A DNA stretch of 64,000 nucleotides from the NCBI GenBank assembly GCA_002839185.1, contig PGXO01000005.1, positions 186,001-250,000 of the forward strand. The letters are read 5' to 3'. A program made the position numbers and the translations under genes. Each line of letters starts with the position of its first letter. The stretch's first letter is position 1. This document shows, one piece after another, positions 1-64,000 of this stretch. The notes under the pieces were generated by a model that searched no databases, had not been told where the DNA came from, and saw nothing but the letters and a program-made list of their open reading frames with translations. Origin of the DNA: Synergistetes bacterium HGW-Synergistetes-1. Its GTDB lineage: Bacteria > Synergistota > Synergistia > Synergistales > Synergistaceae.

Positions 1-36
1 AGGTTAATTTTTAATATTTTATAAGGAGGTCCGGAA

Positions 37-600
37 ATGGAAGATAAAAAAGTTCTCACCCTGCTTCTGGGAAGTCCCAGAATCGGAGGCAACACAGAAA
101 AGTTAGCTGACGCCCTGGCGGAGGGAGCCGCTGAAAAAGGTTATGAAGTCAAAAAAGTCCATCTTGCGGCTTTAACACTCAAAGGATGTCTCGATTGCAG
201 AAAGTGCTGGAGCACAGGCAAGCCCTGCATACAAAACGACGACATGGATCAGGTCTACCCTGATATAGAGGCGGCCTCTGTTATAGCATTTGTTTCCCCT
301 CTATATTTTTATTCCTGGACCTCACAGATCAAGCCAGTGTGGGACAGGCTCCTGCCCTACTACATGCCCGGAGCGCTACGCACAACTCCGTCCAAAAAAG
401 CGATACTACTGGCAGCAGCCGGTGATACGGAAGAGCGTGTATTCGACGGAATGCGTGCTTCGTTCAAGCTCGCGACTAATTTTCTGGGATGGGAAGTGTT
501 AGGGGAAATCTGCGCACCTGACATTTACTCAAGGGGAGATATCGAAGCCAAGGGAGTTAAATGGATTGAGGAAGCAAAAGAACTAGGTGCTTCACTATAG
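37..600 (+). CDS. Iron-sulfur flavoprotein of the NADPH-dependent FMN reductase/flavodoxin family
   Basis: 187-residue cytosolic flavodoxin-fold protein. An N-terminal phosphate-binding loop G-S-P-R-I-G-G-N (residues 12-19) matches the FMN-binding loop of the NADPH-dependent FMN reductase family. Cysteines 51, 54, 57 and 64 form the compact C-x2-C-x2-C-x6-C motif that in iron-sulfur flavoproteins of anaerobes ligates a 4Fe-4S cluster, followed by the usual N-D-D-M. The S-P-L-Y segment (87-90) is the second flavin-contact loop. It probably moves electrons between ferredoxin-like donors and small acceptors; the physiological substrate cannot be read from sequence. The start is secure, with a strong AAGGAGG nine bases upstream. 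It stands alone and is followed by a terminator at 651-693. Confidence 0.85.
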   Translation: MEDKKVLTLLLGSPRIGGNTEKLADALAEGAAEKGYEVKKVHLAALTLKGCLDCRKCWSTGKPCIQNDDMDQVYPDIEAASVIAFVSPLYFYSWTSQIKPVWDRLLPYYMPGALRTTPSKKAILLAAAGDTEERVFDGMRASFKLATNFLGWEVLGEICAPDIYSRGDIEAKGVKWIEEAKELGASL

Positions 601-650
601 AAAAATTAATATTCAACATCCGGATATTTAAATTTTAGTGACAAGAACTC

Positions 651-693
651 AAAGGATGATCGCTCAGTAAAATTAGATGGTCATCCTTTTTTT
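651..693 (+). terminator. Rho-independent terminator after the flavoprotein gene
   Basis: Inverted repeat AAAGGATGA (651-659) and TCATCCTTT (681-689), loop of about 21 bases, running into a T-rich tail to 693. It lies 50 bases past the stop codon of the flavoprotein gene. Confidence 0.75.
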
Positions 694-993
694 AACAGTT
701 AAACTTGATATTTTAACAATATCTGAATAAATATTATTTAAGTTATAGGGGTTAAGGAAAATTAGATAGTTTTTACTTACACCTCAGACAAATAATTAAA
801 AAATCTTTAATAATTGAGCAGGTAATCGATATTGACGTTTTTAATAAACGGGCAACAATTATGCAAACATAAAACTATGCTAGTCAAACAATAAAACACC
901 ACGGTACTAATTCAATTATATAAAAGCAATATCTGCCTCATTGATACAGGTTATTAAACACTGGAACTGCAATATATTCGAGGTGGTTTTTAA
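694..993. other. AT-rich intergenic region, no gene seen
   Basis: About 300 bases of strongly AT-rich sequence between the flavoprotein terminator and the glycosyltransferase gene. No open frame with a ribosome-binding site, RNA gene or repeat was recognised. A Shine-Dalgarno GAGGTGG lies just before the ATG at 994. TTGACG occurs near 830 but has no convincing -10 partner, so I do not call a promoter. Together with the low GC of the next genes it suggests the left edge of an acquired polysaccharide locus. Confidence 0.5.
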
Positions 994-1881
994 ATGAGTA
1001 GACACGCATATTTGATAACAGCACATCACCAGTTCGAGATACTGGAAAAGTTGCTCATTTTGCTTGATGACCCAAGGAATGATATCTACATCCACATAGA
1101 TGACAAAGTAAAAGACTTTGATTCTGATCGTTTTGCAGGCATCCTAAAATGTTCTTCTGTTTTTTTTGTACCCCGCATCCCTGTTTTTTGGGGAGGTTAC
1201 AGTCAAATAGAGGCGACTCTCATACTCTTGAAGGAATCAACTAAGAAAGGCTATGCTTACTATCATTTTATTTCAGGAGTTGATCTTCCTTTAAAAACAC
1301 AAGACCATATACATAACTTTTTTGACAAGCACCAAGGCACTGAATTTGTAGGTTTTGAAGCCCCAATTATGGCACAGAGATTTTACTCCAGATTTCAGAT
1401 CTACCATCTGCACCAAGACAGTATAGGGAGAAAAAAAAGTCTTCTTTACTATTGGGAGGAGATCCTGGTATTCATACAGAAAAGGTTTCGTTTACACAGG
1501 ATCAAACCTGAAGAAATCATTTTTCAGAAAGGCTGCAACTGGTTCAGCATTACAGATAATCTTGCCAAACACATATTAAGTAAAGAAAATTTTATCAAAA
1601 GCACTTTTGCAAACTCAAGATGCTGTGATGAACTGTTCATACATACATTGATCATGAATTCGGATTTCAAAGAAAAGATCTACCAGAATAAATACGATAA
1701 TGATGAGGGAAGTTCTGCGTGCTTGAGGTATGTAAATTTTAAATATAAAGACAACGTCTTCAGAACTGCTGATTACGATGACCTAATATCTTCAGAGCTT
1801 TTCTTTGCAAGAAAATTCGATATAAACGTAGACAGAGATATTATTGAAAAAGTTTTTTTGTATGTATCCGCAACTAAGTAA
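994..1881 (+). CDS. Core-2/I-branching-type glycosyltransferase (GT14-like)
   Basis: 295-residue glycosyltransferase resembling the core-2/I-branching beta-1,6-N-acetylglucosaminyltransferase family. Family-like landmarks are the N-terminal A-Y-L-I-T-A-H-H (5-12), I-Y-I-H-I-D-D-K (31-38), W-G-G-Y-S (66-70) and S-G-V-D-L-P-L (94-100), the last being the family's characteristic loop. There is no signal peptide or membrane segment, so it should act on the cytoplasmic side on a nucleotide-sugar donor and a growing surface glycan. Bacterial members sit in capsule, exopolysaccharide and LPS loci, which fits the neighbouring ligases and GT4 enzyme, although this gene is on the opposite strand. Codon use is AT-rich compared with the core genes from 6.5 kb on, consistent with transfer. 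Donor and linkage are unknown. Confidence 0.8.
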   Translation: MSRHAYLITAHHQFEILEKLLILLDDPRNDIYIHIDDKVKDFDSDRFAGILKCSSVFFVPRIPVFWGGYSQIEATLILLKESTKKGYAYYHFISGVDLPLKTQDHIHNFFDKHQGTEFVGFEAPIMAQRFYSRFQIYHLHQDSIGRKKSLLYYWEEILVFIQKRFRLHRIKPEEIIFQKGCNWFSITDNLAKHILSKENFIKSTFANSRCCDELFIHTLIMNSDFKEKIYQNKYDNDEGSSACLRYVNFKYKDNVFRTADYDDLISSELFFARKFDINVDRDIIEKVFLYVSATK

Positions 1882-1923
1882 TTGTGATGCTTCAATTATT
1901 TACTCAAGTCTTTGAATAAAGGG

Positions 1924-3207
1924 CTAAGCTCGTTTATCACTTATATGAGAGGATTGAGACCTTCCTGGAATTACGAGAAGTAATCCCCAAACAGCCCAAA
2001 AAATAACGCTGACATCTCTTCTCCCCTCGAAAACATCTCCATTTGTTCCGTATATTGCCATAGATACCAGTAGAATAAAACCAATAAGATTCCAAGGTAT
2101 TTCGTCGGAAATAACTTCATACCTTAGTCTGGACCACGATTTTTTTATTGACAGCACTAAAGCGACCATAAAAAACAATAACGCCGGAAAGCCGCCGGAA
2201 TATAAAATTGAAAGATACATGTTATGAGGATGAGAAACATCGTGTTCCAAGCTTTGACTAATTGCACCTTCCATGTTGATTCGTTCCTTTTCAAAAACTG
2301 TCCTAAAAGTAGTCCAGCCACTTCCTGTGACCGGGTGAATTTTTGTCATGAATAAAGATACATTCCAAATATCTTTTCTGCTATTAGTGAATGCATTAAT
2401 ATCATTGAAAGACATTATCTGTTCAATTTCTCTTTTAAATGAAGCAATGGGACCGTTATCAAAAACAGAAACAATAGTAAATAAAAGAAAAAACAAACCT
2501 ATAATCAATATTACGACAGATCTGATCGTCGTTTTTTTCGATGCTGTCGCATAAAATGCGAAAATTACCATCTGAACTGCAGCGGTGATCCAACCTCCTG
2601 AAGAGAATGAAAAAATGATAAGCAAAATACTTGTCAGACTTAAAAAATATTGTAAAATAATTTTTTTTTCAAAAAACCAGAATGCATAACAAAAGAAAAA
2701 AGGCATCAACAATAGTGAATAACTGGCTACTGAATTGCCGTTATCAAGAGAGGCGTTCCAACCAAGCATAAAAAAGTCTGGTCTGAACATAACGTCAAAA
2801 CAAAATACAAGGTTAACTGCCACAACCGCAAGTCCAAAAACTTTTCTCTTGTCTGAAGTATTTATCAGTCGCATAGCCAGATAAAGACCCGTTAAAAATT
2901 CAAGAGGTATAGAGGCGCCTTTACCCCATGTATAAAAGCTGTCGACATAGGGGATATGCGCGAACATTGACCACAACAAAAAGAAAAATAGGAAATAAAT
3001 TATCTGTCTGCTATCCCGCTCCAGCTTAACTGCAAGAGGAGCATTGTATCTTATCCTGCCGTATACAATGCTTAGCAAAGCCAAAAACCATCCAATATAG
3101 TGAGCAACAGGGCCAAATGCTGTCATTGCAACTCCCAATGTATATATCCAGAAAGCAAAAGTTTCGTATGTCAAAAGTGACAATCGTTGTCTAAGCCCAT
3201 ATATCAT
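1924..3207 (-). CDS. O-antigen ligase/polymerase family membrane protein (Wzy_C)
   Basis: 427-residue polytopic membrane protein, about ten to twelve hydrophobic segments. It carries O-antigen ligase (WaaL/Wzy_C) landmarks: F-S-S-G-G-W (201-206), N-S-R-K-D-I-W (275-281) at the start of the large periplasmic loop, and H-P-H-N-M-Y-L (326-332) at its end, with the histidine that is conserved in the superfamily. It should ligate or polymerise undecaprenyl-linked glycan at the periplasmic face of the inner membrane. Ligase and polymerase cannot be told apart by sequence. The ATG at 3207 has an AGGACAG upstream. It faces the GT14-like gene tail to tail and is separated from the next minus-strand gene by a 346-base AT-rich gap, so it is probably transcribed alone. 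Confidence 0.8.
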   Translation of the reverse strand: MIYGLRQRLSLLTYETFAFWIYTLGVAMTAFGPVAHYIGWFLALLSIVYGRIRYNAPLAVKLERDSRQIIYFLFFFLLWSMFAHIPYVDSFYTWGKGASIPLEFLTGLYLAMRLINTSDKRKVFGLAVVAVNLVFCFDVMFRPDFFMLGWNASLDNGNSVASYSLLLMPFFFCYAFWFFEKKIILQYFLSLTSILLIIFSFSSGGWITAAVQMVIFAFYATASKKTTIRSVVILIIGLFFLLFTIVSVFDNGPIASFKREIEQIMSFNDINAFTNSRKDIWNVSLFMTKIHPVTGSGWTTFRTVFEKERINMEGAISQSLEHDVSHPHNMYLSILYSGGFPALLFFMVALVLSIKKSWSRLRYEVISDEIPWNLIGFILLVSMAIYGTNGDVFEGRRDVSVIFWAVWGLLLVIPGRSQSSHISDKRA

Positions 3208-3553
3208 AAAAGTCTGTCCTACTTTCCATTCGATACTACGATTTTCACAGATTATATCTACAACATTATTTTACATATCAATAATTAAAATATGCCAAAA
3301 ACTTTAATAATAGCAATATTTATATGCAAGAATGTTACAATTTGTTCCTGTCGTTAAACAATACATAAATTTATGTCTAGTGATAATAAATAAACATGTA
3401 AAAATTACTATATTTACATAAAACAATATTTTGTATATATATAACTAAATTAAAAGCTACACATTAAATATTAACATTAAGTAATATTTTATATTATCAT
3501 AATAACACAAAAATTAAAGTTGCTTCTTTATTTATCTCTATCCTAGATAATGA
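3208..3553. other. AT-rich intergenic region upstream of the O-antigen ligase gene
   Basis: 346 bases of extremely AT-rich DNA with no credible open frame and no stable GC-containing hairpin. On the minus strand a perfect TATAAT (3251-3256) lies about 45 bases before the ligase start, with TTGATA 19 bases further upstream. Nothing else was recognised. Confidence 0.45.
3251..3281 (-). promoter_or_regulatory. Candidate promoter of the O-antigen ligase gene
   Basis: On the minus strand TTGATA (3276-3281), 19-base spacer, TATAAT (3251-3256), 44 bases before the start codon. The -10 is perfect but the spacer is longer than ideal and the surroundings are so AT-rich that chance matches are likely. 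Confidence 0.35.
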
Positions 3554-4567
3554 TTATTTGCTTGTTAAGTTGGAATATATACTCTCGTTCATATCCACCA
3601 TTCGATTTAATGTGAGAATACTGGAAACTGGAATTTTCGCAGTAGCTTTTCCTGTGACAATAAAATCCATGATGGCATCACGCCATCCAGATATATCTCC
3701 TGCTGATATTAGCCCCTCAGTTGATCCGGTCATTTCAGAAACTGACGATATATTCGATGCAATGACCGGTATCCCTATTTGTACTGCAAGTACCAAAGTG
3801 AGCGGCATTCCCTCTGTATGCGAAGGAAATAAAAGACATGATGAATTTGCCATAAAATTATCCACTTGATCAGAATATCCTCTGAAAATAACTTTATCAG
3901 AGATTTCAAGTTTTTGGGTAAGCGATTCCAGATCTTGTCTTTCAGGGCCGTCTCCAAGAACGTCAAGCGTCCAATTGTCATCCCTTAATTTTCCCAATGC
4001 TTCAATGACTGTATCCAGTCCCTTTATCTTTGTAAGGCGTCCGACAAATATAAAGCGGTTTTTACTTCTGTAAGTGCTATCCCATCTGACCGTAGGCTCA
4101 GGAAGCGCAACAGGAATGACAGTAAAATTTACTGGCAGATAACTTTTTATGTGATCCTGGACTGTTTCGCTTACTGATATCACAAACCCGGCATGTTTCA
4201 GTGGTATCAAACCATAATTCAGGCTGTAGCAGGCATGGGCTGTGTAGATCCACGGGATCTTTGTTTTGGAAGAAGCCCGCCATGCTATCCATGCCGGGAC
4301 TCTTGAATGAGCATGTATCAATTCCCATCCTTCCTGCCTGATCCATGATGATATTTCCCCCGAACAGCGCCATGCAGTAATAGGATTCTTTTTATGAACA
4401 GGAAGATCACGATGCAGGACTTTGCCTGAGAGTTGGTTCTGCATCTGCCCTCCGTTAGATATGACCATAACTTCATGACCTCTCTCTGTCAGCTCGTTAG
4501 AGAGATCGATGACATGGCGCTCAACTCCGCCGATATCCAATTCAGGCAATATCTGGATTATCCTCAT
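3554..4567 (-). CDS. Glycosyltransferase family 4
   Basis: 337-residue GT-B fold glycosyltransferase. The N-terminal domain has the acceptor-side loop G-G-V-E-R-H (13-18) and H-A-H-S (85-88). The C-terminal donor domain has F-V-G-R-L-T-K-I-K-G-L-D (174-185), L-G-D-G-P-E-R (204-210) and H-T-E-G-M-P-L (250-256). The usual E-x7-E donor motif is altered, as the second glutamate of the typical E-G-(x)-L-E-A is replaced in M-P-L-T-L-V-L-A. It should transfer a sugar from a nucleotide donor to a membrane-linked acceptor at the cytoplasmic face. It lies 32 bases downstream of the 622-residue ligase gene on the same strand, so the two are probably co-transcribed for surface polysaccharide synthesis. 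Confidence 0.85.
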   Translation of the reverse strand: MRIIQILPELDIGGVERHVIDLSNELTERGHEVMVISNGGQMQNQLSGKVLHRDLPVHKKNPITAWRCSGEISSWIRQEGWELIHAHSRVPAWIAWRASSKTKIPWIYTAHACYSLNYGLIPLKHAGFVISVSETVQDHIKSYLPVNFTVIPVALPEPTVRWDSTYRSKNRFIFVGRLTKIKGLDTVIEALGKLRDDNWTLDVLGDGPERQDLESLTQKLEISDKVIFRGYSDQVDNFMANSSCLLFPSHTEGMPLTLVLAVQIGIPVIASNISSVSEMTGSTEGLISAGDISGWRDAIMDFIVTGKATAKIPVSSILTLNRMVDMNESIYSNLTSK

Positions 4568-4599
4568 TCATGTTCCACCTGTCCGTTTTTTGATTCTGG

Positions 4600-6468
4600 C
4601 TATTTGCTTTCAGAGAGACCGCCCGAACTATTCTTGCTCCCGGCAGGAGGAAGATATGGAACCAATACATTAAGCAGTTCCTGGTTCCGGATCTGCCTTG
4701 CCAGATTTAGAAGCTCCATCAGCTGTTTGGCCTGCGGACTTATGGTAAAGGATCTATACAGCTGGTTGATGGCATTTGCCCAGTCCTGGGGATCCTTGGT
4801 CACCTTTGCTACTGCCATCAGGTGATTGGCATACTGCTCCTCTGCTTCGTCTCTTGTCATTGCTTTAGCTTTTGCTTTTTCTATGTAACCAGCCTGCAAT
4901 TCAGCCTGATCAGTATCTGCTGCATACCTTAGGTATTTATCTCCTGCCAGCCCGTTCCCAAGAAATACAAGTCCAAATACTGATATCGTACAAATAAAGA
5001 CACCCAATATTCTGTATATTGATGTATGCCTTACCTCTGACCAAGAATAGCTCTGTGGAAGCAATTCCCTGTTTGCTATTGCAAAAGCCAAGGAAAGCCA
5101 TACTACGTTCTCTATCCGGTGGAAAGGCCTGCTGAATATTGCGTCGAACAGTATGAGAAAAAGCATCGCACATGACCATGAAGCTTCGATAGAGAGCATT
5201 TTTTTCTGAGATAGGAATTTTATGAACCTCCATATCCACCAGGCTGCAGCAGACAAAAGGAGTATGATCCCAAATATTCCAAACTCGGCAAACCACTGTA
5301 GGTACTCATTATGAGCCCAGTATGTGAACTGCCATTCCATTTCAGGGTCTTTCTGGAAGGCAAGCTTCTGCCCTTCAAGGTAATGCCACTTATAATGGCC
5401 TATGCCCACACCTTTTACCGGGTGTTCCATAAATATTGCCCAGCTTGTTTTCCAAATTCCTCGCCTTTTGCCAAAAGTCCTGGTGTTCATTACCATATCC
5501 ATAGTTTTGTTCAAAAGGGCATAAGCCCGGCCAAATCCAAAATAACTCATTCCAATGTTAAGTGCAAGCATCAGCAGGACTATCGCAACACCCTGTCCTA
5601 CCCTTTTCAGCATTTGTTTTCTGTCGTTCCGCATAAATATGATCGAGATTATGACAGTGCCTGTGATAAGGGATAAGAAGCCTGCCCTTGTGGTCGAATT
5701 CCACATTCCCCATGAATTAAGGGCAAGGAGGCTAATATTGATGTATCTGAGTATGGATGACCGACTTGTTTTACCTGAGATATCCTTTGAAAAGACTTCA
5801 TAATATGCGGCATTAAGATATATGCCGTTCATTACAGCCATTGCCATCCACAGCCCGAACATTTCCTGCTGGCCTGTGTTTCCGATGTAGTTGCCCGGGA
5901 CGTTCATTATGAAAGGAAAAGGCCCGTTCATATTTCTGATAAGTAATTCTGCAAAGATGACATTTATACCTGCGTTAATGTTCGCAATCCAAAGGATAGT
6001 TCTGTGGGCTTTAGCATCTTTAAAGAGGTTGAAGGAGAAAAGATAAATTGCTGTCAGAGTAGCGAAGAAAAACCATTCCTTCATGTATGTGGACCATGAA
6101 GTGATGTCGACCCACATTGTCTGGATCGAAATATATCCGAGCATTATCAGCCATAAAAAACCGAAGAGGTCTATTTTGAAATCTGTACGTTCATTCCCGT
6201 ATAGGGCAAGGGACATCCCTCCGATAACTGAGATTATCGCAACGGGGACCATTGCAAAGGTCCATTTCATAATGTGAAGTGTGTCAAACCAGCTGATGCC
6301 GGAAAAGATCAAGTTAGGCGATCCGAGAGAGATAAATATCAAAAAATAAAAAATGATCGGGTGGACAGCATTCTTATGCTCCGAAGACTCAATTTGATCT
6401 CTTTTGATCGTACCTCCCAAAAGGTTTTCAGAGGGCAATTTAGTCGCAGCTAAAAACTTTGATTTCAT
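4600..6468 (-). CDS. O-antigen ligase/polymerase with C-terminal periplasmic helical domain
   Basis: 622-residue membrane protein. Residues 1-35 are a cytoplasmic lead, residues 36-470 contain about twelve hydrophobic segments, and 485-505 is a last membrane helix. Wzy_C landmarks are the G-I-G-H-Y-K-W loop (355-361) and A-H-N-E-Y-L-Q-W (385-392) with the conserved histidine. Residues 510-622 are soluble and helical with TPR-like features (E-A-E-E-Q-Y-A-N-H-L, N-A-I-N-Q-L-Y-R-S-F), an arrangement found in O-antigen ligase-like proteins that bind partner glycans or proteins. A GAAGGGGAT precedes the ATG at proper distance. It follows dnaB on the same strand after 88 bases. It is the second ligase-type protein in the locus and is clearly not a duplicate of the 427-residue one. 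Confidence 0.8.
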   Translation of the reverse strand: MKSKFLAATKLPSENLLGGTIKRDQIESSEHKNAVHPIIFYFLIFISLGSPNLIFSGISWFDTLHIMKWTFAMVPVAIISVIGGMSLALYGNERTDFKIDLFGFLWLIMLGYISIQTMWVDITSWSTYMKEWFFFATLTAIYLFSFNLFKDAKAHRTILWIANINAGINVIFAELLIRNMNGPFPFIMNVPGNYIGNTGQQEMFGLWMAMAVMNGIYLNAAYYEVFSKDISGKTSRSSILRYINISLLALNSWGMWNSTTRAGFLSLITGTVIISIIFMRNDRKQMLKRVGQGVAIVLLMLALNIGMSYFGFGRAYALLNKTMDMVMNTRTFGKRRGIWKTSWAIFMEHPVKGVGIGHYKWHYLEGQKLAFQKDPEMEWQFTYWAHNEYLQWFAEFGIFGIILLLSAAAWWIWRFIKFLSQKKMLSIEASWSCAMLFLILFDAIFSRPFHRIENVVWLSLAFAIANRELLPQSYSWSEVRHTSIYRILGVFICTISVFGLVFLGNGLAGDKYLRYAADTDQAELQAGYIEKAKAKAMTRDEAEEQYANHLMAVAKVTKDPQDWANAINQLYRSFTISPQAKQLMELLNLARQIRNQELLNVLVPYLPPAGSKNSSGGLSESK

Positions 6469-6556
6469 TTGCAGATCCCCTTCGATTTAATGAATCTTCA
6501 ACGGTTGCCTATGACAGGGAAAAATAGACATAAACTGAAATAATGTCCGAACCGGA

Positions 6557-7912
6557 TCAATAATGACCGCTAAGTTTGTTTTCAAACCTCGCATATTCTT
6601 TGAAAAATATCAGGTCTACTTTACCGGTGGGGCCGTTTCTGTTCTTTGCTACTATGACTTCAGAGGTGGGGTCGACTGTCTCACCCTCCTGGGCATAGTA
6701 TGCTTCCCTGTAAAGGAATATGACCATGTCAGCATCCTGTTCTATAGCTCCGCTGTCTCGAAGGTCTGAAAGCTGTGGTTTTTTGCTTCCCCCGCGTTTT
6801 TCAACATCCCTTGAAAGCTGGGAAAGCGCCAGCACTGGCACTTTAAATTCCCTCGCTATACCCTTGAGTGCCCTGGATATCTCAGACACTTCCTGCTGTC
6901 TGTTCTCGATCTTTCTGGCAACGTTCATAAGCTGGAGATAATCAAGTACCACCAACCCTTTGCCCGACTTATGCTTCGCAAAAAACCTCCTGCATCTGCC
7001 TCTTAGGTCAAGTGTGTTAAGTGTTGAGCTATCGTCGATATAAATGGGGCTTTTCGATAGATTTCCTGCAGCCTTCGAAAGTTCCTGCCACTGTTCGTTC
7101 TGGACTTTCCGTGATTCAAACATCTGTCTGAGGTTGACCCTGGATTCAGCGGAAAGCATCCTCTGGGCTATCTGTTCCGCGGACATTTCAAGACTGAACA
7201 TCAGAACCGGGATGTCTTCCTGAAGGGCAGCGTGCTGCGCTACATTAAGCGCAAAAGCTGTTTTACCCATAGAGGGCCTTGCAGCAAGTATGTAAAGGCT
7301 GCCTGGCTGCATTCCTCCGGAAAGTTTGTCAAAATCTGTAAAGCCGGACGGCACTCCGGTGATATCCAGTCCTCCGGCCAGTCGTTTCTCAATTTCCCCG
7401 ATAGCTGAAGTTACAACTTCTCTGGCTCCCTTTAGTCTTGAAGATCTTCCTGACCTGGCGATTTCAAATACCTTTTGTTCGGCAGTCTCCAAAGCCTCGT
7501 CAATTCCGATCTCCTCCGAAAAACCCATCCGTGATATGTCGGTCCCAACCGTTATGAGTCCTCTATGTACAGATTTATCCCTTACGATCCCTACGTGGTA
7601 CTCAATATTGGCTGTTGTAGTCACCGCGTCCATAAGCTCTGCTACAAAGGGAAGTCCTCCCATACGGTCTTCCACACCGCGTTTTTTTATCTCTTCTCTG
7701 AAAGTCAGGGAGTCTACTGCATTGTCCTGCTCCGCCATGGAAGCGATTATCTCAAATGCAGTCCTGTGCCTTGGATCATAGAAATCCTCGGCTCGCAGAC
7801 CTTCAATTACTATAAGCAGGGAATCCCTGTCAAGGAGACATGAACCGAGCACAGAGCGCTCGGCTTCAAGATTGAAGGGAGGTATCCTGTCGAATTCCCT
7901 GCTGGTGCTCAA
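6557..7912 (-). CDS. dnaB: Replicative DNA helicase DnaB
   Basis: 451 residues, normal length for the hexameric replicative helicase that unwinds DNA ahead of the fork and recruits primase. The N-terminal helical domain (about 10-110) opens with P-P-F-N-L-E-A-E. The RecA-like domain has Walker A A-R-P-S-M-G-K-T-A-F (211-220), Walker B V-V-L-D-Y-L-Q-L-M (321-329), S-Q-L-S-R (364-368) and E-Q-D-A-D-M-V-I-F-L-Y-R (391-402), all standard for family 4 helicases. The start is TTG directly after the rplI stop, with GTGGAG as ribosome-binding site inside rplI, so translation of the two is probably coupled. The order DUF2232-rplI-dnaB is common in Firmicutes and relatives. Confidence 0.98.
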   Translation of the reverse strand: MSTSREFDRIPPFNLEAERSVLGSCLLDRDSLLIVIEGLRAEDFYDPRHRTAFEIIASMAEQDNAVDSLTFREEIKKRGVEDRMGGLPFVAELMDAVTTTANIEYHVGIVRDKSVHRGLITVGTDISRMGFSEEIGIDEALETAEQKVFEIARSGRSSRLKGAREVVTSAIGEIEKRLAGGLDITGVPSGFTDFDKLSGGMQPGSLYILAARPSMGKTAFALNVAQHAALQEDIPVLMFSLEMSAEQIAQRMLSAESRVNLRQMFESRKVQNEQWQELSKAAGNLSKSPIYIDDSSTLNTLDLRGRCRRFFAKHKSGKGLVVLDYLQLMNVARKIENRQQEVSEISRALKGIAREFKVPVLALSQLSRDVEKRGGSKKPQLSDLRDSGAIEQDADMVIFLYREAYYAQEGETVDPTSEVIVAKNRNGPTGKVDLIFFKEYARFENKLSGHY

Positions 7913-7913
7913 T

Positions 7914-8360
7914 TTATTCTGACTCCACTTTAAGGGTCATTTCTGCTTCAACGCCAGTGTATAGTTTTGCTTTAAACTGGTATTCACCGGTCTTTTTGAC
8001 TGTTTCCTCTATTTTCAAATCTTTTTTGTCTACGGGAATAGAGAACTGGGCGACCAGAGCTTCCGCGATCTGGGCTGTCGTTACGCTTCCAAACAGCTTG
8101 CCGCCCTCGCCCGTATTGACCTTTACCCTGACTACTTTACCGCCAAGTTTTTTTCTTGCTTCCTCAGCAATTTTTAATTTTTTATCATCTTTTATCTTCT
8201 GAGTCTTCTGCATCTGCTGAAGCTCGCGTACTTTTCCCTCTGTGGCTTCTTCAGCAAGTCCTCTGGCGATTAGGAAATTACGGCCGTAGCCGTCAGCGAC
8301 TTCAAGAAGGTCGTCTTTTTTCCCTATTTTATTAACATCCTGTTTAAGAATCACTTTCAT
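7914..8360 (-). CDS. rplI: 50S ribosomal protein L9
   Basis: 148 residues. The N-terminal domain starts M-K-V-I-L-K-Q-D-V and has the L9 signature G-(Y)-G-R-N-F-L-I (around 24-31), followed by the long connecting helix rich in K and E (residues 42-72) and a C-terminal rRNA-binding domain. It binds 23S rRNA at the base of the L1 stalk. AGGGGG lies nine bases before the ATG. Its start overlaps the end of the DUF2232 gene by 17 bases and dnaB follows immediately, which indicates one operon. Confidence 0.97.
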   Translation of the reverse strand: MKVILKQDVNKIGKKDDLLEVADGYGRNFLIARGLAEEATEGKVRELQQMQKTQKIKDDKKLKIAEEARKKLGGKVVRVKVNTGEGGKLFGSVTTAQIAEALVAQFSIPVDKKDLKIEETVKKTGEYQFKAKLYTGVEAEMTLKVESE

Positions 8361-9309
8361 TCTTTTTCCCCCTTATCCTAGTACGTAAATCGTACCAGAT
8401 ATCAAAGATTCCAACCATAGACAAAATATACGAGACAGGAGAGAAGAGTATGCAGAAAAGCGAAAATATCACTTTTATAACCTTCGCTATCCTCCTGGAT
8501 GACATATAGTACCAACATAATGACAGGCCTTCAAGCATGAATATTGCCCTGAGAACTTCCATGAGGTTTGCAGATACTACAGTGTATACTCTCTCATCCG
8601 GGAAAGCCTTGCCTGCAAGATCCATTATCACCGCTGCAGCCAATGCCCAAAAAAGGTTTTTAGGGAAACGCCATGTTTCAAATTTGGGAAGGCTCGGTAA
8701 AGGTTCTCCACCTGATCTCCTGATAAGATATGAAACCGTCCAGTAGGTCGCAAATGTGTCTATAGCAGAGAAAAAAATAATCATGGAGGGCATCAAGAGT
8801 GATACAGTCTCTACCATAGCCAGTGAATAATTTTTAATTATTTCATCTGAGGCACCTATGCCGCCGGATGAAAGTTTGCTTGCCAGCGAAGATACTATCT
8901 CCATCGCTGTTTCAGGCGACATTGCAAATGGGTTCATTCCCGAAATGCTTGTAAAGGTGACCAGCAGGATTATCTTGGCTATAATTGAGGCTGTGACAGA
9001 GAGAAGGATGAAATCGATGCCTTTTTCAGTCCTGCCTGAAATATAGCCGAAGACTACCCCTAAAACACCAAACTCAAGGGCATACATAAAAGCAGGAAGA
9101 CTTCCAAAGAGAATAAAGACAAATACAGAACCGAATAGGACTCCTAATAGCGATTCACGGAATCCCTGCCTTATTTCAAGTACCATAAGCGGAGCCGGAG
9201 CTATAAGGATCAGGAAGGGAGATGCGAGAGCAACATACATTCCACCCGAGAACATAACTATGCTCAAAAGTATCAATGACAACCATTCAAAAATAATTTT
9301 CGATTTCAC
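8344..9309 (-). CDS. DUF2232 (YybS-like) membrane protein
   Basis: 321 residues with about eight hydrophobic segments, matching in size, topology and position the DUF2232/YybS membrane proteins that lie next to rplI in many Firmicutes. The function is unknown. I set the start at the GTG at 9309, which reads V-K-S-K-I-I-F-E-W-L and has GTGGGGG six to ten bases upstream. A longer in-frame ATG at 9366 would begin inside the terminator of the rpsF operon and add 19 residues without a ribosome-binding site, so I reject it. The gene overlaps rplI by 17 bases, so it heads the rplI-dnaB transcript. Confidence 0.8.
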   Translation of the reverse strand: MKSKIIFEWLSLILLSIVMFSGGMYVALASPFLILIAPAPLMVLEIRQGFRESLLGVLFGSVFVFILFGSLPAFMYALEFGVLGVVFGYISGRTEKGIDFILLSVTASIIAKIILLVTFTSISGMNPFAMSPETAMEIVSSLASKLSSGGIGASDEIIKNYSLAMVETVSLLMPSMIIFFSAIDTFATYWTVSYLIRRSGGEPLPSLPKFETWRFPKNLFWALAAAVIMDLAGKAFPDERVYTVVSANLMEVLRAIFMLEGLSLCWYYMSSRRIAKVIKVIFSLFCILFSPVSYILSMVGIFDIWYDLRTRIRGKKNESDS

Positions 9310-9332
9310 TTTCCGACCCCCACAAAGACAAT

Positions 9333-9362
9333 AAAAAAAAGAGAGAGCCCTACGGCCCTCTC
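9333..9362 (-). terminator. Terminator of the rpsF-ssb-rpsR operon
   Basis: On the minus strand GAGAGGGCC (9362-9354), loop of four, GGCTCTCTC (9349-9341), one G-T wobble in a nine-pair stem, then eight T residues (9340-9333). It lies 26 bases after the rpsR stop codon and just before the DUF2232 gene. Confidence 0.88.
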
Positions 9363-9388
9363 CCAATTATACAGCACAGACTTAATTT

Positions 9389-9634
9389 TTAATCTGATGT
9401 AAAAGGCAAAAGCGCAATTATTCTTGCCCTCTTTATAGCCCTTGTGAGCTGGCGCTGGTGCTTGGCACAAGTCCCGGTAACTCTTCTTGGCACTATCTTG
9501 CCGCGTTCTGTAATATATTTTTTAAGCTTTTCTACTTCTTTGTAATCTACATGATCGATTTTATCTACACAGAAATGACATACCTTCGGCCGGCGCTTAC
9601 GGCGTTTACGGTTAAAATTCGAACTGTTTTCCAT
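9389..9634 (-). CDS. rpsR: 30S ribosomal protein S18
   Basis: 81 residues. Basic N-terminus (N-R-K-R-R-K-R-R), then the S18 core D-Y-K-(E)[14 protein letters not shown](V)-P-R-R-V-T-G and the [16 protein letters not shown] end, all typical. An N-terminal C-H-F-C pair suggests the zinc-binding form of S18. It pairs with S6 on the platform of the small subunit. The ATG at 9634 is preceded in frame by a TTG at 9637, and the AAGGGG upstream would also fit that codon, so the exact start is uncertain by one codon. It ends the rpsF-ssb-rpsR operon. Confidence 0.96.
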
Positions 9635-9652
9635 CAAAGACTCAACCCCTTC

Positions 9653-10192
9653 CTAGAATGGTATCTGTACATCTCCAGGTCCCTCAGTTCCGCCCATTTC
9701 AGAGAAATCAAGTGGGAATTCATCTTCAAATCCCTCTTCTTCTCTTAGGCTTCCCATGTCCCCGCCAGACATCGCATCGGAATGGATCCTGGCGCTTCCG
9801 GGATTCTGTTCAGCGTGAGAAGTGGATCCTGAAGATCCTTCATCTTCCCTGCGGCCTGAACCAAGGAGAACTATATTTTCAGCGACTACTTCCGTCACCC
9901 ATCGGTGCTGTCCTGTCTTTGGGTCGTCGAAATCACGGACACTTATGCGCCCCTCGACTAAAACAGGACGTCCCTTTTTGAGATAGCGTTCGCAGATATC
10001 TGCCGTAAAACCCCAAGCAGAAACATTTACGAAGTCAGTGTGGTTCTGCAGCTCTCCTGTCGCCTTGTTTTTCCACTGGCGGCCGATCGCCACAGTTATC
10101 CTTGCTACCTTCTGCTTGTTCGGAGTAAACCTCACGTCAGGATCTCTTGCCAGGTTACCCATAATGATAACCTTGTTGTATCCGCGAGCCAT
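9653..10192 (-). CDS. ssb: Single-stranded DNA-binding protein
   Basis: 179 residues. Residues 1-112 are the OB fold (M-A-R-G-Y-N-K-V-I-I-M-G-N-L-A-R-D-P, then V-A-R-I-T-V-A-I-G-R-Q-W). Residues 113-170 are a low-complexity linker rich in G, S and E. The last residues D-V-Q-I-P-F keep the I-P-F tip that docks replication and repair partners, although the usual run of acidic residues just before it is weaker than in E. coli SSB. It coats single strands at forks. It starts five bases after the rpsF stop and is followed after 18 bases by rpsR, the standard S6-SSB-S18 operon. Confidence 0.97.
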   Translation of the reverse strand: MARGYNKVIIMGNLARDPDVRFTPNKQKVARITVAIGRQWKNKATGELQNHTDFVNVSAWGFTADICERYLKKGRPVLVEGRISVRDFDDPKTGQHRWVTEVVAENIVLLGSGRREDEGSSGSTSHAEQNPGSARIHSDAMSGGDMGSLREEEGFEDEFPLDFSEMGGTEGPGDVQIPF

Positions 10193-10197
10193 GACGT

Positions 10198-10482
10198 TTA
10201 CTTCTCCTCCAGGTTAACGACCATCTGGCGTATAACCTGGGGTTTGAGGCTAAGGAGACGTTCCATTTCCTTGACCTGTGCGGGGTCGAGCTTAAACGTA
10301 TACAGAACGTAAAAACCCTCGAGCTGTTTTTCAATGTGGTAGGCAAAACGCTTTTTGCCCCAAAGATCCACCTTTTCCAACTCTGCTCCCAAACCGCGCA
10401 CGACCTCGGCAATTTCTTCTGATACCATTTTATGGTCCTCAAGATCTGCCTGAAGAATCACAACCATTTCGTAAGATCGCAC
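10198..10482 (-). CDS. rpsF: 30S ribosomal protein S6
   Basis: 94 residues with the normal S6 beginning R-S-Y-E-M-V-V-I-L and the strand W-G-K-K-R-F-A-Y-H-I that contacts S18. I chose the GTG at 10482 because AGGAGG lies eight bases upstream and the protein then begins like other S6 proteins; a GTG three codons earlier overlaps the ribosome-binding site. The leader contains a perfect eight-pair hairpin (10511-10531) behind a good promoter, a possible site for S6:S18 autoregulation. It is the first gene of the rpsF-ssb-rpsR operon. Confidence 0.96.
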   Translation of the reverse strand: MRSYEMVVILQADLEDHKMVSEEIAEVVRGLGAELEKVDLWGKKRFAYHIEKQLEGFYVLYTFKLDPAQVKEMERLLSLKPQVIRQMVVNLEEK

Positions 10483-10510
10483 GTACTTCACCTCCTCCCT
10501 TTGGACTCTG

Positions 10511-10531
10511 GTCTCTTCTCAAGGAAGAGAC
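10511..10531 (-). promoter_or_regulatory. Hairpin in the rpsF leader
   Basis: Perfect inverted repeat GTCTCTTC (10511-10518) and GAAGAGAC (10524-10531) with a five-base loop, between the promoter and the rpsF ribosome-binding site. In many bacteria the rpsF leader folds into a structure bound by the S6:S18 complex. Only the stem is visible here; I did not identify the diagnostic bulge. Confidence 0.45.
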
Positions 10532-10549
10532 AGGGACATACAATCAAGT

Positions 10550-10578
10550 ACTATAGCACCGAAGTTAGCCTAGTGCAA
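10550..10578 (-). promoter_or_regulatory. Promoter of the rpsF-ssb-rpsR operon
   Basis: Minus strand TTGCAC (10573-10578), 17-base spacer, TATAGT (10550-10555). The distance to rpsF leaves a leader of about 60 bases. The -35 element overlaps the last codons of the upstream DivIC/FtsB-like gene. Confidence 0.7.
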
Positions 10579-10869
10579 GACATCGTTTGAAGTTATTTCT
10601 ATCTTATAGATAACCTCACCTGATAGGACCAGATTGAACTGTTCCCTTGCAAGTCTGGCAATGCCCTCCGGGGTACTGTAGTATTCAATTTTCTGTTTAA
10701 GTTCCTGTGATTTTCTTTCTTCAGCGACAAGCTCTTCCATTCTTTTATCCATGGTACCTGAAAGGACATCTATCCTTTCAAGTTCCTTGAAAAAAGAGGT
10801 AAGGAGAACTGCTATTAAAAATGTCACTGCTGCAGCAAATATGATCCACCGCAATCTGGGAGCTTTCAT
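10570..10869 (-). CDS. Septum formation initiator family protein (DivIC/FtsB-like)
   Basis: 99 residues. A short basic N-terminus, one membrane helix (about 8-26), then a coiled coil (about 28-62) ending in Y-Y-S-T-P-E-G-I-A-R-L-A-R-E-Q-F-N-L, which matches the conserved end of the DivIC/FtsB family (E-x-A-R-E-x-(L/F)). These single-pass proteins form the FtsL-FtsB-FtsQ type complex that holds the divisome together at midcell. It lies 33 bases downstream of argS on the same strand, so it probably belongs to the secA-argS transcript, and it carries the rpsF promoter in its 3' end. Confidence 0.85.
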   Translation of the reverse strand: MKAPRLRWIIFAAAVTFLIAVLLTSFFKELERIDVLSGTMDKRMEELVAEERKSQELKQKIEYYSTPEGIARLAREQFNLVLSGEVIYKIEITSNDVLH

Positions 10870-10902
10870 GATCTGTCAGCTAATAAACTTTCAGCTATCG
10901 TG

Positions 10903-12579
10903 CTACATCTTTTCAGGAGCAGAAACTCCCAGCAGTCCGAGTACATTTTTAAGTGTTATCTTTGCTGCTTCCATCAGCAGAATACGTGTTTTCATAACAG
11001 GCTCGTCCACACCAAGTATGCGCTGGCTGTTATAGAAAGAATGGAATGCTTCTGCAAGCTCCGTAGCATAATATGCAATCCTGTGCGGCGCAAACTCGTC
11101 AGCTGACTTTGCCACTTCCTCAGGAAGTCTTGATATAGCCTTCGCTAGATTTATCTCAGACTGGTCCGTTATCAGCGAAACATCAAATTCTTCGATCCCA
11201 GGCAGTGTTACCCCTCTCTCCTCAAGTTCACGATATATGCTGCATATTCTTGCATGAGCATACTGAACGTAGAAAACAGGGTTTTCAGAAGTCGCCTTTT
11301 TCGCCAGCTCAAGATCAAAATCAAGGGTACTATCGCAACGGCGCATCACGAAGAAAAACCTCGTTGCATCTACTCCGACTTCATCCATTATCTCTCTCAG
11401 TGTTATTATCGTTCCTGCACGTTTTGACATCTGGACCGGTTTACCATCCCTGAGGAGGTTTACCATCTGTATCAGAAGCACATCAACAGCATCGTCCGGA
11501 TGACCAAAAGCCTTATTGACCGACTTAAGTCTCGGTACGTACCCGTGATGGTCAGCGCCCCAGACATAGATCAGCTTTTCGAAATTCCTGTCATACTTGT
11601 TTTTCAGATAGGCCACATCAGATGTGAAGTAGGTCGGTACTCCGTTGGTCCGTATAAGGACCCTGTCTTTATCATCCCCGAAAAGAGTGGACCTGAACCA
11701 GAGTGCGCCTTCTTCCTCGTATGCGTAATCCCTCTTCTTCAGTTCTTCCATCGCCGGTTCTACCTGGCCGTTGTCATAAAGTGATTTTTCTGAGAACCAG
11801 ACGTCAAATGTCACACCAAACTCTTCCAGATCCTTGCGGATCATTTCGGTAACTATTTTGCCTGTCTCTACAGAAAAAAATTCAACGGTCTCTTCCAATG
11901 GTTTTTTTGCCGGTTCTTCACCATACTTATCAACGAACGACCGAGCTATGTCCGTCATGTATTCTCCGTGATAGCCGTCTTCGGGCATTGGCGCTTCGTC
12001 CCCTCTTCCGAGGGCTTCAAAGTATCGGGACTGGGCTGATTTGCCCAGAAGTTCCATCTGCAGACCGGCATCATTTATGTAGTATTCACGTTCAACATCC
12101 CATCCGGCAAAGTCGAGTATCGAGGCTGTTATGTCTCCCACTGCTGCGCCGCGTCCATGTCCCATGTGCAGCGGGCCCGTCGGGTTGGCGCTGACAAATT
12201 CCACCTGGATCCTTCTGCCTTCGCCCGAGTTGACCCTTCCGTAATTTTCATTTTGGGCTATCGTGCTTTTTATTGCCTCTGTGATCCAGTTTGAGGCAAG
12301 TGTAAAATTGATAAAGCCGGGACCTGCGACCTCTGCCTTTTCAACGATCTCTCCAAGCGGCACCTTGTCGATCAATTTGTCAGCAAGTTCTCTGGGCTTC
12401 ATGCCGAAAGGCTTCGCCAGCTGCATTGCAATATTGGTCGCCCAGTCACCATGTCCTGCCTGTCTTGGGCGCTCAAGGCGCACCATAAAGCCTTCAGGTA
12501 ATTCCTGCTCCACGTCCCTTGCGATATCATCCACTGCTCTTTCAAGTAATTGCTTAAGTTCTTCTGTCATGTTCTGCAA
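10903..12579 (-). CDS. argS: Arginine--tRNA ligase
   Basis: 558 residues, a normal class I ArgRS that charges tRNA-Arg. An N-terminal additional domain (about 1-110) is followed by the HIGH-type motif A-N-P-T-G-P-L-H-M-G-H (near 130-141), the Rossmann core, the KMSKS-like Q-M-S-K-R-A-G-T, and a C-terminal anticodon-binding helical domain beginning near V-Q-Y-A-H-A-R-I. I chose the TTG at 12579 because AAGGAG is nine bases upstream; an ATG three codons later (12570) is the alternative and would have an overly long spacing. The gene follows the exported DUF3857-like gene after 30 bases. Confidence 0.97.
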   Translation of the reverse strand: MQNMTEELKQLLERAVDDIARDVEQELPEGFMVRLERPRQAGHGDWATNIAMQLAKPFGMKPRELADKLIDKVPLGEIVEKAEVAGPGFINFTLASNWITEAIKSTIAQNENYGRVNSGEGRRIQVEFVSANPTGPLHMGHGRGAAVGDITASILDFAGWDVEREYYINDAGLQMELLGKSAQSRYFEALGRGDEAPMPEDGYHGEYMTDIARSFVDKYGEEPAKKPLEETVEFFSVETGKIVTEMIRKDLEEFGVTFDVWFSEKSLYDNGQVEPAMEELKKRDYAYEEEGALWFRSTLFGDDKDRVLIRTNGVPTYFTSDVAYLKNKYDRNFEKLIYVWGADHHGYVPRLKSVNKAFGHPDDAVDVLLIQMVNLLRDGKPVQMSKRAGTIITLREIMDEVGVDATRFFFVMRRCDSTLDFDLELAKKATSENPVFYVQYAHARICSIYRELEERGVTLPGIEEFDVSLITDQSEINLAKAISRLPEEVAKSADEFAPHRIAYYATELAEAFHSFYNSQRILGVDEPVMKTRILLMEAAKITLKNVLGLLGVSAPEKM

Positions 12580-12609
12580 AGTCAAACACTCCTTAAAAAA
12601 TAAAAGACT

Positions 12610-14436
12610 TTATTTCCTGAAAGGAAGATCAAGTACAGGCCATCTCATGCAGGCAGCAAGCTCTTCCTTTAAAATTGCAGCAAGGCTGTCATCTACGATC
12701 ACACTTTTTACTGTCCACGTGCTGTCCGCTATTAGCTGGGCTTTTTTGGGCCAGTGTGTGATCGATTCTATGAGGACAGCTTTTGTTCCTCCCCCAAGTT
12801 TTTTAAGCGGGGGAGACTGGATCATTTTATACCCTGATGGCATGTTCATCCTTATTTTCTGATCAATTATGAAGGGAAAACGCAAAGTATAGCTGCTTTC
12901 TTTTCCGATCATCTCCCCGACTCTTGATGGGACTCCTCCCGGAAGTCGAAGCAGGAGATTATCTCCCAACGTTATTCCCGGAACGCACTTTACTTTGAAT
13001 TCAAGTTTGTATCCCGTCTTGGTAGGTTCCACTGAAAGAGGGTCAAGGACCATGCCCGGTATTGCGAAGTTTACCCTTTTTCTTAGAAAATCACTAAGTC
13101 CGCTCTGTGAAGGCAAATATCCATCAGACATCAGCTGTGCCCAGCCTCCACTTACGGCTATCGTCAATGTCCCCTCGGCAGAACCTATCTCGTTGAGATC
13201 CAGCTTCCAAAGAAAGTCAAGTTTGTGATCGGCAGGGCTGCCTGAACTCACAGTCTTTTTTTCGTAATCCTCGTCTTTGAGTCGGTAAAGAAGTGCTCCT
13301 GTTATTGAGGGCGCAGTGACCCCATAAGCGGATGTCTGGCCGGCCTGATAAAATTCAGTTCTGCCTCCGTTTGGAGACAGCTCAAGGACAGGGGCTGCCC
13401 AAAGGCTTGTAGAACCGGGGCTCTCTTTGTCCAGTTCCATTGATGCCTGCCACCATATCTTTGTCTCCCATCCAAGGGATTTTAGCCATTTATTAAGGAT
13501 CAAGGTCTGTTCCCATGGAGTCCAGGGACCCTCTTCAGGAATATTTTCAGGAGATCTGACCCAGTTGCGGGGGTATCCTGAGAGTTTTTTTGAGGGCTGG
13601 GCTATCCATTCCATGAGCTTCATACCTGTCTTTGTTTTGTCTCCTGAAGATATTGACTTGGGGAGCCCAATGGATGGAAAAGTGTTCACAAATTCACTCA
13701 TAACGGAAAGGCTCTGGTTGATACCCTTCCTTGAGCTGAAAGACAAGCTCGGCCTCTTATAAACGACAAAACCTTCTCCATCCCATTTTTCCTGATTCAT
13801 GACTGTCCATTTGAATTTTTGCTGTCCTGACGATTTTGTAACTACAGGATCTTTGACATCCCTTCCATGCCAGTAAAGCTCCCTTCCCTCTGGGAGCTCG
13901 ACAGTGACGTTCTGTTCCCATATTGGAAGGTGTCCTGCCATATCTATAGTTTCATCTACACCATAACGTTTTTCATGTTTTGTTCTGACAACAAGCGCAA
14001 CAACCCTTCCCACCGCTTCATCAGTTGTGGTGATCTTTTTTACCAATGCTCCGCCGTTAAGTGTTTCTTCGGAAAGCGATAGCTCGCCCTCTTTCATGGA
14101 AGTCATTGGGTTGTACCAGGCGGCTTCCAATATATCAACGGAACCATTTGCCGGAATAGGTATCTTTATATCTTTGAGTTGGTCAGGAATGCTCTCTCCA
14201 GTCAGAACAACGTAATGGAGGGTGTCTTCCATCGTTCCGTCATTCAGCATCCTGAAATCATTGTTCTTGAGCCAGACTACTGAGGTGGCCCCGGTGAATC
14301 CCTCTATCGAAGGAGCTTCCTTGTTGAGTCTCCTGACTTCTTCAGAGGTGTTCCAGGCTTCTGCATCAGCAGGCAGAACTAAAAACGCTGATAGCAGTGT
14401 CAGAAATATTGCAGTAAAGCTAAAAAAACGTCTCAT
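12610..14436 (-). CDS. Exported DUF3857/transglutaminase-like protein of unknown function
   Basis: 608 residues. It starts M-R-R-F-F-S-F with a hydrophobic stretch ending V-L-P-A-D-A-E-A-W, a good type I signal peptide, so the protein is periplasmic or exported. The body is beta-rich (residues 30-230 resemble the DUF3857 N-terminal domain), then a part with N-K-W-L-K-S-L-G-W-E-T-K-I-W-W resembling the middle of transglutaminase-like proteins. I could not see the Cys-His-Asp triad of an active transglutaminase. The start at 14436 has GGGAGG seven bases upstream; an earlier in-frame start would overlap secA. It follows secA after 14 bases and precedes argS, so it is in their operon. The function is unknown. 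Confidence 0.65.
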   Translation of the reverse strand: MRRFFSFTAIFLTLLSAFLVLPADAEAWNTSEEVRRLNKEAPSIEGFTGATSVVWLKNNDFRMLNDGTMEDTLHYVVLTGESIPDQLKDIKIPIPANGSVDILEAAWYNPMTSMKEGELSLSEETLNGGALVKKITTTDEAVGRVVALVVRTKHEKRYGVDETIDMAGHLPIWEQNVTVELPEGRELYWHGRDVKDPVVTKSSGQQKFKWTVMNQEKWDGEGFVVYKRPSLSFSSRKGINQSLSVMSEFVNTFPSIGLPKSISSGDKTKTGMKLMEWIAQPSKKLSGYPRNWVRSPENIPEEGPWTPWEQTLILNKWLKSLGWETKIWWQASMELDKESPGSTSLWAAPVLELSPNGGRTEFYQAGQTSAYGVTAPSITGALLYRLKDEDYEKKTVSSGSPADHKLDFLWKLDLNEIGSAEGTLTIAVSGGWAQLMSDGYLPSQSGLSDFLRKRVNFAIPGMVLDPLSVEPTKTGYKLEFKVKCVPGITLGDNLLLRLPGGVPSRVGEMIGKESSYTLRFPFIIDQKIRMNMPSGYKMIQSPPLKKLGGGTKAVLIESITHWPKKAQLIADSTWTVKSVIVDDSLAAILKEELAACMRWPVLDLPFRK

Positions 14437-14450
14437 CAAATACCTCCCGG

Positions 14451-17144
14451 TCATCTGCCGCAGCATTGCTTGTATTTTTTACCGCTCCCGCATGGGCAGG
14501 GATCATTGCGTCCAACCTTGTTGACGTTCACTATCGGCTGTGTTTTTTGCGCCGTTGCCAATGTTCCAGGGTTTTCCATATCTTCGCTGTATCCAAACGT
14601 ATCGGGTATCTCAAGTGCATCCCGGCTCTCGATCCAATTTGTCCTGCTCTTTTCTTTTTCTTTATTTACAACCGACACCTTAAGAGCAAACTCGGTGATA
14701 CCCTCCCTGATCTGAACCAGCATCGTCTGAAAAAGGCTGAAAGACTCAAACTGATACTCGAGCAACGGATCTTTTTGACCTATGGCCCTGAGCCCTATAC
14801 CCCTTCTGAGTTCATCCATCGCCAGCAGGTGTTCTTTCCAGTTCGTATCAAGGACCTCAAGAAAAATATAGCGGAAGATCTGCTCTGAAACTTCAGGCCC
14901 AAGGTCTTCCGTTTTCTGAGTGAAGCGTGATCTTATGTCTTCGAGGATGACCGGCTTTGCTTGATCAAGATCTTCCTTTGTCTCAACATTTTCAATGTGC
15001 TTCGACATGCCCGGCCAGAAGAGTGCGTTCAGTTTCACGCTCACTGATTGTATATCAGGTTCTGCATTGTCATTATCTCCAAAGACTTTATCTAAAAGGG
15101 ACTGTGCAGTATCTTCCAGAACACCAAGCATTCTGGAAGCGATATCCTTATCATTCAGTATTTCGCTTCTTTCTTTGTACAGGGCTTCGCGCTGCTGGTT
15201 CATTACGTTATCGTATGCAAGGAGCTGCTTTCTTATATCAAAGTGCATCTCTTCGACTTTTTTCTGGGCGTTCTCAATAGCCCTGGAAAGAAGTGTGTGT
15301 TCAATGCACTCTCCCTCTTCCATTCCGAGCTTCTCCATAATTCCCTGAACCCTGTCTCCTCCAAAGAGGCGGATAAGGTCATCTTCAAGTGCAATATAAA
15401 AACGGCTCTCGCCCGGGTCGCCCTGTCTTCCGGAACGGCCTCTGAGCTGATTGTCTATACGTCTGGATTCATGCCGTTCGGTACCGATTATGCGAAGCCC
15501 ACCAGCCTTGATGACCGCTTCATGTTCTTCTGTGCAAAGTTTTTTATATTCTTCCAGGACGTTTTTGTACTCCTCATCGTTGTCCTTGATACTCAGCCCT
15601 TTTTTCTGCATCTCCTCACGAGCCATGAATTCAGCGTTGCCTCCGAGAACAATGTCTGTTCCGCGGCCTGCCATATTTGTCGCAACAGTAACTGCTTTGA
15701 GGCGACCGGCCTGGGCAACGATAGAAGCTTCTTTATCATGAACTTTGGCATTGAGGACACTATGGGGTATCTTCCTTGCACGCAGCAGTCTGCTGACCTT
15801 CTCTGAGTTTTCGATAGAGGTCGTACCGACCAGGACAGGCTGTCCCTTTTCGTATGCTTCAGATACCTCGTCGGCAGCAGCGTTATACTTCTCAGGCACT
15901 GTCCTGTATATGGCATCGTGATGATCCTGCCTTACCATTGGCATATGTGTCGGCACAAGGATGACTTCCAGACCATATATCTCCTTGAACTCTTCCGCTT
16001 CTGTGAGTGCGGTACCTGTCATACCGGCAAGTTTTTCGTACATCCTGAAATAGTTCTGGAGCGTGATTGTAGCAAGGGTCTGATTCTCCCTGCCGACTTT
16101 CACACGTTCTTTGGCTTCAATGGCCTGATGAAGACCATCTGAATACCTGCGGCCAAACATAAGTCTGCCTGTGAATTCGTCAACGATAACTATTTCACCG
16201 TCTTTAACGACATAATGAACGTCCCTCTGGAAAAGATGGTGTGCTTTAAGCGACTGGGCTATTTTGTGTGAGAGCGAAGAGTTGGCAAAATCAGTAAAAA
16301 GGTTGGGCAGCTTCATTAATCTTTCTGCTTTTGCTATTCCGGTTTCAGTCAAAGCAAGATTGCGTTCTTTTTCTTCTATCTCGAAGTCAGTGCCCCTTAT
16401 TAGCTCCCTGGCCACGCTGTCAGCTATCCTGTAGGGCTCGGTATCATCTTCAGACGGTCCTGAAATTATTAGTGGTGTTCTTGCCTCATCTATAAGTATG
16501 GAGTCGACTTCGTCTACTATGCAATAGAAATGACCTTTTTGTACCTGCTGATCTTTTTGTATTGCCATGTTGTCCCTTAGATAATCAAACCCGAACTCAC
16601 TGTTGGTACCATAGGTTATATCTTTGCGATAGGCTGTGAAACGGTCTTCCTGATCCATGAAAGGGGAGATCACACCAACAGAGAGTCCCATTCCTCTGTA
16701 AACAGGCCCCATCCATTCAGCATCGCGTGCTGCTAGGTAGTCGTTGACAGTGATAACGTGGACTCCGCGGCCTGCTATTGCATTTAAAGCTACTGCCAGA
16801 GTGGCAACAAGAGTTTTTCCCTCTCCTGTCTTCATTTCGGCTATTTTACCCTCGTGAAGTGCCATTCCTCCCATAAGCTGTTCTTTAAAATGGCGAAGTC
16901 CAAGTGTACGCACTGAGACTTCCCTAACTCTTGCAAAAACCTCAGGAAGCATGTCGTCAAGCGTTTCTCCATTTTCAAGGCGTGCTTTAAAAAATGATGC
17001 TGACTGGGCAAGTTCTTCATCTGTAAGATCTTTTAACTGTGGTTCGAAGGAATCTATTATCGAAGCTTTTTCCTCATAACGCGCGATCGCTCTGTCATTA
17101 GGATCTAATCCCAGTGCCTTTATGACACCGCTAAACAGTCCCAT
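14451..17144 (-). CDS. secA: Protein translocase motor ATPase SecA
   Basis: 897 residues, full length. It begins [12 protein letters not shown]. Motifs in order are Walker A M-K-T-G-E-G-K-T (about 104-111), the [19 protein letters not shown] segment, [14 protein letters not shown] and the [11 protein letters not shown] arginine-finger region. The end [13 protein letters not shown] is the zinc-binding SecB/ribosome-contact tail. It drives preproteins through SecYEG. The start with GAGGTGGAG six bases upstream is preferred over one eight codons earlier. A TTGACT-18-TATAAT promoter lies about 65 bases upstream. The operon continues into the exported protein and argS. Confidence 0.98.
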
Positions 17145-17208
17145 TGAAACTCCACCTCTCAAAAACATAAAACAATTCTTTTGTGATGATATTTCTTCCC
17201 ATCGGCTG

Positions 17209-17238
17209 ATTATATCCTTTTATGCATATAGCAGTCAA
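17209..17238 (-). promoter_or_regulatory. Promoter of the secA operon
   Basis: Minus strand TTGACT (17233-17238), 18-base spacer, TATAAT (17209-17214), 65 bases before the secA start codon. Both hexamers are near consensus. Confidence 0.75.
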
Positions 17239-17264
17239 AGCAATATGACCTATACTTAGAGATC

Positions 17265-17303
17265 AAAAAAATTGGGCCGGCGTTACATGCCGCGCCGGCC
17301 CAA
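17265..17303 (-). terminator. Terminator of the M20 peptidase gene
   Basis: Minus strand TTGGGCCGGC (17303-17294), 12-base loop, GCCGGCCCAA (17281-17272), a ten-pair GC-rich stem, then seven T residues (17271-17265). It lies 28 bases after the peptidase stop and upstream of the secA promoter. Confidence 0.92.
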
Positions 17304-17330
17304 TCGATTATCGCTCAGGTTTCTTTGTAT

Positions 17331-18554
17331 TCAGTTTTTCTTGAGCATCATCAACGCAAAGACCTTGGCTTCGTTGATCATGTGGTCTATTTCTGCATAC
17401 TCGTTTGGCATGTGCGCCACATCGGCTTCCTGGCACCATACTACAGCGGGGATACCTTCATCTCTGAAATATTTGGCGCAAGTGCCTCCGCCTACTCCGC
17501 CGACATGCGGCTCAAGGCCATAAACGCATCTTATCGCTTCTCTTAGGATCTCTACCACAGGAGAGCCAGAAGGTGTCGGAGATGGGGCCTGCTCTCTCTG
17601 TAAAAAATCGTAAGTGATTTTTACATTTCTTCTATCCTGGATTTTCCTGATCTCTGCGTCGACGACTTTCAGTACTTCTTCCAGAGGAATGTTCGGCAGT
17701 ACCCTGCAGTCAAAACAAAAAACATCACGTCCGGGCACCGTATTCACATTCGGGACGTTTGCATTACGCCTCGTGGGTTCAAAAGTGGAACCTGCCGGAT
17801 CAAAAATATCGTCTTTATCCGGAAAAGCGTTGTGGAGCGCTATATCGAGCGAGCATGAAAATTCGTTGGCAGCCCTGCATGCGTTGCTGCCAAGCTGCGG
17901 TCTGCTTGCATGCACCTGTTTCCCCACCACATTAAATTCTATCCAGCAAATACTCTTTTCAGCTATTTCTATGAAATCGCCTTCTTCATTGCCTCCGTCA
18001 GGAACTATTACTAGGTCATCAGGACTGAAAAGACCCTGCCTGATAAGATGCTGTATCCCGTGAACACTGCCGACCTCTTCGTCTGCCACGAAGCAAAGGC
18101 AGATCTCATGTTCAGGCTGCAGATCATTTTCTCTTAAAGCGACCGCGGCAAAAAGTGACGAGACAAGTTCCTGACAGTTATCGTTCGATCCCCGTCCATA
18201 AACTCTGCGATCTTTAACTACAGCCTTGAAGGGATCTGTCTCCCAGTGCTTCCTGTCTCCTTCAGGAACCACATCCATATGTGAAACTATCCAGAGGCGT
18301 TTTGAAGTTTTTCCCGGTATCCTCACGATCAAATTTGGTCTTACGCCCTCTTCAGCTTTGGGATCTTGTGAGTTATATATTTCAGGTTTGCCAAAGCCCA
18401 TCTCTTCAAGTTTTTCTGCGATGTATCTGGCTTTTCTGTATTCTCCATTGCCTCCGCCAAGAGGACTTATCGCCGGTATCTCCACCAGGTCCGACAATAG
18501 AGAGACCATTTGCGGCTCAAGTTTTTCTATAGTTTTAAAAAGTTCGTCCTTCAA
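17331..18554 (-). CDS. M20 family metallopeptidase (ArgE/DapE-related)
   Basis: 407 residues. M20 landmarks include S-H-M-D-V-V-P-E-G (zinc-ligand His and Asp), Y-G-R-G-S-N-D-N (second ligand Asp region), F-V-A-D-E-E-V-G-S (catalytic and bridging Glu pair), and a C-terminal G-G-V-G-G-G-T-C-A-K. The middle holds the dimerisation domain. Members hydrolyse dipeptides or N-acyl amino acids in the cytosol, which suits an amino-acid-fermenting cell; the substrate is undetermined. I chose the TTG at 18554 because AGGAGG is eight bases upstream. An earlier in-frame start would add 21 residues without a Shine-Dalgarno. It lies 83 bases downstream of pgsA and ends at a strong terminator. Confidence 0.9.
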   Translation of the reverse strand: MKDELFKTIEKLEPQMVSLLSDLVEIPAISPLGGGNGEYRKARYIAEKLEEMGFGKPEIYNSQDPKAEEGVRPNLIVRIPGKTSKRLWIVSHMDVVPEGDRKHWETDPFKAVVKDRRVYGRGSNDNCQELVSSLFAAVALRENDLQPEHEICLCFVADEEVGSVHGIQHLIRQGLFSPDDLVIVPDGGNEEGDFIEIAEKSICWIEFNVVGKQVHASRPQLGSNACRAANEFSCSLDIALHNAFPDKDDIFDPAGSTFEPTRRNANVPNVNTVPGRDVFCFDCRVLPNIPLEEVLKVVDAEIRKIQDRRNVKITYDFLQREQAPSPTPSGSPVVEILREAIRCVYGLEPHVGGVGGGTCAKYFRDEGIPAVVWCQEADVAHMPNEYAEIDHMINEAKVFALMMLKKN

Positions 18555-18637
18555 AATACATTCCTCCTCTATCCGGAATACGTTTTTGAATAAATGTATA
18601 TTGCATCTGTCCATCAATACAAATCAAAAGAGTCAGT

Positions 18638-19189
18638 TCAATCAAGCAGGTCGATGCATTTTACAAGATAGTCCCCGCCTGACCATATAGTAAGAGCCAT
18701 GGCGATCCACATTACTGTCAGGCCGCCTGGGATGTTAAAGATCAGCAGGATAATGCCTATGATCTGGCTCACTGTTTTGAGTTTGCCTCCTTTGGAAGCC
18801 GCAATGACTACCCCTTCAGAGGCTGCTATCATCCTGAGTCCGGTAACGATAAACTCTCTTGCTATTATGACTACTACCATCCATGCAGGGACTCTGTGCA
18901 GATCCACAAGCGCTACCAGCACAGCGACCACCATAATCTTGTCCGCGAGAGGATCTATAAACTTTCCAAGGTTGGTTACTATGCCCCTCTTCCTTGCGAT
19001 ATATCCGTCGGCGGCATCTGTAAGAGAGGCTATTATAAATACAAGCCCAGCAAGAAGGTCGCCAATATTGACTCCCTCAATAAAACCAAACTGGGTACGC
19101 AATGTAAGAAATACCATCACCACCGGCACAAGAAAAACTCGTGATATGCTGAGCAGGTTTGGCAGATTCATTGCAGAAGGTATTTTCAT
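18638..19189 (-). CDS. pgsA: CDP-diacylglycerol--glycerol-3-phosphate 3-phosphatidyltransferase
   Basis: 183 residues with four or more hydrophobic helices. The CDP-alcohol phosphotransferase signature D-x2-D-G-x2-A-R-x8-G-x3-D-x3-D is complete: D58, D61-G62, A65-R66, G75, D79, D83. The N-terminus N-L-P-N-L-L-S-I-S-R is typical of PgsA. It makes phosphatidylglycerol phosphate at the inner membrane, the first committed step to acidic phospholipids. AGGAAG lies upstream of the ATG. It precedes the M20 peptidase gene on the same strand. Confidence 0.92.
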   Translation of the reverse strand: MKIPSAMNLPNLLSISRVFLVPVVMVFLTLRTQFGFIEGVNIGDLLAGLVFIIASLTDAADGYIARKRGIVTNLGKFIDPLADKIMVVAVLVALVDLHRVPAWMVVVIIAREFIVTGLRMIAASEGVVIAASKGGKLKTVSQIIGIILLIFNIPGGLTVMWIAMALTIWSGGDYLVKCIDLLD

Positions 19190-19354
19190 GGCTTCCTCCG
19201 CTGTGGAAATATTGTGTTTTCTGTTTCTGCAGTTACATTTTATACTACAACAACTACTTTTAATAGCATTGATAAACTAATATTTTGAAAACTGATTAAG
19301 ATACCTAAATAATGATTTTAGTAATAAATTTAATCTTATAATAAAAAATACATC

Positions 19355-19400
19355 TAAAATAAAAACAACAAAATTCCCGCTGCACCGTAACCGCAGCGGG
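19355..19400 (-). terminator. Terminator of liv operon 1
   Basis: Minus strand CCCGCTGC (19400-19393), nine-base loop, GCAGCGGG (19383-19376), eight perfect pairs, then a T-rich stretch (19375-19355). It lies about 37 bases after the livF stop. Confidence 0.85.
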
Positions 19401-19436
19401 GACTATCATCGCAGCCAATTTCTAATATTAATAAGG

Positions 19437-20141
19437 TCATCCTCCCAAGTAGGCATCTATTACGCGTCTGTCTCTCAACAGATCTATGCCCTTGCCCTCA
19501 AGGGTGATCGCACCGACTTCCAGAACATATGCATAATCTGCTACATTCAAGGCTCCAAAGGCATTCTGTTCAACAAGAAGTATCGTTTTGCCCTCTTTGT
19601 TGATCTCCCGGATGATCTCAAATACTTCCTGTACCAATAATGGGGCCAGTCCAAGTGAGGGTTCGTCCATCATGATCAGTTCGGGATCGCTCATAAGAGC
19701 CCTTGCAAGCGCAAGCATCTGCTGTTCTCCTCCTGAAAGTGTCCCGCCCTTCTGCCAGACTCTCTCTTTCAGCCTAGGGAAGAGATTGAAGGCTCTCTCT
19801 ATCGACTCTTCGAGTCCTGACTTGTCTTTGCGGGAATATCCGCCTAGCTTGAGATTTTCAAGAACTGTAAGTTGTGGGAAGATCCTGCGGCCTTCGGGAC
19901 ATAATGCAACACCGGACATCAGTATCTCTTCCGGCAGGAGGCCAAATATATTTTTGCCTTTCCATGAGATGCTTCCCGTTTTGTTCTTGACCAGCCCCGC
20001 AACAGACCTCAGCGTGCTGCTTTTTCCGGCACCGTTTGCTCCGATCAGCGTGACGATCTTGCCTATCGGGACTTCAAGCGAGATACCACGGATAGCATGG
20101 ATCCCTCCGTAACGGACGTTAAGGTTTTCAATTTTCAGCAC
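19437..20141 (-). CDS. livF: Branched-chain amino acid ABC transporter ATPase LivF, copy 1
   Basis: 234 residues. Walker A G-A-N-G-A-G-K-S-S, signature L-S-G-G-E-Q-Q, Walker B L-I-M-M-D-E-P-S-L-G-L-A-P and H-loop-region V-E-Q-N-A, all typical of LivF, the shorter of the two ATPases of hydrophobic amino acid transporters. The C-terminal I-D-A-Y-L-G-G is the family ending. I set the start at the GTG at 20141 with AGGAGG nine bases upstream, inside the end of livG; the overlap is 14 bases. It is the last gene of livKHMGF and is followed by a terminator. It energises import through LivHM on the cytoplasmic side. Confidence 0.95.
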   Translation of the reverse strand: MLKIENLNVRYGGIHAIRGISLEVPIGKIVTLIGANGAGKSSTLRSVAGLVKNKTGSISWKGKNIFGLLPEEILMSGVALCPEGRRIFPQLTVLENLKLGGYSRKDKSGLEESIERAFNLFPRLKERVWQKGGTLSGGEQQMLALARALMSDPELIMMDEPSLGLAPLLVQEVFEIIREINKEGKTILLVEQNAFGALNVADYAYVLEVGAITLEGKGIDLLRDRRVIDAYLGG

Positions 20142-20916
20142 AGGCGACGGCCTCCTTTCCAAGGTATGCCTCGATCACTTTGCAGTTCGAGCGGATCTCA
20201 GCAGGAGTTCCTTCGGCAATAAGCTGGCCGTAGTCAAGTACCCTTATCCATTCAGATACTCCCATGACGACCTTCATGTCATGTTCTATCAGGAAGATGG
20301 TCAGGTTGAATTTATCCCTTATCTGCCTTATAAAATTCATCAGTTCCTGGCTTTCCTGTGGATTCATGCCTGCCGCAGGCTCGTCAAGCAGGAGAAGTTT
20401 GGGTTCCGTTGCCAGCGCCCTTGCGATCTCAAGTCTTCTTTGGGCGCCATAGGGCAGTCCTGTGGCTATTTCTTTAGAGAGATGGCCCAGGCCGACTGCA
20501 TTGAGCAGTCCCATCGACTTTTCCCTTATCTCGCGTTCTTCCCTGAGAAAACCCGGAAGCATAAGTGGGGCTGTCCACCAGGGTGATTTCTGACGTACCC
20601 AGCAGGCAGTCATTACATTCTGCAGAACTGTGCCTCCGGCAAAAAGCCTGATATTCTGGAACGTCCTTGCTATCCCGGCCTTACAGACATCATGAGGCTT
20701 CATGCCTGTAATGTCATCATCCATGAATAATATTTTTCCCTCAGTGGGAGTGTAAAAGCCGGTTATTATGTTGAAACAGGTAGTCTTTCCCGCTCCGTTG
20801 GGGCCTATCAGACTGGAGATACTTCCTTCTTCTATCTCTATGTTGAAGTCACCGACAGCGGTCAGTCCGCCAAATTTTATCGTTACATTTTCTGTCCTGA
20901 GAACGGATCTGCCCAT
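20128..20916 (-). CDS. livG: Branched-chain amino acid ABC transporter ATPase LivG, copy 1
   Basis: 262 residues. Walker A G-P-N-G-A-G-K-T-T, LivG-type signature L-P-Y-G-A-Q-R-R-L-E-I-A-R-A-L in place of LSGGQ, Walker B L-L-L-D-E-P-A-A-G-M-N-P, and I-E-H-D-M-K-V-V-M. The end E-A-Y-L-G-K matches the family. It starts one base after the livM stop, with AGGAGG in the livM tail, and overlaps livF. It pairs with LivF on the inner-membrane permease. Confidence 0.95.
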   Translation of the reverse strand: MGRSVLRTENVTIKFGGLTAVGDFNIEIEEGSISSLIGPNGAGKTTCFNIITGFYTPTEGKILFMDDDITGMKPHDVCKAGIARTFQNIRLFAGGTVLQNVMTACWVRQKSPWWTAPLMLPGFLREEREIREKSMGLLNAVGLGHLSKEIATGLPYGAQRRLEIARALATEPKLLLLDEPAAGMNPQESQELMNFIRQIRDKFNLTIFLIEHDMKVVMGVSEWIRVLDYGQLIAEGTPAEIRSNCKVIEAYLGKEAVACAEN

Positions 20917-21963
20917 CTATTCGTCCTCCTTTTTACTGCTGAATCGTCTGGTAACGCTATCCCAGCTGAATTCATACCCCCCGATTATCCCTTCCCTGCG
21001 GTATAGGATAATTAAGAGAAGCACCAGCGAGAATATTACCATCCTCATCCCGGGAATTCCGACAAGTACGAAAGAGCCGATCTCTATCGTGTCTTCTACA
21101 AACCTCAGCCATTCAAGAAGTACAGTTATCACGACCGCCCCTACCATTGAGCCCGTGATTGAACCCAGCCCTCCGGCAACAACGATCATAAGGATATTGA
21201 ATGTCAGCTGGAAGTTGAACATCTTGGGGTCGATCGTAGTTATCAGGCTCCCCATCAGCGCTCCTCCGACACCTGCAAAAAAAGCGCCCACTGCAAAAGA
21301 TATTGCCCTGCACTTGAAAGTGTTTATTCCCATCGCCTTTGCAGCCACTTCATCGTCACGGATCGCTCTCAGACAGTTTCCGAAATTGCTTGAAAGCAGT
21401 TTAACGATCACAAAAAAAGTCAAGACACACCAGAAATAATTCCAGCCAAGGTTGGCATAAGGCGGTATTCCTTTTAACCCCAGTGCTCCGTTTGTGACCG
21501 GCGTGATATTTGTAAAGACGACCCTGATTATTTCAGCAAATCCAAGAGTAGCGATCCCAAGATAGTCTCCGCCAAGGCGAAGTACCGGAAGCGCGATCAG
21601 AAGACCAAGAAGTGCAGCGATTAGTCCGCCTGCAAGAACAGAGATGAAAAACGGAGCTTCAAGGACTGAGAAGGGCCAGATTATCGGCTCCAGAATATAC
21701 ATCATCTCCTTCTGTGCAGCAGGAAGGATGAGGATGGCGCTGACATATGCACCTATGGCCATAAAACCTGCATGCCCCAGCGAGAACATCCCCGTAAAAC
21801 CGTAGATCAAGTTCAGACTTAGTGCAAGGATCGCGTTCACTGCAATCAGGTTGAGAACCTGGATCTTGTATCCGTCCAGATTTCCATTGGCCCACCAGAG
21901 GAAAAGTGCAAGCAGAAGTGTCAGCAGAAGGTTAAGAATGATTTTTGTTTTTTTCTCCATCAT
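20917..21963 (-). CDS. livM: Branched-chain amino acid ABC transporter permease LivM, copy 1
   Basis: 348 residues with about ten membrane helices. It has the LivM landmarks A-L-S-L-N-L-I-Y-G-F-T-G-M-F-S-L-G-H-A-G-F (near 42-62), R-A-I-R-D-D-E-V-A-A-K-A-M-G-I (EAA-like coupling loop) and G-G-L-G-S-I-T-G-S. It forms the substrate channel with LivH. Two ATG codons at 21963 and 21960 are possible starts; the second overlaps the livH stop as ATGA. The gene belongs to the livKHMGF operon. Confidence 0.94.
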   Translation of the reverse strand: MMEKKTKIILNLLLTLLLALFLWWANGNLDGYKIQVLNLIAVNAILALSLNLIYGFTGMFSLGHAGFMAIGAYVSAILILPAAQKEMMYILEPIIWPFSVLEAPFFISVLAGGLIAALLGLLIALPVLRLGGDYLGIATLGFAEIIRVVFTNITPVTNGALGLKGIPPYANLGWNYFWCVLTFFVIVKLLSSNFGNCLRAIRDDEVAAKAMGINTFKCRAISFAVGAFFAGVGGALMGSLITTIDPKMFNFQLTFNILMIVVAGGLGSITGSMVGAVVITVLLEWLRFVEDTIEIGSFVLVGIPGMRMVIFSLVLLLIILYRREGIIGGYEFSWDSVTRRFSSKKEDE

Positions 21964-22853
21964 ATCTTGTCCTCCAGTTTTTCTCCCATTAGCCCGGTGG
22001 GTTTAACAAAAAGTATCATTATCAGCAGCACAAATGCGAAAGCATCCCTGTAACCAGAAAGCTCCGGGAAGAAGGCAATTATCATTATCTCTATGAAACC
22101 GAGCAGAAGTCCGCCTATCATTGCCCCCTGAACAGAGCCTATCCCGCCCAGTACTGCCGCTATAAAGGCTTTGAATCCCGGGAATACTCCCATAAAAGGA
22201 TGTATCTGGGGATACCTGAGCGCCCACATTATGCCTGCTGCCGCAGCAAGGGCTGAACCAATGGCGAATGTGAGAGCAATTATCCTGTCCACTCTAACTC
22301 CCATGAGACGAGTAGTTTCTATGTCTTTTGATATTGCCCGCATGGCTAATCCGGGAGGAGTCCTGTAAAGTATCCATAGAAGTCCGGCTACAAGCAGAAA
22401 AGAACTTATTGGAACAAATATTGCCAGGGGAAGGATCCTTATATTGCCAAACTGCATGACAGTTACAAGCATTTCAAGCCTGGGCATCGGTTTCGGGACT
22501 CCAGTAAAGAGGACCAGACATATATTTTCAATAAAAAATGAGACTCCTATTGCACTTATCAGAGCAGATATCCTTGGCGCATCTCTTAAGGGCCTGTAGG
22601 CTATCCGGTCTACCATTACACCGAAAAGGGCTGTTCCTGCAATAGAAAGGATGACGGCAGCGACCCATGGAAGATTAAGGAGGGTTATCGCAAAAAAGAC
22701 GAAATAGGCGCTTATCATGAAGATGTCGCCGTGAGCAAAATTGATGAGCCTAAGAATACCGTAAACCATAGTATAACCAATGGCGATAAGGCCATAGAGG
22801 CTTCCCAGCGTCAACGCGTTGAATGAGTGCTGAATAAACATATCCAATGTCAT
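21960..22853 (-). CDS. livH: Branched-chain amino acid ABC transporter permease LivH, copy 1
   Basis: 297 residues, eight or so membrane helices. LivH landmarks are F-N-A-L-T-L-G-S-L-Y-G-L-I-A-I-G-Y-T-M-V-Y-G near the N-terminus, I-N-F-A-H-G-D, R-A-I-S-K-D-I-E-T-T-R-L-M-G-V coupling loop and A-A-V-L-G-G-I-G-S-V-Q-G. GGGGAG lies eight bases before the ATG. It is separated from livK by 74 bases containing a terminator-like hairpin, which should make permease genes less expressed than the binding protein. Confidence 0.94.
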   Translation of the reverse strand: MTLDMFIQHSFNALTLGSLYGLIAIGYTMVYGILRLINFAHGDIFMISAYFVFFAITLLNLPWVAAVILSIAGTALFGVMVDRIAYRPLRDAPRISALISAIGVSFFIENICLVLFTGVPKPMPRLEMLVTVMQFGNIRILPLAIFVPISSFLLVAGLLWILYRTPPGLAMRAISKDIETTRLMGVRVDRIIALTFAIGSALAAAAGIMWALRYPQIHPFMGVFPGFKAFIAAVLGGIGSVQGAMIGGLLLGFIEIMIIAFFPELSGYRDAFAFVLLIMILFVKPTGLMGEKLEDKI

Positions 22854-22873
22854 AACTATTCTCCCCGCTCTCG

Positions 22874-22899
22874 AAAAAGGGGAGGGATATACCCTCCCC
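22874..22899 (-). terminator. Partial terminator between livK and livH, operon 1
   Basis: Minus strand GGGGAGGG (22899-22892), five-base loop, CCCTCCCC (22886-22879), then five T residues (22878-22874). It follows the livK stop by 28 bases but the operon clearly continues into livH, so it probably works as an attenuator or as a 3' stabiliser of the livK message. Confidence 0.7.
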
Positions 22900-22927
22900 C
22901 CATTTTAGGAGCTTAAGTCAATATTAT

Positions 22928-24061
22928 TTATTTAGGTTCAACTACGGTAAGGAATATCCTCTTCCCGTTTTTGATCTGCATAATGCCGACAGATTTCTCT
23001 GCATCATGGGAAGCATTGATCGTAGTGTTTCCTGTGACTCCTGGGAAGTTCTTTGTAGCTGCGATCGCTGCTGTTATCTTTTCGGGATCATCGCTTTTCG
23101 CGCGTTTGATGGCGTCAAGGATAAGCATGTAGCTGTCATAACCGCAAGCTGTGAGTGCGTTAGGATCTTTGCCCGGAAAAGCCTTCTTCCAGTTTTCCGT
23201 GAATTTCTTGGCTATTGGGCTCATTTTTGGCATTTCTGGAGCATAAGCGAATGTGGTGTAGCTGAAACCTTCGACAGATTCTCCGCCTATTTTGACAATT
23301 TCAGGGTTGTCCATGGCATCGCCGCCAAGGATCTTGAACTTAGCGCCAAGTTCTCTTGCCTGACGCATGATGATCGCGCCTTCAGCAAAGTTGGCAGGGA
23401 TGTAAAGGACATCGGGCTTCTTGCTGATGATCTCTGTCAGCTGGGCTGTAAAATCCTGGTCACCCTTCTGGTAGTTGAGTTTTGAAACTATTTTCCCGCC
23501 GTTTTTAGTAAAACTGCGCTCGAAGAATGAAGCAAGACCTACGCTATAGTCCTCTGTGACTTCGATAAGGCAGGCTGCAGTCTTGGCTTTCAGCTCTTCC
23601 TTCGCGAAGGCGGCAGCACCTGCCCCCTGGAATGGGTCTATGAAGCAAACGCGAAAAACATACTTTTTGCCCTGGGTTACGAGGGGGTTGGTGCAGGAAG
23701 TGCCTACCATCGGGATACGCGCCTTCTCTGCAACTTCTCCGCCGGCCATGGCAAGGGAAGAACCATATGTGCCTATTATGGCGTTGACTTTCTCTTTGTC
23801 GACAAGTCTCTTGACTGCATTTGCTGCTTCAACTTTATCGCTCTTGTTGTCAACAAATATGATCTCTACCTTTTTGCCCAATACAGTCGGGGCTTCCTTA
23901 TGCGCCAGTTTCACACCATCAAGCTCAAGCTGTCCTCCGATGGCGTTTCCTCCTGTTACAGGGAGGTAAACTCCAATTTTCACCGTATCCGCTGCCATAG
24001 CCGTTCCGGCCATGACAAGTACGACACAAAAAGCCACTAAAATTTTCTTTGTTAACTTCAC
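22928..24061 (-). CDS. livK: Branched-chain amino acid ABC transporter substrate-binding protein, copy 1
   Basis: 377 residues. Starts V-K-L-T-K-K, then a hydrophobic stretch ending G-T-A-M-A-A-D-T, a type I signal peptide, so it is a periplasmic binding protein. The body is the type 1 periplasmic-binding fold with V-K-I-G-V-Y-L-P-V-T-G-G, G-T-Y-G-S-S-L-A-M, a C-T-N-P ligand loop, and G-D-A-M-D-N-P. I chose the GTG at 24061, with GAGGGTG about nine bases upstream; the longer in-frame start would add 24 non-signal residues. It delivers hydrophobic or related amino acids to LivHM. A TATAAT on the minus strand (24133-24138) suggests its own promoter. Confidence 0.93.
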   Translation of the reverse strand: MKLTKKILVAFCVVLVMAGTAMAADTVKIGVYLPVTGGNAIGGQLELDGVKLAHKEAPTVLGKKVEIIFVDNKSDKVEAANAVKRLVDKEKVNAIIGTYGSSLAMAGGEVAEKARIPMVGTSCTNPLVTQGKKYVFRVCFIDPFQGAGAAAFAKEELKAKTAACLIEVTEDYSVGLASFFERSFTKNGGKIVSKLNYQKGDQDFTAQLTEIISKKPDVLYIPANFAEGAIIMRQARELGAKFKILGGDAMDNPEIVKIGGESVEGFSYTTFAYAPEMPKMSPIAKKFTENWKKAFPGKDPNALTACGYDSYMLILDAIKRAKSDDPEKITAAIAATKNFPGVTGNTTINASHDAEKSVGIMQIKNGKRIFLTVVEPK

Positions 24062-24132
24062 TGCAGAACACCCTCTTCTCAACTGGATTTTTAGATTACA
24101 GAAGCCGTAAAAATTGTGCTTATGCGCCGACA

Positions 24133-24138
24133 ATTATA
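24133..24138 (-). promoter_or_regulatory. Candidate -10 element of liv operon 1
   Basis: Perfect TATAAT on the minus strand 72 bases before livK, in the 102-base gap after nrdG. No good -35 hexamer is seen 16-18 bases upstream, so this is weakly supported. Short arms AATTGT/ACAATT flank the region just downstream. Confidence 0.35.
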
Positions 24139-24163
24139 ACTCATTCACTGATCTTTTTCATCA

Positions 24164-24862
24164 TTATCCTCTCACCTTTATGCCGGAGAATTTCTCTCTC
24201 AGCTTCTCGGCATCTGCTGCAGGAAACAAGCAGTAGCTGGGATCAAGACAGTTAACGGGCCTGAATGCCTGTATTATCCAATGAGCGTCATCTATCAGTT
24301 CTTTTCTTATCTCGATCATATCCTCTATCGTAAGCAGCCCATCTATAAAAGTGGTCCTGAATTCATAAGCAGGAACGGACCTTTTTATGATATCGATGCT
24401 TCTCTTTATCTTCTCGGGATCAACATCAACACCTGTAACTCTCTTAAGAGCCACTTTATTAAGAGGGGCTTTCACATCCATTGCAACGTGATCTGCCAGT
24501 CCCTCTTCAAGCACTTTGCCTAGTATGTCGGGCATTGATCCATTAGTATCAAGCTTAACGCTCATTTTCAACTCTTTCATCTTTCCCAGAAAATCAAACA
24601 ACCCATCCCATAAACAGGGCTCTCCTCCGGTTATGACTACTCCGTCAAGAAAATTTATCCTTTTGCAGATGTCATCGATGATAAAACTAATGTCGATAAT
24701 ATCAGTCTTTTGAAGGACAAGTTCGCTGTTGTGGCACCATGGGCATCTGAAATTGCATCCTGAAGTAAAGACTACTGCGGATACATGACCGTCCCAGTCT
24801 AAAAAAGATGCGGGGAGATATCCCCCCGCAGTATAACGTTTCATTTCTTCCCCACTACTCAT
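24164..24862 (-). CDS. nrdG: Anaerobic ribonucleoside-triphosphate reductase activating enzyme
   Basis: 232 residues, radical SAM. The cluster motif is C-N-F-R-C-P-W-C (C-x3-C-x2-C) near residues 35-42, followed by V-V-I-T-G-G-E-P-C (the GGE motif that holds methionine of S-adenosylmethionine). It uses S-adenosylmethionine and a 4Fe-4S cluster to place the glycyl radical on NrdD. The start ATG overlaps the nrdD stop by four bases (ATGA), so they are translationally coupled. It is longer than E. coli NrdG and resembles the NrdG type found with Thermotoga-like NrdD. Confidence 0.93.
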   Translation of the reverse strand: MSSGEEMKRYTAGGYLPASFLDWDGHVSAVVFTSGCNFRCPWCHNSELVLQKTDIIDISFIIDDICKRINFLDGVVITGGEPCLWDGLFDFLGKMKELKMSVKLDTNGSMPDILGKVLEEGLADHVAMDVKAPLNKVALKRVTGVDVDPEKIKRSIDIIKRSVPAYEFRTTFIDGLLTIEDMIEIRKELIDDAHWIIQAFRPVNCLDPSYCLFPAADAEKLREKFSGIKVRG

Positions 24863-26994
24863 ACCGAAGCTCTTACAGGTCCTCTTGCCCTGTCCCTGAG
24901 CTCTCCTCTTTTGCCGGCATTCCAGGATGAAGTCCTTGTAAAATAACCGGTCACTCTGGTTATGCCGTCAACATCCTCGGAGCCGCATCTCGAACAGGAA
25001 TCAGAAAGTCCCCTCTCAATATGGTTGCACTCGTTGCAGATGGTAAATTCGGGGCTGAATGCCACCTGGGCGTTTTCTGAATGTCTGAATGTCTTGATCA
25101 CAAACGAAGCAAGCGCCTTGGGATCCGGTTTATGTTCTCCCATCCAGACATGGGTGATGGCACCGGCCTTTATCATGGGATGAAGCACACCCTCCCTCGT
25201 CACTTTGTCGATCGGGTCCTGTACCAGTTTGTAGTTGAGGTGAGTGCTGTTTGTGTAGTATATTTCGCCTGTGTCGAAACTGCCTTTGATATACTTACGG
25301 GCAATATCGGGATAGGCCCGCAGGTCAAGCTTTGCAAAACGAAGCGCGGTGCTCTCCGCCGGAGTCTGTTCAAGGACGATCTTGAGGCCAAGTCTTTCCG
25401 ACAGCTGCTGGCACTTGAGATCCATATACTGTATGACCGCTTTGCCGAGCTGTTCCGCATGCTCGCTCTCGTGGAGCTGACATCCTGTAACAGCCTCTAC
25501 CATTTCATTCAGTCCAAGTATGCCTATAAGATGGCTGGCTTTTCTCATTCTAAGATAGCCTTCGTCATCATGTGAAACGCATAAGGCTGCAAGAGGGCCA
25601 TGCAGCCCCAGGTCAAGAATGCTCTTTATAAACGCCCTTTTCTGCAGATGCGCTTTAGCGGCCAGTTCCATCTCTTCGTCGATTATCTCAAAAAGAGTCT
25701 CTTCGTCACCATTGCACCTGTATGCTGCTCTCGGTAGGTTCAAAGTAATGTTTTGAAGAGCACAGTAACGCATCTTCCATGGATGCTTTGCCTCATCAAG
25801 ATCCTCCGGAGTCAGCTCGAAAGATAGCCTGCAGCATTCCGAGAGCTTTGCTACACCGCCGCGGTCAAAGACAAAGTACGTGTTGCCCTTTTCTGAAGAA
25901 AGCTCACAGGCCTGGTTCAGAAAATCTTCCCATCCCGGCTCCTTAAAGAAATAATCCGTGATGTGGAGCAGCGGTTTCGGGAAGAAGAAAGGCTGTCCCC
26001 TGCTGTCGCCACCCATATACACATCAAAGAGAGCTTTGAGGAACAGTTTTGACTCGGCATCGTAATCAGCATAGGTCTTTCCTGTAAATTTACCCCCAGG
26101 TCCTATCGCGGGAACATCCCTGAAATGATTTGGAATCTCATAGTACAGATTAATATCTGTAAACGCCACCTGACCGCCTCTGCCTCCTGCCAGCTGGTTG
26201 AATTCAAAGATAAGCTGCTGCGCAAGCTGTTTGAGCTGTTCATATGTCCATCCGACCAGATAGGGCGCAAAGTACATATTTACAGCGTCCCATCCTATAG
26301 CTCCTGCAAAATGGTTCTGCAGTACAGAAGTCATTTTAAGTATGTGGGCAAGAAGCACGTCCGCATGCTTAGCTGGTTTAGAGACACTTGTTATCGAAGG
26401 AATATTAAGACCGTAACGGGCAACATATGCAACGCTCTGTCCTGAACAGTAAGGGCGATTTACCATGCCCAGATCATGGAGATGAATGTCTCCCTTAAGG
26501 TGTGCCTCTGCTATGTCTTTAGTGAAGACCTTTGTAAGGGCGTATTCTTTGAGGACCATCTCCGCTATGGATAAATTTATGGATTCAGGATTATGGCTTG
26601 TATTGCTGTTCTCTTTATTTCTGGTCAGCATCATTTTCTCAAGGTCGTGAACAGGCAGACCTATCCTGCTGTGATCCGCCAGTTTTGCTCCCAGCCCCCT
26701 CTGGAAAAGCTTGACATTGACCATTTCACGTATGATCGTTGTCGTGACATGGCTTCTCTCAAACCTGAGCAGCTCCTCTTCGACCTCGAGGGCTATCCCT
26801 TCGGCGGTAGCCGGATCAACCCCGGCTTCGATTATCAGGGCATCCCTTATCCTGCTGGCATCCCAGGGAGAGCTTTCTTCCTGGGCCAGTGCATCGACCA
26901 TCAGTGCAAGATCTGTCGATTCCCCCTGTTTTTCAAAAATCTTTCCCTGTTTGCCGAAAAATGACCCTGATTCATGTAATGCATCATTTGCCAT
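24859..26994 (-). CDS. nrdD: Anaerobic (class III) ribonucleoside-triphosphate reductase
   Basis: 711 residues. Residues about 40-105 resemble an ATP-cone (W-D-A-S-R-I-R-D-A-L-I-I-E), the allosteric dATP/ATP sensor. The ten-stranded barrel follows, with H-L-H-D-L-G-M and N-L-P-R-A-A-Y-R. Near the C-terminus four cysteines (C-N-E-C and C-S-R-C) form the structural zinc site, and the segment R-V-T-G-Y-F plus N-A-G-K-R-G-E-L-R-D-R is the glycyl-radical end. It makes dNTPs without oxygen, so the cell grows anaerobically. AAGGAGG lies nine bases before the ATG, and the gene overlaps the end of nrdR by 11 bases. Two NrdR boxes lie upstream of nrdR. Confidence 0.96.
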   Translation of the reverse strand: MANDALHESGSFFGKQGKIFEKQGESTDLALMVDALAQEESSPWDASRIRDALIIEAGVDPATAEGIALEVEEELLRFERSHVTTTIIREMVNVKLFQRGLGAKLADHSRIGLPVHDLEKMMLTRNKENSNTSHNPESINLSIAEMVLKEYALTKVFTKDIAEAHLKGDIHLHDLGMVNRPYCSGQSVAYVARYGLNIPSITSVSKPAKHADVLLAHILKMTSVLQNHFAGAIGWDAVNMYFAPYLVGWTYEQLKQLAQQLIFEFNQLAGGRGGQVAFTDINLYYEIPNHFRDVPAIGPGGKFTGKTYADYDAESKLFLKALFDVYMGGDSRGQPFFFPKPLLHITDYFFKEPGWEDFLNQACELSSEKGNTYFVFDRGGVAKLSECCRLSFELTPEDLDEAKHPWKMRYCALQNITLNLPRAAYRCNGDEETLFEIIDEEMELAAKAHLQKRAFIKSILDLGLHGPLAALCVSHDDEGYLRMRKASHLIGILGLNEMVEAVTGCQLHESEHAEQLGKAVIQYMDLKCQQLSERLGLKIVLEQTPAESTALRFAKLDLRAYPDIARKYIKGSFDTGEIYYTNSTHLNYKLVQDPIDKVTREGVLHPMIKAGAITHVWMGEHKPDPKALASFVIKTFRHSENAQVAFSPEFTICNECNHIERGLSDSCSRCGSEDVDGITRVTGYFTRTSSWNAGKRGELRDRARGPVRASV

Positions 26995-27463
26995 TACGAT
27001 GTGCCTCCTTGTCCTCCAGTAGTTTTGCTATTTCATGGGTAAAGCTGGAGATATCTGTAAATTCTCTGTATACTGACGCAAATCTGACATATGCGACTTT
27101 GTCTATCTTCCTGAGTTCTTCCGCAGCGTATTCACCAATAATGGAAGTCGGAACTTCTCCCTGTCCCCCGCCGCGGACTTTTGCCTCAACGTTTGCAACA
27201 GCTTCTTCTATACTTTCAAGGGGAACTGCCAGTTTTTCACAAGCCCTCTGGAGCCCCTTCATCAGCTTTCCTCTGTCGAAAGCCTCTCTGCTTCCGCCTT
27301 TCTTGACGACCCAAAGGTAGTTCTTCTCTTCGAGCCTCTCGTAAGTAGTAAAGCGGTTCTGGCATTCCGGGCATTCGCGCCTTCTCCGGTTAACTCTGCC
27401 TTCATCAGCACTCCTAGTTTCGATTACCCTTGTCTCAAGCGCACCACAGGCCGGACAGCGCAT
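26984..27463 (-). CDS. nrdR: Transcriptional regulator NrdR
   Basis: 159 residues, normal length. N-terminal zinc ribbon with C3, C6, C31 and C34 (M-R-C-P-A-C and C-P-E-C), followed by R-F-T-T-Y-E, then an ATP-cone (about 49-139) with V-V-K-K-G-G-S-R-E-A-F-D. NrdR binds ATP or dATP and represses ribonucleotide reductase operons through 16-base NrdR boxes. Here it heads its own operon nrdR-nrdD-nrdG, with two boxes at 27479-27494 and 27508-27523. Confidence 0.96.
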   Translation of the reverse strand: MRCPACGALETRVIETRSADEGRVNRRRRECPECQNRFTTYERLEEKNYLWVVKKGGSREAFDRGKLMKGLQRACEKLAVPLESIEEAVANVEAKVRGGGQGEVPTSIIGEYAAEELRKIDKVAYVRFASVYREFTDISSFTHEIAKLLEDKEAHRNGK

Positions 27464-27478
27464 TAAACATCCCCCCTG

Positions 27479-27494
27479 ACACTATATATAACGG
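27479..27494. promoter_or_regulatory. NrdR box, proximal
   Basis: Plus-strand ACACTATATATA (27479-27490) matches all of the first 12 positions of the known NrdR-box consensus (acaCwAtATaTwGtgt); the last four bases differ. It lies 16 bases before the nrdR start codon. Confidence 0.65.
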
Positions 27495-27501
27495 TTTTTT
27501 A

Positions 27502-27507
27502 AGTATA
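27502..27507 (-). promoter_or_regulatory. Candidate -10 element of nrdR-nrdD-nrdG
   Basis: TATACT on the minus strand, lying exactly between the two NrdR boxes. The -35 would fall at or beside the distal box but is not close to consensus. Binding of NrdR to both boxes would block this promoter. Confidence 0.5.
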
Positions 27508-27523
27508 ACACTAGATATAGGGA
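27508..27523. promoter_or_regulatory. NrdR box, distal
   Basis: ACACTAGATATAGGGA on the plus strand agrees with the NrdR-box consensus at 13 of 16 positions. It starts 29 bases from the proximal box, close to the roughly three-helical-turn spacing known for tandem NrdR boxes. Confidence 0.7.
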
Positions 27524-27589
27524 TTGAAAATGCAAAAAAGAAAAATATATTATCGGTATAAAAAAATACTTTGAATATTAAATAATTGA

Positions 27590-27628
27590 CTTCCAAAATA
27601 AAACCGGGCCTGCCTCAGGCCCGGTTTT
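27590..27628 (-). terminator. Terminator of the class V aminotransferase gene
   Basis: A perfect stem AAACCGGGCCTG (27601-27612) and CAGGCCCGGTTT (27616-27627) with a three-base loop. On the minus strand it is followed by TTTTATTTT. It lies 34 bases after the aminotransferase stop and upstream of nrdR. Confidence 0.92.
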
Positions 27629-27661
27629 AACTGATCGGACAAAAGGATAGCAGGTACAAAA

Positions 27662-28744
27662 TTATTTGTTCAACACTTTTTCGAGGACATCCATGCCTTT
27701 TTTCACAAGCTCTATGTTCGCCTGTGATCCCATATGTCCTATTCTGAAAACTTTCCCTGCAAGATGGCCGTAGCTTCCGCCCGCACCCATCCCACGCTCT
27801 CTTAGCGATCCATCCAGCTCCTCCCAGGTCCACCCGGAAGGTATTTTGACGGCGGTCACTGTAGGTGAAGCAAGTTTAATGTCTTTTGCGTACAGCTCAA
27901 GGCCCATTGCAGTGATCCTTGAACGGCAGTATTCTGCGACATCCCTGTGCCGTCTGAAGGAATTTTCGAGTCCTTCTTCGAGCAGTGATCTAAGAGATAG
28001 GTTCATTGCGGCATTAGCATGCCAGTTGTGAGTGCAGGGCATTTCCATTTTTTCTTCAGCGTTTCTCCATGGGAGCACTGCGTCATACCCGGCGTAATTT
28101 ACTTTCTCGGCTGCAATCCAGGCCTTTTCACTCATCGTCAGGACAGAGAGGTCCGGCAACAGTGAAAGGCATTTCTGGCTGCCGAGAAGTCCAAGATCTA
28201 TTCCCCACTCGTCGACCTTCACTTCCGCTCCGCCGGCGCTTGCCACGAAATCCACACAGAAGAGTGCTCCGCTCTCTTTTATCATCGGGGCTATTTCCCC
28301 TATGGGGTTGAGCAGGCCGCTGGGAGTTTCACAGTGGACAGCTGTAACGACATCTGGCCTGAAAGAATCCAGTTCACGCTTAAGGATACTTTCGTCAATA
28401 AAACTGCCGTCCGCAGCCTCGAGATATCTGACTTCCGCTCCCAAGGATCCTGCCATCTCGCCAAGACCGTGGCCAAAAAGTCCGTTCGAGAGGGTCAGCA
28501 CCCTGTCTTTAGGTTTAACTGTGCTTTTGAGGGCCCCCCAAAGGACGAGCATTGCTTCTCCTGACTGGATTGTCACACTGTTTTCTGTATTTAATATTTT
28601 TTTCAGTAATCCCTGATTCTCTTTGAGCAGATCATAGAAATCTTTTTCCAGGTCAGAGCTCCCGAAATCTGTCATATAGGCTTCTCTGAATCTGACCGGT
28701 ACAGAGACCGGGCCGGGGATCAACGGTATCATATAAGTTTTCAT
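27662..28744 (-). CDS. Class V aminotransferase (serine/alanine--glyoxylate aminotransferase-like)
   Basis: 360 residues, PLP-dependent. It opens M-I-P-L-I-P-G-P-V, the family's N-terminal motif, and has Q-S-G-E-A-M-L (cofactor phosphate loop), C-E-T-P-S-G, V-D-F-V-A-S-A-G-G (PLP-ring aspartate, about 165) and the Schiff-base lysine in G-S-Q-K-C-L (about 191). Related enzymes are alanine- or serine-glyoxylate, ureidoglycine-glyoxylate and phosphonate aminotransferases. The amino donor cannot be decided, and no glyoxylate or purine catabolic gene is next to it. I chose the ATG at 28744, with AAGGGAGTG upstream, over one 11 codons earlier. It is a single-gene unit bounded by two terminators. 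Confidence 0.88.
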   Translation of the reverse strand: MKTYMIPLIPGPVSVPVRFREAYMTDFGSSDLEKDFYDLLKENQGLLKKILNTENSVTIQSGEAMLVLWGALKSTVKPKDRVLTLSNGLFGHGLGEMAGSLGAEVRYLEAADGSFIDESILKRELDSFRPDVVTAVHCETPSGLLNPIGEIAPMIKESGALFCVDFVASAGGAEVKVDEWGIDLGLLGSQKCLSLLPDLSVLTMSEKAWIAAEKVNYAGYDAVLPWRNAEEKMEMPCTHNWHANAAMNLSLRSLLEEGLENSFRRHRDVAEYCRSRITAMGLELYAKDIKLASPTVTAVKIPSGWTWEELDGSLRERGMGAGGSYGHLAGKVFRIGHMGSQANIELVKKGMDVLEKVLNK

Positions 28745-28828
28745 CGATAGCACTCCCTTCAATACGTTCAAAGACATGAAAGATCAAAAAAAATTTTATT
28801 TTTATTCTGTTATTATCGCCCTAAACGC

Positions 28829-28860
28829 AAAAAATGCCGAACTTACGTCCGGCATTTTTA
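28829..28860 (-). terminator. Terminator of the rpsU-yqeY operon
   Basis: Stem AAAAATGCCG (28830-28839) and CGGCATTTTT (28850-28859), ten-base loop. On the minus strand the stem ends in a run of T. It lies 15 bases after the yqeY stop. Confidence 0.85.
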
Positions 28861-28874
28861 TTTGTTCTTCTGGT

Positions 28875-29336
28875 TTATGACTTTGAAGAAAGATGTTTCA
28901 GGACCAGTTCTTTTATTCTTCCGCCTTCTGCACGGCCTTTAACAGCAGCTACAGTTTTGCCCATTACTTTTCCCATATCTTTCAGACCTGACGCTTCAAC
29001 CTGTGTTGAAATCTCCGTTACTATTTTTACGATCTCTTCGTCAGAAAGCTGTTCGGGCTGGTAAGAATCAAGCACCTTGACTTCCTCAAGCTCAGTTTCA
29101 GCTCTGTCATGCGCACCGCCTGACCTGTACATTTCAGCTGCTTCATTCCGCTGCTTGATAAGTCTCCGAACGATAACAAGGACTTCATCGTCTGTAAGGG
29201 GAAGATCCCTGCCTTTTTCGATCTGAGCCATCTGTATCGCAGACTTCAGCATCCTAAGGACTGAGAGCCTTAGTTCATCCCTCTTTTTCATTGCATCGAC
29301 CAGATCGTTCTGGATCTTCAGCTCAAGGTCGGACAT
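28875..29336 (-). CDS. yqeY: GatB/YqeY domain protein
   Basis: 153 residues, a stand-alone YqeY: it aligns with the C-terminal tRNA-recognition tail domain of GatB. Typical pieces are L-E-L-K-I-Q-N-D-L-V-D-A-M-K-K-R-D, L-S-V-L-R-M-L-K-S-A-I, L-I-K-Q-R-N-E-A-A-E-M-Y and the C-terminal M-G-K-V-M-G-K-T-V-A-A-V-K-G-R-A-E-G. It is presumed to bind tRNA, although its role is not settled. It starts two bases after the rpsU stop, the common rpsU-yqeY pair. Confidence 0.93.
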   Translation of the reverse strand: MSDLELKIQNDLVDAMKKRDELRLSVLRMLKSAIQMAQIEKGRDLPLTDDEVLVIVRRLIKQRNEAAEMYRSGGAHDRAETELEEVKVLDSYQPEQLSDEEIVKIVTEISTQVEASGLKDMGKVMGKTVAAVKGRAEGGRIKELVLKHLSSKS

Positions 29337-29338
29337 AA

Positions 29339-29527
29339 CTAATAATCAGCCTTCCTGCCTTTGTTTCGGGCCATTTCAGCCTTCTTACGTTTTTTGATTT
29401 CGCTGGGTTTTTCGTAATGTTCATGCTTCTTTGCTTCACGAAGCACGCCCACCTTCCGGAGTTCACGCTTAAAACGCTTCAGCGCATCCTCTATCGACTC
29501 GTTATCTCGTCTGGTTACGGTGGTCAC
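29339..29527 (-). CDS. rpsU: 30S ribosomal protein S21
   Basis: 62 residues. [20 protein letters not shown] then many basic residues, ending [13 protein letters not shown], normal for S21, which aids mRNA start selection. The start is a GTG at 29527 with GGGGGG about seven bases upstream. A promoter (TTGTAT-17-TACAAT) is seen 75 bases upstream. It is co-transcribed with yqeY. Confidence 0.95.
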
Positions 29528-29599
29528 CTACATTCCCCCCTTTCTCGGCCACTCACAAAACATAAACACATATGTGCAGTGGGGGATAAACACCATGTT

Positions 29600-29628
29600 A
29601 TTGTATCGTACTATTGAATTCGATACAA
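29600..29628 (-). promoter_or_regulatory. Promoter of rpsU-yqeY
   Basis: Minus strand TTGTAT (29623-29628), 17-base spacer, TACAAT (29600-29605), in the 109-base gap between mtaB and rpsU. Confidence 0.65.
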
Positions 29629-29636
29629 GCGGTCAG

Positions 29637-30974
29637 TTACAAAAACTCAGGGAATTCGCAATTATCCGGGGAACATTTCGAGACAAGGTCTGATGTCAGA
29701 ATCCCGTTCACATATTTTTGAGGCGTAACATGGAGCACTTCACCTATTTCTGCATTTTCGGAAAGTGCAGCGACCCTTATATAGTTGCGGGCAAGTCCGC
29801 GAACGGTATCATTGATTTTTTGCTCAACAAGGATTTCAACATCTTTACCGATCCATTTTGAACAGTAATTCCTGTGAAGAGCGTCTGCTTCCGTGAGTGC
29901 TTTTGCAAGCCTTTGCTTTACTTCGTTCTCAGGCGGACAGGCCATCTGTGCAGCAGCTGTGCCTTCTCTGGGAGAATAATTAAAAATATGCATCTTTCCA
30001 AAACCTATATCGTTAATGAACCGGATGCTGTTTTCAAATGCTTTTTCATCCTCACCGGGAAAACCTACCATCAAATCAGTGCTCAGGTGTACATCTTCTC
30101 CGAGCTTTTTTCTGATGTTATCGGTTATCACACGGAATCCTTTTGTCGTGTAGCCCCTTCTCATAGCGGCAAGAACACCGTCATCGCCGCTTTGCAGCGG
30201 AAGGTGAAGATGCCTGCAGAAGGTCTCTGTCTCCGCAATCGACTCCAGCAGCCTCTTATCAACGGCAAAAGGCTCTATCGATCCAAACCTCAGCCTCTTT
30301 AGTCCTTTTATCGAACCGATCTTTCTTACAAGAAGCGGAAGGTCTTCATGCAGCCCAAGGTGGACCCCTGTAAGTACGATCTCAGGGCAGCCTGACTGAA
30401 CGATCTTCTCCGCCTCGGCAAGCGCTTCATCGACATCCCTTGAGACCGGGTTCCCCCTGACATAAGGGACTATGCAGTAGCTGCAGAAATGGCTGCATCC
30501 GTCCTGCACCTTAAGGAATGCCCTGGTGTGAAGTCTGGGTCTGTCGAGAAGGAGGTCATCCCACGATCCGTCCGTCATTATGTCATCGTCAAAAATGGAA
30601 AAACATGATCTTCGCTCATTCTTTATAAACCAGTCGGCCGCAAGCTCGGCAATTTTGTGTTTCATTCTGTTGCCTATCAAAATATCAACGCCGAGAGTTA
30701 CTCTGTCTGAGTCAGACATCCTCTGTGCGTAGCATCCGCATGCGACGATAAGTGAATCGGGATTTTCCCTCTTCATTTTACGGATCAGCTTTCGGCACTT
30801 TCTGTCTGCGGCTGCTGTTATGGTACAGCTTACGATCACTATAATGTCGGGGGCGTCAGAGGATTGAACCGCACCGGCCTTTTCAAGTGAGGCAGCAATG
30901 GCCTCTCCTTCATATTGGTTTGTGCGGCATCCCTGTATATGTACTGAGTATGTTTTGTCCATTAAAGGGTACAT
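29637..30974 (-). CDS. mtaB: tRNA t6A37 methylthiotransferase MtaB
   Basis: 445 residues, radical SAM methylthiotransferase. The N-terminal UPF0004 domain holds C16 (Q-G-C-R-T-N-Q-Y-E-G, the MtaB-type beginning), C50 and C81 (C-G-C-Y-A-Q-R) for the auxiliary cluster. The radical SAM cluster is C160, C164, C167 (C-S-H-F-C-S-Y-C). A TRAM domain closes the protein. It makes 2-methylthio-t6A at position 37 of tRNAs reading ANN codons. The ATG at 30974 has AAGGAC about ten bases upstream, and the gene begins 15 bases after rsmE stops; all of prmA-rsmE-mtaB lie in one direction. Confidence 0.95.
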   Translation of the reverse strand: MYPLMDKTYSVHIQGCRTNQYEGEAIAASLEKAGAVQSSDAPDIIVIVSCTITAAADRKCRKLIRKMKRENPDSLIVACGCYAQRMSDSDRVTLGVDILIGNRMKHKIAELAADWFIKNERRSCFSIFDDDIMTDGSWDDLLLDRPRLHTRAFLKVQDGCSHFCSYCIVPYVRGNPVSRDVDEALAEAEKIVQSGCPEIVLTGVHLGLHEDLPLLVRKIGSIKGLKRLRFGSIEPFAVDKRLLESIAETETFCRHLHLPLQSGDDGVLAAMRRGYTTKGFRVITDNIRKKLGEDVHLSTDLMVGFPGEDEKAFENSIRFINDIGFGKMHIFNYSPREGTAAAQMACPPENEVKQRLAKALTEADALHRNYCSKWIGKDVEILVEQKINDTVRGLARNYIRVAALSENAEIGEVLHVTPQKYVNGILTSDLVSKCSPDNCEFPEFL

Positions 30975-30989
30975 TTTACGAATCGTCCT

Positions 30990-31697
30990 TCAGTTCATTG
31001 AGAACCAGCCGCAGGCAACCGCAACTGCCGTACTTGCCCTGAGTATCCTATTGCCCAGGTTCACCGGCTTAAAGTTTTTTTCCAGCAATAGCTCTGTTTC
31101 AGAGGGAGACCAGTCTCCCTCCGGCCCTATGGCGATCACTGCAGGACTCGTGATCTCCGTCTTTGAAAGTGGCTTGGCTTCTGGAGAGAGCATTGCCGCT
31201 AACCTGCAGTCTGGCAGCAGGTCAGGATCAAGCTCTGTTAATGTCACAGGCTGCAGGAGCACAGGCGGAGCAGCAGCGCCAGCCTGCCGGGTAGCCTCTT
31301 CAAGGATCTTGTCCCAACGGGACATTTTTTCTTTGAGTTTAATTCCGGAATATCTGGGAACGCTTCTTTCACATGCAAGCAGATGTATCGTATGCACGCT
31401 TGTCTCGGCTGCAAATCTGAGAGACTGGTCGAATTGATCGTTTTTAAGCAGCCCCAGCAGCAGGTGAAGTTCTATAGATGGAGATGCTTCAGCAGTTCTT
31501 GACAATTCCTCGGCAAAGACAAGTTCTCCTTCACATAAAAGCCGAAGCTGGACTTTCTCGCCGGAGAGCAGTCCTTCTGCCAAAGATCCCGTGCAGCAGC
31601 GTCTCACTCTTATCAGATGATGCGCCTGCTCCTGATCTATTAGCCAGCGTCCATCTTTACAAATGCATTTTTCAAGACGCAGCCTTGGCAGCGACAC
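30990..31697 (-). CDS. rsmE: 16S rRNA (uracil1498-N3)-methyltransferase
   Basis: 235 residues, SPOUT methyltransferase. N-terminal PUA-like domain contains the H-H-L-I-R-V-R-R motif (about 26-33). The C-terminal knot contains A-I-G-P-E-G-D-W-S-P-S-E-T-E and L-G-N-R-I-L-R-A-S-T-A. In well-known RsmE proteins the last motif reads L-R-T-E-T-(A/T); here the Glu is Ser, a substitution in the S-adenosylmethionine pocket worth noting. It methylates U1498 of 16S rRNA. The start is a GTG at 31697 with GGAG nine bases upstream, overlapping the end of prmA by 26 bases, which is the usual prmA-rsmE pair. Confidence 0.92.
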   Translation of the reverse strand: MSLPRLRLEKCICKDGRWLIDQEQAHHLIRVRRCCTGSLAEGLLSGEKVQLRLLCEGELVFAEELSRTAEASPSIELHLLLGLLKNDQFDQSLRFAAETSVHTIHLLACERSVPRYSGIKLKEKMSRWDKILEEATRQAGAAAPPVLLQPVTLTELDPDLLPDCRLAAMLSPEAKPLSKTEITSPAVIAIGPEGDWSPSETELLLEKNFKPVNLGNRILRASTAVAVACGWFSMN

Positions 31698-32544
31698 CCC
31701 ACCAGTCTCCCTTCGTATGCTCTTTGACTATGACCATTTTTGCTTTTTCCAAAGCCTCAACAAAGATGTCTCTCTCTGTGAGGAGCATGCCCGAAAAAAT
31801 AGCCATACCCTCTCTCCCGATCACTTTTGGCACCTGGCCGACCATTGTTGTGAGAGGTTCGAGAAGAATGTTTGCTGTCAGCAGATCCACTTTATGCCTG
31901 AAACCGACAAGGAGATCTCCTGTTGCGATATCAATCTTTGTCGGATCCAATCCGTTCAGTTCGAAATTTTTATTGACCTCTTCTATCACGGCCGGGTCGA
32001 TATCACGCGCATAAGATTTATCAGCGCCTAATTTTATTGCGCATATCGTCAGTATACCAGAGCCGGTACCGATATCTGCCGTAGTCATCCCGGGCTTCAC
32101 AAAATCTTCCATCAGCTCCAGGACTATCTGAGTGCTCTCGTGATAGCCCGTTCCAAATGCGCTTCCGGGATTTATGTAAAGAGGAATGAGTCCTTCGGGC
32201 TCGGTTCCCTTATGCCAGGGAGCAAGAACCACCATAGACTTTCCTACGGGCAGCGGAGGAAAAGCCTCCTCCGATGCAACATTCCATGGCTGGTTTTCTA
32301 TTTTTCCAAAATCATCTATTTTGATATTGCTCCATTCCTTCATCGCATCAAGAAGCTTTGCTTTCCAATAATGCAGGTCTTCGCTGCTCCTATAGTATGC
32401 CCTTAACTTGACGCCCCCTGAGGGTAGTTCCTGAAGTTCAGTACCGATACTCCCTGAAATGTCAGCTATCGAAAAAAGAACTTCCTCTTGCCCGTCATCA
32501 GCTGATAAAGTTATATACCACCAGTAGCTGTCATTTTTAATCAC
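31672..32544 (-). CDS. prmA: Ribosomal protein L11 methyltransferase
   Basis: About 290 residues. N-terminal substrate-recognition domain (1-115) with Y-W-W-Y-I-T-L; methyltransferase domain with F-G-T-G-Y-H-E-S-T-Q, D-I-G-T-G-S-G-I-L-T (SAM loop) and L-T-A-N-I-L-L-E-P-L-T (the N-x4-P type catalytic loop). It trimethylates L11. The start is uncertain: an AAGGAG fits the GTG at 32544 (spacing nine) or a TTG one codon earlier. It is followed by rsmE with an overlap. Confidence 0.92.
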   Translation of the reverse strand: MIKNDSYWWYITLSADDGQEEVLFSIADISGSIGTELQELPSGGVKLRAYYRSSEDLHYWKAKLLDAMKEWSNIKIDDFGKIENQPWNVASEEAFPPLPVGKSMVVLAPWHKGTEPEGLIPLYINPGSAFGTGYHESTQIVLELMEDFVKPGMTTADIGTGSGILTICAIKLGADKSYARDIDPAVIEEVNKNFELNGLDPTKIDIATGDLLVGFRHKVDLLTANILLEPLTTMVGQVPKVIGREGMAIFSGMLLTERDIFVEALEKAKMVIVKEHTKGDWWGVAAKAAS

Positions 32545-32632
32545 CAAACCCAACTCCTTTCAAGGCGCACTTTATTGTACTCCATTAAGCCAGATGCGAA
32601 CAACAAAACATTTGATCGAAGCAACAAACAGC

Positions 32633-32670
32633 GGAGGATCCTTAATTCCAATAATGGAACAGGATCCTCC
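32633..32670 (-). terminator. Likely terminator of liv operon 2
   Basis: Long inverted repeat GGAGGATCC (32633-32641) and GGATCCTCC (32662-32670), with a second stem TTCCA/TGGAA inside. It is 44 bases after the livF stop. The T tract on the minus strand is weak (TGTTTGTTGC), so termination may be partial. Confidence 0.6.
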
Positions 32671-32713
32671 CCTGATTTATTCCATGAGCTAAACTAAAAA
32701 AAATCGTTTAGGT

Positions 32714-33445
32714 TTATTTCTTCTTTCCTCCCAGATACGCTTCCTCAATTTCAGGATTATGGAGAAGTTCCTTTGAATCTCCCTCAATTATGATCTTGCC
32801 AGTCTGCAGGACATATGCCCTGTTGGAAAGCAGGAGGGCCTTCCTCGCGTTCTGCTCAACGATCAGGATGGTCATTCCCAGCAGCTGGTTGATCTCGGTC
32901 AATTCCTTGAATATCTCGTTGATTATTATTGGTGCAAGTCCCAGTGAGGGTTCATCCAGCAGCAGCACCCGGGGCATGGCCATGAGCGCTCTTCCTATGG
33001 CCAGCATCTGCTGCTCTCCGCCCGAAAGCGTACCTGCATATTGGCTCTGTCTCTCTTCAAGACGCGGAAAGAGGTGATAGACCTTTTTTAACTGCTCTGA
33101 AACCAGACTGCGGTCTTTCAGGGGGAACGCTCCCATTTGAAGGTTTTCATATACAGTCAGCGGGGCAAATACTTTTCTTCCTTCCGGAGAGAGGCTTATT
33201 CCTGCTGTAACGACCTGAAAACTCTTTGATGGCAGGGATTTTCCGTCAAGCAGTATGTCTCCGCCTGCCTTTGGGACATCTCCCATTATCGCGCTCATCA
33301 TTGTAGATTTTCCTGCACCGTTCGCACCAATTACCGCCACTATCTCACCCGGATAAACATCAAGGTCGACACCTTTAAGAGCCTGGATGGCTCCATAATT
33401 AACAGACAGATTTTTTACTGAGAGAATAGGCCTTTTATCTTCCAT
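32714..33445 (-). CDS. livF: Branched-chain amino acid ABC transporter ATPase LivF, copy 2
   Basis: 243 residues. G-A-N-G-A-G-K-S-T Walker A, L-S-G-G-E-Q-Q signature, V-L-L-L-D-E-P-S-L-G-L-A-P Walker B, V-E-Q-N-A and E-E-A-Y-L-G-G at the end. I chose the ATG at 33445 with AGGAGG nine bases upstream; an earlier in-frame start would add 30 residues read through livG. It ends the second livKHMGF operon. It is similar in motifs but clearly different in sequence from copy 1, so the two operons are not a recent duplication. Confidence 0.95.
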   Translation of the reverse strand: MEDKRPILSVKNLSVNYGAIQALKGVDLDVYPGEIVAVIGANGAGKSTMMSAIMGDVPKAGGDILLDGKSLPSKSFQVVTAGISLSPEGRKVFAPLTVYENLQMGAFPLKDRSLVSEQLKKVYHLFPRLEERQSQYAGTLSGGEQQMLAIGRALMAMPRVLLLDEPSLGLAPIIINEIFKELTEINQLLGMTILIVEQNARKALLLSNRAYVLQTGKIIIEGDSKELLHNPEIEEAYLGGKKK

Positions 33446-33449
33446 TGTC

Positions 33450-34217
33450 CTATTCCTCCTCTCCCAGATAAGCCTTGAGGACTTCAGGATGACTCTGTAT
33501 TTCATCAGGGGAACCTTCGGCAATTTTTGCTCCAAAGTTCATGCAGACGATATGGGGGCATATCTCCATGACCATGTCCATATGGTGTTCGATGAGCAGT
33601 ATCGTAAGATTGAAATCGCTGTGAATAAGCTTGATCAGTTCATTAAGCTGTTCAACTTCCTCCGCGTTCATTCCTGCGGCAGGTTCGTCCAGAAGCAGCA
33701 GGTCAGGCCTGAGGGAAATAGCTCTTGCTATTTCCAGACGCCTTTGAAGTCCGTATGGAAGATTTCCTGCTGCCTGATCGGCACGATCTGCAAGCCCGAC
33801 TCTCTCAAGAAGCTCCATGCTTTCATCCCTTGTAGCTTTCTCCATGCTTTTCCATCGTCCCAGGTGGCTGACAGCCTCAAAGAAGCTGTATTTATAATGC
33901 TGCTGCGCCGCAGTCATTACGTTATCGAGTACAGAAGATGCGGCAAAAAGCCTGAGGTTCTGGAACGTTCTTGCTACTCCCAGAGATATGACCTGATAGG
34001 TCTTAAGCCTGTTTATGTTTTTGCCCTTGAATTCTATCTCACCGCTCGTTACGTCGTATACACCGGTGACGAGGTTGAATATCGTCGTCTTTCCTGCTCC
34101 GTTGGGTCCGATAAGGCCTGCCAGTTCCCCTGTCTCAATGACAAAGGACATATCCTTGACAGCCTGAACTCCTCCGAAAGACTTATTGACGTCTTTAAGT
34201 TCAAGTATCGCTGACAT
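33450..34217 (-). CDS. livG: Branched-chain amino acid ABC transporter ATPase LivG, copy 2
   Basis: 255 residues. G-P-N-G-A-G-K-T-T, L-P-Y-G-L-Q-R-R-L-E-I-A-R-A-I signature, L-L-L-D-E-P-A-A-G-M-N-A Walker B and L-I-E-H-H-M-D. The end K-A-Y-L-G-E-E matches the family. The ATG overlaps the livM stop by one base, and livF starts four bases after it stops. It powers the second permease. Confidence 0.95.
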   Translation of the reverse strand: MSAILELKDVNKSFGGVQAVKDMSFVIETGELAGLIGPNGAGKTTIFNLVTGVYDVTSGEIEFKGKNINRLKTYQVISLGVARTFQNLRLFAASSVLDNVMTAAQQHYKYSFFEAVSHLGRWKSMEKATRDESMELLERVGLADRADQAAGNLPYGLQRRLEIARAISLRPDLLLLDEPAAGMNAEEVEQLNELIKLIHSDFNLTILLIEHHMDMVMEICPHIVCMNFGAKIAEGSPDEIQSHPEVLKAYLGEEE

Positions 34218-35101
34218 CAGCGCACCCCCCCATCCTCAGCAGTGATCTTCTTCCTGCGGGAGAAAATGCTTTTTATGTAGTCTTTCGTAAGTTCGTTGGT
34301 CCCCATGATCCCCTCCGGCCTCAGTACCATGACCAATACCAGGACAAGTCCGTAAACCAGCATGCGGTACTGTGATATCGGCCTGAAGATCTCAGTTACC
34401 AATGTCAGTATGGTCGTTCCTATAAGACATCCGCTCATTGAACCAAGTCCACCGAATACGACTATTGAGACAAGCTCCGTTGATTTGGCCATGTCAAACA
34501 TGACCGGCTGTATAAAGGACATGAATCCCCCCAGCAGTGCGCCTGAAACACCGCAGTAAAAACCTGAAATGGCAAGACTGAAGACCCTGAACTTTGCTGT
34601 GTTGAAACCAAGGAGGGAAGCAGCGACATAGTCATCCCTGCAGGCCTTGAAAGCCCTGCCGAAACTGCTGTTTACAAGGAAGAACATTCCAACGGCCATT
34701 ATCACCAGGAAAGTAAGAGCCACCGGCATAGTCGAATAGTTCTCAATACCGGGATAACCTCTGGCGCCCCTGGTCACGCCTTCCCAGTTTTCAATGACCA
34801 GCCTTATAGCTTCCCCCAGGCCCAGGGAGGCTATCGTATAGTAGTCCCCTACAAGCTTAAGAGTAGGTATACCTATCAGATAGGCAAAAACCATCGCTAA
34901 AATACCACCCGCAATTATTGCTCCAATAAAGTTCACTTCATACTGTACAGTAAGGATCGCCGCGGTATATGCTCCAATCGCCATGTAGCCGGCATGTCCA
35001 AGAGTGAAGACTCCCGTGAAACCAGTAAAGAGAGAGACTCCCAGAGCGGCTATGCAGTTGATGGCAAGCAGAGTAATTATGCCGGTTGTGTAACCATCCA
35101 T
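34217..35101 (-). CDS. livM: Branched-chain amino acid ABC transporter permease LivM, copy 2
   Basis: 294 residues, about eight to ten membrane helices, shorter than copy 1 at the N-terminus and C-terminus. I-A-A-L-G-V-S-L-F-T-G-F-T-G-V-F-T-L-G-H-A-G-Y, the coupling loop K-A-C-R-D-D-Y-V-A-A-S-L-L-G and G-G-L-G-S-M-S-G are LivM landmarks. AGGGACC precedes the ATG, nine bases after livH stops. Confidence 0.94.
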   Translation of the reverse strand: MDGYTTGIITLLAINCIAALGVSLFTGFTGVFTLGHAGYMAIGAYTAAILTVQYEVNFIGAIIAGGILAMVFAYLIGIPTLKLVGDYYTIASLGLGEAIRLVIENWEGVTRGARGYPGIENYSTMPVALTFLVIMAVGMFFLVNSSFGRAFKACRDDYVAASLLGFNTAKFRVFSLAISGFYCGVSGALLGGFMSFIQPVMFDMAKSTELVSIVVFGGLGSMSGCLIGTTILTLVTEIFRPISQYRMLVYGLVLVLVMVLRPEGIMGTNELTKDYIKSIFSRRKKITAEDGGVR

Positions 35102-35110
35102 CTATGGTCC

Positions 35111-35992
35111 CTACACTTTCTCGCCCACGGATTTTCCGAAAAGGCCCGTGGGACGGATAATGAGAGTTACGATAAGGAGACCAAAAACGACCAGATCCCT
35201 GAACTGGCTGGATATAAAACCTGCAGTCAGCATCTCCGCCAGACCAAGGATGAGGCTCCCTACAACAGCGCCCGGAAGTGAGCCAAGTCCTCCAATTACA
35301 GCTGCTACAAATGCCTTTGTGGTGATCATTCCAAGCTGGGGATAAAGTGTATACCTGACAGACAAAAAGATTCCCCCGACTCCTGCGAGAAGTCCGGCTA
35401 CAAAGAAGACTATTGAAATCAGTCTGTTGACATTGACACCCATGAGGCCGGCAGTCCTGAGGTTATAAGAAGCCGCCCTGATAGCCAGCCCCCATTTCGT
35501 TTTTGATAGGAAGAGCTGAAGTCCAACAAGAAAGACTACAGCTGTAACCAGGGAAAGGAGATCAAAAGCGCTCGTAGTTGCAAGTCCGAAGAAATTTACA
35601 GGCTGCGTCGGAATTACCGGAGGAAGTGCCCTGAAGCGGCCGCCTACGGTAACTACGAAAATATTCTCGATAACTATGCTCATACCCATTGAAGCAATAA
35701 GCATGTAGAGGGTAATGGGAGTGCGCTCACGTATCGGCTTGTATGCGAGACGCTCAACTATCACTGCCGAAACTCCTGCGCCGATCAACGCGGCAAAGGA
35801 GGCTGTCCAGATATTCATCCCGGCTCCCTTTAATACGAAATAGCAAATATAACCTCCAATAACAAGAAAGCCTCCATGTGCAAAATTTGAGAATAGAAGG
35901 ATAGAATAGACTAATGAGTAACCAACTGCTATCAAGGCGTATACCGACCCAAGAGAAAGGCCGTTAATGACTTGCTGGATTATCATATCCAA
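35111..35992 (-). CDS. livH: Branched-chain amino acid ABC transporter permease LivH, copy 2
   Basis: 293 residues, about eight membrane helices. I-N-G-L-S-L-G-S-V-Y-A-L-I-A-V-G-Y, S-N-F-A-H-G-G, R-A-A-S-Y-N-L-R-T-A-G-L-M-G-V coupling loop and A-A-V-I-G-G-L-G-S-L-P-G are LivH features. The start is a TTG at 35992 with AGAGGTG seven bases upstream; an ATG two codons later is an alternative. A perfect 12-pair hairpin lies between it and livK. Confidence 0.94.
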   Translation of the reverse strand: MDMIIQQVINGLSLGSVYALIAVGYSLVYSILLFSNFAHGGFLVIGGYICYFVLKGAGMNIWTASFAALIGAGVSAVIVERLAYKPIRERTPITLYMLIASMGMSIVIENIFVVTVGGRFRALPPVIPTQPVNFFGLATTSAFDLLSLVTAVVFLVGLQLFLSKTKWGLAIRAASYNLRTAGLMGVNVNRLISIVFFVAGLLAGVGGIFLSVRYTLYPQLGMITTKAFVAAVIGGLGSLPGAVVGSLILGLAEMLTAGFISSQFRDLVVFGLLIVTLIIRPTGLFGKSVGEKV

Positions 35993-36056
35993 TTTAAAAC
36001 ACCTCTGCCTTTCTGGTGCTTAACCAGTTTTCAGAACCTGTTGTATGGGCCTGAAC

Positions 36057-36084
36057 GGGCTTGGGGAATAAATTCCCCAAGCCC
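36057..36084 (-). promoter_or_regulatory. Hairpin between livK and livH, operon 2
   Basis: Perfect 12-pair stem GGGCTTGGGGAA (36057-36068) and TTCCCCAAGCCC (36073-36084) with a four-base loop, 23 bases after the livK stop. No T tract follows on the minus strand, so it is more likely an RNA 3'-end stabiliser than a terminator. Operon 1 has a hairpin at the same place. Confidence 0.65.
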
Positions 36085-36107
36085 AAATGGAATAGCTTTC
36101 AGAGAAA

Positions 36108-37259
36108 TTATTTGGGTTCGACTTTCTGGAAGAATTTCGCTTTAAGGTCATCGCCGACCTTAAGGATAACTCCTGCCTTGTTGAGCGGGTTGTGATCCTT
36201 GGCATTGATCGTCAGCGTGGCATGATTAAGTTTGAGGCCTTTTGTTGATTCGAGCGCTTTAGCGATCGCAGGACCCTCTGCTTTGCCTGCGCGCTTGATA
36301 GCGTCTACAAGCCAGTATGTTGCGTCATATGCCATTGTACCGTTTACGAATTCCTTACAATCATCATTGTAGACTTTCTTGTAGCGGGCAAAGATCGGCG
36401 CCATTCCGGGATCTTCAAGGTATGTGTGGTTGACCCAGTAGGTACCCTTCATAGAATCTCCGGCGATCTCATTCATGAACTCGCCGTATCCGTCGCCGCC
36501 TATAATTATAATGTCTTTAAGGCCAAGCTCTTTTGCCTGTTTGATGATCAGGGCCATGTCCTTGCCCATTCCCGGCAGGAAGAGCACGTTGGCGCCTGAG
36601 CTCTTTACCTTTGTCAGCTGTGCACGGAAGTCAACGTCTGTTTCACGATATCCTTCGTCTGCTACTATCTTGCCCTTCAGCGCAGTGTAGTTCTTCGTGA
36701 AGAACTCTCTGAGTCCCTGTGCATAGTCAGAACCTACGTTGTAAAGAACTGCTGCTTTGTCTTTTTTGAGGGTTGTCATTGCAAGCTCTGCTGCAAGTGC
36801 TCCCTGGTATGGGTCTGTGAAGCAGATACGGAAGGAATAGGGGCGGACCTTGCCCTTATTGTCCACTGTAACGAGCGGGTTGGTTCCGACTGTTGATATC
36901 TGAGGTGTCTTTCCCTTGTCAACGATCGGCGCTGTTGCAATGTTGATGCCGCTTGAGTTCGCTCCGATGATGGCGACAACTTTGTCGCTTTCGATCATAC
37001 GGCGGACAGCGTTGACCGCGTCTTCGTTACGTGTTTTTGTATCATAAATGACCAGTTCGAGCGGACGGCCGAGAACTCCACCCTTGGCGTTTACATCGCC
37101 GACTACCATTTTAGCCATGTTGACTTCTGTAATTCCATATGCGGCGTAGTCGCCGGTGAGGGCTGCCAGATATCCGACTTTGATAGGATCTGCTGCGAAT
37201 GCCGCACCTGCGGCGCAAAGAATAATAATAACTGCCATAACTGCAAGGATCTTCTTCAA
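36108..37259 (-). CDS. livK: Branched-chain amino acid ABC transporter substrate-binding protein, copy 2
   Basis: 383 residues. Signal peptide M-K-K-I-L-A-V-M-A-V-I-I-I... ending G-A-A-F-A-A-D-P, so periplasmic. Type 1 periplasmic-binding fold with I-K-V-G-Y-L-A-A-L-T-G-D-Y-A-A-Y-G, G-A-N-S-S-G-I-N-I and S-T-V-G-T-N-P ligand loops. The start is a TTG at 37259 with GGAGG nine bases upstream. Its ligand loops differ from copy 1 (N-S-S-G instead of Y-G-S-S), so the two systems may prefer different amino acids. The upstream region holds a promoter and two palindromes. Confidence 0.93.
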   Translation of the reverse strand: MKKILAVMAVIIILCAAGAAFAADPIKVGYLAALTGDYAAYGITEVNMAKMVVGDVNAKGGVLGRPLELVIYDTKTRNEDAVNAVRRMIESDKVVAIIGANSSGINIATAPIVDKGKTPQISTVGTNPLVTVDNKGKVRPYSFRICFTDPYQGALAAELAMTTLKKDKAAVLYNVGSDYAQGLREFFTKNYTALKGKIVADEGYRETDVDFRAQLTKVKSSGANVLFLPGMGKDMALIIKQAKELGLKDIIIIGGDGYGEFMNEIAGDSMKGTYWVNHTYLEDPGMAPIFARYKKVYNDDCKEFVNGTMAYDATYWLVDAIKRAGKAEGPAIAKALESTKGLKLNHATLTINAKDHNPLNKAGVILKVGDDLKAKFFQKVEPK

Positions 37260-37416
37260 TATACTGCACCTCCAATAATGTTGTGGAAATGTTTCGGATA
37301 CTAGTGAAATTGCCGAGTGATTCCAGAACTTACTGCCTGTGCCTCACCTCCAGTCAGATGCACAGCTATAATAATACAATAATGAGAAAAATGCTAAGAA
37401 GGTAATTGATCTGCTT

Positions 37417-37440
37417 CAATTATTCTATAATCCATAATTG
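37417..37440. promoter_or_regulatory. Operator-like dyad over the liv operon 2 promoter
   Basis: CAATTAT (37417-37423) and ATAATTG (37434-37440), perfect seven-base arms with ten bases between. The dyad covers the -10 element and part of the spacer, where a repressor would block RNA polymerase. Confidence 0.5.
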
Positions 37441-37450
37441 GATATGTAAA
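37422..37450 (-). promoter_or_regulatory. Promoter of liv operon 2
   Basis: Minus strand TTTACA (37445-37450), 17-base spacer, TAGAAT (37422-37427), about 160 bases before livK. Confidence 0.5.
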
Positions 37451-37466
37451 GAATAAATCGTCAGTG

Positions 37467-37484
37467 AATTCAAAATTTTGAATT
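37467..37484. promoter_or_regulatory. 18-base perfect palindrome upstream of the liv operon 2 promoter
   Basis: AATTCAAAATTTTGAATT is its own reverse complement. It lies 17 bases upstream of the -35 and its centre is 47 bases from that of the dyad at 37417-37440. The position suits an activator or a second repressor site; an Lrp-type regulator is possible but unproven. Confidence 0.5.
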
Positions 37485-37589
37485 TTCATAACGATGAGGT
37501 TTATTTTCTATTTTTAAGAAAAATATTAAATTACTTTTACAGAAGCGCCTGATGGTCAAATCATAAAAGCTTTCTCCCTCTCATAAAAA

Positions 37590-37629
37590 CAAAACCGGGC
37601 TTTCCTGTCCTCAGAAAAATCCGGTTTTG
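37590..37629 (-). terminator. Terminator of the hrcA-grpE-dnaK-dnaJ operon
   Basis: Stem CAAAACCGG (37590-37598) and CCGGTTTTG (37621-37629), 22-base loop with a further weak TTTC/GAAA pairing; on the minus strand it ends in a T-rich run. It lies 30 bases after the dnaJ stop. Confidence 0.75.
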
Positions 37630-37658
37630 TCGCTTGATGCTCTTAATTTAGTTTATTT

Positions 37659-38798
37659 CTATCGCTTTATCTTATCGAAGAATCCCTCTTTGTTTTTTAC
37701 AGGAACCTTCATTTCTTTTGCGATCTGTTCCAACAGTTCTCTTTCTTTTGCAGACGGATCTTTGCTTATGCTGACCTTTACAAGGATATTCATGTCGCCG
37801 CTGCCCTTTCCCCGAAGACGCGGCATTCCCCTGCCCTTAATCCGGAGCTTTGATCCGGGTTGGGTTCCTGCAGGGATATCCAATTTCTCAAAACCGTCAA
37901 AGGTCTCAATTTTGACTTCACATCCCAATGCCGCCTGAGGATACTGTATATCGACCGAGGTATTCAGGTCGTCCCCCTTGCGCTGGAACCTTCTGTCGTT
38001 TTTTACCTCTATGAGGAGGAAAAGATCCCCGGAAGGCCCCCCATTGATACCTGCTTCTCCCTGACTGGACACCCTCAGCCTTATTCCGGTGTCTATTCCG
38101 GCTGGGATCTTCACATCAACAGAATGCTGTTTTCGCACACGACCCTGTCCTCTGCATTCGCGGCAAGGCGTCTTTATTACCTTACCCTTGCCGTGACAGG
38201 TAGGACAGGCAGTCACCTGAGCCATCTGGCCAAAGGGCGTGTTGACGGTCTGCTGTACCTGTCCGCGACCGCCACATGTCGGACATGTTTCTATTTTGGT
38301 GCCTGGTTCAGCTCCACCGCCTCCGCAGTGCGGACATGTCTCAAGGCGCGGAACCTCGATCTTTTTGGTGACTCCCCTGAATGCATCCTCCATCGTGATC
38401 TGCATGGTGTATTCAAGGTCATTGCCCCTTCGCGAAGCGTTTGGATCGACAGAGCGCCTGCCGGATCCACCGAAAGCACTTCCAAAGAGATCTCCGAAGA
38501 GGTCACCAAAATCTGCTCCGCCAAAGCCGGCTCCGCCGAAGCCCCCAAAGTCCCCTCCTGGCGGCATGTCACCAACATACCCAAACTGATCGTACTGAGT
38601 TCTTTTTTCGGGATCGCTGAGAACTTCGTTAGCCTCATTAATCTCTTTGTACTTTTTCTCTGCTTCAGTATCTCCCGGATTTGCGTCAGGATGATATTTC
38701 CGGGTGAGCTTACGGTATGCTTTCTTTATTTCGTCGGCCGAGGCTCCCCGTCCAACACCCAATATTTCATAATAGTCTTTTTTGCCGGGAGCAGCCAT
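37659..38798 (-). CDS. dnaJ: Chaperone protein DnaJ
   Basis: 379 residues. J domain (about 8-72) with the H-P-D motif in [11 protein letters not shown]-rich linker (78-125); zinc domain with four C-x2-C-x-G-x-G repeats (C-P-H-C-G, C-P-T-C-G, C-P-T-C-H, C-R-E-C-R); C-terminal client-binding domains. It stimulates DnaK ATPase and delivers clients. It starts 17 bases after dnaK stops, with GTGAGG upstream, and ends the hrcA-grpE-dnaK-dnaJ operon. Confidence 0.97.
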
Positions 38799-38815
38799 CA
38801 GCGCCTCACCTCACG

Positions 38816-40654
38816 TTATTTATTGTCTTCTTCATGGAACTCGGCATCTACAGTAGTTTCGTCGCTTGAGTCTCTATTGTCGGTATTTGCCTGTGCATCC
38901 GCCGGATTATTCTGTGCTGCCTGTGCTTTTGCATATGCCTTCTGTGAGATCGGGTGCATCGCGTTCATAAGAGCCTCGACGGCAGACTTAATCGCCGATG
39001 TATCTTCGCTTGTGAGAAGGTCCCTCAGAGCTTTGATCTTTTCTTCAACGGCTGCCTTTTCTTCAGGTGTAGCGTCTTCGCCAAGTTCCTTCAGCGACTT
39101 TTCAGCATTGTATGCGGCACTGTCTCCCTCGTTTCGGGCTTCAACAAGCTCTTTCTTTTTCTTGTCTTCTCCCTCGTTCATTTCAGCATCGTGACGCATT
39201 TTTTCAATTTCCTCATCGGTAAGCCTTGAAGACTGTATCGTGATATTCTGCACTTTGCCAGTGGCCTTGTCCTTGGCGGTAACGTTGACAATACCGTTTG
39301 CATCGATGTCAAAAGTCACCTCTATCTGAGGAATGCCTCTTGGAGCAGACGCTATACCGTCAAGGAAAAATCTTCCAAGCGACACGTTATCACCTGCCAT
39401 AGCTCTTTCTCCCTGGAGGACATGGATCTCGACCTGAGGCTGGTTGTCAGCAGCCGTTGTAAATACCTGGCTCTTGGAGACAGGGATAGCGCTGTTTTTC
39501 TCAATTATCTTGGTGAATACTCCGCCAAGGGTCTCAAGTCCGAGTGAAAGCGGCGTTACATCTACAAGTACTATTCCCTTGTGTTCTCCGGAAAGGATTG
39601 CTCCCTGGATAGCTGCTCCGACTGCAACGCATTCATCCGGATTTATCCCTTTTGTCGGTTCTTTGTTAAGCAGCTCTTTCACCTTGCGCTGGACCATGGG
39701 CATACGCGTCGAGCCTCCAACAAGAAGTATCTTGTCAACGTCAGTCGGCTGGAGGCCTGCATCTTTTAGAGCAGTGCGAACAGGCTGTACTGTCCTGTCA
39801 AGGAGATCCCTCGTAAGTTCTTCGAATTTTGCCCTGGTAAGTGTCATTTCAAGGTGCTTGGGTCCATTCTGGTCTGCTGTGATAAAAGGCAGTGAAATAG
39901 AGGTCTCTGCCATTGATGAGAGCTCTACCTTCGCTTTTTCAGCGGCTTCACGAAGACGCTGGGCTGCCATTTTGTCTTTCCTCAGGTCAACTCCGTCTGT
40001 CTTTTTGAATTCATCCGCTACCCAGTCTGCGACCTTTGAATCCCAGTCGTCTCCGCCAAGCCTGTTGTCTCCTGAAGTTGAAAGGACTTCGAAAACTCCT
40101 TCCCCAACATCAAGGATAGAGACGTCAAAGGTTCCGCCTCCCAGGTCGAAAACCATTATTTTATGGTCACCTTCCTTGTCTACGCCATAGGCAAGACATG
40201 CTGCGGTAGGCTCATTTATTACCCTCAGGACCTCTAGTCCTGCAATAGTACCTGCATCTTTTGTAGCCTGTCTCTGCGCATCTGTAAAATATGCAGGGCA
40301 TGTTATAACTGCTTTTGTAACAGTCGTTCCCAGATATTCTTCAGCATCCCTCTTGAGCTTCTGCAAGATCATAGAGGATATCTGCTGAGGGGTATACTTC
40401 TGTCCATCGATAGTCACCTTATAATCGCTGCCCATTTCTCTCTTTATCGATATTATGGTGCGGTCAGGGTTTACTATTGCCTGCCTTTTTGCCAGCTGCC
40501 CTACTAGTCTTTCATTGCCATCTTTAGTAAAGGCAACTACCGAAGGAGTGGTACGTCCACCTTCAGGGTTTGGGATAACTGTTACATTGTCTCCTTCTTT
40601 TACTGCTACACAGCTGTTTGTTGTTCCAAGGTCGATCCCTATAATTTTTTCCAT
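38816..40654 (-). CDS. dnaK: Chaperone protein DnaK (Hsp70)
   Basis: 612 residues. Actin-like ATPase domain starting [12 protein letters not shown], with [12 protein letters not shown] and V-G-G-S-T-R-M-P; interdomain linker near [11 protein letters not shown]; substrate-binding domain and C-terminal helical lid, ending in an acidic tail. It lacks the extra loop seen in Gram-negative proteobacterial DnaK, as in other Gram-positive-type DnaK proteins. AAAGGTGG lies upstream of the ATG. It lies between grpE and dnaJ. Confidence 0.98.
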
Positions 40655-40718
40655 AACTCATTCCACCTTTGAAATAATTTATTTTTATACTTCGCTTGTT
40701 TCCTTATCCGGAAAAAGA

Positions 40719-41297
40719 TCAGTCAGTGTGTTTACCGACTCTCACCTGGGGGGCTCTGATTATACGGCCTGCAAGTCTGTAGCCCTTTCTCAATGTGCCT
40801 ATTATACAATTGTCTTTTGATCTGTCTTCTATAGGTTCTATCGAAACAGCTTCATGCACGGAGGGATCAAATTCACCCTCAGTCTCAATTTTTTCAAGCC
40901 CAAGGTTTTCCAAGGCTTTGTAAAACTGCTTTATGATCATGGTCATTCCTTTGTATAGGTTACTCTCTTCATCTTCTATCGCACAGCACACTCTTTCCAG
41001 ATTCTCAAAGACAGGCAAAAGCTCTTCGATCGATTTTTCTGCTGCAAGTTTGCAGTTTTTCTCCCTGTCCCTTTCGACTCTTGTCCTGAGGTTGTAATAA
41101 TCAGCCCTTGCCCTCGCAGCTTCTTCGGTAAGACTTTTTATATCTTTTTTCATTTTTTCAATGATCTCGAGTAAATTTTCCTGATCATTCTCAGGTGAGA
41201 TCACATCTTCTGCAGCAGATAATTTCTGCTCCTTTTTTTCAATGCAATCGCTTTCTGCCGTATTTTGTATGCCTTCAGCTTTCTCACTTTTGTGCAT
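40719..41297 (-). CDS. grpE: Nucleotide exchange factor GrpE
   Basis: 192 residues. The N-terminal 40 residues are disordered and charged, residues about 45-105 form the long coiled coil, and the C-terminal beta domain contains Y-K-G-M-T-M-I-I-K-Q-F-Y, F-D-P-S-V-H-E-A-V and L-R-K-G-Y-R-L-A-G-R-I-I-R-A-P-Q-V-R-V, the GrpE signature. It releases ADP from DnaK. GAGGAGG inside the hrcA end serves as ribosome-binding site; the gap to hrcA is three bases. Confidence 0.95.
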   Translation of the reverse strand: MHKSEKAEGIQNTAESDCIEKKEQKLSAAEDVISPENDQENLLEIIEKMKKDIKSLTEEAARARADYYNLRTRVERDREKNCKLAAEKSIEELLPVFENLERVCCAIEDEESNLYKGMTMIIKQFYKALENLGLEKIETEGEFDPSVHEAVSIEPIEDRSKDNCIIGTLRKGYRLAGRIIRAPQVRVGKHTD

Positions 41298-41300
41298 CTT

Positions 41301-42317
41301 CTATTCAGCCTCCTCTTCAGGTCCCAGATCCATGGTCCTAAATACTCTGTCAATCGTTGTAATTACCTTTTCGTAGTCCATTCTCTCAGGCCCCACTACA
41401 CCTATCATTGTCATTTGTCCGTTGCAGATAGTCGAAGCAGCCACAAGAGACGATCTCTTCATCGCCGGAGATTCGTTTTCCTCACCAATGATTATGTTAA
41501 TACCCTCTTTGGAACAGCTTTTAACAAGTTCAGCCATTCCTTCTTCCTGCTCGAGGAATTCATATAATGCCTGTATTCTGCTGAGATCCTGAAAATCCGG
41601 AAGATTAAGCATGTGGCTCATGGACCCCGTGAATGCCTTTATTGAAGGGGAGATCATTATCCCCTCAAGCTCACGGAGCGCAGCTGCACAAGCAGATTTG
41701 TAATCCTGAAGTTCCTCCATAATGTAGGCTTTCAGGGACTTTTTTATCTCAGTCCATTCACAGCCTGCAAATACATTTATCCTTCTTGAAAGATCGTCCA
41801 GATACTCCTGAGTCATATCCCAGGGAAGGCTGGTCATCTTCTGATGCACAAGTCCCCCCTGAAGCACTACAAGCAGTAAGACATTTCTCTCTCCAAGCCG
41901 GACAAAATCAACTCTTTGAAATTTGACTTTGTCCAATGGTGTTACGGCAGCCACTCCTACATAGTTTGACACACGGCTGAGGATATCGGACGCTGACTCA
42001 AGAGCGCCCTCAATTCCTTTGTGGTGCTCGCCAAGGCTCTTGATCCACTCCTTGCTGTATTTTGAAGAATCGACCCTTTGAAGTACAGAGTCGACATAAA
42101 GCCTGTAGCCAAGGGTCGTGGGTATCCTGCCTGAAGAAGTGTGGGGCTGTTTCAGGAAACCCATCTCTTCCAGGTCAGACATCTCGTTTCTGATAGTGGC
42201 AGAGCTGTGCCCTGTAAGATAGCGCCTCGAAACAGTACGGGAGCCGACACTTTCACCGCTTCTAATGTATTCATATACTACGGAAAGCATTACTTCCAAC
42301 TGTCTTTCTGTAAGCAA
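41301..42317 (-). CDS. hrcA: Heat-inducible transcription repressor HrcA
   Basis: About 338 residues. N-terminal winged helix begins L-L-T-E-R-Q-L-E-V-M-L-S-V-V-Y-E-Y-I-R-S-G and continues V-G-S-R-T-V-S-R-R-Y and S-S-A-T-I-R-N-E-M-S-D-L-E-E-M-G-(F)-L, the HrcA DNA-binding signature; GAF-like and C-terminal domains follow. I place the start at the TTG at 42317 because other HrcA proteins begin at M-L-T-(x)-R-Q; a GTG three codons upstream is possible. A longer frame would start inside the CIRCE operator. HrcA binds CIRCE with GroEL help and represses this operon. Confidence 0.94.
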   Translation of the reverse strand: MLTERQLEVMLSVVYEYIRSGESVGSRTVSRRYLTGHSSATIRNEMSDLEEMGFLKQPHTSSGRIPTTLGYRLYVDSVLQRVDSSKYSKEWIKSLGEHHKGIEGALESASDILSRVSNYVGVAAVTPLDKVKFQRVDFVRLGERNVLLLVVLQGGLVHQKMTSLPWDMTQEYLDDLSRRINVFAGCEWTEIKKSLKAYIMEELQDYKSACAAALRELEGIMISPSIKAFTGSMSHMLNLPDFQDLSRIQALYEFLEQEEGMAELVKSCSKEGINIIIGEENESPAMKRSSLVAASTICNGQMTMIGVVGPERMDYEKVITTIDRVFRTMDLGPEEEAE

Positions 42318-42337
42318 AGGTTTCACTTCCTGCCTTG

Positions 42338-42364
42338 TTAGCACTCTCGCAGCACGAGTGCTAA
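42338..42364. promoter_or_regulatory. CIRCE operator
   Basis: TTAGCACTC (42338-42346), nine bases, GAGTGCTAA (42356-42364), a perfect match to the CIRCE consensus bound by HrcA. It lies between the promoter and hrcA. Confidence 0.97.
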
Positions 42365-42382
42365 TTCATTTACAACGGGACA

Positions 42383-42411
42383 AGAATAACAGCGCTTCGC
42401 ACAAATGTCAA
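42383..42411 (-). promoter_or_regulatory. Promoter of the hrcA-grpE-dnaK-dnaJ operon
   Basis: Minus strand TTGACA (42406-42411), 17-base spacer, TATTCT (42383-42388). Transcription would start near 42376, just before CIRCE, so HrcA blocks early transcription. Confidence 0.88.
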
Positions 42412-42562
42412 GACAGGTCAGATTATTTATATAGTTGTTTTTACTTAATAATATTGACTGAGTTTTTTAAAGAAGCGGCTGTCGATAATGTATAATAAAC
42501 CCCGAATGACTGATCGTTGTTTTGAAAATCTGTCTCTTTGACAAAAAACTAAAGAGGTACAA

Positions 42563-43204
42563 ATGGCCAAAACCTCTATATATCTGATTAGGCATGGCGA
42601 ATGCGCCGGCAATAGGGAAAACCGAGTAAGGGGGCGCGTAGACTTCCCCCTTAATAATAATGGTATTGCACAGGCCGGAGCTCTTGCTGTAGCAATGAAA
42701 GACAGAAATTTGACTCATGTCTATTCAAGCCCGCTGAAAAGAGCCTTCTCAACAGCGGAGATGATAAGCAACAGCTGCGGGTGCGGGCTTTCTTCCGATG
42801 ATTCATTCAACAACATAAAACTTGATCCATGGGAGGGCAGATTTAAAAGTGATATTGCTGCAAGCGAACCTCTGTTGTGGAACACTTGGATCAACGACCC
42901 GGAGAGCCTTATCCTTGAAGGCGCAGAAACTCTGGATCAGGTGATGGAACGGTCACTCTTAGGACTTCAGCGCCTTATCGAGAAACACCGCGGTGGAACT
43001 TTTGCTGTTGTTTCGCACAGAGGCGTACTTAAACCGCTCCTTTCAGGAGCGATCGGAATTGAAAAGCCCAGATTCTGGAGGCTGCATATGGATACCGGAT
43101 CTTACAGCCTATTGACACACGACGACATCCATGGGTTTTGTCTTATGGGACTTAATTATTCAGAACACCTGAAAGACTTCCCTCTGATCCAGGAGTTTGA
43201 GTAG
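42563..43204 (+). CDS. Histidine phosphatase family protein (CobC/PhoE-like)
   Basis: 213 residues. The phosphohistidine motif L-I-R-H-G-E (8-13) is intact, with Y-S-S-P-L-K-R-A (54-61), P-W-E-G (89-92) and the second catalytic histidine in V-S-H-R-G (150-154). Family members are alpha-ribazole phosphatases (CobC), broad phosphatases or phosphoglycerate mutases, all cytosolic. There is no cobalamin gene near. The gene leads directly into folP (12-base gap) and folK, so a role in folate synthesis, such as dephosphorylation of dihydroneopterin phosphates, is possible but inferred only. AAAGAGGT lies upstream of the ATG. Confidence 0.85.
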   Translation: MAKTSIYLIRHGECAGNRENRVRGRVDFPLNNNGIAQAGALAVAMKDRNLTHVYSSPLKRAFSTAEMISNSCGCGLSSDDSFNNIKLDPWEGRFKSDIAASEPLLWNTWINDPESLILEGAETLDQVMERSLLGLQRLIEKHRGGTFAVVSHRGVLKPLLSGAIGIEKPRFWRLHMDTGSYSLLTHDDIHGFCLMGLNYSEHLKDFPLIQEFE

Positions 43205-43216
43205 GAAAAGCAGCAC

Positions 43217-44437
43217 ATGGCTGTCTATGAGATAAAATTCAGAGACTCAAAAGAACTGGCTGCCTCCCTTAATGCCATAGGAGCAGATGTGAGAAGTCTG
43301 CCTTTCTTTGACAACAGAAGGGAGATAAGAGCTTTATACCTTTCCTGCATAGATGCAAGGGCAGCGAATGTCATCAAACAGGAAATGCTTTCAAGAGGAG
43401 GAGACGCCGCGGTACATGCCCATGCGATAGACTGCAGTGTGCAGGAAAGCGATGTCATAATATTCGGGACAGTCAAACAGATCTCCTTTCTCGCCGACAA
43501 ACTTGAGATCATGTCGTGGTGGGGATTTCCCGGGATAGTAAAATCCCTGAGGTGCGCAATTGACTCCTTTTCAAGAAAAACATCTATGGTATCGCTTCCT
43601 TCCGGCAATGATCTTATGCTTGGCACTAGGACCCTTTTGATGAGTATCATCAACCTCAGCGATGATTCCTTCCATAAGGAGAGCAGAACATACGGAAACA
43701 TAGAGACAGCTGTAGCCCGTGCCTTGGAACATGCTGAAAACGGGGCTGACATCATGGACCTCGGGGCAGAATCTACAAGGCCCGGCGCCGCAAGGATATC
43801 CGAATCAGAAGAAATCGAACGCATGATACCAGCGATAAAAGAGATCAGAAAAAATCTTCCTTTAATGCCTATCTCTGTTGATACGACCAGAAAAAATGTT
43901 GCAGAAGCTGCTTTGAAAGCCGGAGCAGACATCATCAATGATATTTCGGGACTGTCGTTTGAACCTGAGATAGCAGAGACAGCAGCCAGATTTGGAGCCA
44001 TGCTGGTAATAATGCATATGAGGGGAACTCCGCAGACTATGGGGTCAATGTGCGGTTACAGCAATCTGCTTAAGGAGATCAATGAATTTTTTGATGAAAA
44101 AATCAAAATTGCCTCTTCTTTGGGGGTAGAGAGCTCAAAGATGATCCTTGACCCAGGGATAGGTTTTGCAAAGGATCACAGCCAGAACCTCTTCCTTCTC
44201 AGACACATCGAATCTTTAAGGATACATTCAAAACCGATCCTTGTCGGTGCCTCCAGAAAGGGATCTATCGGCAGGGCAACTGACAGCAAGGATCCTTCTG
44301 AGCGCCTTGTAGGCACATTGGCAGTCTCTTCTCTCTGCGCCTGGTCCGGAGTAGACATTATCAGAGTCCATGACACAAAGGAAAACAAAAAAGCGGTAAT
44401 GATGGCAGAAGCCATAAGAGATGCAGATTATGCCTGA
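43217..44437 (+). CDS. folP: Dihydropteroate synthase with N-terminal extension
   Basis: 406 residues, about 130 longer than E. coli DHPS. The C-terminal 270 residues are a complete TIM barrel: I-N-L-S-D-D-S-F (145-152, replacing the usual N-x-T-P-D-S-F), D-L-G-A-E-S-T-R-P-G (181-190), S-V-D-T-T-R (220-225), N-D-I-S-G (241-245), M-H-M-R-G (266-270), D-P-G-I-G-F-A-K (312-319) and G-A-S-R-K-G (344-349). It joins p-aminobenzoate to hydroxymethyldihydropterin pyrophosphate. Residues 1-135 form an alpha/beta extension I do not recognise by function; similar long DHPS proteins occur in clostridial and archaeal genomes. It overlaps folK by eight bases. Confidence 0.93.
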   Translation: MAVYEIKFRDSKELAASLNAIGADVRSLPFFDNRREIRALYLSCIDARAANVIKQEMLSRGGDAAVHAHAIDCSVQESDVIIFGTVKQISFLADKLEIMSWWGFPGIVKSLRCAIDSFSRKTSMVSLPSGNDLMLGTRTLLMSIINLSDDSFHKESRTYGNIETAVARALEHAENGADIMDLGAESTRPGAARISESEEIERMIPAIKEIRKNLPLMPISVDTTRKNVAEAALKAGADIINDISGLSFEPEIAETAARFGAMLVIMHMRGTPQTMGSMCGYSNLLKEINEFFDEKIKIASSLGVESSKMILDPGIGFAKDHSQNLFLLRHIESLRIHSKPILVGASRKGSIGRATDSKDPSERLVGTLAVSSLCAWSGVDIIRVHDTKENKKAVMMAEAIRDADYA

Positions 44438-44918
44438 AAAAATCAGAGTTTTGATGTCTCTGGGCTCAAATACGGGCAACAGGCTGATCATGCTGACTAA
44501 AGCGCTTTCCGAACTTGAACGGGGCGGTTTTTGCATTACTGATAAAAGTAAAATATGGGAGACATCTCCCTGGGGTTTAACCAATCAGCCAAGGTTCCTT
44601 AATATGTGCATATGCGCTGAAACAAAATTCCCCCCGGAAGAAATGATCAGAACTATCAAAAACATTGAAAAAAAACTTGGACGCAGCAAGAGCATAAAAT
44701 GGGGGCCGCGTGAGATAGATATCGACATCATAGCAATAGACGAACTGGTCATTGAGACACCGGATCTTTCTGTTCCCCACCGGCATATGCATGAAAGGGC
44801 CTTTGTCCTGATACCTCTTAAAGAGATCGCTCCTTGGTTCAGGCATCCGGTAACAGGGAAAACTCTGGACGAAATGATATGCGCTCTCCCTGCTGAAAAA
44901 ATGGAGTGGATCATATAG
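44430..44918 (+). CDS. folK: 2-amino-4-hydroxy-6-hydroxymethyldihydropteridine pyrophosphokinase
   Basis: 162 residues. S-L-G-S-N-T-G-N-R near the N-terminus, W-E-T-S-P-W-G and the HPPK signature G-P-R-E-I-D-I-D-I-I, followed by V-P-H-R-H-M-H-E-R-A-F-V-L-I-P-L. It activates the pterin with ATP, giving the substrate of FolP. The ATG at 44430 has AAGAG nine bases upstream; another ATG at 44421 is in frame. The gene overlaps both neighbours, so it is in a tight operon. Confidence 0.94.
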   Translation: MPEKIRVLMSLGSNTGNRLIMLTKALSELERGGFCITDKSKIWETSPWGLTNQPRFLNMCICAETKFPPEEMIRTIKNIEKKLGRSKSIKWGPREIDIDIIAIDELVIETPDLSVPHRHMHERAFVLIPLKEIAPWFRHPVTGKTLDEMICALPAEKMEWII

Positions 44919-44920
44919 AA

Positions 44921-45736
44921 ATGAAAAACATAGATGAGGCAATCAACAACTTAAGAAAAAAGTATGCTTCTTATTTCTCCGATAATTATCTGATCTGGCT
45001 AATGCCCGCATTGGCACTCTTCCTTGCCCTGATCATCTATCTGGTGCCGGGGAACGAAATCCCCGAGGGCGGTGCTAATCTCAGGACCCTTAGAGTCGGG
45101 AATTTTCCGATAGTACTTATTCTGGAGCAAAGCCAGGGAGAGGTTGCATCGGCATGGCTGAGGACTCCGGCAGGGGTAAAGCAGATAGAACAGCTTGACG
45201 GACTCTCTTATGTATCGGACAGCATATTCCTCTCTAAAGTAGACCAAGATGACAAAGAGGATCTCCTTTGGCGGACATCCTTCACAAATTTTGAAGGTAC
45301 CGGGGTCCACCTTTGGGTAGGTGTCACGACATGGTCACCCAAGGCGCACATATTCATCACTCCATACGAATACACAAGATGGGATGCTGTTCCGGCAAAG
45401 CTGGTAGTACCTAAGGGAACAGCTGTATATGTTTCTCCTGCCATTCCTACATATGACAAGGCAGATTCATTCCGGGGCCGCGACAGTTATTCTTTCATCT
45501 ACACCATAAGGATGACGCCGGAAGGACCTGCTTTTGTACCTGTGCCTGAGGTTTACAGACAGCTATCCATACTCCTCAGAGCTGGAATACAGGGAGAATT
45601 CACACCTGCCAAGAGACTCGCATATGTCAGGATGCTCAATGAGTTCAACAGCCTTGCTGAGGGGAAGCCTCCCAAGACAGAGACCCTCCTGAACTTTCAG
45701 ATCGAAAAGATAGCTGCTCTGAGCTGGAGAAGATGA
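44921..45736 (+). CDS. Anchored protein of unknown function after folK
   Basis: 271 residues. A charged N-terminus is followed by one membrane helix (about 27-43, L-I-W-L-M-P-A-L-A-L-F-L-A-L-I-I-Y-L-V), and the rest looks soluble and beta-rich, so most of it should lie outside the inner membrane. Weak tracts such as L-E-Q-S-Q-G-E-V-A-S-A-W-L and H-L-W-V-G-V-T-T-W-S-P-K-A-H do not match a family I know. It begins two bases after the folK stop and is last in the folate operon, but nothing in the sequence links it to pterins. The start could also be a GTG at 44906. Confidence 0.6.
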   Translation: MKNIDEAINNLRKKYASYFSDNYLIWLMPALALFLALIIYLVPGNEIPEGGANLRTLRVGNFPIVLILEQSQGEVASAWLRTPAGVKQIEQLDGLSYVSDSIFLSKVDQDDKEDLLWRTSFTNFEGTGVHLWVGVTTWSPKAHIFITPYEYTRWDAVPAKLVVPKGTAVYVSPAIPTYDKADSFRGRDSYSFIYTIRMTPEGPAFVPVPEVYRQLSILLRAGIQGEFTPAKRLAYVRMLNEFNSLAEGKPPKTETLLNFQIEKIAALSWRR

Positions 45737-45812
45737 TCCCGAGGACAGTTACTGCATGACGATCATTTTGATAAGAGAAAGTAATATTTGCTGTTGATAA
45801 AAACTTCGCAAT

Positions 45813-46310
45813 TCACTTTTTGATATCAACTTTTTCTCCCTCCGTTATCCTCATCAGCTCTTCAGGGGATATCGGGAAAAATTCGTGATCGGTCCCGGCA
45901 GCAGCCCACACTTCGGAATATTTAAAAAGATCTTCGTCCAACAGCGTCTTTGGCTGCTCGGGATACCCAACAGGCGGAACTCCTCCAGGTTTGAATCCTG
46001 ACCAGTTACTGCACTCTTCCGGATTTGCGAAAGATACATGGGAGACTCCCATGATTTTTTTTATTTTTTTTGTGTCGACCCGGTTTATCCCTGACATCAG
46101 AGCAAGAGCAAAGTATTCACCCCTGTTTACCCTCAGAAGGATGCTTTTGAGTATCTCCTCTTCAGGCGCCCCGACAGCCGAAGAGGCATCAGAGACAGTG
46201 AATATCGTTTCTTCTGTATGAAATATCCTTCCGTCAAACCCTGAGTTTGAAAGATATCTGCTTACAGCCTCCACAGGATCAAAATCTTCTGCCGCCTTAA
46301 GAATGCACAA
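45813..46310 (-). CDS. YbaK/ProX-type aminoacyl-tRNA deacylase
   Basis: 165 residues. It has the YbaK fold landmarks: F-T-V-S-D-A-S-S-A-V-G-A near 40-50, the conserved lysine region I-L-K-S-I-L-L-R-V, a substrate loop G-G-V-P-P-V-G and W-A-A-A-G-T-D-H-E-F-F. Relatives (YbaK, ProX, YeaK) hydrolyse mischarged Cys-tRNA-Pro, Ala-tRNA-Pro or similar. The exact specificity is unknown. It starts with TTG at 46310, with GAGG ten bases upstream. It is convergent with the folate operon. Confidence 0.88.
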   Translation of the reverse strand: MCILKAAEDFDPVEAVSRYLSNSGFDGRIFHTEETIFTVSDASSAVGAPEEEILKSILLRVNRGEYFALALMSGINRVDTKKIKKIMGVSHVSFANPEECSNWSGFKPGGVPPVGYPEQPKTLLDEDLFKYSEVWAAAGTDHEFFPISPEELMRITEGEKVDIKK

Positions 46311-46367
46311 TTTAAACCAACCTCGTTTCTGGCTTAGTGTATTAAATTTTCTGGATATCGATCATTT

Positions 46368-47342
46368 TCACCTGTTGGCCGAAGCCAGTTTCTCGACAGG
46401 CATGGGTCTCTCTGAGATTAAAAAAGATATCGGAAGACCATGATTTTCGCCGGAGATCATGTTGTACATCTCTCTGTTCTGAAGTACGGCCCTCACAAAT
46501 TCCCTCGTCTCGGAATAAGGTATCTCCTCAATCCATTCAATCCAGTCCCCTGCTGAAAGTGTGTTCCATCTGATGACTGGCATCATCCCGGCATTGTATG
46601 CCGCAATCACTCGAGGGAGATCTCCTTTGAATTTACGTGAAAGACGGGCAAAATAGCTTGCCCCGATAAGGATGTTTTTTCTCGGGTCAGTGATCTCCGA
46701 AGAGAGGATATCAAGAGATCGCATCTCTTCTTTTGCGGTAGACGGCATCAGCTGCATAAGTCCCAGCGCACCGGACCTGCTTACAGCGTTTTTCCTGAAC
46801 TTGCTCTCCTGTTTCATAACCGACCATATCATCACATCAGAGATCCCTGTCCGCTTAGCAGCATCAGATACTTCTTTTTTCCAGGGACAGGGATAGAAAA
46901 GGCTTTCTGTCTTTATTCTGCAGGCATTGTTTAAAATCCCGGCTCCACCGTCTTTAAAAAACAAAAATGTATAAAAATCAAAAGGATATTTCCTGGCAAG
47001 ATCTACCTTAAGATCATCAGCCTCAGCGTGCATTCCTAATTTTTCAAGTGCCCTGATCTTCCAGTAAAAGATCCTTGAAGGCCTTACTGTAAAATTTCCC
47101 GAAACGCCGATTTCAGACCAATACCCAAGAGCAGTCTCCGGATCATCGTTGCGCCATGCATGCCAGCCTTCATTCCATTTCTCCGAAACATCCTTCCTGC
47201 ACATAGATATGACCGAAGGCAAAGAGAGATGGGCGGCAAATGCAAACAGGACAAATAATGACAACATCACATGCTTGCGGGAGACAACGAATTGAGTTAA
47301 TGTAGAGAGGCATATTTTGAACGCGGAGGTAATATCTTGCAT
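46368..47342 (-). CDS. Lytic transglycosylase (Slt-type)
   Basis: 324 residues. A short N-terminal charged part, a hydrophobic helix (about 26-45) acting as signal or anchor, a helical region, and a C-terminal SLT domain with catalytic Glu179 in W-S-V-M-K-Q-E-S-K-F, G-L-M-Q-L-M-P-S-T-A (194-203) and A-A-Y-N-A-G (247-252). It cleaves peptidoglycan glycan strands in the periplasm, forming anhydromuramyl ends. I chose the ATG at 47342 with GAGGGTGG nine bases upstream. That start overlaps the divergent citG-like gene by six bases. Confidence 0.9.
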   Translation of the reverse strand: MQDITSAFKICLSTLTQFVVSRKHVMLSLFVLFAFAAHLSLPSVISMCRKDVSEKWNEGWHAWRNDDPETALGYWSEIGVSGNFTVRPSRIFYWKIRALEKLGMHAEADDLKVDLARKYPFDFYTFLFFKDGGAGILNNACRIKTESLFYPCPWKKEVSDAAKRTGISDVMIWSVMKQESKFRKNAVSRSGALGLMQLMPSTAKEEMRSLDILSSEITDPRKNILIGASYFARLSRKFKGDLPRVIAAYNAGMMPVIRWNTLSAGDWIEWIEEIPYSETREFVRAVLQNREMYNMISGENHGLPISFLISERPMPVEKLASANR

Positions 47343-48278
47343 AGATCCGGGCCACCCTCTTATTTTTTTACATACACCGAAAGTATCCGTCACTTGAACA
47401 GACAAGTCAAGCCTTTCTCTCCCTCGATATTATGGCAGGCTGCATCTGAAGCAGTCGCAGATGAAATAGCTACAGCGCCTAAACCCGGATTGGTAGATCC
47501 TCTTGGTCAGGGCTGCCACTTAGATATGACCTGGCGAACATTTATCAAAAGCGCCCAGGCAATAGAACCTTTCTGGGAGTACCAGGCATTGATCGGATTA
47601 TCAGGCACTTCGCCTTCAGAATCCTTGGGGCGCCTGAGATTTATCGGTATTGAAATGGAGAAAAAAATGTTTGCCGCGACTTCAGGCATAAACACTCATA
47701 AAGGCCTGATATTTCTTTTGTCCCTCCTTTTATACGGGGCAGGCTACTGCATATATTCCAGAAAAGAGCTGACTCCTGAAAATATTACATGTTTCGCTTC
47801 CGGATCCGTTGAGGGGCTGACGTCCAGAGAGCTGAGCTCTCTTTCTGAAAAAATCGCCTCAGAAAATCTGACAAACGGCGAAAGGCTCTTTCTCACGCAC
47901 GGTATAACCGGTGCAAGAGGAGAAGCTGAAAAAGGTTTTCCCTCACTACTGCAGCATGGGCTTCCTGAACTCAGGCGCGTATCCTCAATGGGTGGGTCAA
48001 TAAACAGCTCGCATATTGCCGCTCTTTTAGAGATCATGCACAACTGCGAAGACAGCAACGTGATCCACCGAGGAGGTTACGGCTTCTGGCAAAATGACTA
48101 TAAAGATATGGTAAAAGAGACTATCGAAAAATTCGATCCTCTGTCGGAAGACTACCGCCCTATAGAAGACCTCGAAAAAAAATTCTTGAGATACCGCATC
48201 AGCCCGGGCGGAGCAGCAGATCTGCTCTGCTGTTCGATTTATATTGACCTTATAACTAAACCTACTTGTCAACAATAA
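47337..48278 (+). CDS. citG: Triphosphoribosyl-dephospho-CoA synthase family protein (CitG/MdcB-like)
   Basis: 313 residues. Family motifs are P-K-P-G-L-V-D (48-54), H-L-D-M (61-64) and G-I-N-T-H-K-G (117-123). CitG and MdcB make 2'-(5''-triphosphoribosyl)-3'-dephospho-CoA, precursor of the prosthetic group of citrate or malonate decarboxylase. No lyase, citX or decarboxylase gene is in the window. The start is a TTG at 47337 with GGAGGT six bases upstream. The divergent slt start overlaps it by six bases, so their upstream signals lie inside each other's coding sequence. Confident as to family, less as to role. Confidence 0.82.
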   Translation: MHRSGPPSYFFTYTESIRHLNRQVKPFSPSILWQAASEAVADEIATAPKPGLVDPLGQGCHLDMTWRTFIKSAQAIEPFWEYQALIGLSGTSPSESLGRLRFIGIEMEKKMFAATSGINTHKGLIFLLSLLLYGAGYCIYSRKELTPENITCFASGSVEGLTSRELSSLSEKIASENLTNGERLFLTHGITGARGEAEKGFPSLLQHGLPELRRVSSMGGSINSSHIAALLEIMHNCEDSNVIHRGGYGFWQNDYKDMVKETIEKFDPLSEDYRPIEDLEKKFLRYRISPGGAADLLCCSIYIDLITKPTCQQ

Positions 48279-48294
48279 AAAAATGTTGTATTCT
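48266..48294 (+). promoter_or_regulatory. Promoter of the XRE regulator operon, with internal dyad
   Basis: TTGTCA (48266-48271), 17-base spacer, TATTCT (48289-48294). The spacer contains the dyad CAACA (48270-48274) and TGTTG (48284-48288), which could be the operator for the XRE protein encoded directly downstream. The promoter overlaps the end of the citG-like gene. Confidence 0.65.
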
Positions 48295-48331
48295 TTTATT
48301 GCACATAATGTAAAGAAAGGGTGGATATTTT

Positions 48332-48697
48332 ATGAGTCTTGGCAACAGGATTAAGACATTGCGCAAGGCGCAGAACCTTACTCAGCAAAAGCTTGCTGAT
48401 AAGGTCGAGGTCAGCAGGATATACGTACAGGCTCTTGAAAGCAACAGGAGACTGCCTTCGATGAAACTTCTCCAAAGGCTTGCACCTGCTCTCAATGTAG
48501 ACGTAACAGACCTTCTGATGGACTTTTCATCCCCGGACAACCCTGGGAGAGTCCAACTTGAATCAATGCTGGACAACGGAGAGCTTGAAATATGGTACCG
48601 CAGCAAAAAACTGACCGAGCAGGAACTAAAAAGGGTTTACCGTCTTATTGAGGCGGCTCTTGATGACTGGGAAACAGAGGATGCTTCAGCAAAATAA
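48332..48697 (+). CDS. XRE-family transcriptional regulator
   Basis: 121 residues. The helix-turn-helix domain is residues 5-62: L-G-N-R-I-K-T-L-R-K-A-Q-N-L-T-Q-Q-K-L-A-D-K-V-E-V then S-R-I-Y-V-Q-A-L-E-S-N-R-R-L-P-S. The C-terminal half is charged and helical. AAAGGGTGG precedes the ATG. The next gene, an ImmA/IrrE-type protease, overlaps its end by 35 bases; such pairs act as repressor and repressor-cleaving protease, with an inducing signal. Here the pair sits among chromosomal genes with no phage or ICE gene nearby. Confidence 0.88.
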   Translation: MSLGNRIKTLRKAQNLTQQKLADKVEVSRIYVQALESNRRLPSMKLLQRLAPALNVDVTDLLMDFSSPDNPGRVQLESMLDNGELEIWYRSKKLTEQELKRVYRLIEAALDDWETEDASAK

Positions 48698-49118
48698 ACC
48701 TGACACTGAGGATCTTTGTGAGTGCATCCCCTCTCCTCCGGAAGAGATCCCTCATTGGGCGATCCATGAAGGAAGGGGATGGCAAAGACTGAGCGAGTTC
48801 GAGATACTGGCAAGGGCAGAAGAGATCACCGGTCTCTCTCTTGAGCTTAAGTTTGAGCTCCTTCCTGCCGGTGTCTGGGGTATACACATAGTCCGCGGCA
48901 AAAGAGGACGTATTTATATAAATTCAGTTCTTCCTTTGGTATGGAGGAGGTTCGCACTTTTCCATGAGACCTACCACCTTTTAAATCACAGAAAAGGACA
49001 CCGTTTCTGGTCTCACACCTTTGAATCAATGGAAAGTTTTGAAAACAGGGCTGACACTTTTGCCTGGGCTGCTCTCTGGCCCGAATGGAGCGAGGGGGAT
49101 TACTCGGATTGGGCCTGA
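48663..49118 (+). CDS. ImmA/IrrE family metallo-endopeptidase
   Basis: 151 residues. Zinc-protease motif H-E-T-Y-H (101-105) within R-F-A-L-F-H-E-T-Y-H-L-L, and the third-ligand region F-E-N-R-A-D-T-F-A about 20 residues later, as in the ImmA/IrrE family (COG2856). These cleave XRE-type repressors. The start at 48663 has GAGGCGG six bases upstream, within the XRE gene. It is followed directly by the radical SAM gene (eight-base gap or overlap, according to which start is used). Confidence 0.85.
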   Translation: MTGKQRMLQQNKPDTEDLCECIPSPPEEIPHWAIHEGRGWQRLSEFEILARAEEITGLSLELKFELLPAGVWGIHIVRGKRGRIYINSVLPLVWRRFALFHETYHLLNHRKGHRFWSHTFESMESFENRADTFAWAALWPEWSEGDYSDWA

Positions 49119-49126
49119 TAAATTCA

Positions 49127-50089
49127 ATGAAAAAGCTTCCTTTCTTTCTTCCATTCGGCGGATGCAGGGGAAGATGTGTGTACTGCAGCCAAAACACAAT
49201 AACAGGCGCTTCAGAGATCCCTTCGTCTGAATATGTTTCCTCAGTTTTAAGTGAGCTCGATGAACCGAGAGAGGTTTGTTTTTTCGGAGGGTCTTTCTGC
49301 AGGTTCGGTATTTCAAAAGTCAAAGAGTATCTCGATTCTGTAGTAAAGTATGCACCAGAAGGAAGCCGGATACGTTTTTCAACATACCCCGGAGATCTCA
49401 GCGACATTTCAATGAGAAACCTCATAAAAATCTACCCTATCTCATGCATAGAACTTGGTATACCTTCTCTTGATCCCAATGTTCTCTCTTTGTGCAAAAG
49501 GGAGACTGATCCTGATACAGTTCTCAATGATATAAAAACCATAATGAACGAGTCTCTTCCGCTCGGAGTCCAGATGATGATCGGTCTGCCCGGCCAGACA
49601 AAAGAGAGCAGCATCAACGATCTGAAAAATCTGGCTGGGATCAAGGGGGCCATAGCGTGGGATTTGAGACTTTATCCATGTCTGGTCCTTGAAGGAACTG
49701 AACTTGAGGATATGATGACCAAAGGGAGCTATATTCCTCTTACTCTGGACCAGGCTATCGAATGGGGCGGTATTTTCATTGACAGGGCAGTTTCTTTGGG
49801 ATTCAATCCGATAAGGATAGGACTTCAGGAATCTGAACTGCTTGCATCAAAGGTCAAAGGAGGGCCGCATCATCCGGCCTTAGGGGAGATGATAGCATCG
49901 GAATCCCTAGTAAGGAAACTGACCAGAAACAACTGGACAGGTCCATGGATTGTCCCTGAAGAGCACATTTCAAAATTCACCGGACATGGGTGCTTTGGAC
50001 TCAGGCGTTTGGCTGAGCTTACCGGTACAACAACAACTGCAGTATCAGAAAAGCTATCTTTTTTTCCTCCTGCTGGAAAAATACTCTGA
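49127..50089 (+). CDS. Radical SAM protein, Elp3-like
   Basis: About 320 residues. Radical SAM cluster C-R-G-R-C-V-Y-C at residues 13-20 of the chosen start, then V-C-F-F-G-G-S-F-C, I-E-L-G-I-P-S-L-D, Q-M-M-I-G-L-P-G-Q-T and L-R-L-Y-P-C-L-V-L-E-G-T-E-L-E, a set characteristic of Elp3/COG1243-like radical SAM enzymes without the acetyltransferase domain. Substrate unknown. The start is uncertain: the ATG at 49127 has only a weak upstream signal, and in-frame TTG and ATG codons at 49109 and 49085 overlap the protease gene. It is in line with XRE and ImmA genes and precedes a flavin oxidoreductase gene. Confidence 0.8.
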   Translation: MKKLPFFLPFGGCRGRCVYCSQNTITGASEIPSSEYVSSVLSELDEPREVCFFGGSFCRFGISKVKEYLDSVVKYAPEGSRIRFSTYPGDLSDISMRNLIKIYPISCIELGIPSLDPNVLSLCKRETDPDTVLNDIKTIMNESLPLGVQMMIGLPGQTKESSINDLKNLAGIKGAIAWDLRLYPCLVLEGTELEDMMTKGSYIPLTLDQAIEWGGIFIDRAVSLGFNPIRIGLQESELLASKVKGGPHHPALGEMIASESLVRKLTRNNWTGPWIVPEEHISKFTGHGCFGLRRLAELTGTTTTAVSEKLSFFPPAGKIL

Positions 50090-50224
50090 CACCGGATCAT
50101 ATCTTCTCCCGCAAAATATCAACAGAATCAAAACAATAAAGATTTTAGATTGCAGAAATTGCGCTGTCTTCTGCGTAATATTTGTTATAGATTATTCACA
50201 GTTTTTATGAAAGGACAGTTGCAC

Positions 50225-51379
50225 ATGGATAAAGCCGAAAAAATTAATTCACTGTTCTATGGATTCGAACGATCATCCTTTAAAGCAAGCAACAGATTCG
50301 TCCGTTCTGCCACGCACCTTGGCGGAGCTGATGAGGCTACAGGCGAAATTTCCATTGCCGAGATAAAAAGGCACTCAGAGATCGCAGCAGGCGGTACAGG
50401 CACACTGATTACCGGTCTGGCTTTCATAAGCCATGAAGGGAAATCTTTTAAAAGAGAGTGGGGACTTCATACCGACGAGAGGATAAATGACGTTGGCAAG
50501 CTATCCGAAGAAGTCCATAAATTTGGTTCCAACCTTATAGTTCAGATATGCCACGGCGGCGGACAGCGCGAAGCTTCCGTTGCTGAAGGAACAGTATCTT
50601 TTTCGCCCTCTGGCGGGATCCATCCGATGTGTGATTTTGAAACAACCCCCCTTTCAAAGGATGGCATCAGAAAGGTAGCAGAAGATTTCGCCGCAGCTGC
50701 GCTCAGAGCAAAGAAGGGCGGAGCTGACGGAGTAGAGATACATGCAGGACATGGATTCCTTCTGACGCAGTTCCTCTCACCTTCGATAAACAAAAGAGAT
50801 GACGAATACGGCGGATCACTGGAAAACAGATCTAGGATATTTTATGAAATACTGGAAGATGTAAGGCGCTCTGTCGGAGAGGGTTTCAACATTTGGTTCA
50901 AGATAAGCATTGCGGAAGGCACTGAAAATGGTTACGGCCCCGAGGACGGTACAGCGCTTTCCATAGGCCTTTTGAAAAGAGGGGCAGACGGCATAGATGT
51001 TTCTTCCGGCACGAGCTATGCCGGAGCAATGAACTCTCCCAGCACTCTGGGGGTATCAGCCGGCGAATCTGAGGCTCCATTTGCGGAATATGCCAGGGAG
51101 TTAAAAATACATGCATCCGACAGACAGATAATAATTCTCACAGGAGGACTCAGAAGCCTTCCAGTGATGGCTGAACTGATACATAACAAAACTTGTGATC
51201 TTCTTGCTTTGAGTCGTCCTTTCATCGCGGAACCGGATCTGATAAACAGGTGGCGTGAAGAAGATGCCAGGCCGACTGCGTGCATTTCATGCAACGCCTG
51301 CTTCAAAACCTCGAAGTATGGACTTATAGAGTGCCCCATACTAAGGGACAGAAATGAAGGAAACTGGGATCCTCTTTAA
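50225..51379 (+). CDS. NADH:flavin oxidoreductase (Old Yellow Enzyme family)
   Basis: 384 residues, one FMN TIM barrel. S-N-R-F-V-R-S-A-T-H, V-Q-I-C-H-G-G-G-Q, G-V-E-I-H-A-G-H-G-F-L-L-T-Q-F-L-S-P and R-D-D-E-Y-G-G-S-L-E-N-R-S-R are standard family motifs with the H-x2-H/N catalytic pair. The C-terminus ends with four cysteines C-I-S-C-N-A-C-x10-C, as in 2,4-dienoyl-CoA reductase-like enzymes with a 4Fe-4S cluster, but the following FAD/NAD domain is missing, so it needs a separate electron partner or is a remnant. Start at 50225 has AAAGGACAG upstream. The 135-base gap separates it from the radical SAM gene. Confidence 0.88.
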   Translation: MDKAEKINSLFYGFERSSFKASNRFVRSATHLGGADEATGEISIAEIKRHSEIAAGGTGTLITGLAFISHEGKSFKREWGLHTDERINDVGKLSEEVHKFGSNLIVQICHGGGQREASVAEGTVSFSPSGGIHPMCDFETTPLSKDGIRKVAEDFAAAALRAKKGGADGVEIHAGHGFLLTQFLSPSINKRDDEYGGSLENRSRIFYEILEDVRRSVGEGFNIWFKISIAEGTENGYGPEDGTALSIGLLKRGADGIDVSSGTSYAGAMNSPSTLGVSAGESEAPFAEYARELKIHASDRQIIILTGGLRSLPVMAELIHNKTCDLLALSRPFIAEPDLINRWREEDARPTACISCNACFKTSKYGLIECPILRDRNEGNWDPL

Positions 51380-51513
51380 ATCTTCATCCATCAAGGGATC
51401 ATAAACTTTGAAAAGGTATGAACAGGGGCAAAGACATATTTCGAACTGACCGACTGTTGATTTCCATTTGATATAAATATTTTTACGTATTTTCACTGAA
51501 CTAACCGGACCAA

Positions 51514-51544
51514 AAGTTGACTAATGTTGACAAGCTTATCCGGT
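51514..51544. promoter_or_regulatory. Inverted repeat flanking the RpiR-family gene -35
   Basis: ACCGGA (51514-51519) and TCCGGT (51539-51544), perfect six-base arms, with the -35 hexamer between them. A second pair AACTT/AAGTT lies just downstream of the -10. Either could be an autoregulatory site. Confidence 0.4.
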
Positions 51545-51555
51545 GAGACTAAACT
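51527..51555 (+). promoter_or_regulatory. Promoter of the RpiR-family regulator
   Basis: TTGACA (51527-51532), 17-base spacer, TAAACT (51550-51555), 60 bases before the start codon. Confidence 0.6.
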
Positions 51556-51615
51556 TGTAATAAAGTTCAGAAATGAAATCAGCAGTTGACCAATAACAAT
51601 AAGGAGTGTTACCAA

Positions 51616-52482
51616 ATGGACAGCACACAGCTTCAGAACCTGCTTATGGAAAGGGCTCATACGATGCCCAACAAAGCAAGGCGTGTAGCAGAATATCTTC
51701 TCGCAAACATGCGTGAAGCCTCTTTTCGTTCTATAGGAGATATTGCAGAAGAGCTTAAAGTATCAAAAGCACAGCTGGTAAGAGTAGCACAAATGCTTGG
51801 TTTCTCCGGTTACGCAGAGCTAAAGAGCTGTCTTCAGAAAGCCATTCTGGAACAGATCAACCCTGCTGCCCTTCTTGCCAGAGCGGTAAGCAGCGGGGAC
51901 AGTTTTCCGGATAGTCTTTACAAAGCAGAGCATGCCAACCTTGATGACACGATGGCACAGCTGTCACCGGAGGACACGGATAAATTCTGTGAACTTGTCC
52001 GATCTGCAAACACTATTTACTGTGTTGGGTGGGGCATTTCATCCCTTGTCGTTGAACTCCTCCAGATGCGGCTCTCAGTAATGGGAAGAAAAGCTGTATT
52101 CGTACACAGAGGCAGTCTCTCGATGTGGGAACAGGCCAGGTGCATCGGGGAGGACGATCTGGTAGTGGTCTGCGAGCTGCCAAGCTATGCTGTGGAAGTT
52201 ACCGAAGCTGTTGAGATAGCTCATAAAAATGGTGCAAAGGTAGTTACAATAACTGACAGTGCTGCTGCTCCTGTGTGCAGGACTGCAGAACTTTCATTTT
52301 TTGTCTCTGCAAACAGTCCGACTTTCGGAAGCAGCATAATAGGTCCGCTATTCCTGACGCATGTTCTTGCTTCTGCACTTGCTATAACGCTTGAGGCAGA
52401 TGCGAAAAAACATCTTGAAGAACAGGCTGAGTTCCTCCATGACGAGAGGATCTTCCATCCCATATTCGGCCTCAGATACTAA
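51616..52482 (+). CDS. MurR/RpiR family transcriptional regulator
   Basis: 288 residues. HTH_6 domain (about 1-77) with S-F-R-S-I-G-D-I-A-E-E-L-K-V-S-K-A-Q-L-V-R-V-A; SIS domain (about 115-260) with I-Y-C-V-G-W-G-I-S-S and a ligand region G-A-K-V-V-T-I-T-D-S-A. These regulators sense sugar phosphates or related metabolites. AAGGAGTG lies seven bases before the ATG at 51616. No sugar gene is adjacent, so its target may be elsewhere or be itself (see the dyads upstream). Confidence 0.9.
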   Translation: MDSTQLQNLLMERAHTMPNKARRVAEYLLANMREASFRSIGDIAEELKVSKAQLVRVAQMLGFSGYAELKSCLQKAILEQINPAALLARAVSSGDSFPDSLYKAEHANLDDTMAQLSPEDTDKFCELVRSANTIYCVGWGISSLVVELLQMRLSVMGRKAVFVHRGSLSMWEQARCIGEDDLVVVCELPSYAVEVTEAVEIAHKNGAKVVTITDSAAAPVCRTAELSFFVSANSPTFGSSIIGPLFLTHVLASALAITLEADAKKHLEEQAEFLHDERIFHPIFGLRY

Positions 52483-52504
52483 TCTCGATATTAAATTTTT
52501 GAAC

Positions 52505-52548
52505 ATATAAAAGAGAGCCGCCTTTATTCAGGCGGCTCTCTTTTATAT
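52505..52548. terminator. Bidirectional terminator between the RpiR-family and HicB-like genes
   Basis: A 19-pair perfect stem, arms 52505-52523 and 52530-52548, core AGAGAGCCGCCT and AGGCGGCTCTCT, six-base loop, with A/T flanks on both sides. It serves both convergent genes; the last codons of the HicB-like gene lie inside it. Confidence 0.9.
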
Positions 52549-52806
52549 TCTGCACTTCACTATTATTACTTCGCCCACATCAGCTGCTTCAAGATCGTCA
52601 GCTTTCGGCGGCCCAGGGATAGGCCACTCAGCTTCAATGCAGCACTTCAGGTACTCTTTTAAAACTTCAGGAGCCCTTTTTATCACATCTTCCCTGTCCT
52701 CTCCCTCTACCCAGCAGCCAGACAGTCCAACAAAGTTTGCTGCCCAGAGCCTTCCTTCGTCGTAGCCGAAGGCCAGAACAGCAGGATAAACGTACTCTTT
52801 CTCCAT
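52543..52806 (-). CDS. HicB-like protein, no HicA partner
   Basis: 87 residues. The fold matches the HicB family (partial RNase H-like): Y-V-Y-P-A-V-L-A-F-G-Y, A-A-N-F-V-G-L-S-G-C-W-V-E-G-E-D-R-E-D-V-I. HicB antitoxins neutralise the HicA RNase, but no HicA (dsRBD-like, about 60 residues) is adjacent, and no C-terminal DNA-binding domain is seen. It starts at the base after the M19 dipeptidase stop codon, so they are co-transcribed. I regard it as a HicB-family orphan rather than a toxin-antitoxin pair. Confidence 0.75.
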   Translation of the reverse strand: MEKEYVYPAVLAFGYDEGRLWAANFVGLSGCWVEGEDREDVIKRAPEVLKEYLKCCIEAEWPIPGPPKADDLEAADVGEVIIVKCRI

Positions 52807-53793
52807 TTATCCCAGCACCCTTTCAATGACTCGCATAAAGTTGCCCCCTGTAAAAGCGCAGTAATCTCCAGGACTCAATTTTTTCTTCATAGGTACGATA
52901 AATCGTCTCGCTGCGTCCAGATGGTCAGTAAAGAGATCCTTTTGCCGGCTGTCGTCATTCCCCATGCTAAGCGATGCTATACAGTCACACAGATCCAGAC
53001 CCAATCCCACATTATCTATCCCCGCTACTTGGGTTATATGCTGAAGATGTTCAAAAAACTTATCTGTATTTCGATCAGCTTCGTTGTCCGATACGAATGG
53101 TGAATATGCATTAAGTCCGACAACTCCCCCTGATTCTGCTATCATCTTTATCTGGTCATCTTTGAGGTTTCTCGCTGATCCGCACAGCGCCCTGCAGTTT
53201 GAGTGCGAAGCTATAAATGGAGCCTTAATCAACTCTGCGACCTCATAAAAGCCAGGATCGTTCAGATGGCTCACGTCGATGACCATGCCCATCTTCTGAG
53301 CTTCCATGACCAGTTCCCTTCCAAATTTAGTAAGGCCTCCAGGATGTCTGGGCGCATCTGCAGGGTCGAAGCTGCTGCCGTCACCGGCATAGTTCCTCCT
53401 TGACCAAGTAAGTCCGACAAGCCTTACGCCCAGATCATAAAAAGTTCTAAGGAGAAAGATGTCGTTACCCAGAGGTTCAGCTCCTTCAAGAGAGAGAAAT
53501 AATCCAATTTTGCCCTTTTCTGAAGCAGCTTTCGCTTCAGACGAATTTCTGCAGAGGGAAAAGAGCTCTCGCGATTCTTCCAGTTCTTCCTTCAACGCTG
53601 ATATTTGATCCAATGCGTTTCGAAGGGCACCCTCGGGCAGAAAAATATCGGAAATATAAAGGGAACATATGATCGTACTTATTCCTGCTTCTTTTAAATT
53701 TTGGAAATGTCTTCTTTCAAGGACCTTCCGTTCCCCTTTTTTCCTGTAGCTGAGGACATCAAGGAGCACGTCAAAATGTGCATCAAGTAGCAT
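52807..53793 (-). CDS. Membrane dipeptidase (peptidase M19)
   Basis: 328 residues. M19 zinc-site features are H-F-D near the N-terminus (H-x-D), L-S-L-E-G-A-E (bridging Glu), I-D-V-S-H-L-N-D, S-H-S-N-C-R-A-L-C and G-L-D-L-C-D. It is without a signal peptide, so cytosolic. It hydrolyses dipeptides, often with a D-residue. I chose the ATG at 53793 with AGGGAT nine bases upstream. The HicB-like gene follows immediately. Confidence 0.9.
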   Translation of the reverse strand: MLLDAHFDVLLDVLSYRKKGERKVLERRHFQNLKEAGISTIICSLYISDIFLPEGALRNALDQISALKEELEESRELFSLCRNSSEAKAASEKGKIGLFLSLEGAEPLGNDIFLLRTFYDLGVRLVGLTWSRRNYAGDGSSFDPADAPRHPGGLTKFGRELVMEAQKMGMVIDVSHLNDPGFYEVAELIKAPFIASHSNCRALCGSARNLKDDQIKMIAESGGVVGLNAYSPFVSDNEADRNTDKFFEHLQHITQVAGIDNVGLGLDLCDCIASLSMGNDDSRQKDLFTDHLDAARRFIVPMKKKLSPGDYCAFTGGNFMRVIERVLG

Positions 53794-53880
53794 GTTATAC
53801 ATATCCCTCACCCCATATCATGACGTTGAACATATCATTTATTGATAAAACAGATCCAGCATCCTTTAACTGACGTTGAC

Positions 53881-54726
53881 TCAATCCTCCTCCGACTGAC
53901 AGATCCTGATCCTCTGTGATCCAAGGTCAGTCATGTCAAACCATAAAAGTTCACCTTTTAAACCTTTTCCCGTAGCTGCCAGTATCTTGATAGCCTCAGA
54001 GACCTCCAGGGAAGCGATAAATGCAGGAGTAAAAGGTGGATTTCCCGTCTCTGTCTCGACCCCTTTGTCAGGAACGTCGTCATTTTCCCACAATGGTCTG
54101 TCTCCCGGATAAAAGACACCGATCTGCCCGAACATACCTCCAATGGCTCCGTGGACAAAAGGTATCCCCAGCTCACGGCAAACTATTGAGGCATTTCTGC
54201 GGCTCCTGTTATTGTCAAGTGCGTCTATTACTACTGAAGAACCCTCAAGGAGCTCTCTTCCGTTTTTTTCATCCAGGAACGTAACCCATGCAAAGGTATC
54301 CACGACACTGTTGACAGATGCTACCCTGTCGGCCGCAGCCAGTGCTTTGGACTTTCCAATGTTTCCCTCTGTAGAGAAAAGCTGACGGTTCAGGTTGTTG
54401 TCATCGAAGACATCAGGATCGATCATCACTATCTCTCCGACCCCAGCTCTCGCCAACATTTCTATGATCCAGCCTCCAAGACCGCCGCAACCGATTACCG
54501 CAGCTCTGGAACCAAGCAGTTTTATCTGACCCTGGATCCCGATAGTACCGATATTTCTCTGATACCTTGAAGGGCAGATACCGTTTTTTAACGCTGTGAT
54601 CTCTACATCACGGGGCTTCAGTCCAAGTTCTGAAGCGAACCTTCGGCAAGTTAGGAAAGGGATCACTTTTATCCCTCCTCTGTCCTTCGAATTGATCTGC
54701 AAATTTTCGACCAGGTCTGCAGGCAA
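53881..54726 (-). CDS. ThiF/MoeB/HesA-family adenylyltransferase, orphan
   Basis: 281 residues. N-terminal extension (1-52) of unknown fold, then the E1-like domain: R-Y-Q-R-N-I-G, G-C-G-G-L-G-G (79-85) ATP loop, D-N-N-L-N-R-Q arginine/glutamine finger and K-S-K-A, D-A-L-D-N-N-R-S-R-R. Family members adenylate the C-terminus of a small sulfur carrier. The usual C-x2-C zinc site and the Cys-containing G-V-L-G-P segment are not visible, although T-P-A-F-I-A-S-L-E-V-S-E-A aligns in place. The start is TTG at 54726 with GGGAGG eight bases upstream. No sulfur carrier gene is adjacent. It is divergent from mnmA. Confidence 0.8.
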   Translation of the reverse strand: MPADLVENLQINSKDRGGIKVIPFLTCRRFASELGLKPRDVEITALKNGICPSRYQRNIGTIGIQGQIKLLGSRAAVIGCGGLGGWIIEMLARAGVGEIVMIDPDVFDDNNLNRQLFSTEGNIGKSKALAAADRVASVNSVVDTFAWVTFLDEKNGRELLEGSSVVIDALDNNRSRRNASIVCRELGIPFVHGAIGGMFGQIGVFYPGDRPLWENDDVPDKGVETETGNPPFTPAFIASLEVSEAIKILAATGKGLKGELLWFDMTDLGSQRIRICQSEED

Positions 54727-54845
54727 ACTTGACACCTCCCTATAAAATCTTATCGGTTGTATTTTTATAGTATACCCGAAAAAAATGATCGGTTTTCTTG
54801 ATGATCATATTATGGGGCACTCTCATTTTGATGTAAAATATTAGA

Positions 54846-55946
54846 ATGAAATATATTGTAAAAACAACATCGTTGCTCAATAGTTCCAAATGGAAAAACT
54901 CCCACTCAAAAAAAGCACTGGTACTTATGAGCGGAGGGGTCGATTCAAGCGCTGCCGCTCTTTTGCTCATGAAGGAAAATTATTCCCTTGCCGGTATGAC
55001 GATGGAGATAACTGAGAGCGAAGAAGCTCTTGCAACTGAATCTGCGGCCTCTGTGTGCAAAGAATTGTCCATTCCACACTTTTCAGTGAACATAAGTGAA
55101 GATTTCAAAAAAAATGTAATACTTCCTTTCTGCAGCTCATATAGCCAGGGACTGACACCCAACCCCTGCGCTGACTGTAATGAAAGGATAAAATTCGGCG
55201 TGCTCTGGGAGGCCGCAGAAGAGCTCTTTGGAAATGATTTTTCAGTTGCTACCGGCCATTACGCCAGGATCATCAAAAAAGATGACAGACACTACCTGGC
55301 GGCAGGAGCAAATAAAGCAAAAGACCAGTCATATTTTTTAAGCGGGATCCCAGCGAAAAAGATGCAGAGGATACTTTTCCCGCTGGGGGACTTTAAGTCA
55401 AAAGAGGAGACCAGGGAGTTGGTAAGGACTTCAGGTCTGGCAGTATCCGAGCGCCCTGAAAGCATGGAAATATGCTTTGCAAATGAGGATGGATACCGGG
55501 CCATTATATGCCGCGATCAGCAGCCAGGACCAATAACAGACACTTCAGGAAAAGTTTTGGGAGAACATAAAGGGATAGGAGGATACACTCTGGGGCAAAG
55601 GAAGGGGCTGGGCATCGCATCAAAGCATCCTCTTTTCGTTATATCGATAGTTCCGGAGACAAATACTGTTGTAGTAGCTTCAAGGGCAGAGGCTTTCCGA
55701 TCAGAGGTCACAGCAGGGTCAGTCAACATACTGGCACCTGATTATCTGAGAGAAGGCCTTCCTTTACTTGGTAAGATACGATCCCAGGGAGACCCTATGC
55801 CGTGCCGCGTCCTCTCCGTAGATCATGCCTGCCTGACAGTTCGGTTTTCAGAGCCAATTTTTGCTCCGGCACCCGGTCAAAGGCTCGTCATCTATACTGA
55901 TGAGGGATATGTTGCTGCCGGAGGAGTGATAAAAATCTCCCCGTGA
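54846..55946 (+). CDS. mnmA: tRNA-specific 2-thiouridylase MnmA
   Basis: 366 residues. PP-loop S-G-G-V-D-S-S (29-35), N-P-C-A-D-C-N-E-R-I-K-F with C108 (catalytic nucleophile) and C210 in S-M-E-I-C-F (persulfide carrier), and G-Q-R-K-G-L-G-I in the central domain. It thiolates U34 of tRNA Lys, Glu and Gln, using sulfur from a cysteine desulfurase. The N-terminal 20 residues are longer than in most MnmA. The ATG starts 119 bases from the divergent ThiF gene. It is followed by a 217-base gap and the sensor gene. Confidence 0.93.
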   Translation: MKYIVKTTSLLNSSKWKNSHSKKALVLMSGGVDSSAAALLLMKENYSLAGMTMEITESEEALATESAASVCKELSIPHFSVNISEDFKKNVILPFCSSYSQGLTPNPCADCNERIKFGVLWEAAEELFGNDFSVATGHYARIIKKDDRHYLAAGANKAKDQSYFLSGIPAKKMQRILFPLGDFKSKEETRELVRTSGLAVSERPESMEICFANEDGYRAIICRDQQPGPITDTSGKVLGEHKGIGGYTLGQRKGLGIASKHPLFVISIVPETNTVVVASRAEAFRSEVTAGSVNILAPDYLREGLPLLGKIRSQGDPMPCRVLSVDHACLTVRFSEPIFAPAPGQRLVIYTDEGYVAAGGVIKISP

Positions 55947-56163
55947 TCAATGAGAACGCACAGATGTTTCAATCATCCAGACCGAATAAAACACAATACG
56001 CAAACACGTTCCATCAACAATGAAATTTTTCCCATAATAAATTTGCACAGATATTTCTATTCCAATGTTTATTTTCGTCTATCTATTATTCAAAACCTGA
56101 TTTATCATAGTAGCGTCATCTGTTACAATATCAACAATTCAAGTCACCTATGGGGGGTTGCTC

Positions 56164-57834
56164 ATGACACTGCGCAGAAAGACTCAGATCGCATTAGGGA
56201 TCACATTGCTCCTCATACTTCTTATGCTAGACCTTACTTTTACTAATTTCCTAAGACGATCTGCCGAACAGACAGACAGGGAAAGGATCACACTAAACCT
56301 ATCAAGGGCTGTAGTATCGATCAACGCTGAGGCAAAGACCCTATCCGCCATAGCCGCAAATTGGGCGCATTCTGATGCGACCTGGGACTACATGAACGGA
56401 CGCAACGCCAATTACGCCGCTGAGACCCTCAACAGAGATGCTCTGACTGAGATCGGGATATCTTCAATGATATTCATTGACAGCGGGAACATGGTGCGCC
56501 TCTTCAAGGACTTCAGCTCAGATGATGAACCATCCTCCCCTGAGAGTGAATTCGTTGCAATATTCGACGACCCCAGGAACCAGTATCTTTTGGACTATAC
56601 GGGACCTACAGGTACAAGCGGGATAGTTCTAAAGGAAAACCAGCCGGTACTTTTCACAGTAAAACCGATCCTTACATCCGACATTCAGGGACCTCCTGCA
56701 GGCAACCTTATAGTCACTCGGACCATCAGCCCAAAACTTATAGCAAATATTTCGAGGAACCTCCACTTTAATTTTGCCATAGAACCAACGACAGAAAACG
56801 AAAAGCAGAATTCTGATAAACTTCCGCTGGTCCTGATCGAGGATGCTGAGAAGAACGCGACAACGATATCCGCAAGGATGCTCGTAAAAGATCACAGCGG
56901 CACCCCCTCCTTCTGGGTCAGGGGAATAGACAAAAAGGAAGACATTGCAGCTGCTGAAAAAAAGATCCAATTTCTTTTTCTGATATTTGGAGTCATTGCT
57001 GTATTGCTTTCCTTCCTTTATGACTTTTTCTTCAAACATGCGTTTTCAAACAGAATGAAGAGACTCCAAAGAGAGGTCGAAGCGATAAGAGACGAAAAGG
57101 GACATAAAGGCATAGTTACAGTTGATTCTAAAAAAGACGAGATCAACAGCCTGCAGAGAACTTTGAGCGATGTCATGGCTTACCACGATTTCAAGCAGGA
57201 ACATAAAAGTAAGATGGACAGCATCAGCCTGATGGTTTACGAACGTTTCGCTCAGGCAGGAAACCGCCTTTGCTACAAGACTCTTGAGGACATCGCGACT
57301 GCCTTCTCCCCCGGCGATGAAAAATTCAGGAACTCGCTCCCCCGTTCAGCAAAAATGACAGTAACGTTCTGCGATAAGCTTAAGCTGCCGGATGAAGAAA
57401 AATTCTATGCGTATCTTGGAGCCCTTTTCAGCAGAATAGGACTTCTTGGCATACCCTTTTCGGTACGCAACAAAACTACCGAACTCTCTCCCGTCGAACT
57501 GAGGGAGTATCACAAGTACCCTATATTATCCAAGGATTTCCTTGAGTCAGTGGAGTTGCTCCGCCCTGCTACGCAAATCCCGCACTGCTGGAACGAAAAA
57601 TGGGATGGCACAGGATTCCCAAAGGGGCTAAGCGGAAGCGCAATTCCTTTGACAGCACGCATCTTTGCTATCGTTGACACATGGAATGAGATGACCAGGC
57701 CATGGCTTGGAAGAAAGCTTCCGACTCAGGAAGAGGTAGAACTGAAACTCCGTGAAATGGCGGGAACAAAATTCGACCCCTATCTCACAGAACAGTTTAT
57801 ACAATTACTGCATGATGAGAGGAAAACTATCTGA
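56164..57834 (+). CDS. CHASE4 sensor with degenerate HD-GYP domain
   Basis: 556 residues. TM helix 1 (about 8-28), periplasmic CHASE4-like domain (35-262) with the typical W-A-H-S-D-A-T-W-D-Y-M, TM helix 2 (268-290), HAMP-like linker, then an HD-GYP-like domain (350-553). The expected metal-binding H-D in L-L-H-D-I-G-K-I-G-I-P is changed to L-F-S-R-I-G-L-L-G-I-P (423-424), and the HHE motif is C-W-N-E, while D-G-T-G-F-P and A-R-I-F-A-I-V-D-T remain. It should not hydrolyse cyclic di-GMP; it may bind it or signal by contact. GGGGGG lies six bases before the ATG at 56164. The next gene starts one base after the stop. Confidence 0.8.
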   Translation: MTLRRKTQIALGITLLLILLMLDLTFTNFLRRSAEQTDRERITLNLSRAVVSINAEAKTLSAIAANWAHSDATWDYMNGRNANYAAETLNRDALTEIGISSMIFIDSGNMVRLFKDFSSDDEPSSPESEFVAIFDDPRNQYLLDYTGPTGTSGIVLKENQPVLFTVKPILTSDIQGPPAGNLIVTRTISPKLIANISRNLHFNFAIEPTTENEKQNSDKLPLVLIEDAEKNATTISARMLVKDHSGTPSFWVRGIDKKEDIAAAEKKIQFLFLIFGVIAVLLSFLYDFFFKHAFSNRMKRLQREVEAIRDEKGHKGIVTVDSKKDEINSLQRTLSDVMAYHDFKQEHKSKMDSISLMVYERFAQAGNRLCYKTLEDIATAFSPGDEKFRNSLPRSAKMTVTFCDKLKLPDEEKFYAYLGALFSRIGLLGIPFSVRNKTTELSPVELREYHKYPILSKDFLESVELLRPATQIPHCWNEKWDGTGFPKGLSGSAIPLTARIFAIVDTWNEMTRPWLGRKLPTQEEVELKLREMAGTKFDPYLTEQFIQLLHDERKTI

Positions 57835-57835
57835 A

Positions 57836-58414
57836 ATGAATATCGTTGACGCAAGAGGGCAGGATTGTCCCAAACCTGTAATATTAACAAAAGAGACTGT
57901 TGAAAAGGGATGCAGGTCTTTTGTCGTTTGGGTCGACAACGAAGTCGCAGCATCAAATGTTCAAAGATTTCTTGAAAGCAAAGGATTCATGGTTAAAAAA
58001 GAGTACGGCGAAGAATCCATCGTACTTGAAGCTAAAATTGAGTCCAAAGAGGGCGAATCAACTCCTCAAAAAAAAGGGTCAATAGGCATTATGTTCACTT
58101 CTGACAAAATTGGGGCCGAATCGGGAGGACTCGGAGACGTCCTTATGAAATCCTGTCTCGGCACCTTGGTGCAGAGTGAAAAAGCCCCCTCTGTCATTGC
58201 TTTGATGAACAGCGCCGTGAAGATGGCTTTAAGCGGATCCTCCTGCCACGACTATCTTTGCGAACTAAGGGACCGTGGGACCCTTATTCTGGTCTGCGGG
58301 ACATGCACGAAACACTTTGGGATCACTGAGGCTGTTTCGGTGGGGGTGATCTCAAACATGTTTGAGATCACAGAGGCAGTTTTCGGTACATCAAAACCTG
58401 TAGTGATAGGCTGA
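57836..58414 (+). CDS. yedF: Sulfurtransferase-like selenium metabolism protein YedF
   Basis: 192 residues. N-terminal SirA/TusA-like domain (1-70) with D-A-R-G-Q-D-C-P-K-P and the transfer cysteine C11; C-terminal DsrE-like domain (85-192) with V-C-G-T-C-T-K-H-F-G and C154, C157. YedF is found with selD and selenium genes and is presumed to handle selenium or persulfide groups. Two cysteine-rich domains in one chain are the family norm. It starts one base after the sensor gene stop and is followed two bases later by the cysteine desulfurase. Confidence 0.88.
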   Translation: MNIVDARGQDCPKPVILTKETVEKGCRSFVVWVDNEVAASNVQRFLESKGFMVKKEYGEESIVLEAKIESKEGESTPQKKGSIGIMFTSDKIGAESGGLGDVLMKSCLGTLVQSEKAPSVIALMNSAVKMALSGSSCHDYLCELRDRGTLILVCGTCTKHFGITEAVSVGVISNMFEITEAVFGTSKPVVIG

Positions 58415-58416
58415 TC

Positions 58417-59577
58417 ATGTCAATATATCTTAATAATGCCGCAACCACCTGGCCAAAGCCCCCGTGTGTACCTGATGCTATTTATGACTTCATAGCAAAC
58501 AGGGGAGCAAATGTAGCCAGGGGTTCGGCTTCCATGAGGGACATCCAGAGCCTTGACAATGTCTTTACATGCAGGCAGAAACTGGCGGAACTGTTCGGCG
58601 GTTATCAGAAATGCGACCCGAGGTTCATAACCCTCACTTCCAACGTAACGGAATCAATAAATATGATCATCAAGGGCTTCCTTAAACCAGGTATGAGAGC
58701 TGTGACCTCCTCTATGGAACACAATTCCGTACTCAGGCCTCTGAGAAGAGCCGAAAATGAGGGTGTCGCACTTGATATCATACAGTGCAGCCTGAAAGGA
58801 TATCTGGACCCGGCACTGCTGAAAAAAAACCTTTCCGGGGGCGCGGACATCGCGATAATAAACCACTGCAGCAATGTCAGCGGATCCCTCCAGAATATTC
58901 AGGACATTGCCGAAGTGTGCAGGGCATCAAATGTCCCGCTCGTGGTCGATTGTGCCCAGACAGCTGGGATAATTGGGATCAGCGCGCAGGCTCTCGGAGC
59001 CGCAGCTCTATGCTTCACAGGACATAAGGGACTCTTCGGCCCGCAAGGTACAGGAGGTATCGTCTGGGATCCGGAGTTCGCAAAGATATGTTCTCCCCTT
59101 TTTGAAGGAGGAACAGGAAGCATTTCTCATGAGGAGTTCCAGCCCTCACAGATGCCTGACAAGTTCGAGGCAGGGACACCAAACCTGCCTGGCATAGCCG
59201 GACTGCTTGCATCTTTAGAGTGGATAGAAAATGAAGGGATAGGCAAAATAAGGAAACATGAGGATCGTTTGGGCAAAATGCTTGAAGAGGGACTAATGAA
59301 AATAAACGGACTCAGAATAATCGGTCCCGGATCTGACGACCCAAGGCTTCCGGTTTATTCCGTAAACATAAGGGGAATGGACAACGCAAAACTTGCCCGT
59401 GACCTTTCCGACATCTACGGGATCGAGACACGACCGGGACTTCACTGCGCTCCTCTTGCACACAGAACGTTAGGGACGTTCCCTGAAGGAGCACTTAGGA
59501 TATCCCCCGGCTATTTCAACACAGCAGACGACATCGATCTTGCTGTCAGTGCACTCACGGAGCTTGCAAAGAATTAA
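58417..59577 (+). CDS. Cysteine desulfurase/selenocysteine lyase family protein
   Basis: 386 residues, class V aminotransferase fold. PLP-binding histidine H102 (S-S-M-E-H-N-S), D178, Schiff-base lysine K204 in F-T-G-H-K-G, and catalytic cysteine C344 in R-P-G-L-H-C-A-P-L-A-H. It begins I-Y-L-N-N-A-A-T-T. It fits the group of desulfurases that occur beside YedF and SelD. It should give persulfide or selenide from cysteine or selenocysteine to YedF or MnmA. It begins two bases after yedF, so they are co-transcribed. Confidence 0.9.
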   Translation: MSIYLNNAATTWPKPPCVPDAIYDFIANRGANVARGSASMRDIQSLDNVFTCRQKLAELFGGYQKCDPRFITLTSNVTESINMIIKGFLKPGMRAVTSSMEHNSVLRPLRRAENEGVALDIIQCSLKGYLDPALLKKNLSGGADIAIINHCSNVSGSLQNIQDIAEVCRASNVPLVVDCAQTAGIIGISAQALGAAALCFTGHKGLFGPQGTGGIVWDPEFAKICSPLFEGGTGSISHEEFQPSQMPDKFEAGTPNLPGIAGLLASLEWIENEGIGKIRKHEDRLGKMLEEGLMKINGLRIIGPGSDDPRLPVYSVNIRGMDNAKLARDLSDIYGIETRPGLHCAPLAHRTLGTFPEGALRISPGYFNTADDIDLAVSALTELAKN

Positions 59578-59602
59578 AGGTTCTCGCGGAATATTTTTTA
59601 GA

Positions 59603-59887
59603 TCAGCCTGATATGAATCCTTTTTCAATGAGTATCTGACGGGACTCTGCATCGGCGGGACGGAAACCTTTACTCAGGAGATCCCTTATATATGTCCCGT
59701 TATACGTAAAGCAGAAAATCATATTTGCCAGCCATAAAGTGAGAACGCTTGCAACAAACATTATCACTGCCCACTTTGCATCGCCCCTGAATATCGGAAC
59801 ACAAAAACCAAAAAAGAAGACTGTCCAGCTGAAACCGACCTTAGCTGTGCGAAGCTGGCCTGACTGGTCCTCAAGCCTAATTATCAT
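59603..59887 (-). CDS. Small membrane protein, DUF2628-like
   Basis: 94 residues with two hydrophobic helices (about 20-36 and 42-60). Features are F-S-W-T-V-F-F-F-G-F-C-V-P-I-F-R-G-D and a Y-I-R-D-L-L-S-K-G-F-R-P segment, as in DUF2628 proteins. Role unknown. It overlaps the start-side of the next small membrane gene by 11 bases; both are transcribed against lemA. Confidence 0.6.
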   Translation of the reverse strand: MIIRLEDQSGQLRTAKVGFSWTVFFFGFCVPIFRGDAKWAVIMFVASVLTLWLANMIFCFTYNGTYIRDLLSKGFRPADAESRQILIEKGFISG

Positions 59888-60113
59888 TTTTGGGCCCTTC
59901 TATTCTCTCTTCTTGCTCCAGGGCCATTATTGCAGCCTTTGATGTACCCAGCCATGTAATGCCTATAAAGCAGGCCATCACCGGAAGTGAGACATATTTG
60001 AATTCAATGCCGCCCTTCATGTAGACGGCAAAAAATAGAATGAGCAGGACAACAGATGAAGCAAGGAATACTTTTGAGATCTTGTTGATCAATCTGGCTG
60101 CACGAAGTGTCAT
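59877..60113 (-). CDS. Small membrane protein of unknown function
   Basis: 78 residues, start M-T-L-R-A-A-R-L at 60113 with GGGTGG seven bases upstream. Two hydrophobic helices (about 15-31 and 39-58), then an acidic tail. No known family. It is upstream of the DUF2628-like gene with an 11-base overlap, and divergent from lemA. Confidence 0.55.
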   Translation of the reverse strand: MTLRAARLINKISKVFLASSVVLLILFFAVYMKGGIEFKYVSLPVMACFIGITWLGTSKAAIMALEQEERIEGPKNDN

Positions 60114-60221
60114 AATATCCACCCTTTGAGAAATATAAGGAACACTGATAAATAATACCACAGGGCTGCTATAAAAAAGGTATAATTTGCATGGATCAAA
60201 ATAACAGGAGGGGGATTAACA

Positions 60222-60770
60222 ATGATGATGTATTTACTGGCAGCAGCTGCAGTTATAGGTTTATGGCTAATGACCACGTACAACGGCCTCGTAAAGCTTC
60301 GCAACCTGATGCAGGAAGGGTGGAGCGGCATAGACGTACAGCTGAAAAGGCGTTCCGACCTGATACCCAATCTCGTTGAGACAGTCAAGGGTTATGCTTC
60401 TCACGAGAAGGAGACACTTCAGGGGGTAACTAACGCCCGTGCCGCTGTAATGCAGGCGGGAAACGATCCTGAAGCAAGGCTGCAGGCTGAAAACGCCCTG
60501 ACTGGAACACTGAGGACTCTCTTTGCTGTAGCAGAAAACTATCCGGAGCTTAAGGCGAATACGAATTTTCTTGATCTTCAGCAACAGCTGGGAACGATCG
60601 AAAATGAGATACAGATGTCCAGACGTTACTACAACGGAACTGCAAGAAACCTTAATACTGCCATCCAGCGTTTTCCTGCTGTTTTGATTGCAAGACAGTT
60701 CGGTTTTAAAGAAGCTCCATTCTTTGAGGCGGAGGAAGAGGCGAGAGATAACCCGAAGGTTTCATTTTAA
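60222..60770 (+). CDS. lemA: LemA family protein
   Basis: 182 residues. N-terminal membrane helix (2-18), then a cytosolic or periplasmic helical domain with the family landmarks Y-N-G-L-V-K-L-R-N, R-S-D-L-I-P-N-L-V-E-T-V-K-G-Y, and Y-N-G-T-A-R-N-L-N-T-A-I-Q-R-F-P. GGAGGGGG precedes the first of three ATG codons. It precedes the DUF2207 gene, the usual LemA partner. Function unsettled. Confidence 0.93.
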   Translation: MMMYLLAAAAVIGLWLMTTYNGLVKLRNLMQEGWSGIDVQLKRRSDLIPNLVETVKGYASHEKETLQGVTNARAAVMQAGNDPEARLQAENALTGTLRTLFAVAENYPELKANTNFLDLQQQLGTIENEIQMSRRYYNGTARNLNTAIQRFPAVLIARQFGFKEAPFFEAEEEARDNPKVSF

Positions 60771-60803
60771 ACAGCATTTTGTGATACTTAGGGGAGGGAA
60801 AAT

Positions 60804-62717
60804 ATGAGAAACGGGACAAACTATCTTTTAAAAATAACTGTACTGTTATGCGCAGCTGTTTTTGTTATATTATCAGGAGCTAAGTTGACTGAAGCAAGGG
60901 AAGCTTTCAACAGGTTCAACGCTGACATAATAATAAATGAGAACAGCTCGATCGAAGTGACGGAAGAAATCTTGGTCAACGTAGAGAATATCGAGATCAA
61001 CAGAGGCATAATTCGATCGCTTCCTGTGGAATACAGGGACGAAAAAGGCAATTCAACAGAACTCGGATTAGAGATAAGAGATATAACGCTGGACGGACAG
61101 GATATCCCCTGGAGTTCAGTGAGGTCAGGCATAAATGTCGATGTAAAGATCGGTGACCCGGATAAGATCATATCCAGGGGACTCCATACCTTTCTGATAA
61201 GATACCGGGTCGAAAGGCACATAGGATTTTTTGAGGACCACGATGAACTTTACTGGAACGTAACAGGAAAAGATTTTTCTTTTCCTGTGCTTGAAGCATC
61301 ATGCAGAGTCGCGCTTCCGGGAAAGAGTTTCGGAGAGGGATTCAACACGATAGAGTGGTATGTGGGCCAGTATGGGACAAAGGGAGATAACAGCAGAGCG
61401 CGCCAGGATTCAGGAAGAGTTTTCACAGTCGGGACACTTCAGCCGGGAGAGGTTTTTACTGTAGTCTACACCTGGCCAAAAGGACTGGTCACACCGCCGC
61501 CTCCTCCTGCGAGAGACAACGAAAAAGCTCAGGGAGGGATCGCGGCAGCAACTTTCGCGTTGATCTCCGGATGGTTCTGGTTCGCCTGGAAAAAGTGGGG
61601 CAAAGATCCGGATAAAAAGACAGTGATTCCGCTTTTCTACGCACCCGATGGTACATCACCTGCATTTCTGAGGTACGTAAGGGATATGCGGCTCGATCAG
61701 ACAGGCTTTACTGCTGCAATAATCGGACTGGCTGTTAAGGGCGCCATTAAGATCCTGGAAGTTGAAGGAAAAGAAACCTTCTTTGGAAAGGGCAAGGAGC
61801 ACTTTGTGCTATATGAAAAAGATACGGAACCGGAAAAACTTCAGCCAGAAGAAGAGGCCCTTATGATGCAGCTTTTTCCGGGAAGCATAGACAGCGTGGC
61901 TCTGGTACAAGATAACGGAGACATAATTTCAGGTGCGATGAGAAGCCTGGCAAGGAATCTCAGAAACGCAAACTCCGCCATCTTTACCAGAAACACTGAT
62001 AAGATGATCCCAGGCCTTGCTTTGTATGGAATTGGAACAGCAGCAAGCTATCCATTCAGCGGGGAATATCCCTTAAACACTCTCATGGCCGGAGTTTGCG
62101 GACTGCTCATAATTGCACTGGGAATGAGGCTGAGCAAAGCTGCAAATACCGGAGGCCAGAACATAAGACAGTTCCTTGGAAGGGCTTTTCCTGCCCTTGC
62201 GGTGGGTCTAGTAGGAGCTATAGCACTCGGGGGAGAGGGGCTGTCTCCCTTTACATTTGTGTTTTTCGTCGCTTCAGCAGCCGTCATTGCTGTGATGCGG
62301 CCTCTTATGGTCTCAAGGACCGCAAAGGGCAGCAGTATTTTGAGCGACGCGGAGGGTCTTAAGCTCTATATGGACACAGCAGAAAAAGAGCGGCTTGAAA
62401 TGTTCAACCCACCGGAAGAGACCCCTGAGCTCTTTGAAAAACTTCTTCCTTATGCGCTTGCACTTGATGTTGCAAAAACGTGGGGCAACAGGTTTGAGAG
62501 CGTTTTGACAAAAGCCGGTTATAAGCCCGAATGGTATTCGGGACCTTCACCATATTTGTTCCTGAATGGTTCAGGCCTGTATAATTTCTCATCAAGCCTT
62601 GGCAGCAGCCTGGGACAAAGCATGGCTCCGCAGTCTGCCCCCGGGACATCCTCAGGAATGGGAGGCGGCGGTTTTGCCGGAGGCGGAGGTGGAGGCGGCG
62701 GCGCAAAGGGCTGGTAA
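60804..62717 (+). CDS. DUF2207 membrane protein with Gly-rich C-terminus
   Basis: 637 residues. Signal peptide or anchor (about 8-27), DUF2207 beta domain (30-230), a membrane helix near 245-260, a soluble domain, two or more helices near 420-490, and a C-terminal tail of Gly repeats (G-G-G-G-F-A-G-G-G-G). It is paired with lemA (33-base gap) as in many bacteria. Function unknown; it is probably at the inner membrane with LemA. The low-complexity tail is a family feature, not a sequencing error. Confidence 0.85.
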   Translation: MRNGTNYLLKITVLLCAAVFVILSGAKLTEAREAFNRFNADIIINENSSIEVTEEILVNVENIEINRGIIRSLPVEYRDEKGNSTELGLEIRDITLDGQDIPWSSVRSGINVDVKIGDPDKIISRGLHTFLIRYRVERHIGFFEDHDELYWNVTGKDFSFPVLEASCRVALPGKSFGEGFNTIEWYVGQYGTKGDNSRARQDSGRVFTVGTLQPGEVFTVVYTWPKGLVTPPPPPARDNEKAQGGIAAATFALISGWFWFAWKKWGKDPDKKTVIPLFYAPDGTSPAFLRYVRDMRLDQTGFTAAIIGLAVKGAIKILEVEGKETFFGKGKEHFVLYEKDTEPEKLQPEEEALMMQLFPGSIDSVALVQDNGDIISGAMRSLARNLRNANSAIFTRNTDKMIPGLALYGIGTAASYPFSGEYPLNTLMAGVCGLLIIALGMRLSKAANTGGQNIRQFLGRAFPALAVGLVGAIALGGEGLSPFTFVFFVASAAVIAVMRPLMVSRTAKGSSILSDAEGLKLYMDTAEKERLEMFNPPEETPELFEKLLPYALALDVAKTWGNRFESVLTKAGYKPEWYSGPSPYLFLNGSGLYNFSSSLGSSLGQSMAPQSAPGTSSGMGGGGFAGGGGGGGGAKGW

Positions 62718-62783
62718 TTTTAAGCTCTCAGTTCCCGACAGATCTCCCTGACAGCAGAATATTCATCAGTTTTTTGGTAAATT

Positions 62784-62828
62784 AAAGAGGTGCTTTTTGA
62801 AACACAATGTTTCAAAAAACACCTCTTT
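62784..62828. terminator. Terminator shared by the DUF2207 and GH18 genes
   Basis: Almost perfect stem: AAAGAGGTG (62784-62792) with CACCTCTTT (62820-62828), and TTTTTGAAACA (62794-62804) with TGTTTCAAAAA (62808-62818), one mismatch, three-base loop. Convergent genes end on both sides. Confidence 0.88.
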
Positions 62829-62853
62829 TCATTGACCTACCCTGATAAGTTTC

Positions 62854-64000
62854 TTACCTGTTCTTTACTACAGTCCTTATCATATCCCAGACATCGGGAG
62901 TCTCGTGTCCCTTCCTCCACCCCGCTACCCCGGCAAGACGGTACTTATCAAGGATCGAGAGCTTGGTTTTGATGGAATCCCTGTTTTCTACCCATACCTT
63001 ATAGGTCTTTCCCTCTGAAAGATACGAATAGAAATACTGCCCCTTGTCACTTAGCCATACCGGAGAGAGCCCTCTCTGGGAAATAATTGAATCGGACTCG
63101 GCCATAGTTAGGGTAGAGCCTTTGACTTTCACCTTTCCCTGACCTGCCGGAGTCTCCTCCCACTTTCTCATGTAAAATGGAACGCCCAATATCAGCTTTG
63201 CAGGAGGCACACCCTCTTCTATTGTTTTCTGCACTGCACGTTCGACCCATGGCATCGAAGCAACAGAACCTGCCCTCGGGGAGGTTCTCCAATGTTCGTC
63301 ATAGGCCATGAGCATTACGTAATCCACGTGCTTCGAAAGAGCTGCCCTGTCATGGCTTTTTGAAAGATTACTGTTTCCCGGCACATGAACATCTACTGAG
63401 CTGATAAGCCCCTGACCTTTCAGATAACCGCTGAGCAGCGAGATGAAACGTACATATTTGTCCCTGTCGGCAGCATCAACATTTTCAAAATCTACGTTTA
63501 TTCCGTCAAAACCATACAGCTTCGAATAACAGAGAAGTCTTGCAATAAAGATATTTACAGCAGCTGTATCGTTGAAAAACCTGGAAGTGTTCTCTTTACT
63601 GAAACCGTTTGAGACAAGGGGCCATATCCGGTATCCCTTTTCGCGGGCGGCCTCAACATAGGCTGCTGAAGTCCTGTTTGCCATGTTTCCGCTGCCGTCG
63701 GTTAAGTTGAACCATGTCGGGGAGATAACATCGAGTCCGTCAATGCGGTCTTCCGCTCCAAGATCAGGATTGCCCCTTGTTATGTGGGCCCATGCAAGGG
63801 TGATCCGTTTATCTTTCAAAGACGCCTGATCAGACTTTTTCCTGTTCAAAGGAGTATTGACAGTGATCCTTTTGAGTTCAAGACCTGCGTTTGTCTCCTC
63901 TGCAGCGATCCCCGTGAGTTGTTCCAGTCCTGTTACGTTGAAATAAGAGATACCCTCGTTGTCCATCGAGGGGAAATAGAGGGTAATGGAGCTTCCTGCC
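62854..64000 (-). CDS. Glycoside hydrolase family 18 protein, 5' end outside the window
   Basis: At least 381 residues, and the open frame continues past 64000 with A-G-S-S-I-T-L-Y-F-P-S in frame before the first ATG in view (63966), so the start is outside. The first 45 residues resemble the stalk-type domain of copper amine oxidase-like proteins. The rest is a GH18 (SpoIVA/YaaH-like) domain with catalytic D-G-I-N-V-D-F-E and V-M-L-M-A-Y-D-E-H, G-V-P-F-Y-M-R. It may hydrolyse chitin or peptidoglycan glycans. The catalytic Glu is present. Confidence 0.85.
   Translation of the reverse strand, partial: AGSSITLYFPSMDNEGISYFNVTGLEQLTGIAAEETNAGLELKRITVNTPLNRKKSDQASLKDKRITLAWAHITRGNPDLGAEDRIDGLDVISPTWFNLTDGSGNMANRTSAAYVEAAREKGYRIWPLVSNGFSKENTSRFFNDTAAVNIFIARLLCYSKLYGFDGINVDFENVDAADRDKYVRFISLLSGYLKGQGLISSVDVHVPGNSNLSKSHDRAALSKHVDYVMLMAYDEHWRTSPRAGSVASMPWVERAVQKTIEEGVPPAKLILGVPFYMRKWEETPAGQGKVKVKGSTLTMAESDSIISQRGLSPVWLSDKGQYFYSYLSEGKTYKVWVENRDSIKTKLSILDKYRLAGVAGWRKGHETPDVWDMIRTVVKNR

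Follow-up and report, generated by a model that had tools for sequence, protein, structure and literature searches.

A conserved XRE-M78 gene pair preceding a radical SAM gene in Synergistota: a plausible protease-relieved switch

XRE-family repressors that are relieved by a protease are known mainly from mobile elements, from defence operons and from the radiation response of Deinococcus. Mobile elements often carry XRE/M78 pairs, as in the case of ImmR and ImmA, the latter being a short M78 protease. The Deinococcus system consists of the peptidase IrrE (PprI) and the repressor DdrO, which has 129 residues and is cut in its C-terminal domain between L106 and R107, according to the accessible part of PMC7907104. 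PprI contains a GAF-like domain at residues 177-277 (accessible part of PMC10904395), and the available portions of PMC10904395 and PMC7907104 describe this domain as needed for the activation of PprI by ssDNA, not for basal cleavage. The same portion of PMC7907104 also proposes that zinc release by oxidants is an activating signal. Here we compare these systems with a locus, from the anaerobic phylum Synergistota, in which an XRE/M78 pair stands at the head of a radical SAM gene.

The locus and its conservation across Synergistota

In the stretch of Synergistota DNA that was analysed (64,000 nucleotides, hereafter the window), the genes for an XRE repressor, an M78 peptidase, a radical SAM enzyme (rSAM), an Old Yellow Enzyme (OYE) and an RpiR regulator are all on the plus strand, and the domain matches and coordinates bear out the order that the original prediction had given for the first four. 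The XRE gene (48332..48697, +) encodes a repressor of 121 residues (Pfam HTH_3, 53 bits), with the HTH in residues 1-63 and a helical C-terminal domain carrying Trp88 and Trp113. The product of the following gene (48681..49118, +), an M78 (ImmA/IrrE-type) zinc metallopeptidase of 145 residues, matches PF06114 (Peptidase_M78) with 28.0 bits, the cut-off being 22, and has the residues H95 E96 xx H99 and E121. With the start used here, ATG 48681, the two genes overlap by 17 bases; the overlap of 35 bases described earlier holds with the alternative ATG at 48663. The Elp3/MnmL-like rSAM gene (49127..50089, +; PF04055, 44.5 bits; PF16199, 46.1 bits; CxxxCxxC) begins exactly 8 bases behind the protease gene (49119-49126), in line with the predicted distance of at most eight. 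Between its stop codon and the start of the OYE gene (ATG 50225) there are 135 bases, and this gene (50225..51379, +), which encodes a flavin oxidoreductase of 384 residues (PF00724, 178 bits), is an accessory member of the operon. The neighbourhood frequently has a CitG-like gene upstream (PF01874; 47337..48278, +), whose 3' end abuts the XRE promoter in the window, and an RpiR/SIS regulator as its last gene (51616..52482, +), which has its own predicted promoter at 51527-51555. A scan of the whole window against Rfam gave no match.

A search of genome contigs with an rSAM alignment profile yielded 387 confirmed relatives, of which 80 loci were kept, 54 from Synergistota and 26 from other phyla. 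XRE is found upstream of rSAM in 48 of the 54 Synergistota loci, at least three of the six without it (L074, L094 and L101) beginning near a contig end, and M78 is found in 37 of the 54; both genes are absent from all 26 loci beyond the phylum. The gene-order table misses some XRE, M78 and rSAM genes where overlapping ORFs compete, and presence counts were therefore drawn from separate searches. Among 60 related genomes, these gave strong rSAM matches in 42 (the one in G049 being truncated at the end of its contig), M78 belonging to this subfamily in 39, and XRE in 50; when weak matches are included, the tallies become 56 for rSAM, the weak ones being other radical SAM proteins, and 41 for M78. 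The three genes occur together in 32 genomes (31 plus G049), XRE with M78 in seven, XRE with rSAM in six, XRE alone in five and rSAM alone in four, and six genomes have none of them. M78 is directly downstream of XRE in all 39 genomes that have it, and rSAM is the next gene in 32 of these. XRE is present without M78 in 11 genomes and M78 without XRE in none of the 39, which is the direction expected if XRE is the substrate of M78.

The order XRE-M78-rSAM, whose conservation in relatives had been proposed as a check, indeed recurs across the phylum, and by this recurrence the arrangement exceeds chance. The XRE and rSAM trees show largely the same clades, and over many genera and several families the locus keeps its position, with a CitG-like or SLT gene on one side and RpiR on the other. 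In most loci, conservation is higher for XRE than for the genes around it (within the genus, XRE is at 93-99% where rSAM is at 78-89%), and M78 has been lost repeatedly, with 7 and 12 label changes on two trees.

The repressor, the protease and the loss of M78

The fold of the XRE HTH matches those of DdrO (6rnz, Z 13.2), ImmR (7t8i, Z 12.8) and CapH (7t5u, Z 12.4). The C-terminal half is modelled by AlphaFold as helical, with a long last helix at 96-120, at low confidence (block pLDDT 46-71). Because DdrO is cut after L106 of its 129 residues, as given in the accessible part of PMC7907104, a cut site in the last helix of the 121-residue XRE is plausible.

The AlphaFold model of M78 has a pLDDT of 83.8 (22-row alignment), and its fold matches PprI with ssDNA (8sln, Z 10.3) and IrrE (3dte, Z 10.2), followed by a Mycobacterium transcriptional regulator (6d2s, Z 9.2) and CapP (7t5t, Z 9.0); the best E value obtained with Foldseek is 1.9e-3. 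These matches came from the fold search alone, and no PDB sequence was matched by M78, either as a single sequence or as a profile. The HExxH motif is intact in 54 of 55 M78 rows, the first His being lost in G028. The fold alignment to PprI/IrrE ends at chain residues 154-166, before the GAF-like domain, and such a sensor domain is absent from the 145 residues of M78. Since this is the domain that senses ssDNA, a DNA-damage trigger of the IrrE/PprI type is not expected, and by analogy with the oxidant-zinc proposal in the accessible text of PMC7907104, a zinc or redox signal is possible for the short protease.

An interaction of M78 with the XRE C-terminus is suggested most strongly, though indirectly, by the constraint on the C-domain that depends on M78. 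Rates were compared on an rSAM tree of 58 genomes, from which genomes without XRE or without rSAM were omitted, as were G049, with its truncated rSAM, and xL085, in which rSAM is in two pieces. The terminal-branch ratio of the XRE C-domain to rSAM has a median of 2.30 in the 11 tips without M78, compared with 0.54 in the 47 tips with M78 (Mann-Whitney p 1.4e-5, the tips not being independent), and the C-domain evolves about four times faster where M78 has been lost. The corresponding ratio for the HTH is 0.58 without and 0.16 with M78 (p 0.014, again with non-independent tips). Both halves accelerate, the ratios from summed branches without and with M78 being 2.69 and 0.77 for the C-domain, and 0.91 and 0.32 for the HTH. 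In seven of eight comparisons between hand-chosen pairs, whose paths are not all disjoint, the C-domain is faster on the side lacking M78. At the level of residues, Trp113 is present in all 55 XRE rows with M78 and in 4 of the 17 without, and Val102 in 52 of the 55 and 5 of the 17, respectively; Trp88 is present in all 72 rows. A phylogenetically strict test of Trp113 on independent pairs had too few pairs to reach significance, with 3-4 of the 6 in favour and none against (p 0.125).

The promoter region and the genes behind the pair

The sigma-70-like promoter nearest upstream of rSAM lies before XRE, at 48266-48294, in a promoter scan whose overall yield, 6 sites versus 6.5 in shuffles, is not above chance. 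A promoter of its own for rSAM, which would speak against the original prediction, was not predicted on the plus strand anywhere from XRE to the start of rSAM. The promoter/operator-like element (48266..48294, +) consists of TTGTCA (-35), a 17-base spacer and TATTCT (-10), with TTGTCAACAAT-N7-TGTTGTAT across it. At up to three mismatches it has one copy in the window, compared with 0.01 expected, and a slightly longer form, likewise at up to three mismatches, occurs once per genome in 8/8 members of the genus, always before XRE, with 0 for the reversed-pattern control. The f5 genomes have their own version of the element, which is present in a single copy per genome (3/3). The operator-like TTGTCAACA was found in 22 of 71 XRE upstream regions versus 0.05 in shuffles, and the remaining clades have other promoter sequences before XRE. 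When the seven same-genus copies are left out, it is found in 15 of the 47 regions that have M78 and in 0 of the 17 that lack it, a distribution that tracks clades, TTGTCAACA being absent from several M78-bearing clades too. Other TTGTCAACAA-like matches in the window, at up to one mismatch, number 10 versus 6.0 expected, which is not significant. A TTGTCAACAA-like match at 23847 is located within an ORF resembling a periplasmic substrate-binding protein. The simplest reading of these sequence patterns is that a single local operon is autoregulated via a putative operator before XRE.

We consider it fairly probable that XRE is an autoregulated repressor, that M78 cuts its C-terminal domain and so derepresses the operon, and that this switch has become fixed in the Synergistota chromosome. 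The computed basis of this reading comprises gene order, spacing, the catalytic site, the fold, the unique site in the genus, the dependence of M78 on XRE and the relaxation of XRE after M78 loss; from these we infer binding, repression, cleavage and its site, the signal and the enzyme substrate. Specifically, an XRE dimer would bind the element before its own gene and repress XRE-M78-rSAM(-OYE). Upon some signal, the M78 zinc protease would cut the C-terminal (dimerization) domain of XRE, close to its last helix, where Val102 and Trp113 are located, and this cleavage would derepress the operon, with the Elp3-like and probably RNA-modifying rSAM as the main output and OYE as an accessory one.

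The genes found behind the pair are variable. OYE and RpiR are often the genes after rSAM in the window's family, and in other lineages a MATE pump is located between rSAM and RpiR (G040, G044, G053, G057, L104, L106, L108, L109, L111); Pfam MatE was assigned directly for G040 and for two XRE-MATE genes, the other MATE genes being identified via profiles built from these. Seven of the 39 M78 genomes lack rSAM (G009, G012, G028, G038, G039, G048, G056). When rSAM is absent, OYE can follow M78 at 19 (G012) or 40 bases (G028), a MATE pump can follow XRE at 2-4 bases (G043, G052, G059), RpiR can be the next gene (G038, G047, G055), or an aminotransferase can be found 232 bases behind the pair (G009); in G039, G048 and G056 nothing follows XRE-M78 on its strand, the adjoining gene being on the opposite one. 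These varied followers imply that the pair heads operons of differing content, among which rSAM is the commonest follower, and since seven genomes keep XRE-M78 without rSAM, control of rSAM cannot be the pair's sole use.

The same seven genomes, three of them without a same-strand follower, would also suit a self-contained XRE-M78 pair, acting either as an accessory regulator or like a toxin-antitoxin system, with rSAM and OYE on the same transcript merely as passengers in a stable locus; for Brucella, the accessible part of PMC10538038 treats a zinc-metalloprotease/HTH-Xre pair as a TA system. We regard this explanation as unlikely, given that the M78-rSAM spacing is tight over the compared loci (-11 to 24 bases), that the replacing OYE and MATE genes are equally close, and that M78 has repeatedly been lost while XRE-rSAM stays, which would be odd if M78 were the pair's reason for being there. 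Less probable again is that XRE acts in trans on distant targets, its own operon being the autoregulatory part only, as might be suspected from XRE outconserving its neighbours in most loci and from the persistence of the pair without downstream genes in the f5 genomes G039, G048 and G056. Looser motifs could escape detection, but the full element occurs once per genome in the genus and, in its own version, in the f5 genomes, and a trans regulon defined by the strict motif was rejected on this single site per genome. Moreover, bare 11-mer matches are intragenic in five of the six loci inspected (L182, L183, L188, L186 and L189; L190 is intergenic), two of the loci L182, L183 and L188 being in the window's genome. 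Finally, a remnant of a mobile-element or prophage regulator pair, to which the phage repressors and the phage metalloprotease family among the nearest profiles and the frequency of such pairs on mobile elements could point, is highly improbable and was rejected on the ground that the locus occupies a single conserved position in the chromosome over many genera and several families, with XRE and rSAM trees that largely share clades.

The protease-relieved switch for rSAM and flavin functions that had originally been put forward is plausible and has gained support, except for the stress named with it. Conserved order, catalytic residues, the IrrE/CapP-like fold, the predicted promoter/operator before XRE, tight spacing, follower swapping and M78-dependent C-domain constraint argue for it, and OYE is accessory.

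The radical SAM enzyme and comparison with known systems

The CxxxCxxC motif is invariant in 13/13 aligned rSAM sequences, and the PDB sequence matches of rSAM are to Elp3 only. Its scores against NCBIfam TIGR01211 (Elp3; 39.2 bits, cut-off 350) and TIGR01212 (MnmL/YtqA; 35.4 bits, cut-off 180) are below the cut-offs, and no acetyltransferase (GNAT) domain is found in it. Among the 26 non-Synergistota loci, some of which end at contig ends, rSAM is behind RNase III in eight, with SMC next in three of those, and DUF6873 is fused or adjacent in 15; three loci have neither DUF6873 nor RNase III. DUF6873 was found in 0/60 Synergistota genomes, in a search that was also blank in 14 control genomes. 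The linkage with RNase III, together with the kinship with tRNA-modifying enzymes, suggests an RNA substrate, and hence that rSAM may be an RNA-modifying enzyme. Literature searches combining rSAM with RNase III, SMC, Elp3 and MnmL/YtqA gave no substrate for this rSAM family among the matches listed, and a search on DUF6873 found nothing. The matches listed for Synergistota with IrrE, XRE and radical SAM were off-topic as far as their accessible parts go.

More tentatively, and with some doubt, we propose that a phylum-wide chromosomal switch exists in which a minimal, sensor-less M78 would recognise the last XRE helix (Trp113) and turn on an Elp3-like, RNA-modifying rSAM. Its head would be re-used in sister lineages for OYE or a MATE pump, and would thus be an interchangeable front end through which metabolic genes, and not mobile DNA or defence, respond to stress. 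If true, the phylum-fixed version before rSAM would extend the protease-relieved mechanism to the conditional control of an enzyme family, and the many natural losses of M78 could readily be used to identify the residues that the protease recognises.

The window pair resembles IrrE(PprI)/DdrO in combining an M78-type zinc peptidase, with HExxH and a downstream Glu in the fold, with a short XRE repressor that has a C-terminal domain, and in being chromosomal, not mobile. The HTH matches DdrO (Z 13.2), the model of the C-domain being weak (pLDDT 46-71). Unlike PprI, which needs its GAF-like domain for ssDNA activation according to the accessible parts of the papers cited above, the window protease has 145 residues and lacks this domain, and the genus has one local site instead of a regulon, with a radical SAM enzyme as the output. 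CapP/CapH of CBASS operons is likewise an adjacent protease-repressor pair heading an operon, and the fold of the window's M78 matches that of CapP (Z 9.0); with PADLOC, XRE matches capH (47 bits, E 9.3e-13) and M78 weakly matches capP (23 bits, E 1.4e-5). However, no defence genes are found behind the window pair, whose neighbours are rSAM, OYE, MATE and RpiR, and in PADLOC OYE has no match and rSAM reaches only 21 bits. As in ImmA/ImmR of ICEBs1, a short M78 protease adjoins an XRE repressor with an ImmR-like HTH (Z 12.8), but the Synergistota pair, as judged from its conserved chromosomal neighbourhood, is not on a mobile element and is tied to metabolic genes. The rSAM shares PF04055, PF16199 and CxxxCxxC with Elp3 and MnmL/YtqA, from which it differs by scores far below the NCBIfam cut-offs and by having no acetyltransferase domain. 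What would be new in this XRE/M78 switch, with putative cleavage and control, is that it is chromosomal and phylum-wide, employs a short protease, and has exchangeable metabolic outputs.

XRE-M78 pairs and radical SAM genes in single genomes

A second pair of an XRE repressor gene and an M78 (ImmA/IrrE-type) protease gene is present in the same genome on contig C10 (L001:962-2611), where the protease has 253 aa and the next gene, of 176 aa, is of another type; the pair and this gene look like a separate accessory module. In the related genome G028, the M78 protein (L162:6244-6687) has lost the first His of its HExxH motif and may be an inactive protease; Trp113 is still present in the XRE protein of this genome, which contains no Elp3-like radical SAM gene. 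The radical SAM reading frame at L085:6001-6996 is in two pieces, and the genome lacks M78.

Upstream stretches and contig quality

In L077, L079, L080, L081, L091, L092, L099, L103 and their relatives, the region 5' of XRE carries another conserved stretch that looks like a promoter, TGTACACTTTT...TATCGTAGTAAAAT; it lies close to where the CitG-like gene ends, or overlaps that end. Locus L067, on a contig of 7644 bases, occurs as an inverted duplicate about the contig centre, which is probably an assembly artefact.

Other radical SAM genes

Outside Synergistota, DUF6873 (PF21778) is fused to or adjoins the radical SAM homologue in L114, L134 and 13 other loci; a literature search for DUF6873 by name found no paper. 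Elsewhere in the window (24164-26994, minus strand), two neighbouring ORFs resemble, on visual inspection of the ORF list, an anaerobic ribonucleotide reductase and the radical SAM enzyme that activates it.

Follow-up and report, generated by a model that had tools for sequence, protein, structure and literature searches.

The stretch of DNA analysed here (the window; 64,000 nucleotides, G000:C5:186001-250000) belongs to a near-complete genome, G000 (15 contigs, 99.93% complete), the closest named relatives of which, in a scan of named genomes, are Synergistaceae MAGs such as UBA6101. Three closely packed genes of the window are described (Table 1): one for a predicted membrane sensor with a degenerate HD-GYP domain, yedF, and a gene of the group II cysteine desulfurase/Sec-lyase-like type (csd). 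The sensor frame starts with ATG, and GGGGGG lies 5' of the start codon. Its stop codon (57832-57834) is one base away from the yedF ATG at 57836, and the yedF stop codon, ending at 58414, is two bases away from the desulfurase ATG at 58417, in agreement with the spacing given in the initial annotation. A search of window positions 50000-64000 gave no Rfam match to an RNA element, and the matches from a promoter and terminator scan were not above chance. Just upstream of the sensor (53881-55946), a ThiF/MoeB-like gene is divergent from that of an MnmA-type thiouridylase; the position of mnmA varies among genera.

Table 1. Features of the sensor-yedF-desulfurase locus (window coordinates).
Feature	Position	Strand	Evidence
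CHASE4 - TM - stalk - pseudo-HD-GYP sensor gene	56164..57834	+	556 aa ORF, Pfam, AF2
TM helix 1, approx. residues 8-30	56185..56253	+	Hydrophobic run; AF2 helix 3-68
CHASE4 periplasmic sensor domain, residues 53-206	56320..56781	+	PF05228 2.3e-23; Foldseek PA2072 CHASE4 8z5k TMt 0.63
TM helix 2, approx. residues 266-287	56959..57024	+	Hydrophobic run inside AF2 helix 262-310
Cys370 codon	57271..57273	+	Invariant in 21/21 orthologs; sits in 4-residue insertion
Pseudo-HD-GYP domain, residues 373-553	57280..57822	+	PF13487 3.2e-28; pLDDT mostly 81-95; dN/dS about 0.07 (few pairs, high dS)
Ser423-Arg424 replacing His-Asp pair	57430..57435	+	Alignment
Trp476-Asn477-Glu478 replacing His-His-Glu	57589..57597	+	Alignment
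Gly484-Phe485-Pro486 (GFP for GYP)	57613..57621	+	Alignment
yedF (TusA/SirA-like + DsrE-like)	57836..58414	+	TIGR03527 157 bits vs cut-off 110
YedF CPKP motif, residues 11-14	57866..57877	+	Sequence
YedF CGTC motif, residues 154-157	58295..58306	+	Sequence
Group II cysteine desulfurase/Sec-lyase-like gene, resembles SclA	58417..59577	+	TIGR01977 393 bits vs cut-off 377

The periplasmic domain is assigned to CHASE4 by its PF05228 score (83 bits against a cut-off of 26.2) and its place between two TM helices; the AF2 model gives it long helices at both ends and matches the CHASE4 structures 8z5k, 8z84 and 8wct in Foldseek. The Pfam HD_5 match (3.2e-28) covers residues 393-540, and it is the only one of its kind, with no match to the HDOD family at E<=1. 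The AF2 model of the sensor, built from 22 sequences, has a mean pLDDT of 80.5 and a pTM of 0.47; the HD blocks lie mostly at 81-95 and the linker below 50, and the spatial order of the domains is unreliable. Compared with known HD-GYP structures, the HD-GYP part of the model retains the fold (Foldseek TMt 0.75 for 4r8z and 0.74-0.77 for 9rbz, with a further match to 4mcw). The stretch D481-G-T-G-F-P486 is kept, and the initial annotation was correct in regarding this and other fold residues as preserved.

In PmGH the metals are bound by E185, H189, H221, D222, H250, H276, H277 and D305 (PMC4159591). The first seven of these eight ligands are replaced in all 21 Synergistaceae orthologs of our alignment: E185 by K, N, R or G, H189 by A, S, C, T or G, H221 by S, A or N, D222 by R or K, H250 uniformly by Y, H276 by W or C and H277 by N, K or R. 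The eighth, D305, is retained in 15 orthologs. The His-Asp pair, described at the outset as Ser-Arg, is indeed Ser423-Arg424 and does not reappear across the 21 orthologs. The HHE motif had been called lost; this holds for both histidines, now Trp476-Asn477, and not for the glutamate, since Glu478 is invariant. The GYP motif reads GFP in 20 of the 21, and PmGH tolerates replacement of this tyrosine by alanine (PMC4159591). At the old site the sensors have acquired new invariant or near-invariant residues, namely Tyr452, Asn508, Glu509, Arg512, Trp514, Gly516 and Cys370, the last in a four-residue insertion that is missing from PmGH and the intact homologs.

By sequence, the replacement of seven metal ligands in every ortholog points to a loss of c-di-GMP degradation, as was originally proposed. 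It is highly improbable that an unusual metal site still gives the sensor c-di-GMP phosphodiesterase activity. The general fold and the equivalents of D183, R192 and I294 of PmGH are still present, and RpfG is an accepted phosphodiesterase though two of its ligands differ from those of PmGH (PMC4159591), but in PmGH a single alanine change at any ligand other than E185 or D305, which takes in six of the seven positions lost here, left essentially no activity (PMC4159591). Furthermore, the similarly changed DvhD is inactive (PMC13090378).

The pseudo-HD-GYP domain is under strong purifying selection, with a dN/dS of ~0.07 for the HD part that equals that of the adjacent desulfurase (NG86, from few pairs and at high dS). 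Two other explanations were considered and excluded. A decaying pseudogene does not agree with this ratio or with a frame that is open in all orthologs, and a sequencing or alignment artefact does not agree with the concordance of 21 orthologs; the AF2 model yields an HD-GYP fold, and the substitutions are therefore not a product of misalignment. As a separate observation, G000 and G001 match at about 87-97% per 200 bases over yedF and csd (window 57801-60000) compared with 71-90% over the CHASE4 part of the sensor, with dS values of 0.16-0.30 and 0.78, respectively, a contrast for which recombination or gene conversion inside the operon is a possible cause.

DvhD from Desulfovibrio vulgaris (PDB entries 9rbz, 9rc0 and 9rc2) is a transmembrane protein with a Cache-class periplasmic domain, a cytosolic stalk and a dead HD-GYP domain, as is the sensor; its HD and HH are SQ and MN, compared with SR and WN here, and it binds c-di-GMP (PMC13090378). 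It differs in having dCache and PAS domains and in controlling DvhG and adhesins (PMC13090378). A receptor of this type would take up c-di-GMP through its inactive HD-GYP domain and pass the signal either inside-out, to the periplasm, or to the selenium proteins. It fits a transmembrane protein whose metal site has degenerated while the fold is intact. DvhD has suffered the same kind of losses and still binds the nucleotide (PMC13090378), the sensor fold resembles c-di-GMP-bound 9rbz, the equivalents of Leu577 and Met646 of DvhD are kept, and 17 GGDEF matches were obtained in the genome of the window. However, we consider such a receptor improbable, because the recognition residues are replaced and because the sensor is retained in one genus, g13, where neither GGDEF nor EAL nor a further HD-GYP protein was detected. 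The DvhD contacts Arg650, Tyr652 and Tyr621 (numbers taken from our alignment, which reproduces the published residue letters) are also found in PmGH and the intact homologs. In the sensors the arginine (R314 in PmGH) is Trp in 20 of 21, Tyr652 is Gly in all 21 and Tyr621, the GYP tyrosine, is Phe in 20; E668 has become M, L or Q and K582 has become L, among other changes.

For c-di-GMP INDEPENDENCE, the g13 genome G019 (99% complete) has no GGDEF match over threshold (best E 0.16); in the profile search it also has no EAL match, and the sensor is its sole HD_5 protein. In its congener G152 no GGDEF, EAL or HD_5 match was detected beyond the sensor copies, and G020, a genome that is 66% complete, is likewise without detected c-di-GMP enzymes. 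Other sensor genera give up to 30 GGDEF matches, and the search therefore works. The initial annotation had implied a c-di-GMP-binding module, and both the residues and the genomes speak against this: c-di-GMP is probably not the ligand of the pseudo-HD-GYP domain, which in one genus would act independently of c-di-GMP enzymes. We note that G152 has two near-identical sensor loci (C85 and C200) in a MAG with 6% contamination; these are probably two strains.

The remodelled pocket, with its new Arg424, Arg512, Trp476, Asn477 and Glu509, could instead bind another small molecule, such as an oxyanion, a phosphorylated or selenium compound or another nucleotide, and relay its presence outward. The replacement appears to be coordinated, which is not expected of a decaying site: the metal-binding Asp222 has become Arg or Lys in all 21 orthologs, and Arg512, Glu509 and Tyr452 are both new and invariant. 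We nevertheless give this proposal little credence, as it has no ligand and no precedent, and the new residues could merely stabilize a metal-free fold.

Of 188 Synergistota genomes, 20 encode a full-length ortholog of the sensor; these represent ten genera, all in the Synergistaceae. No such ortholog was found among the 188 beyond this family, and horizontal spread outside it is not supported by this search. A further match from the phylum search, in G012, is an intact homolog and is not counted among the 20. Apart from the Synergistaceae orthologs, the named-genome scan returned only HD-domain relatives elsewhere. In a tree of HD domains the 21 sensors form one clade on a long branch with 100/100 support, which indicates a single origin. 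The clade groups with intact CHASE4-HD-GYP proteins of G012 and G009, to which it appears to be sister, and with a Chloroflexi sequence. The proteins of G012 and G009 share the full-length architecture of the sensor at 24-26% identity, but they have intact HD and HHE motifs, no Cys370 insertion and no yedF or desulfurase gene nearby. DvhD is found elsewhere in the tree; since it is not the nearest relative, the degeneration of the sensor looks independent of that of DvhD, and this placement is a further point against a DvhD-like receptor.

Two of the 21 sensor genes are at contig ends, leaving 19 assessable loci, and in 17 of these the next gene on the same strand is an intact yedF, so the gene order seen in the window is kept in related genomes. 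In G011 the sensor is followed by a degenerate yedF and csd was not found; in G015 (66% complete) csd follows directly with no yedF between. The sensor-yedF gap ranges from about -14 to 150 bp and is often -14 to +3 bases. YedF scores over the cut-off in 18 of the 20 sensor genomes compared with 10 of 33 other Synergistaceae (Fisher 4e-5, a value that ignores phylogeny), and the near-complete G155 has neither sensor nor YedF, whereas both are present in its congener G011, YedF in degenerate form. In many sensor genomes synteny extends to the neighbouring M19 peptidase, ThiF-like and LemA genes, and vertical inheritance explains part of the conserved order. The trio nevertheless stays tight where the flanks vary, with mnmA before it and LemA, dihydroxyacid dehydratase and large ORF insertions after it. 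We regard the sensor-yedF order as moderate evidence, because the wider neighbourhood is also syntenic and the linkage is limited to the Synergistaceae. A second yedF in G005 (L050, C140, 1498-2064) has a response regulator gene and a TAXI-type TRAP substrate-binding gene as neighbours, with no sensor or desulfurase in that stretch; the contig could be misbinned.

A yedF gene adjoining one of the Sec-lyase family recalls the YedF-Sec lyase (SclA-type) module (PMC5322559; SclA, PMC13188914), and the window YedF is above the TIGR03527 cut-off with both CPxP and CGxC present. The desulfurase reaches 323 bits with the SclA model NF040779, below the cut-off of 525, and falls in TIGR01977. YedF has been linked to selenium through gene association, and a 2015 survey gives its function as unknown (PMC5322559). 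Sensorless relatives have yedF in selenium clusters of the classic kind: G009, G177 and G178 show the order activase-DUF3343-yedF-csd-yedE, with tusA after yedE in G009, and in the sensorless G028 and G037 yedF is near selA/selB. In contrast, the window pair follows the sensor, and yedE-tusA is elsewhere in G000 (C1:64585-65854). SelA is present in every sensor genome, with SelB beside it where checked. SelD and YedE were found in most sensor genomes; both were undetected in G004, G006, G011 and G016, which keep SelA (with SelB adjoining in G011 and G016), and the absence may be a real co-loss or reflect assembly gaps. As some sensor genomes are without detected SelD and YedE, selenium dependence is not strict. 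The SelD gene of G000 (C4:202930-203853, over the cut-off) has one in-frame TGA, and the same search found one inside the SelD open frame of 27 other genomes, which would fit the presence of selenocysteine in SelD throughout the order.

The YedF of G011 (L061, 7967-8557) has lost CPxP and CGxC (now TPAL and CELS) and has a very long branch, yet the sensor beside it is intact. It keeps K129 and M130, which are typical of sensor-linked YedFs. The tie of this signature to the sensor is suggestive but confounded with phylogeny, and one YedF without a sensor, that of G172, has K129 as well. Loss of the cysteine motifs next to an intact sensor argues, in this one 96% complete MAG, for a YedF that is kept not for chalcogen transfer but in another role, such as that of a partner.

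In our tentatively preferred interpretation, the sensor is a pseudoenzyme receptor that would contact the YedF/Sec-lyase pair and so pass on to it a signal received in the periplasm. In an ancestral Synergistaceae CHASE4-HD-GYP phosphodiesterase the metal site would have been lost first and the c-di-GMP recognition residues after it, and the degenerate sensor would have been recruited to a selenium module, upstream of its yedF-Sec-lyase pair. The ligand of the CHASE4 domain is most likely extracytoplasmic, with metals and heme as precedents, and the signal would travel via TM helix 2 and the stalk to the pseudo-HD-GYP domain. Contact of this domain with the cytosolic YedF and/or desulfurase may then gate the delivery or disposal of selenide or sulfane sulfur. 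Since the sensor persists where c-di-GMP signalling is not detectable, it probably controls the products of the two adjoining genes by other means, and its pairing in G011 with a degenerate YedF and no csd is what one would predict if YedF served in part as its binding partner. A more specific version, in which the c-di-GMP-independent receptor docks YedF-Sec-lyase at the membrane and gates selenium or sulfane sulfur traffic with the invariant Cys370 of the stalk as a redox or chalcogen switch, seems to us unlikely.

It is also possible, if on balance somewhat doubtful, that the genes are co-transcribed but mechanistically separate, the sensor having an output of its own and sharing the operon by inheritance or shared expression only. 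Such an arrangement agrees with the synteny of the wider neighbourhood across the Synergistaceae, with the persistence of the sensor in G011, despite a degenerate YedF and no csd, and in G015, where no yedF is adjacent, and with its presence in genomes lacking detected SelD and YedE. It agrees less well with a trio that stays together while the genes before and after it vary, with the lack of both sensor and YedF in G155, and with gaps so short that they suggest translational coupling.

Partial parallels to the sensor are known. PA2572 (YN-GYP) of Pseudomonas aeruginosa also has a degenerate HD-GYP domain and is regulatory with no detectable PDE activity (PMC3411652), but it is a REC-domain response regulator rather than a CHASE4 membrane sensor, and no linkage to selenium genes is described for it. 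PA2072/IsmP and PA0847 share the CHASE4 periplasmic domain but have GGDEF-type outputs; PA2072/IsmP controls its partner by protein contact (PMC13277305), which provides a precedent for signalling of this kind from a CHASE4 protein. Dead HD-GYP receptors are thus already known from DvhD and PA2572, and what is new is the linkage to selenium genes together with the loss of the nucleotide site. We found no paper in the open-access literature that joins HD-GYP to YedF or to selenium handling, in keeping with the earlier remark that no link between such a sensor and YedF had been described.

A receptor that travels with YedF names a testable partner for this protein and a possible signal. The sensor is also an example of selection maintained on an HD-GYP domain where c-di-GMP enzymes are undetectable, although the domain has apparently lost its catalytic function as well as its recognition of the nucleotide. 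Annotation of such sensors as 'HD-GYP' would falsely suggest c-di-GMP signalling.
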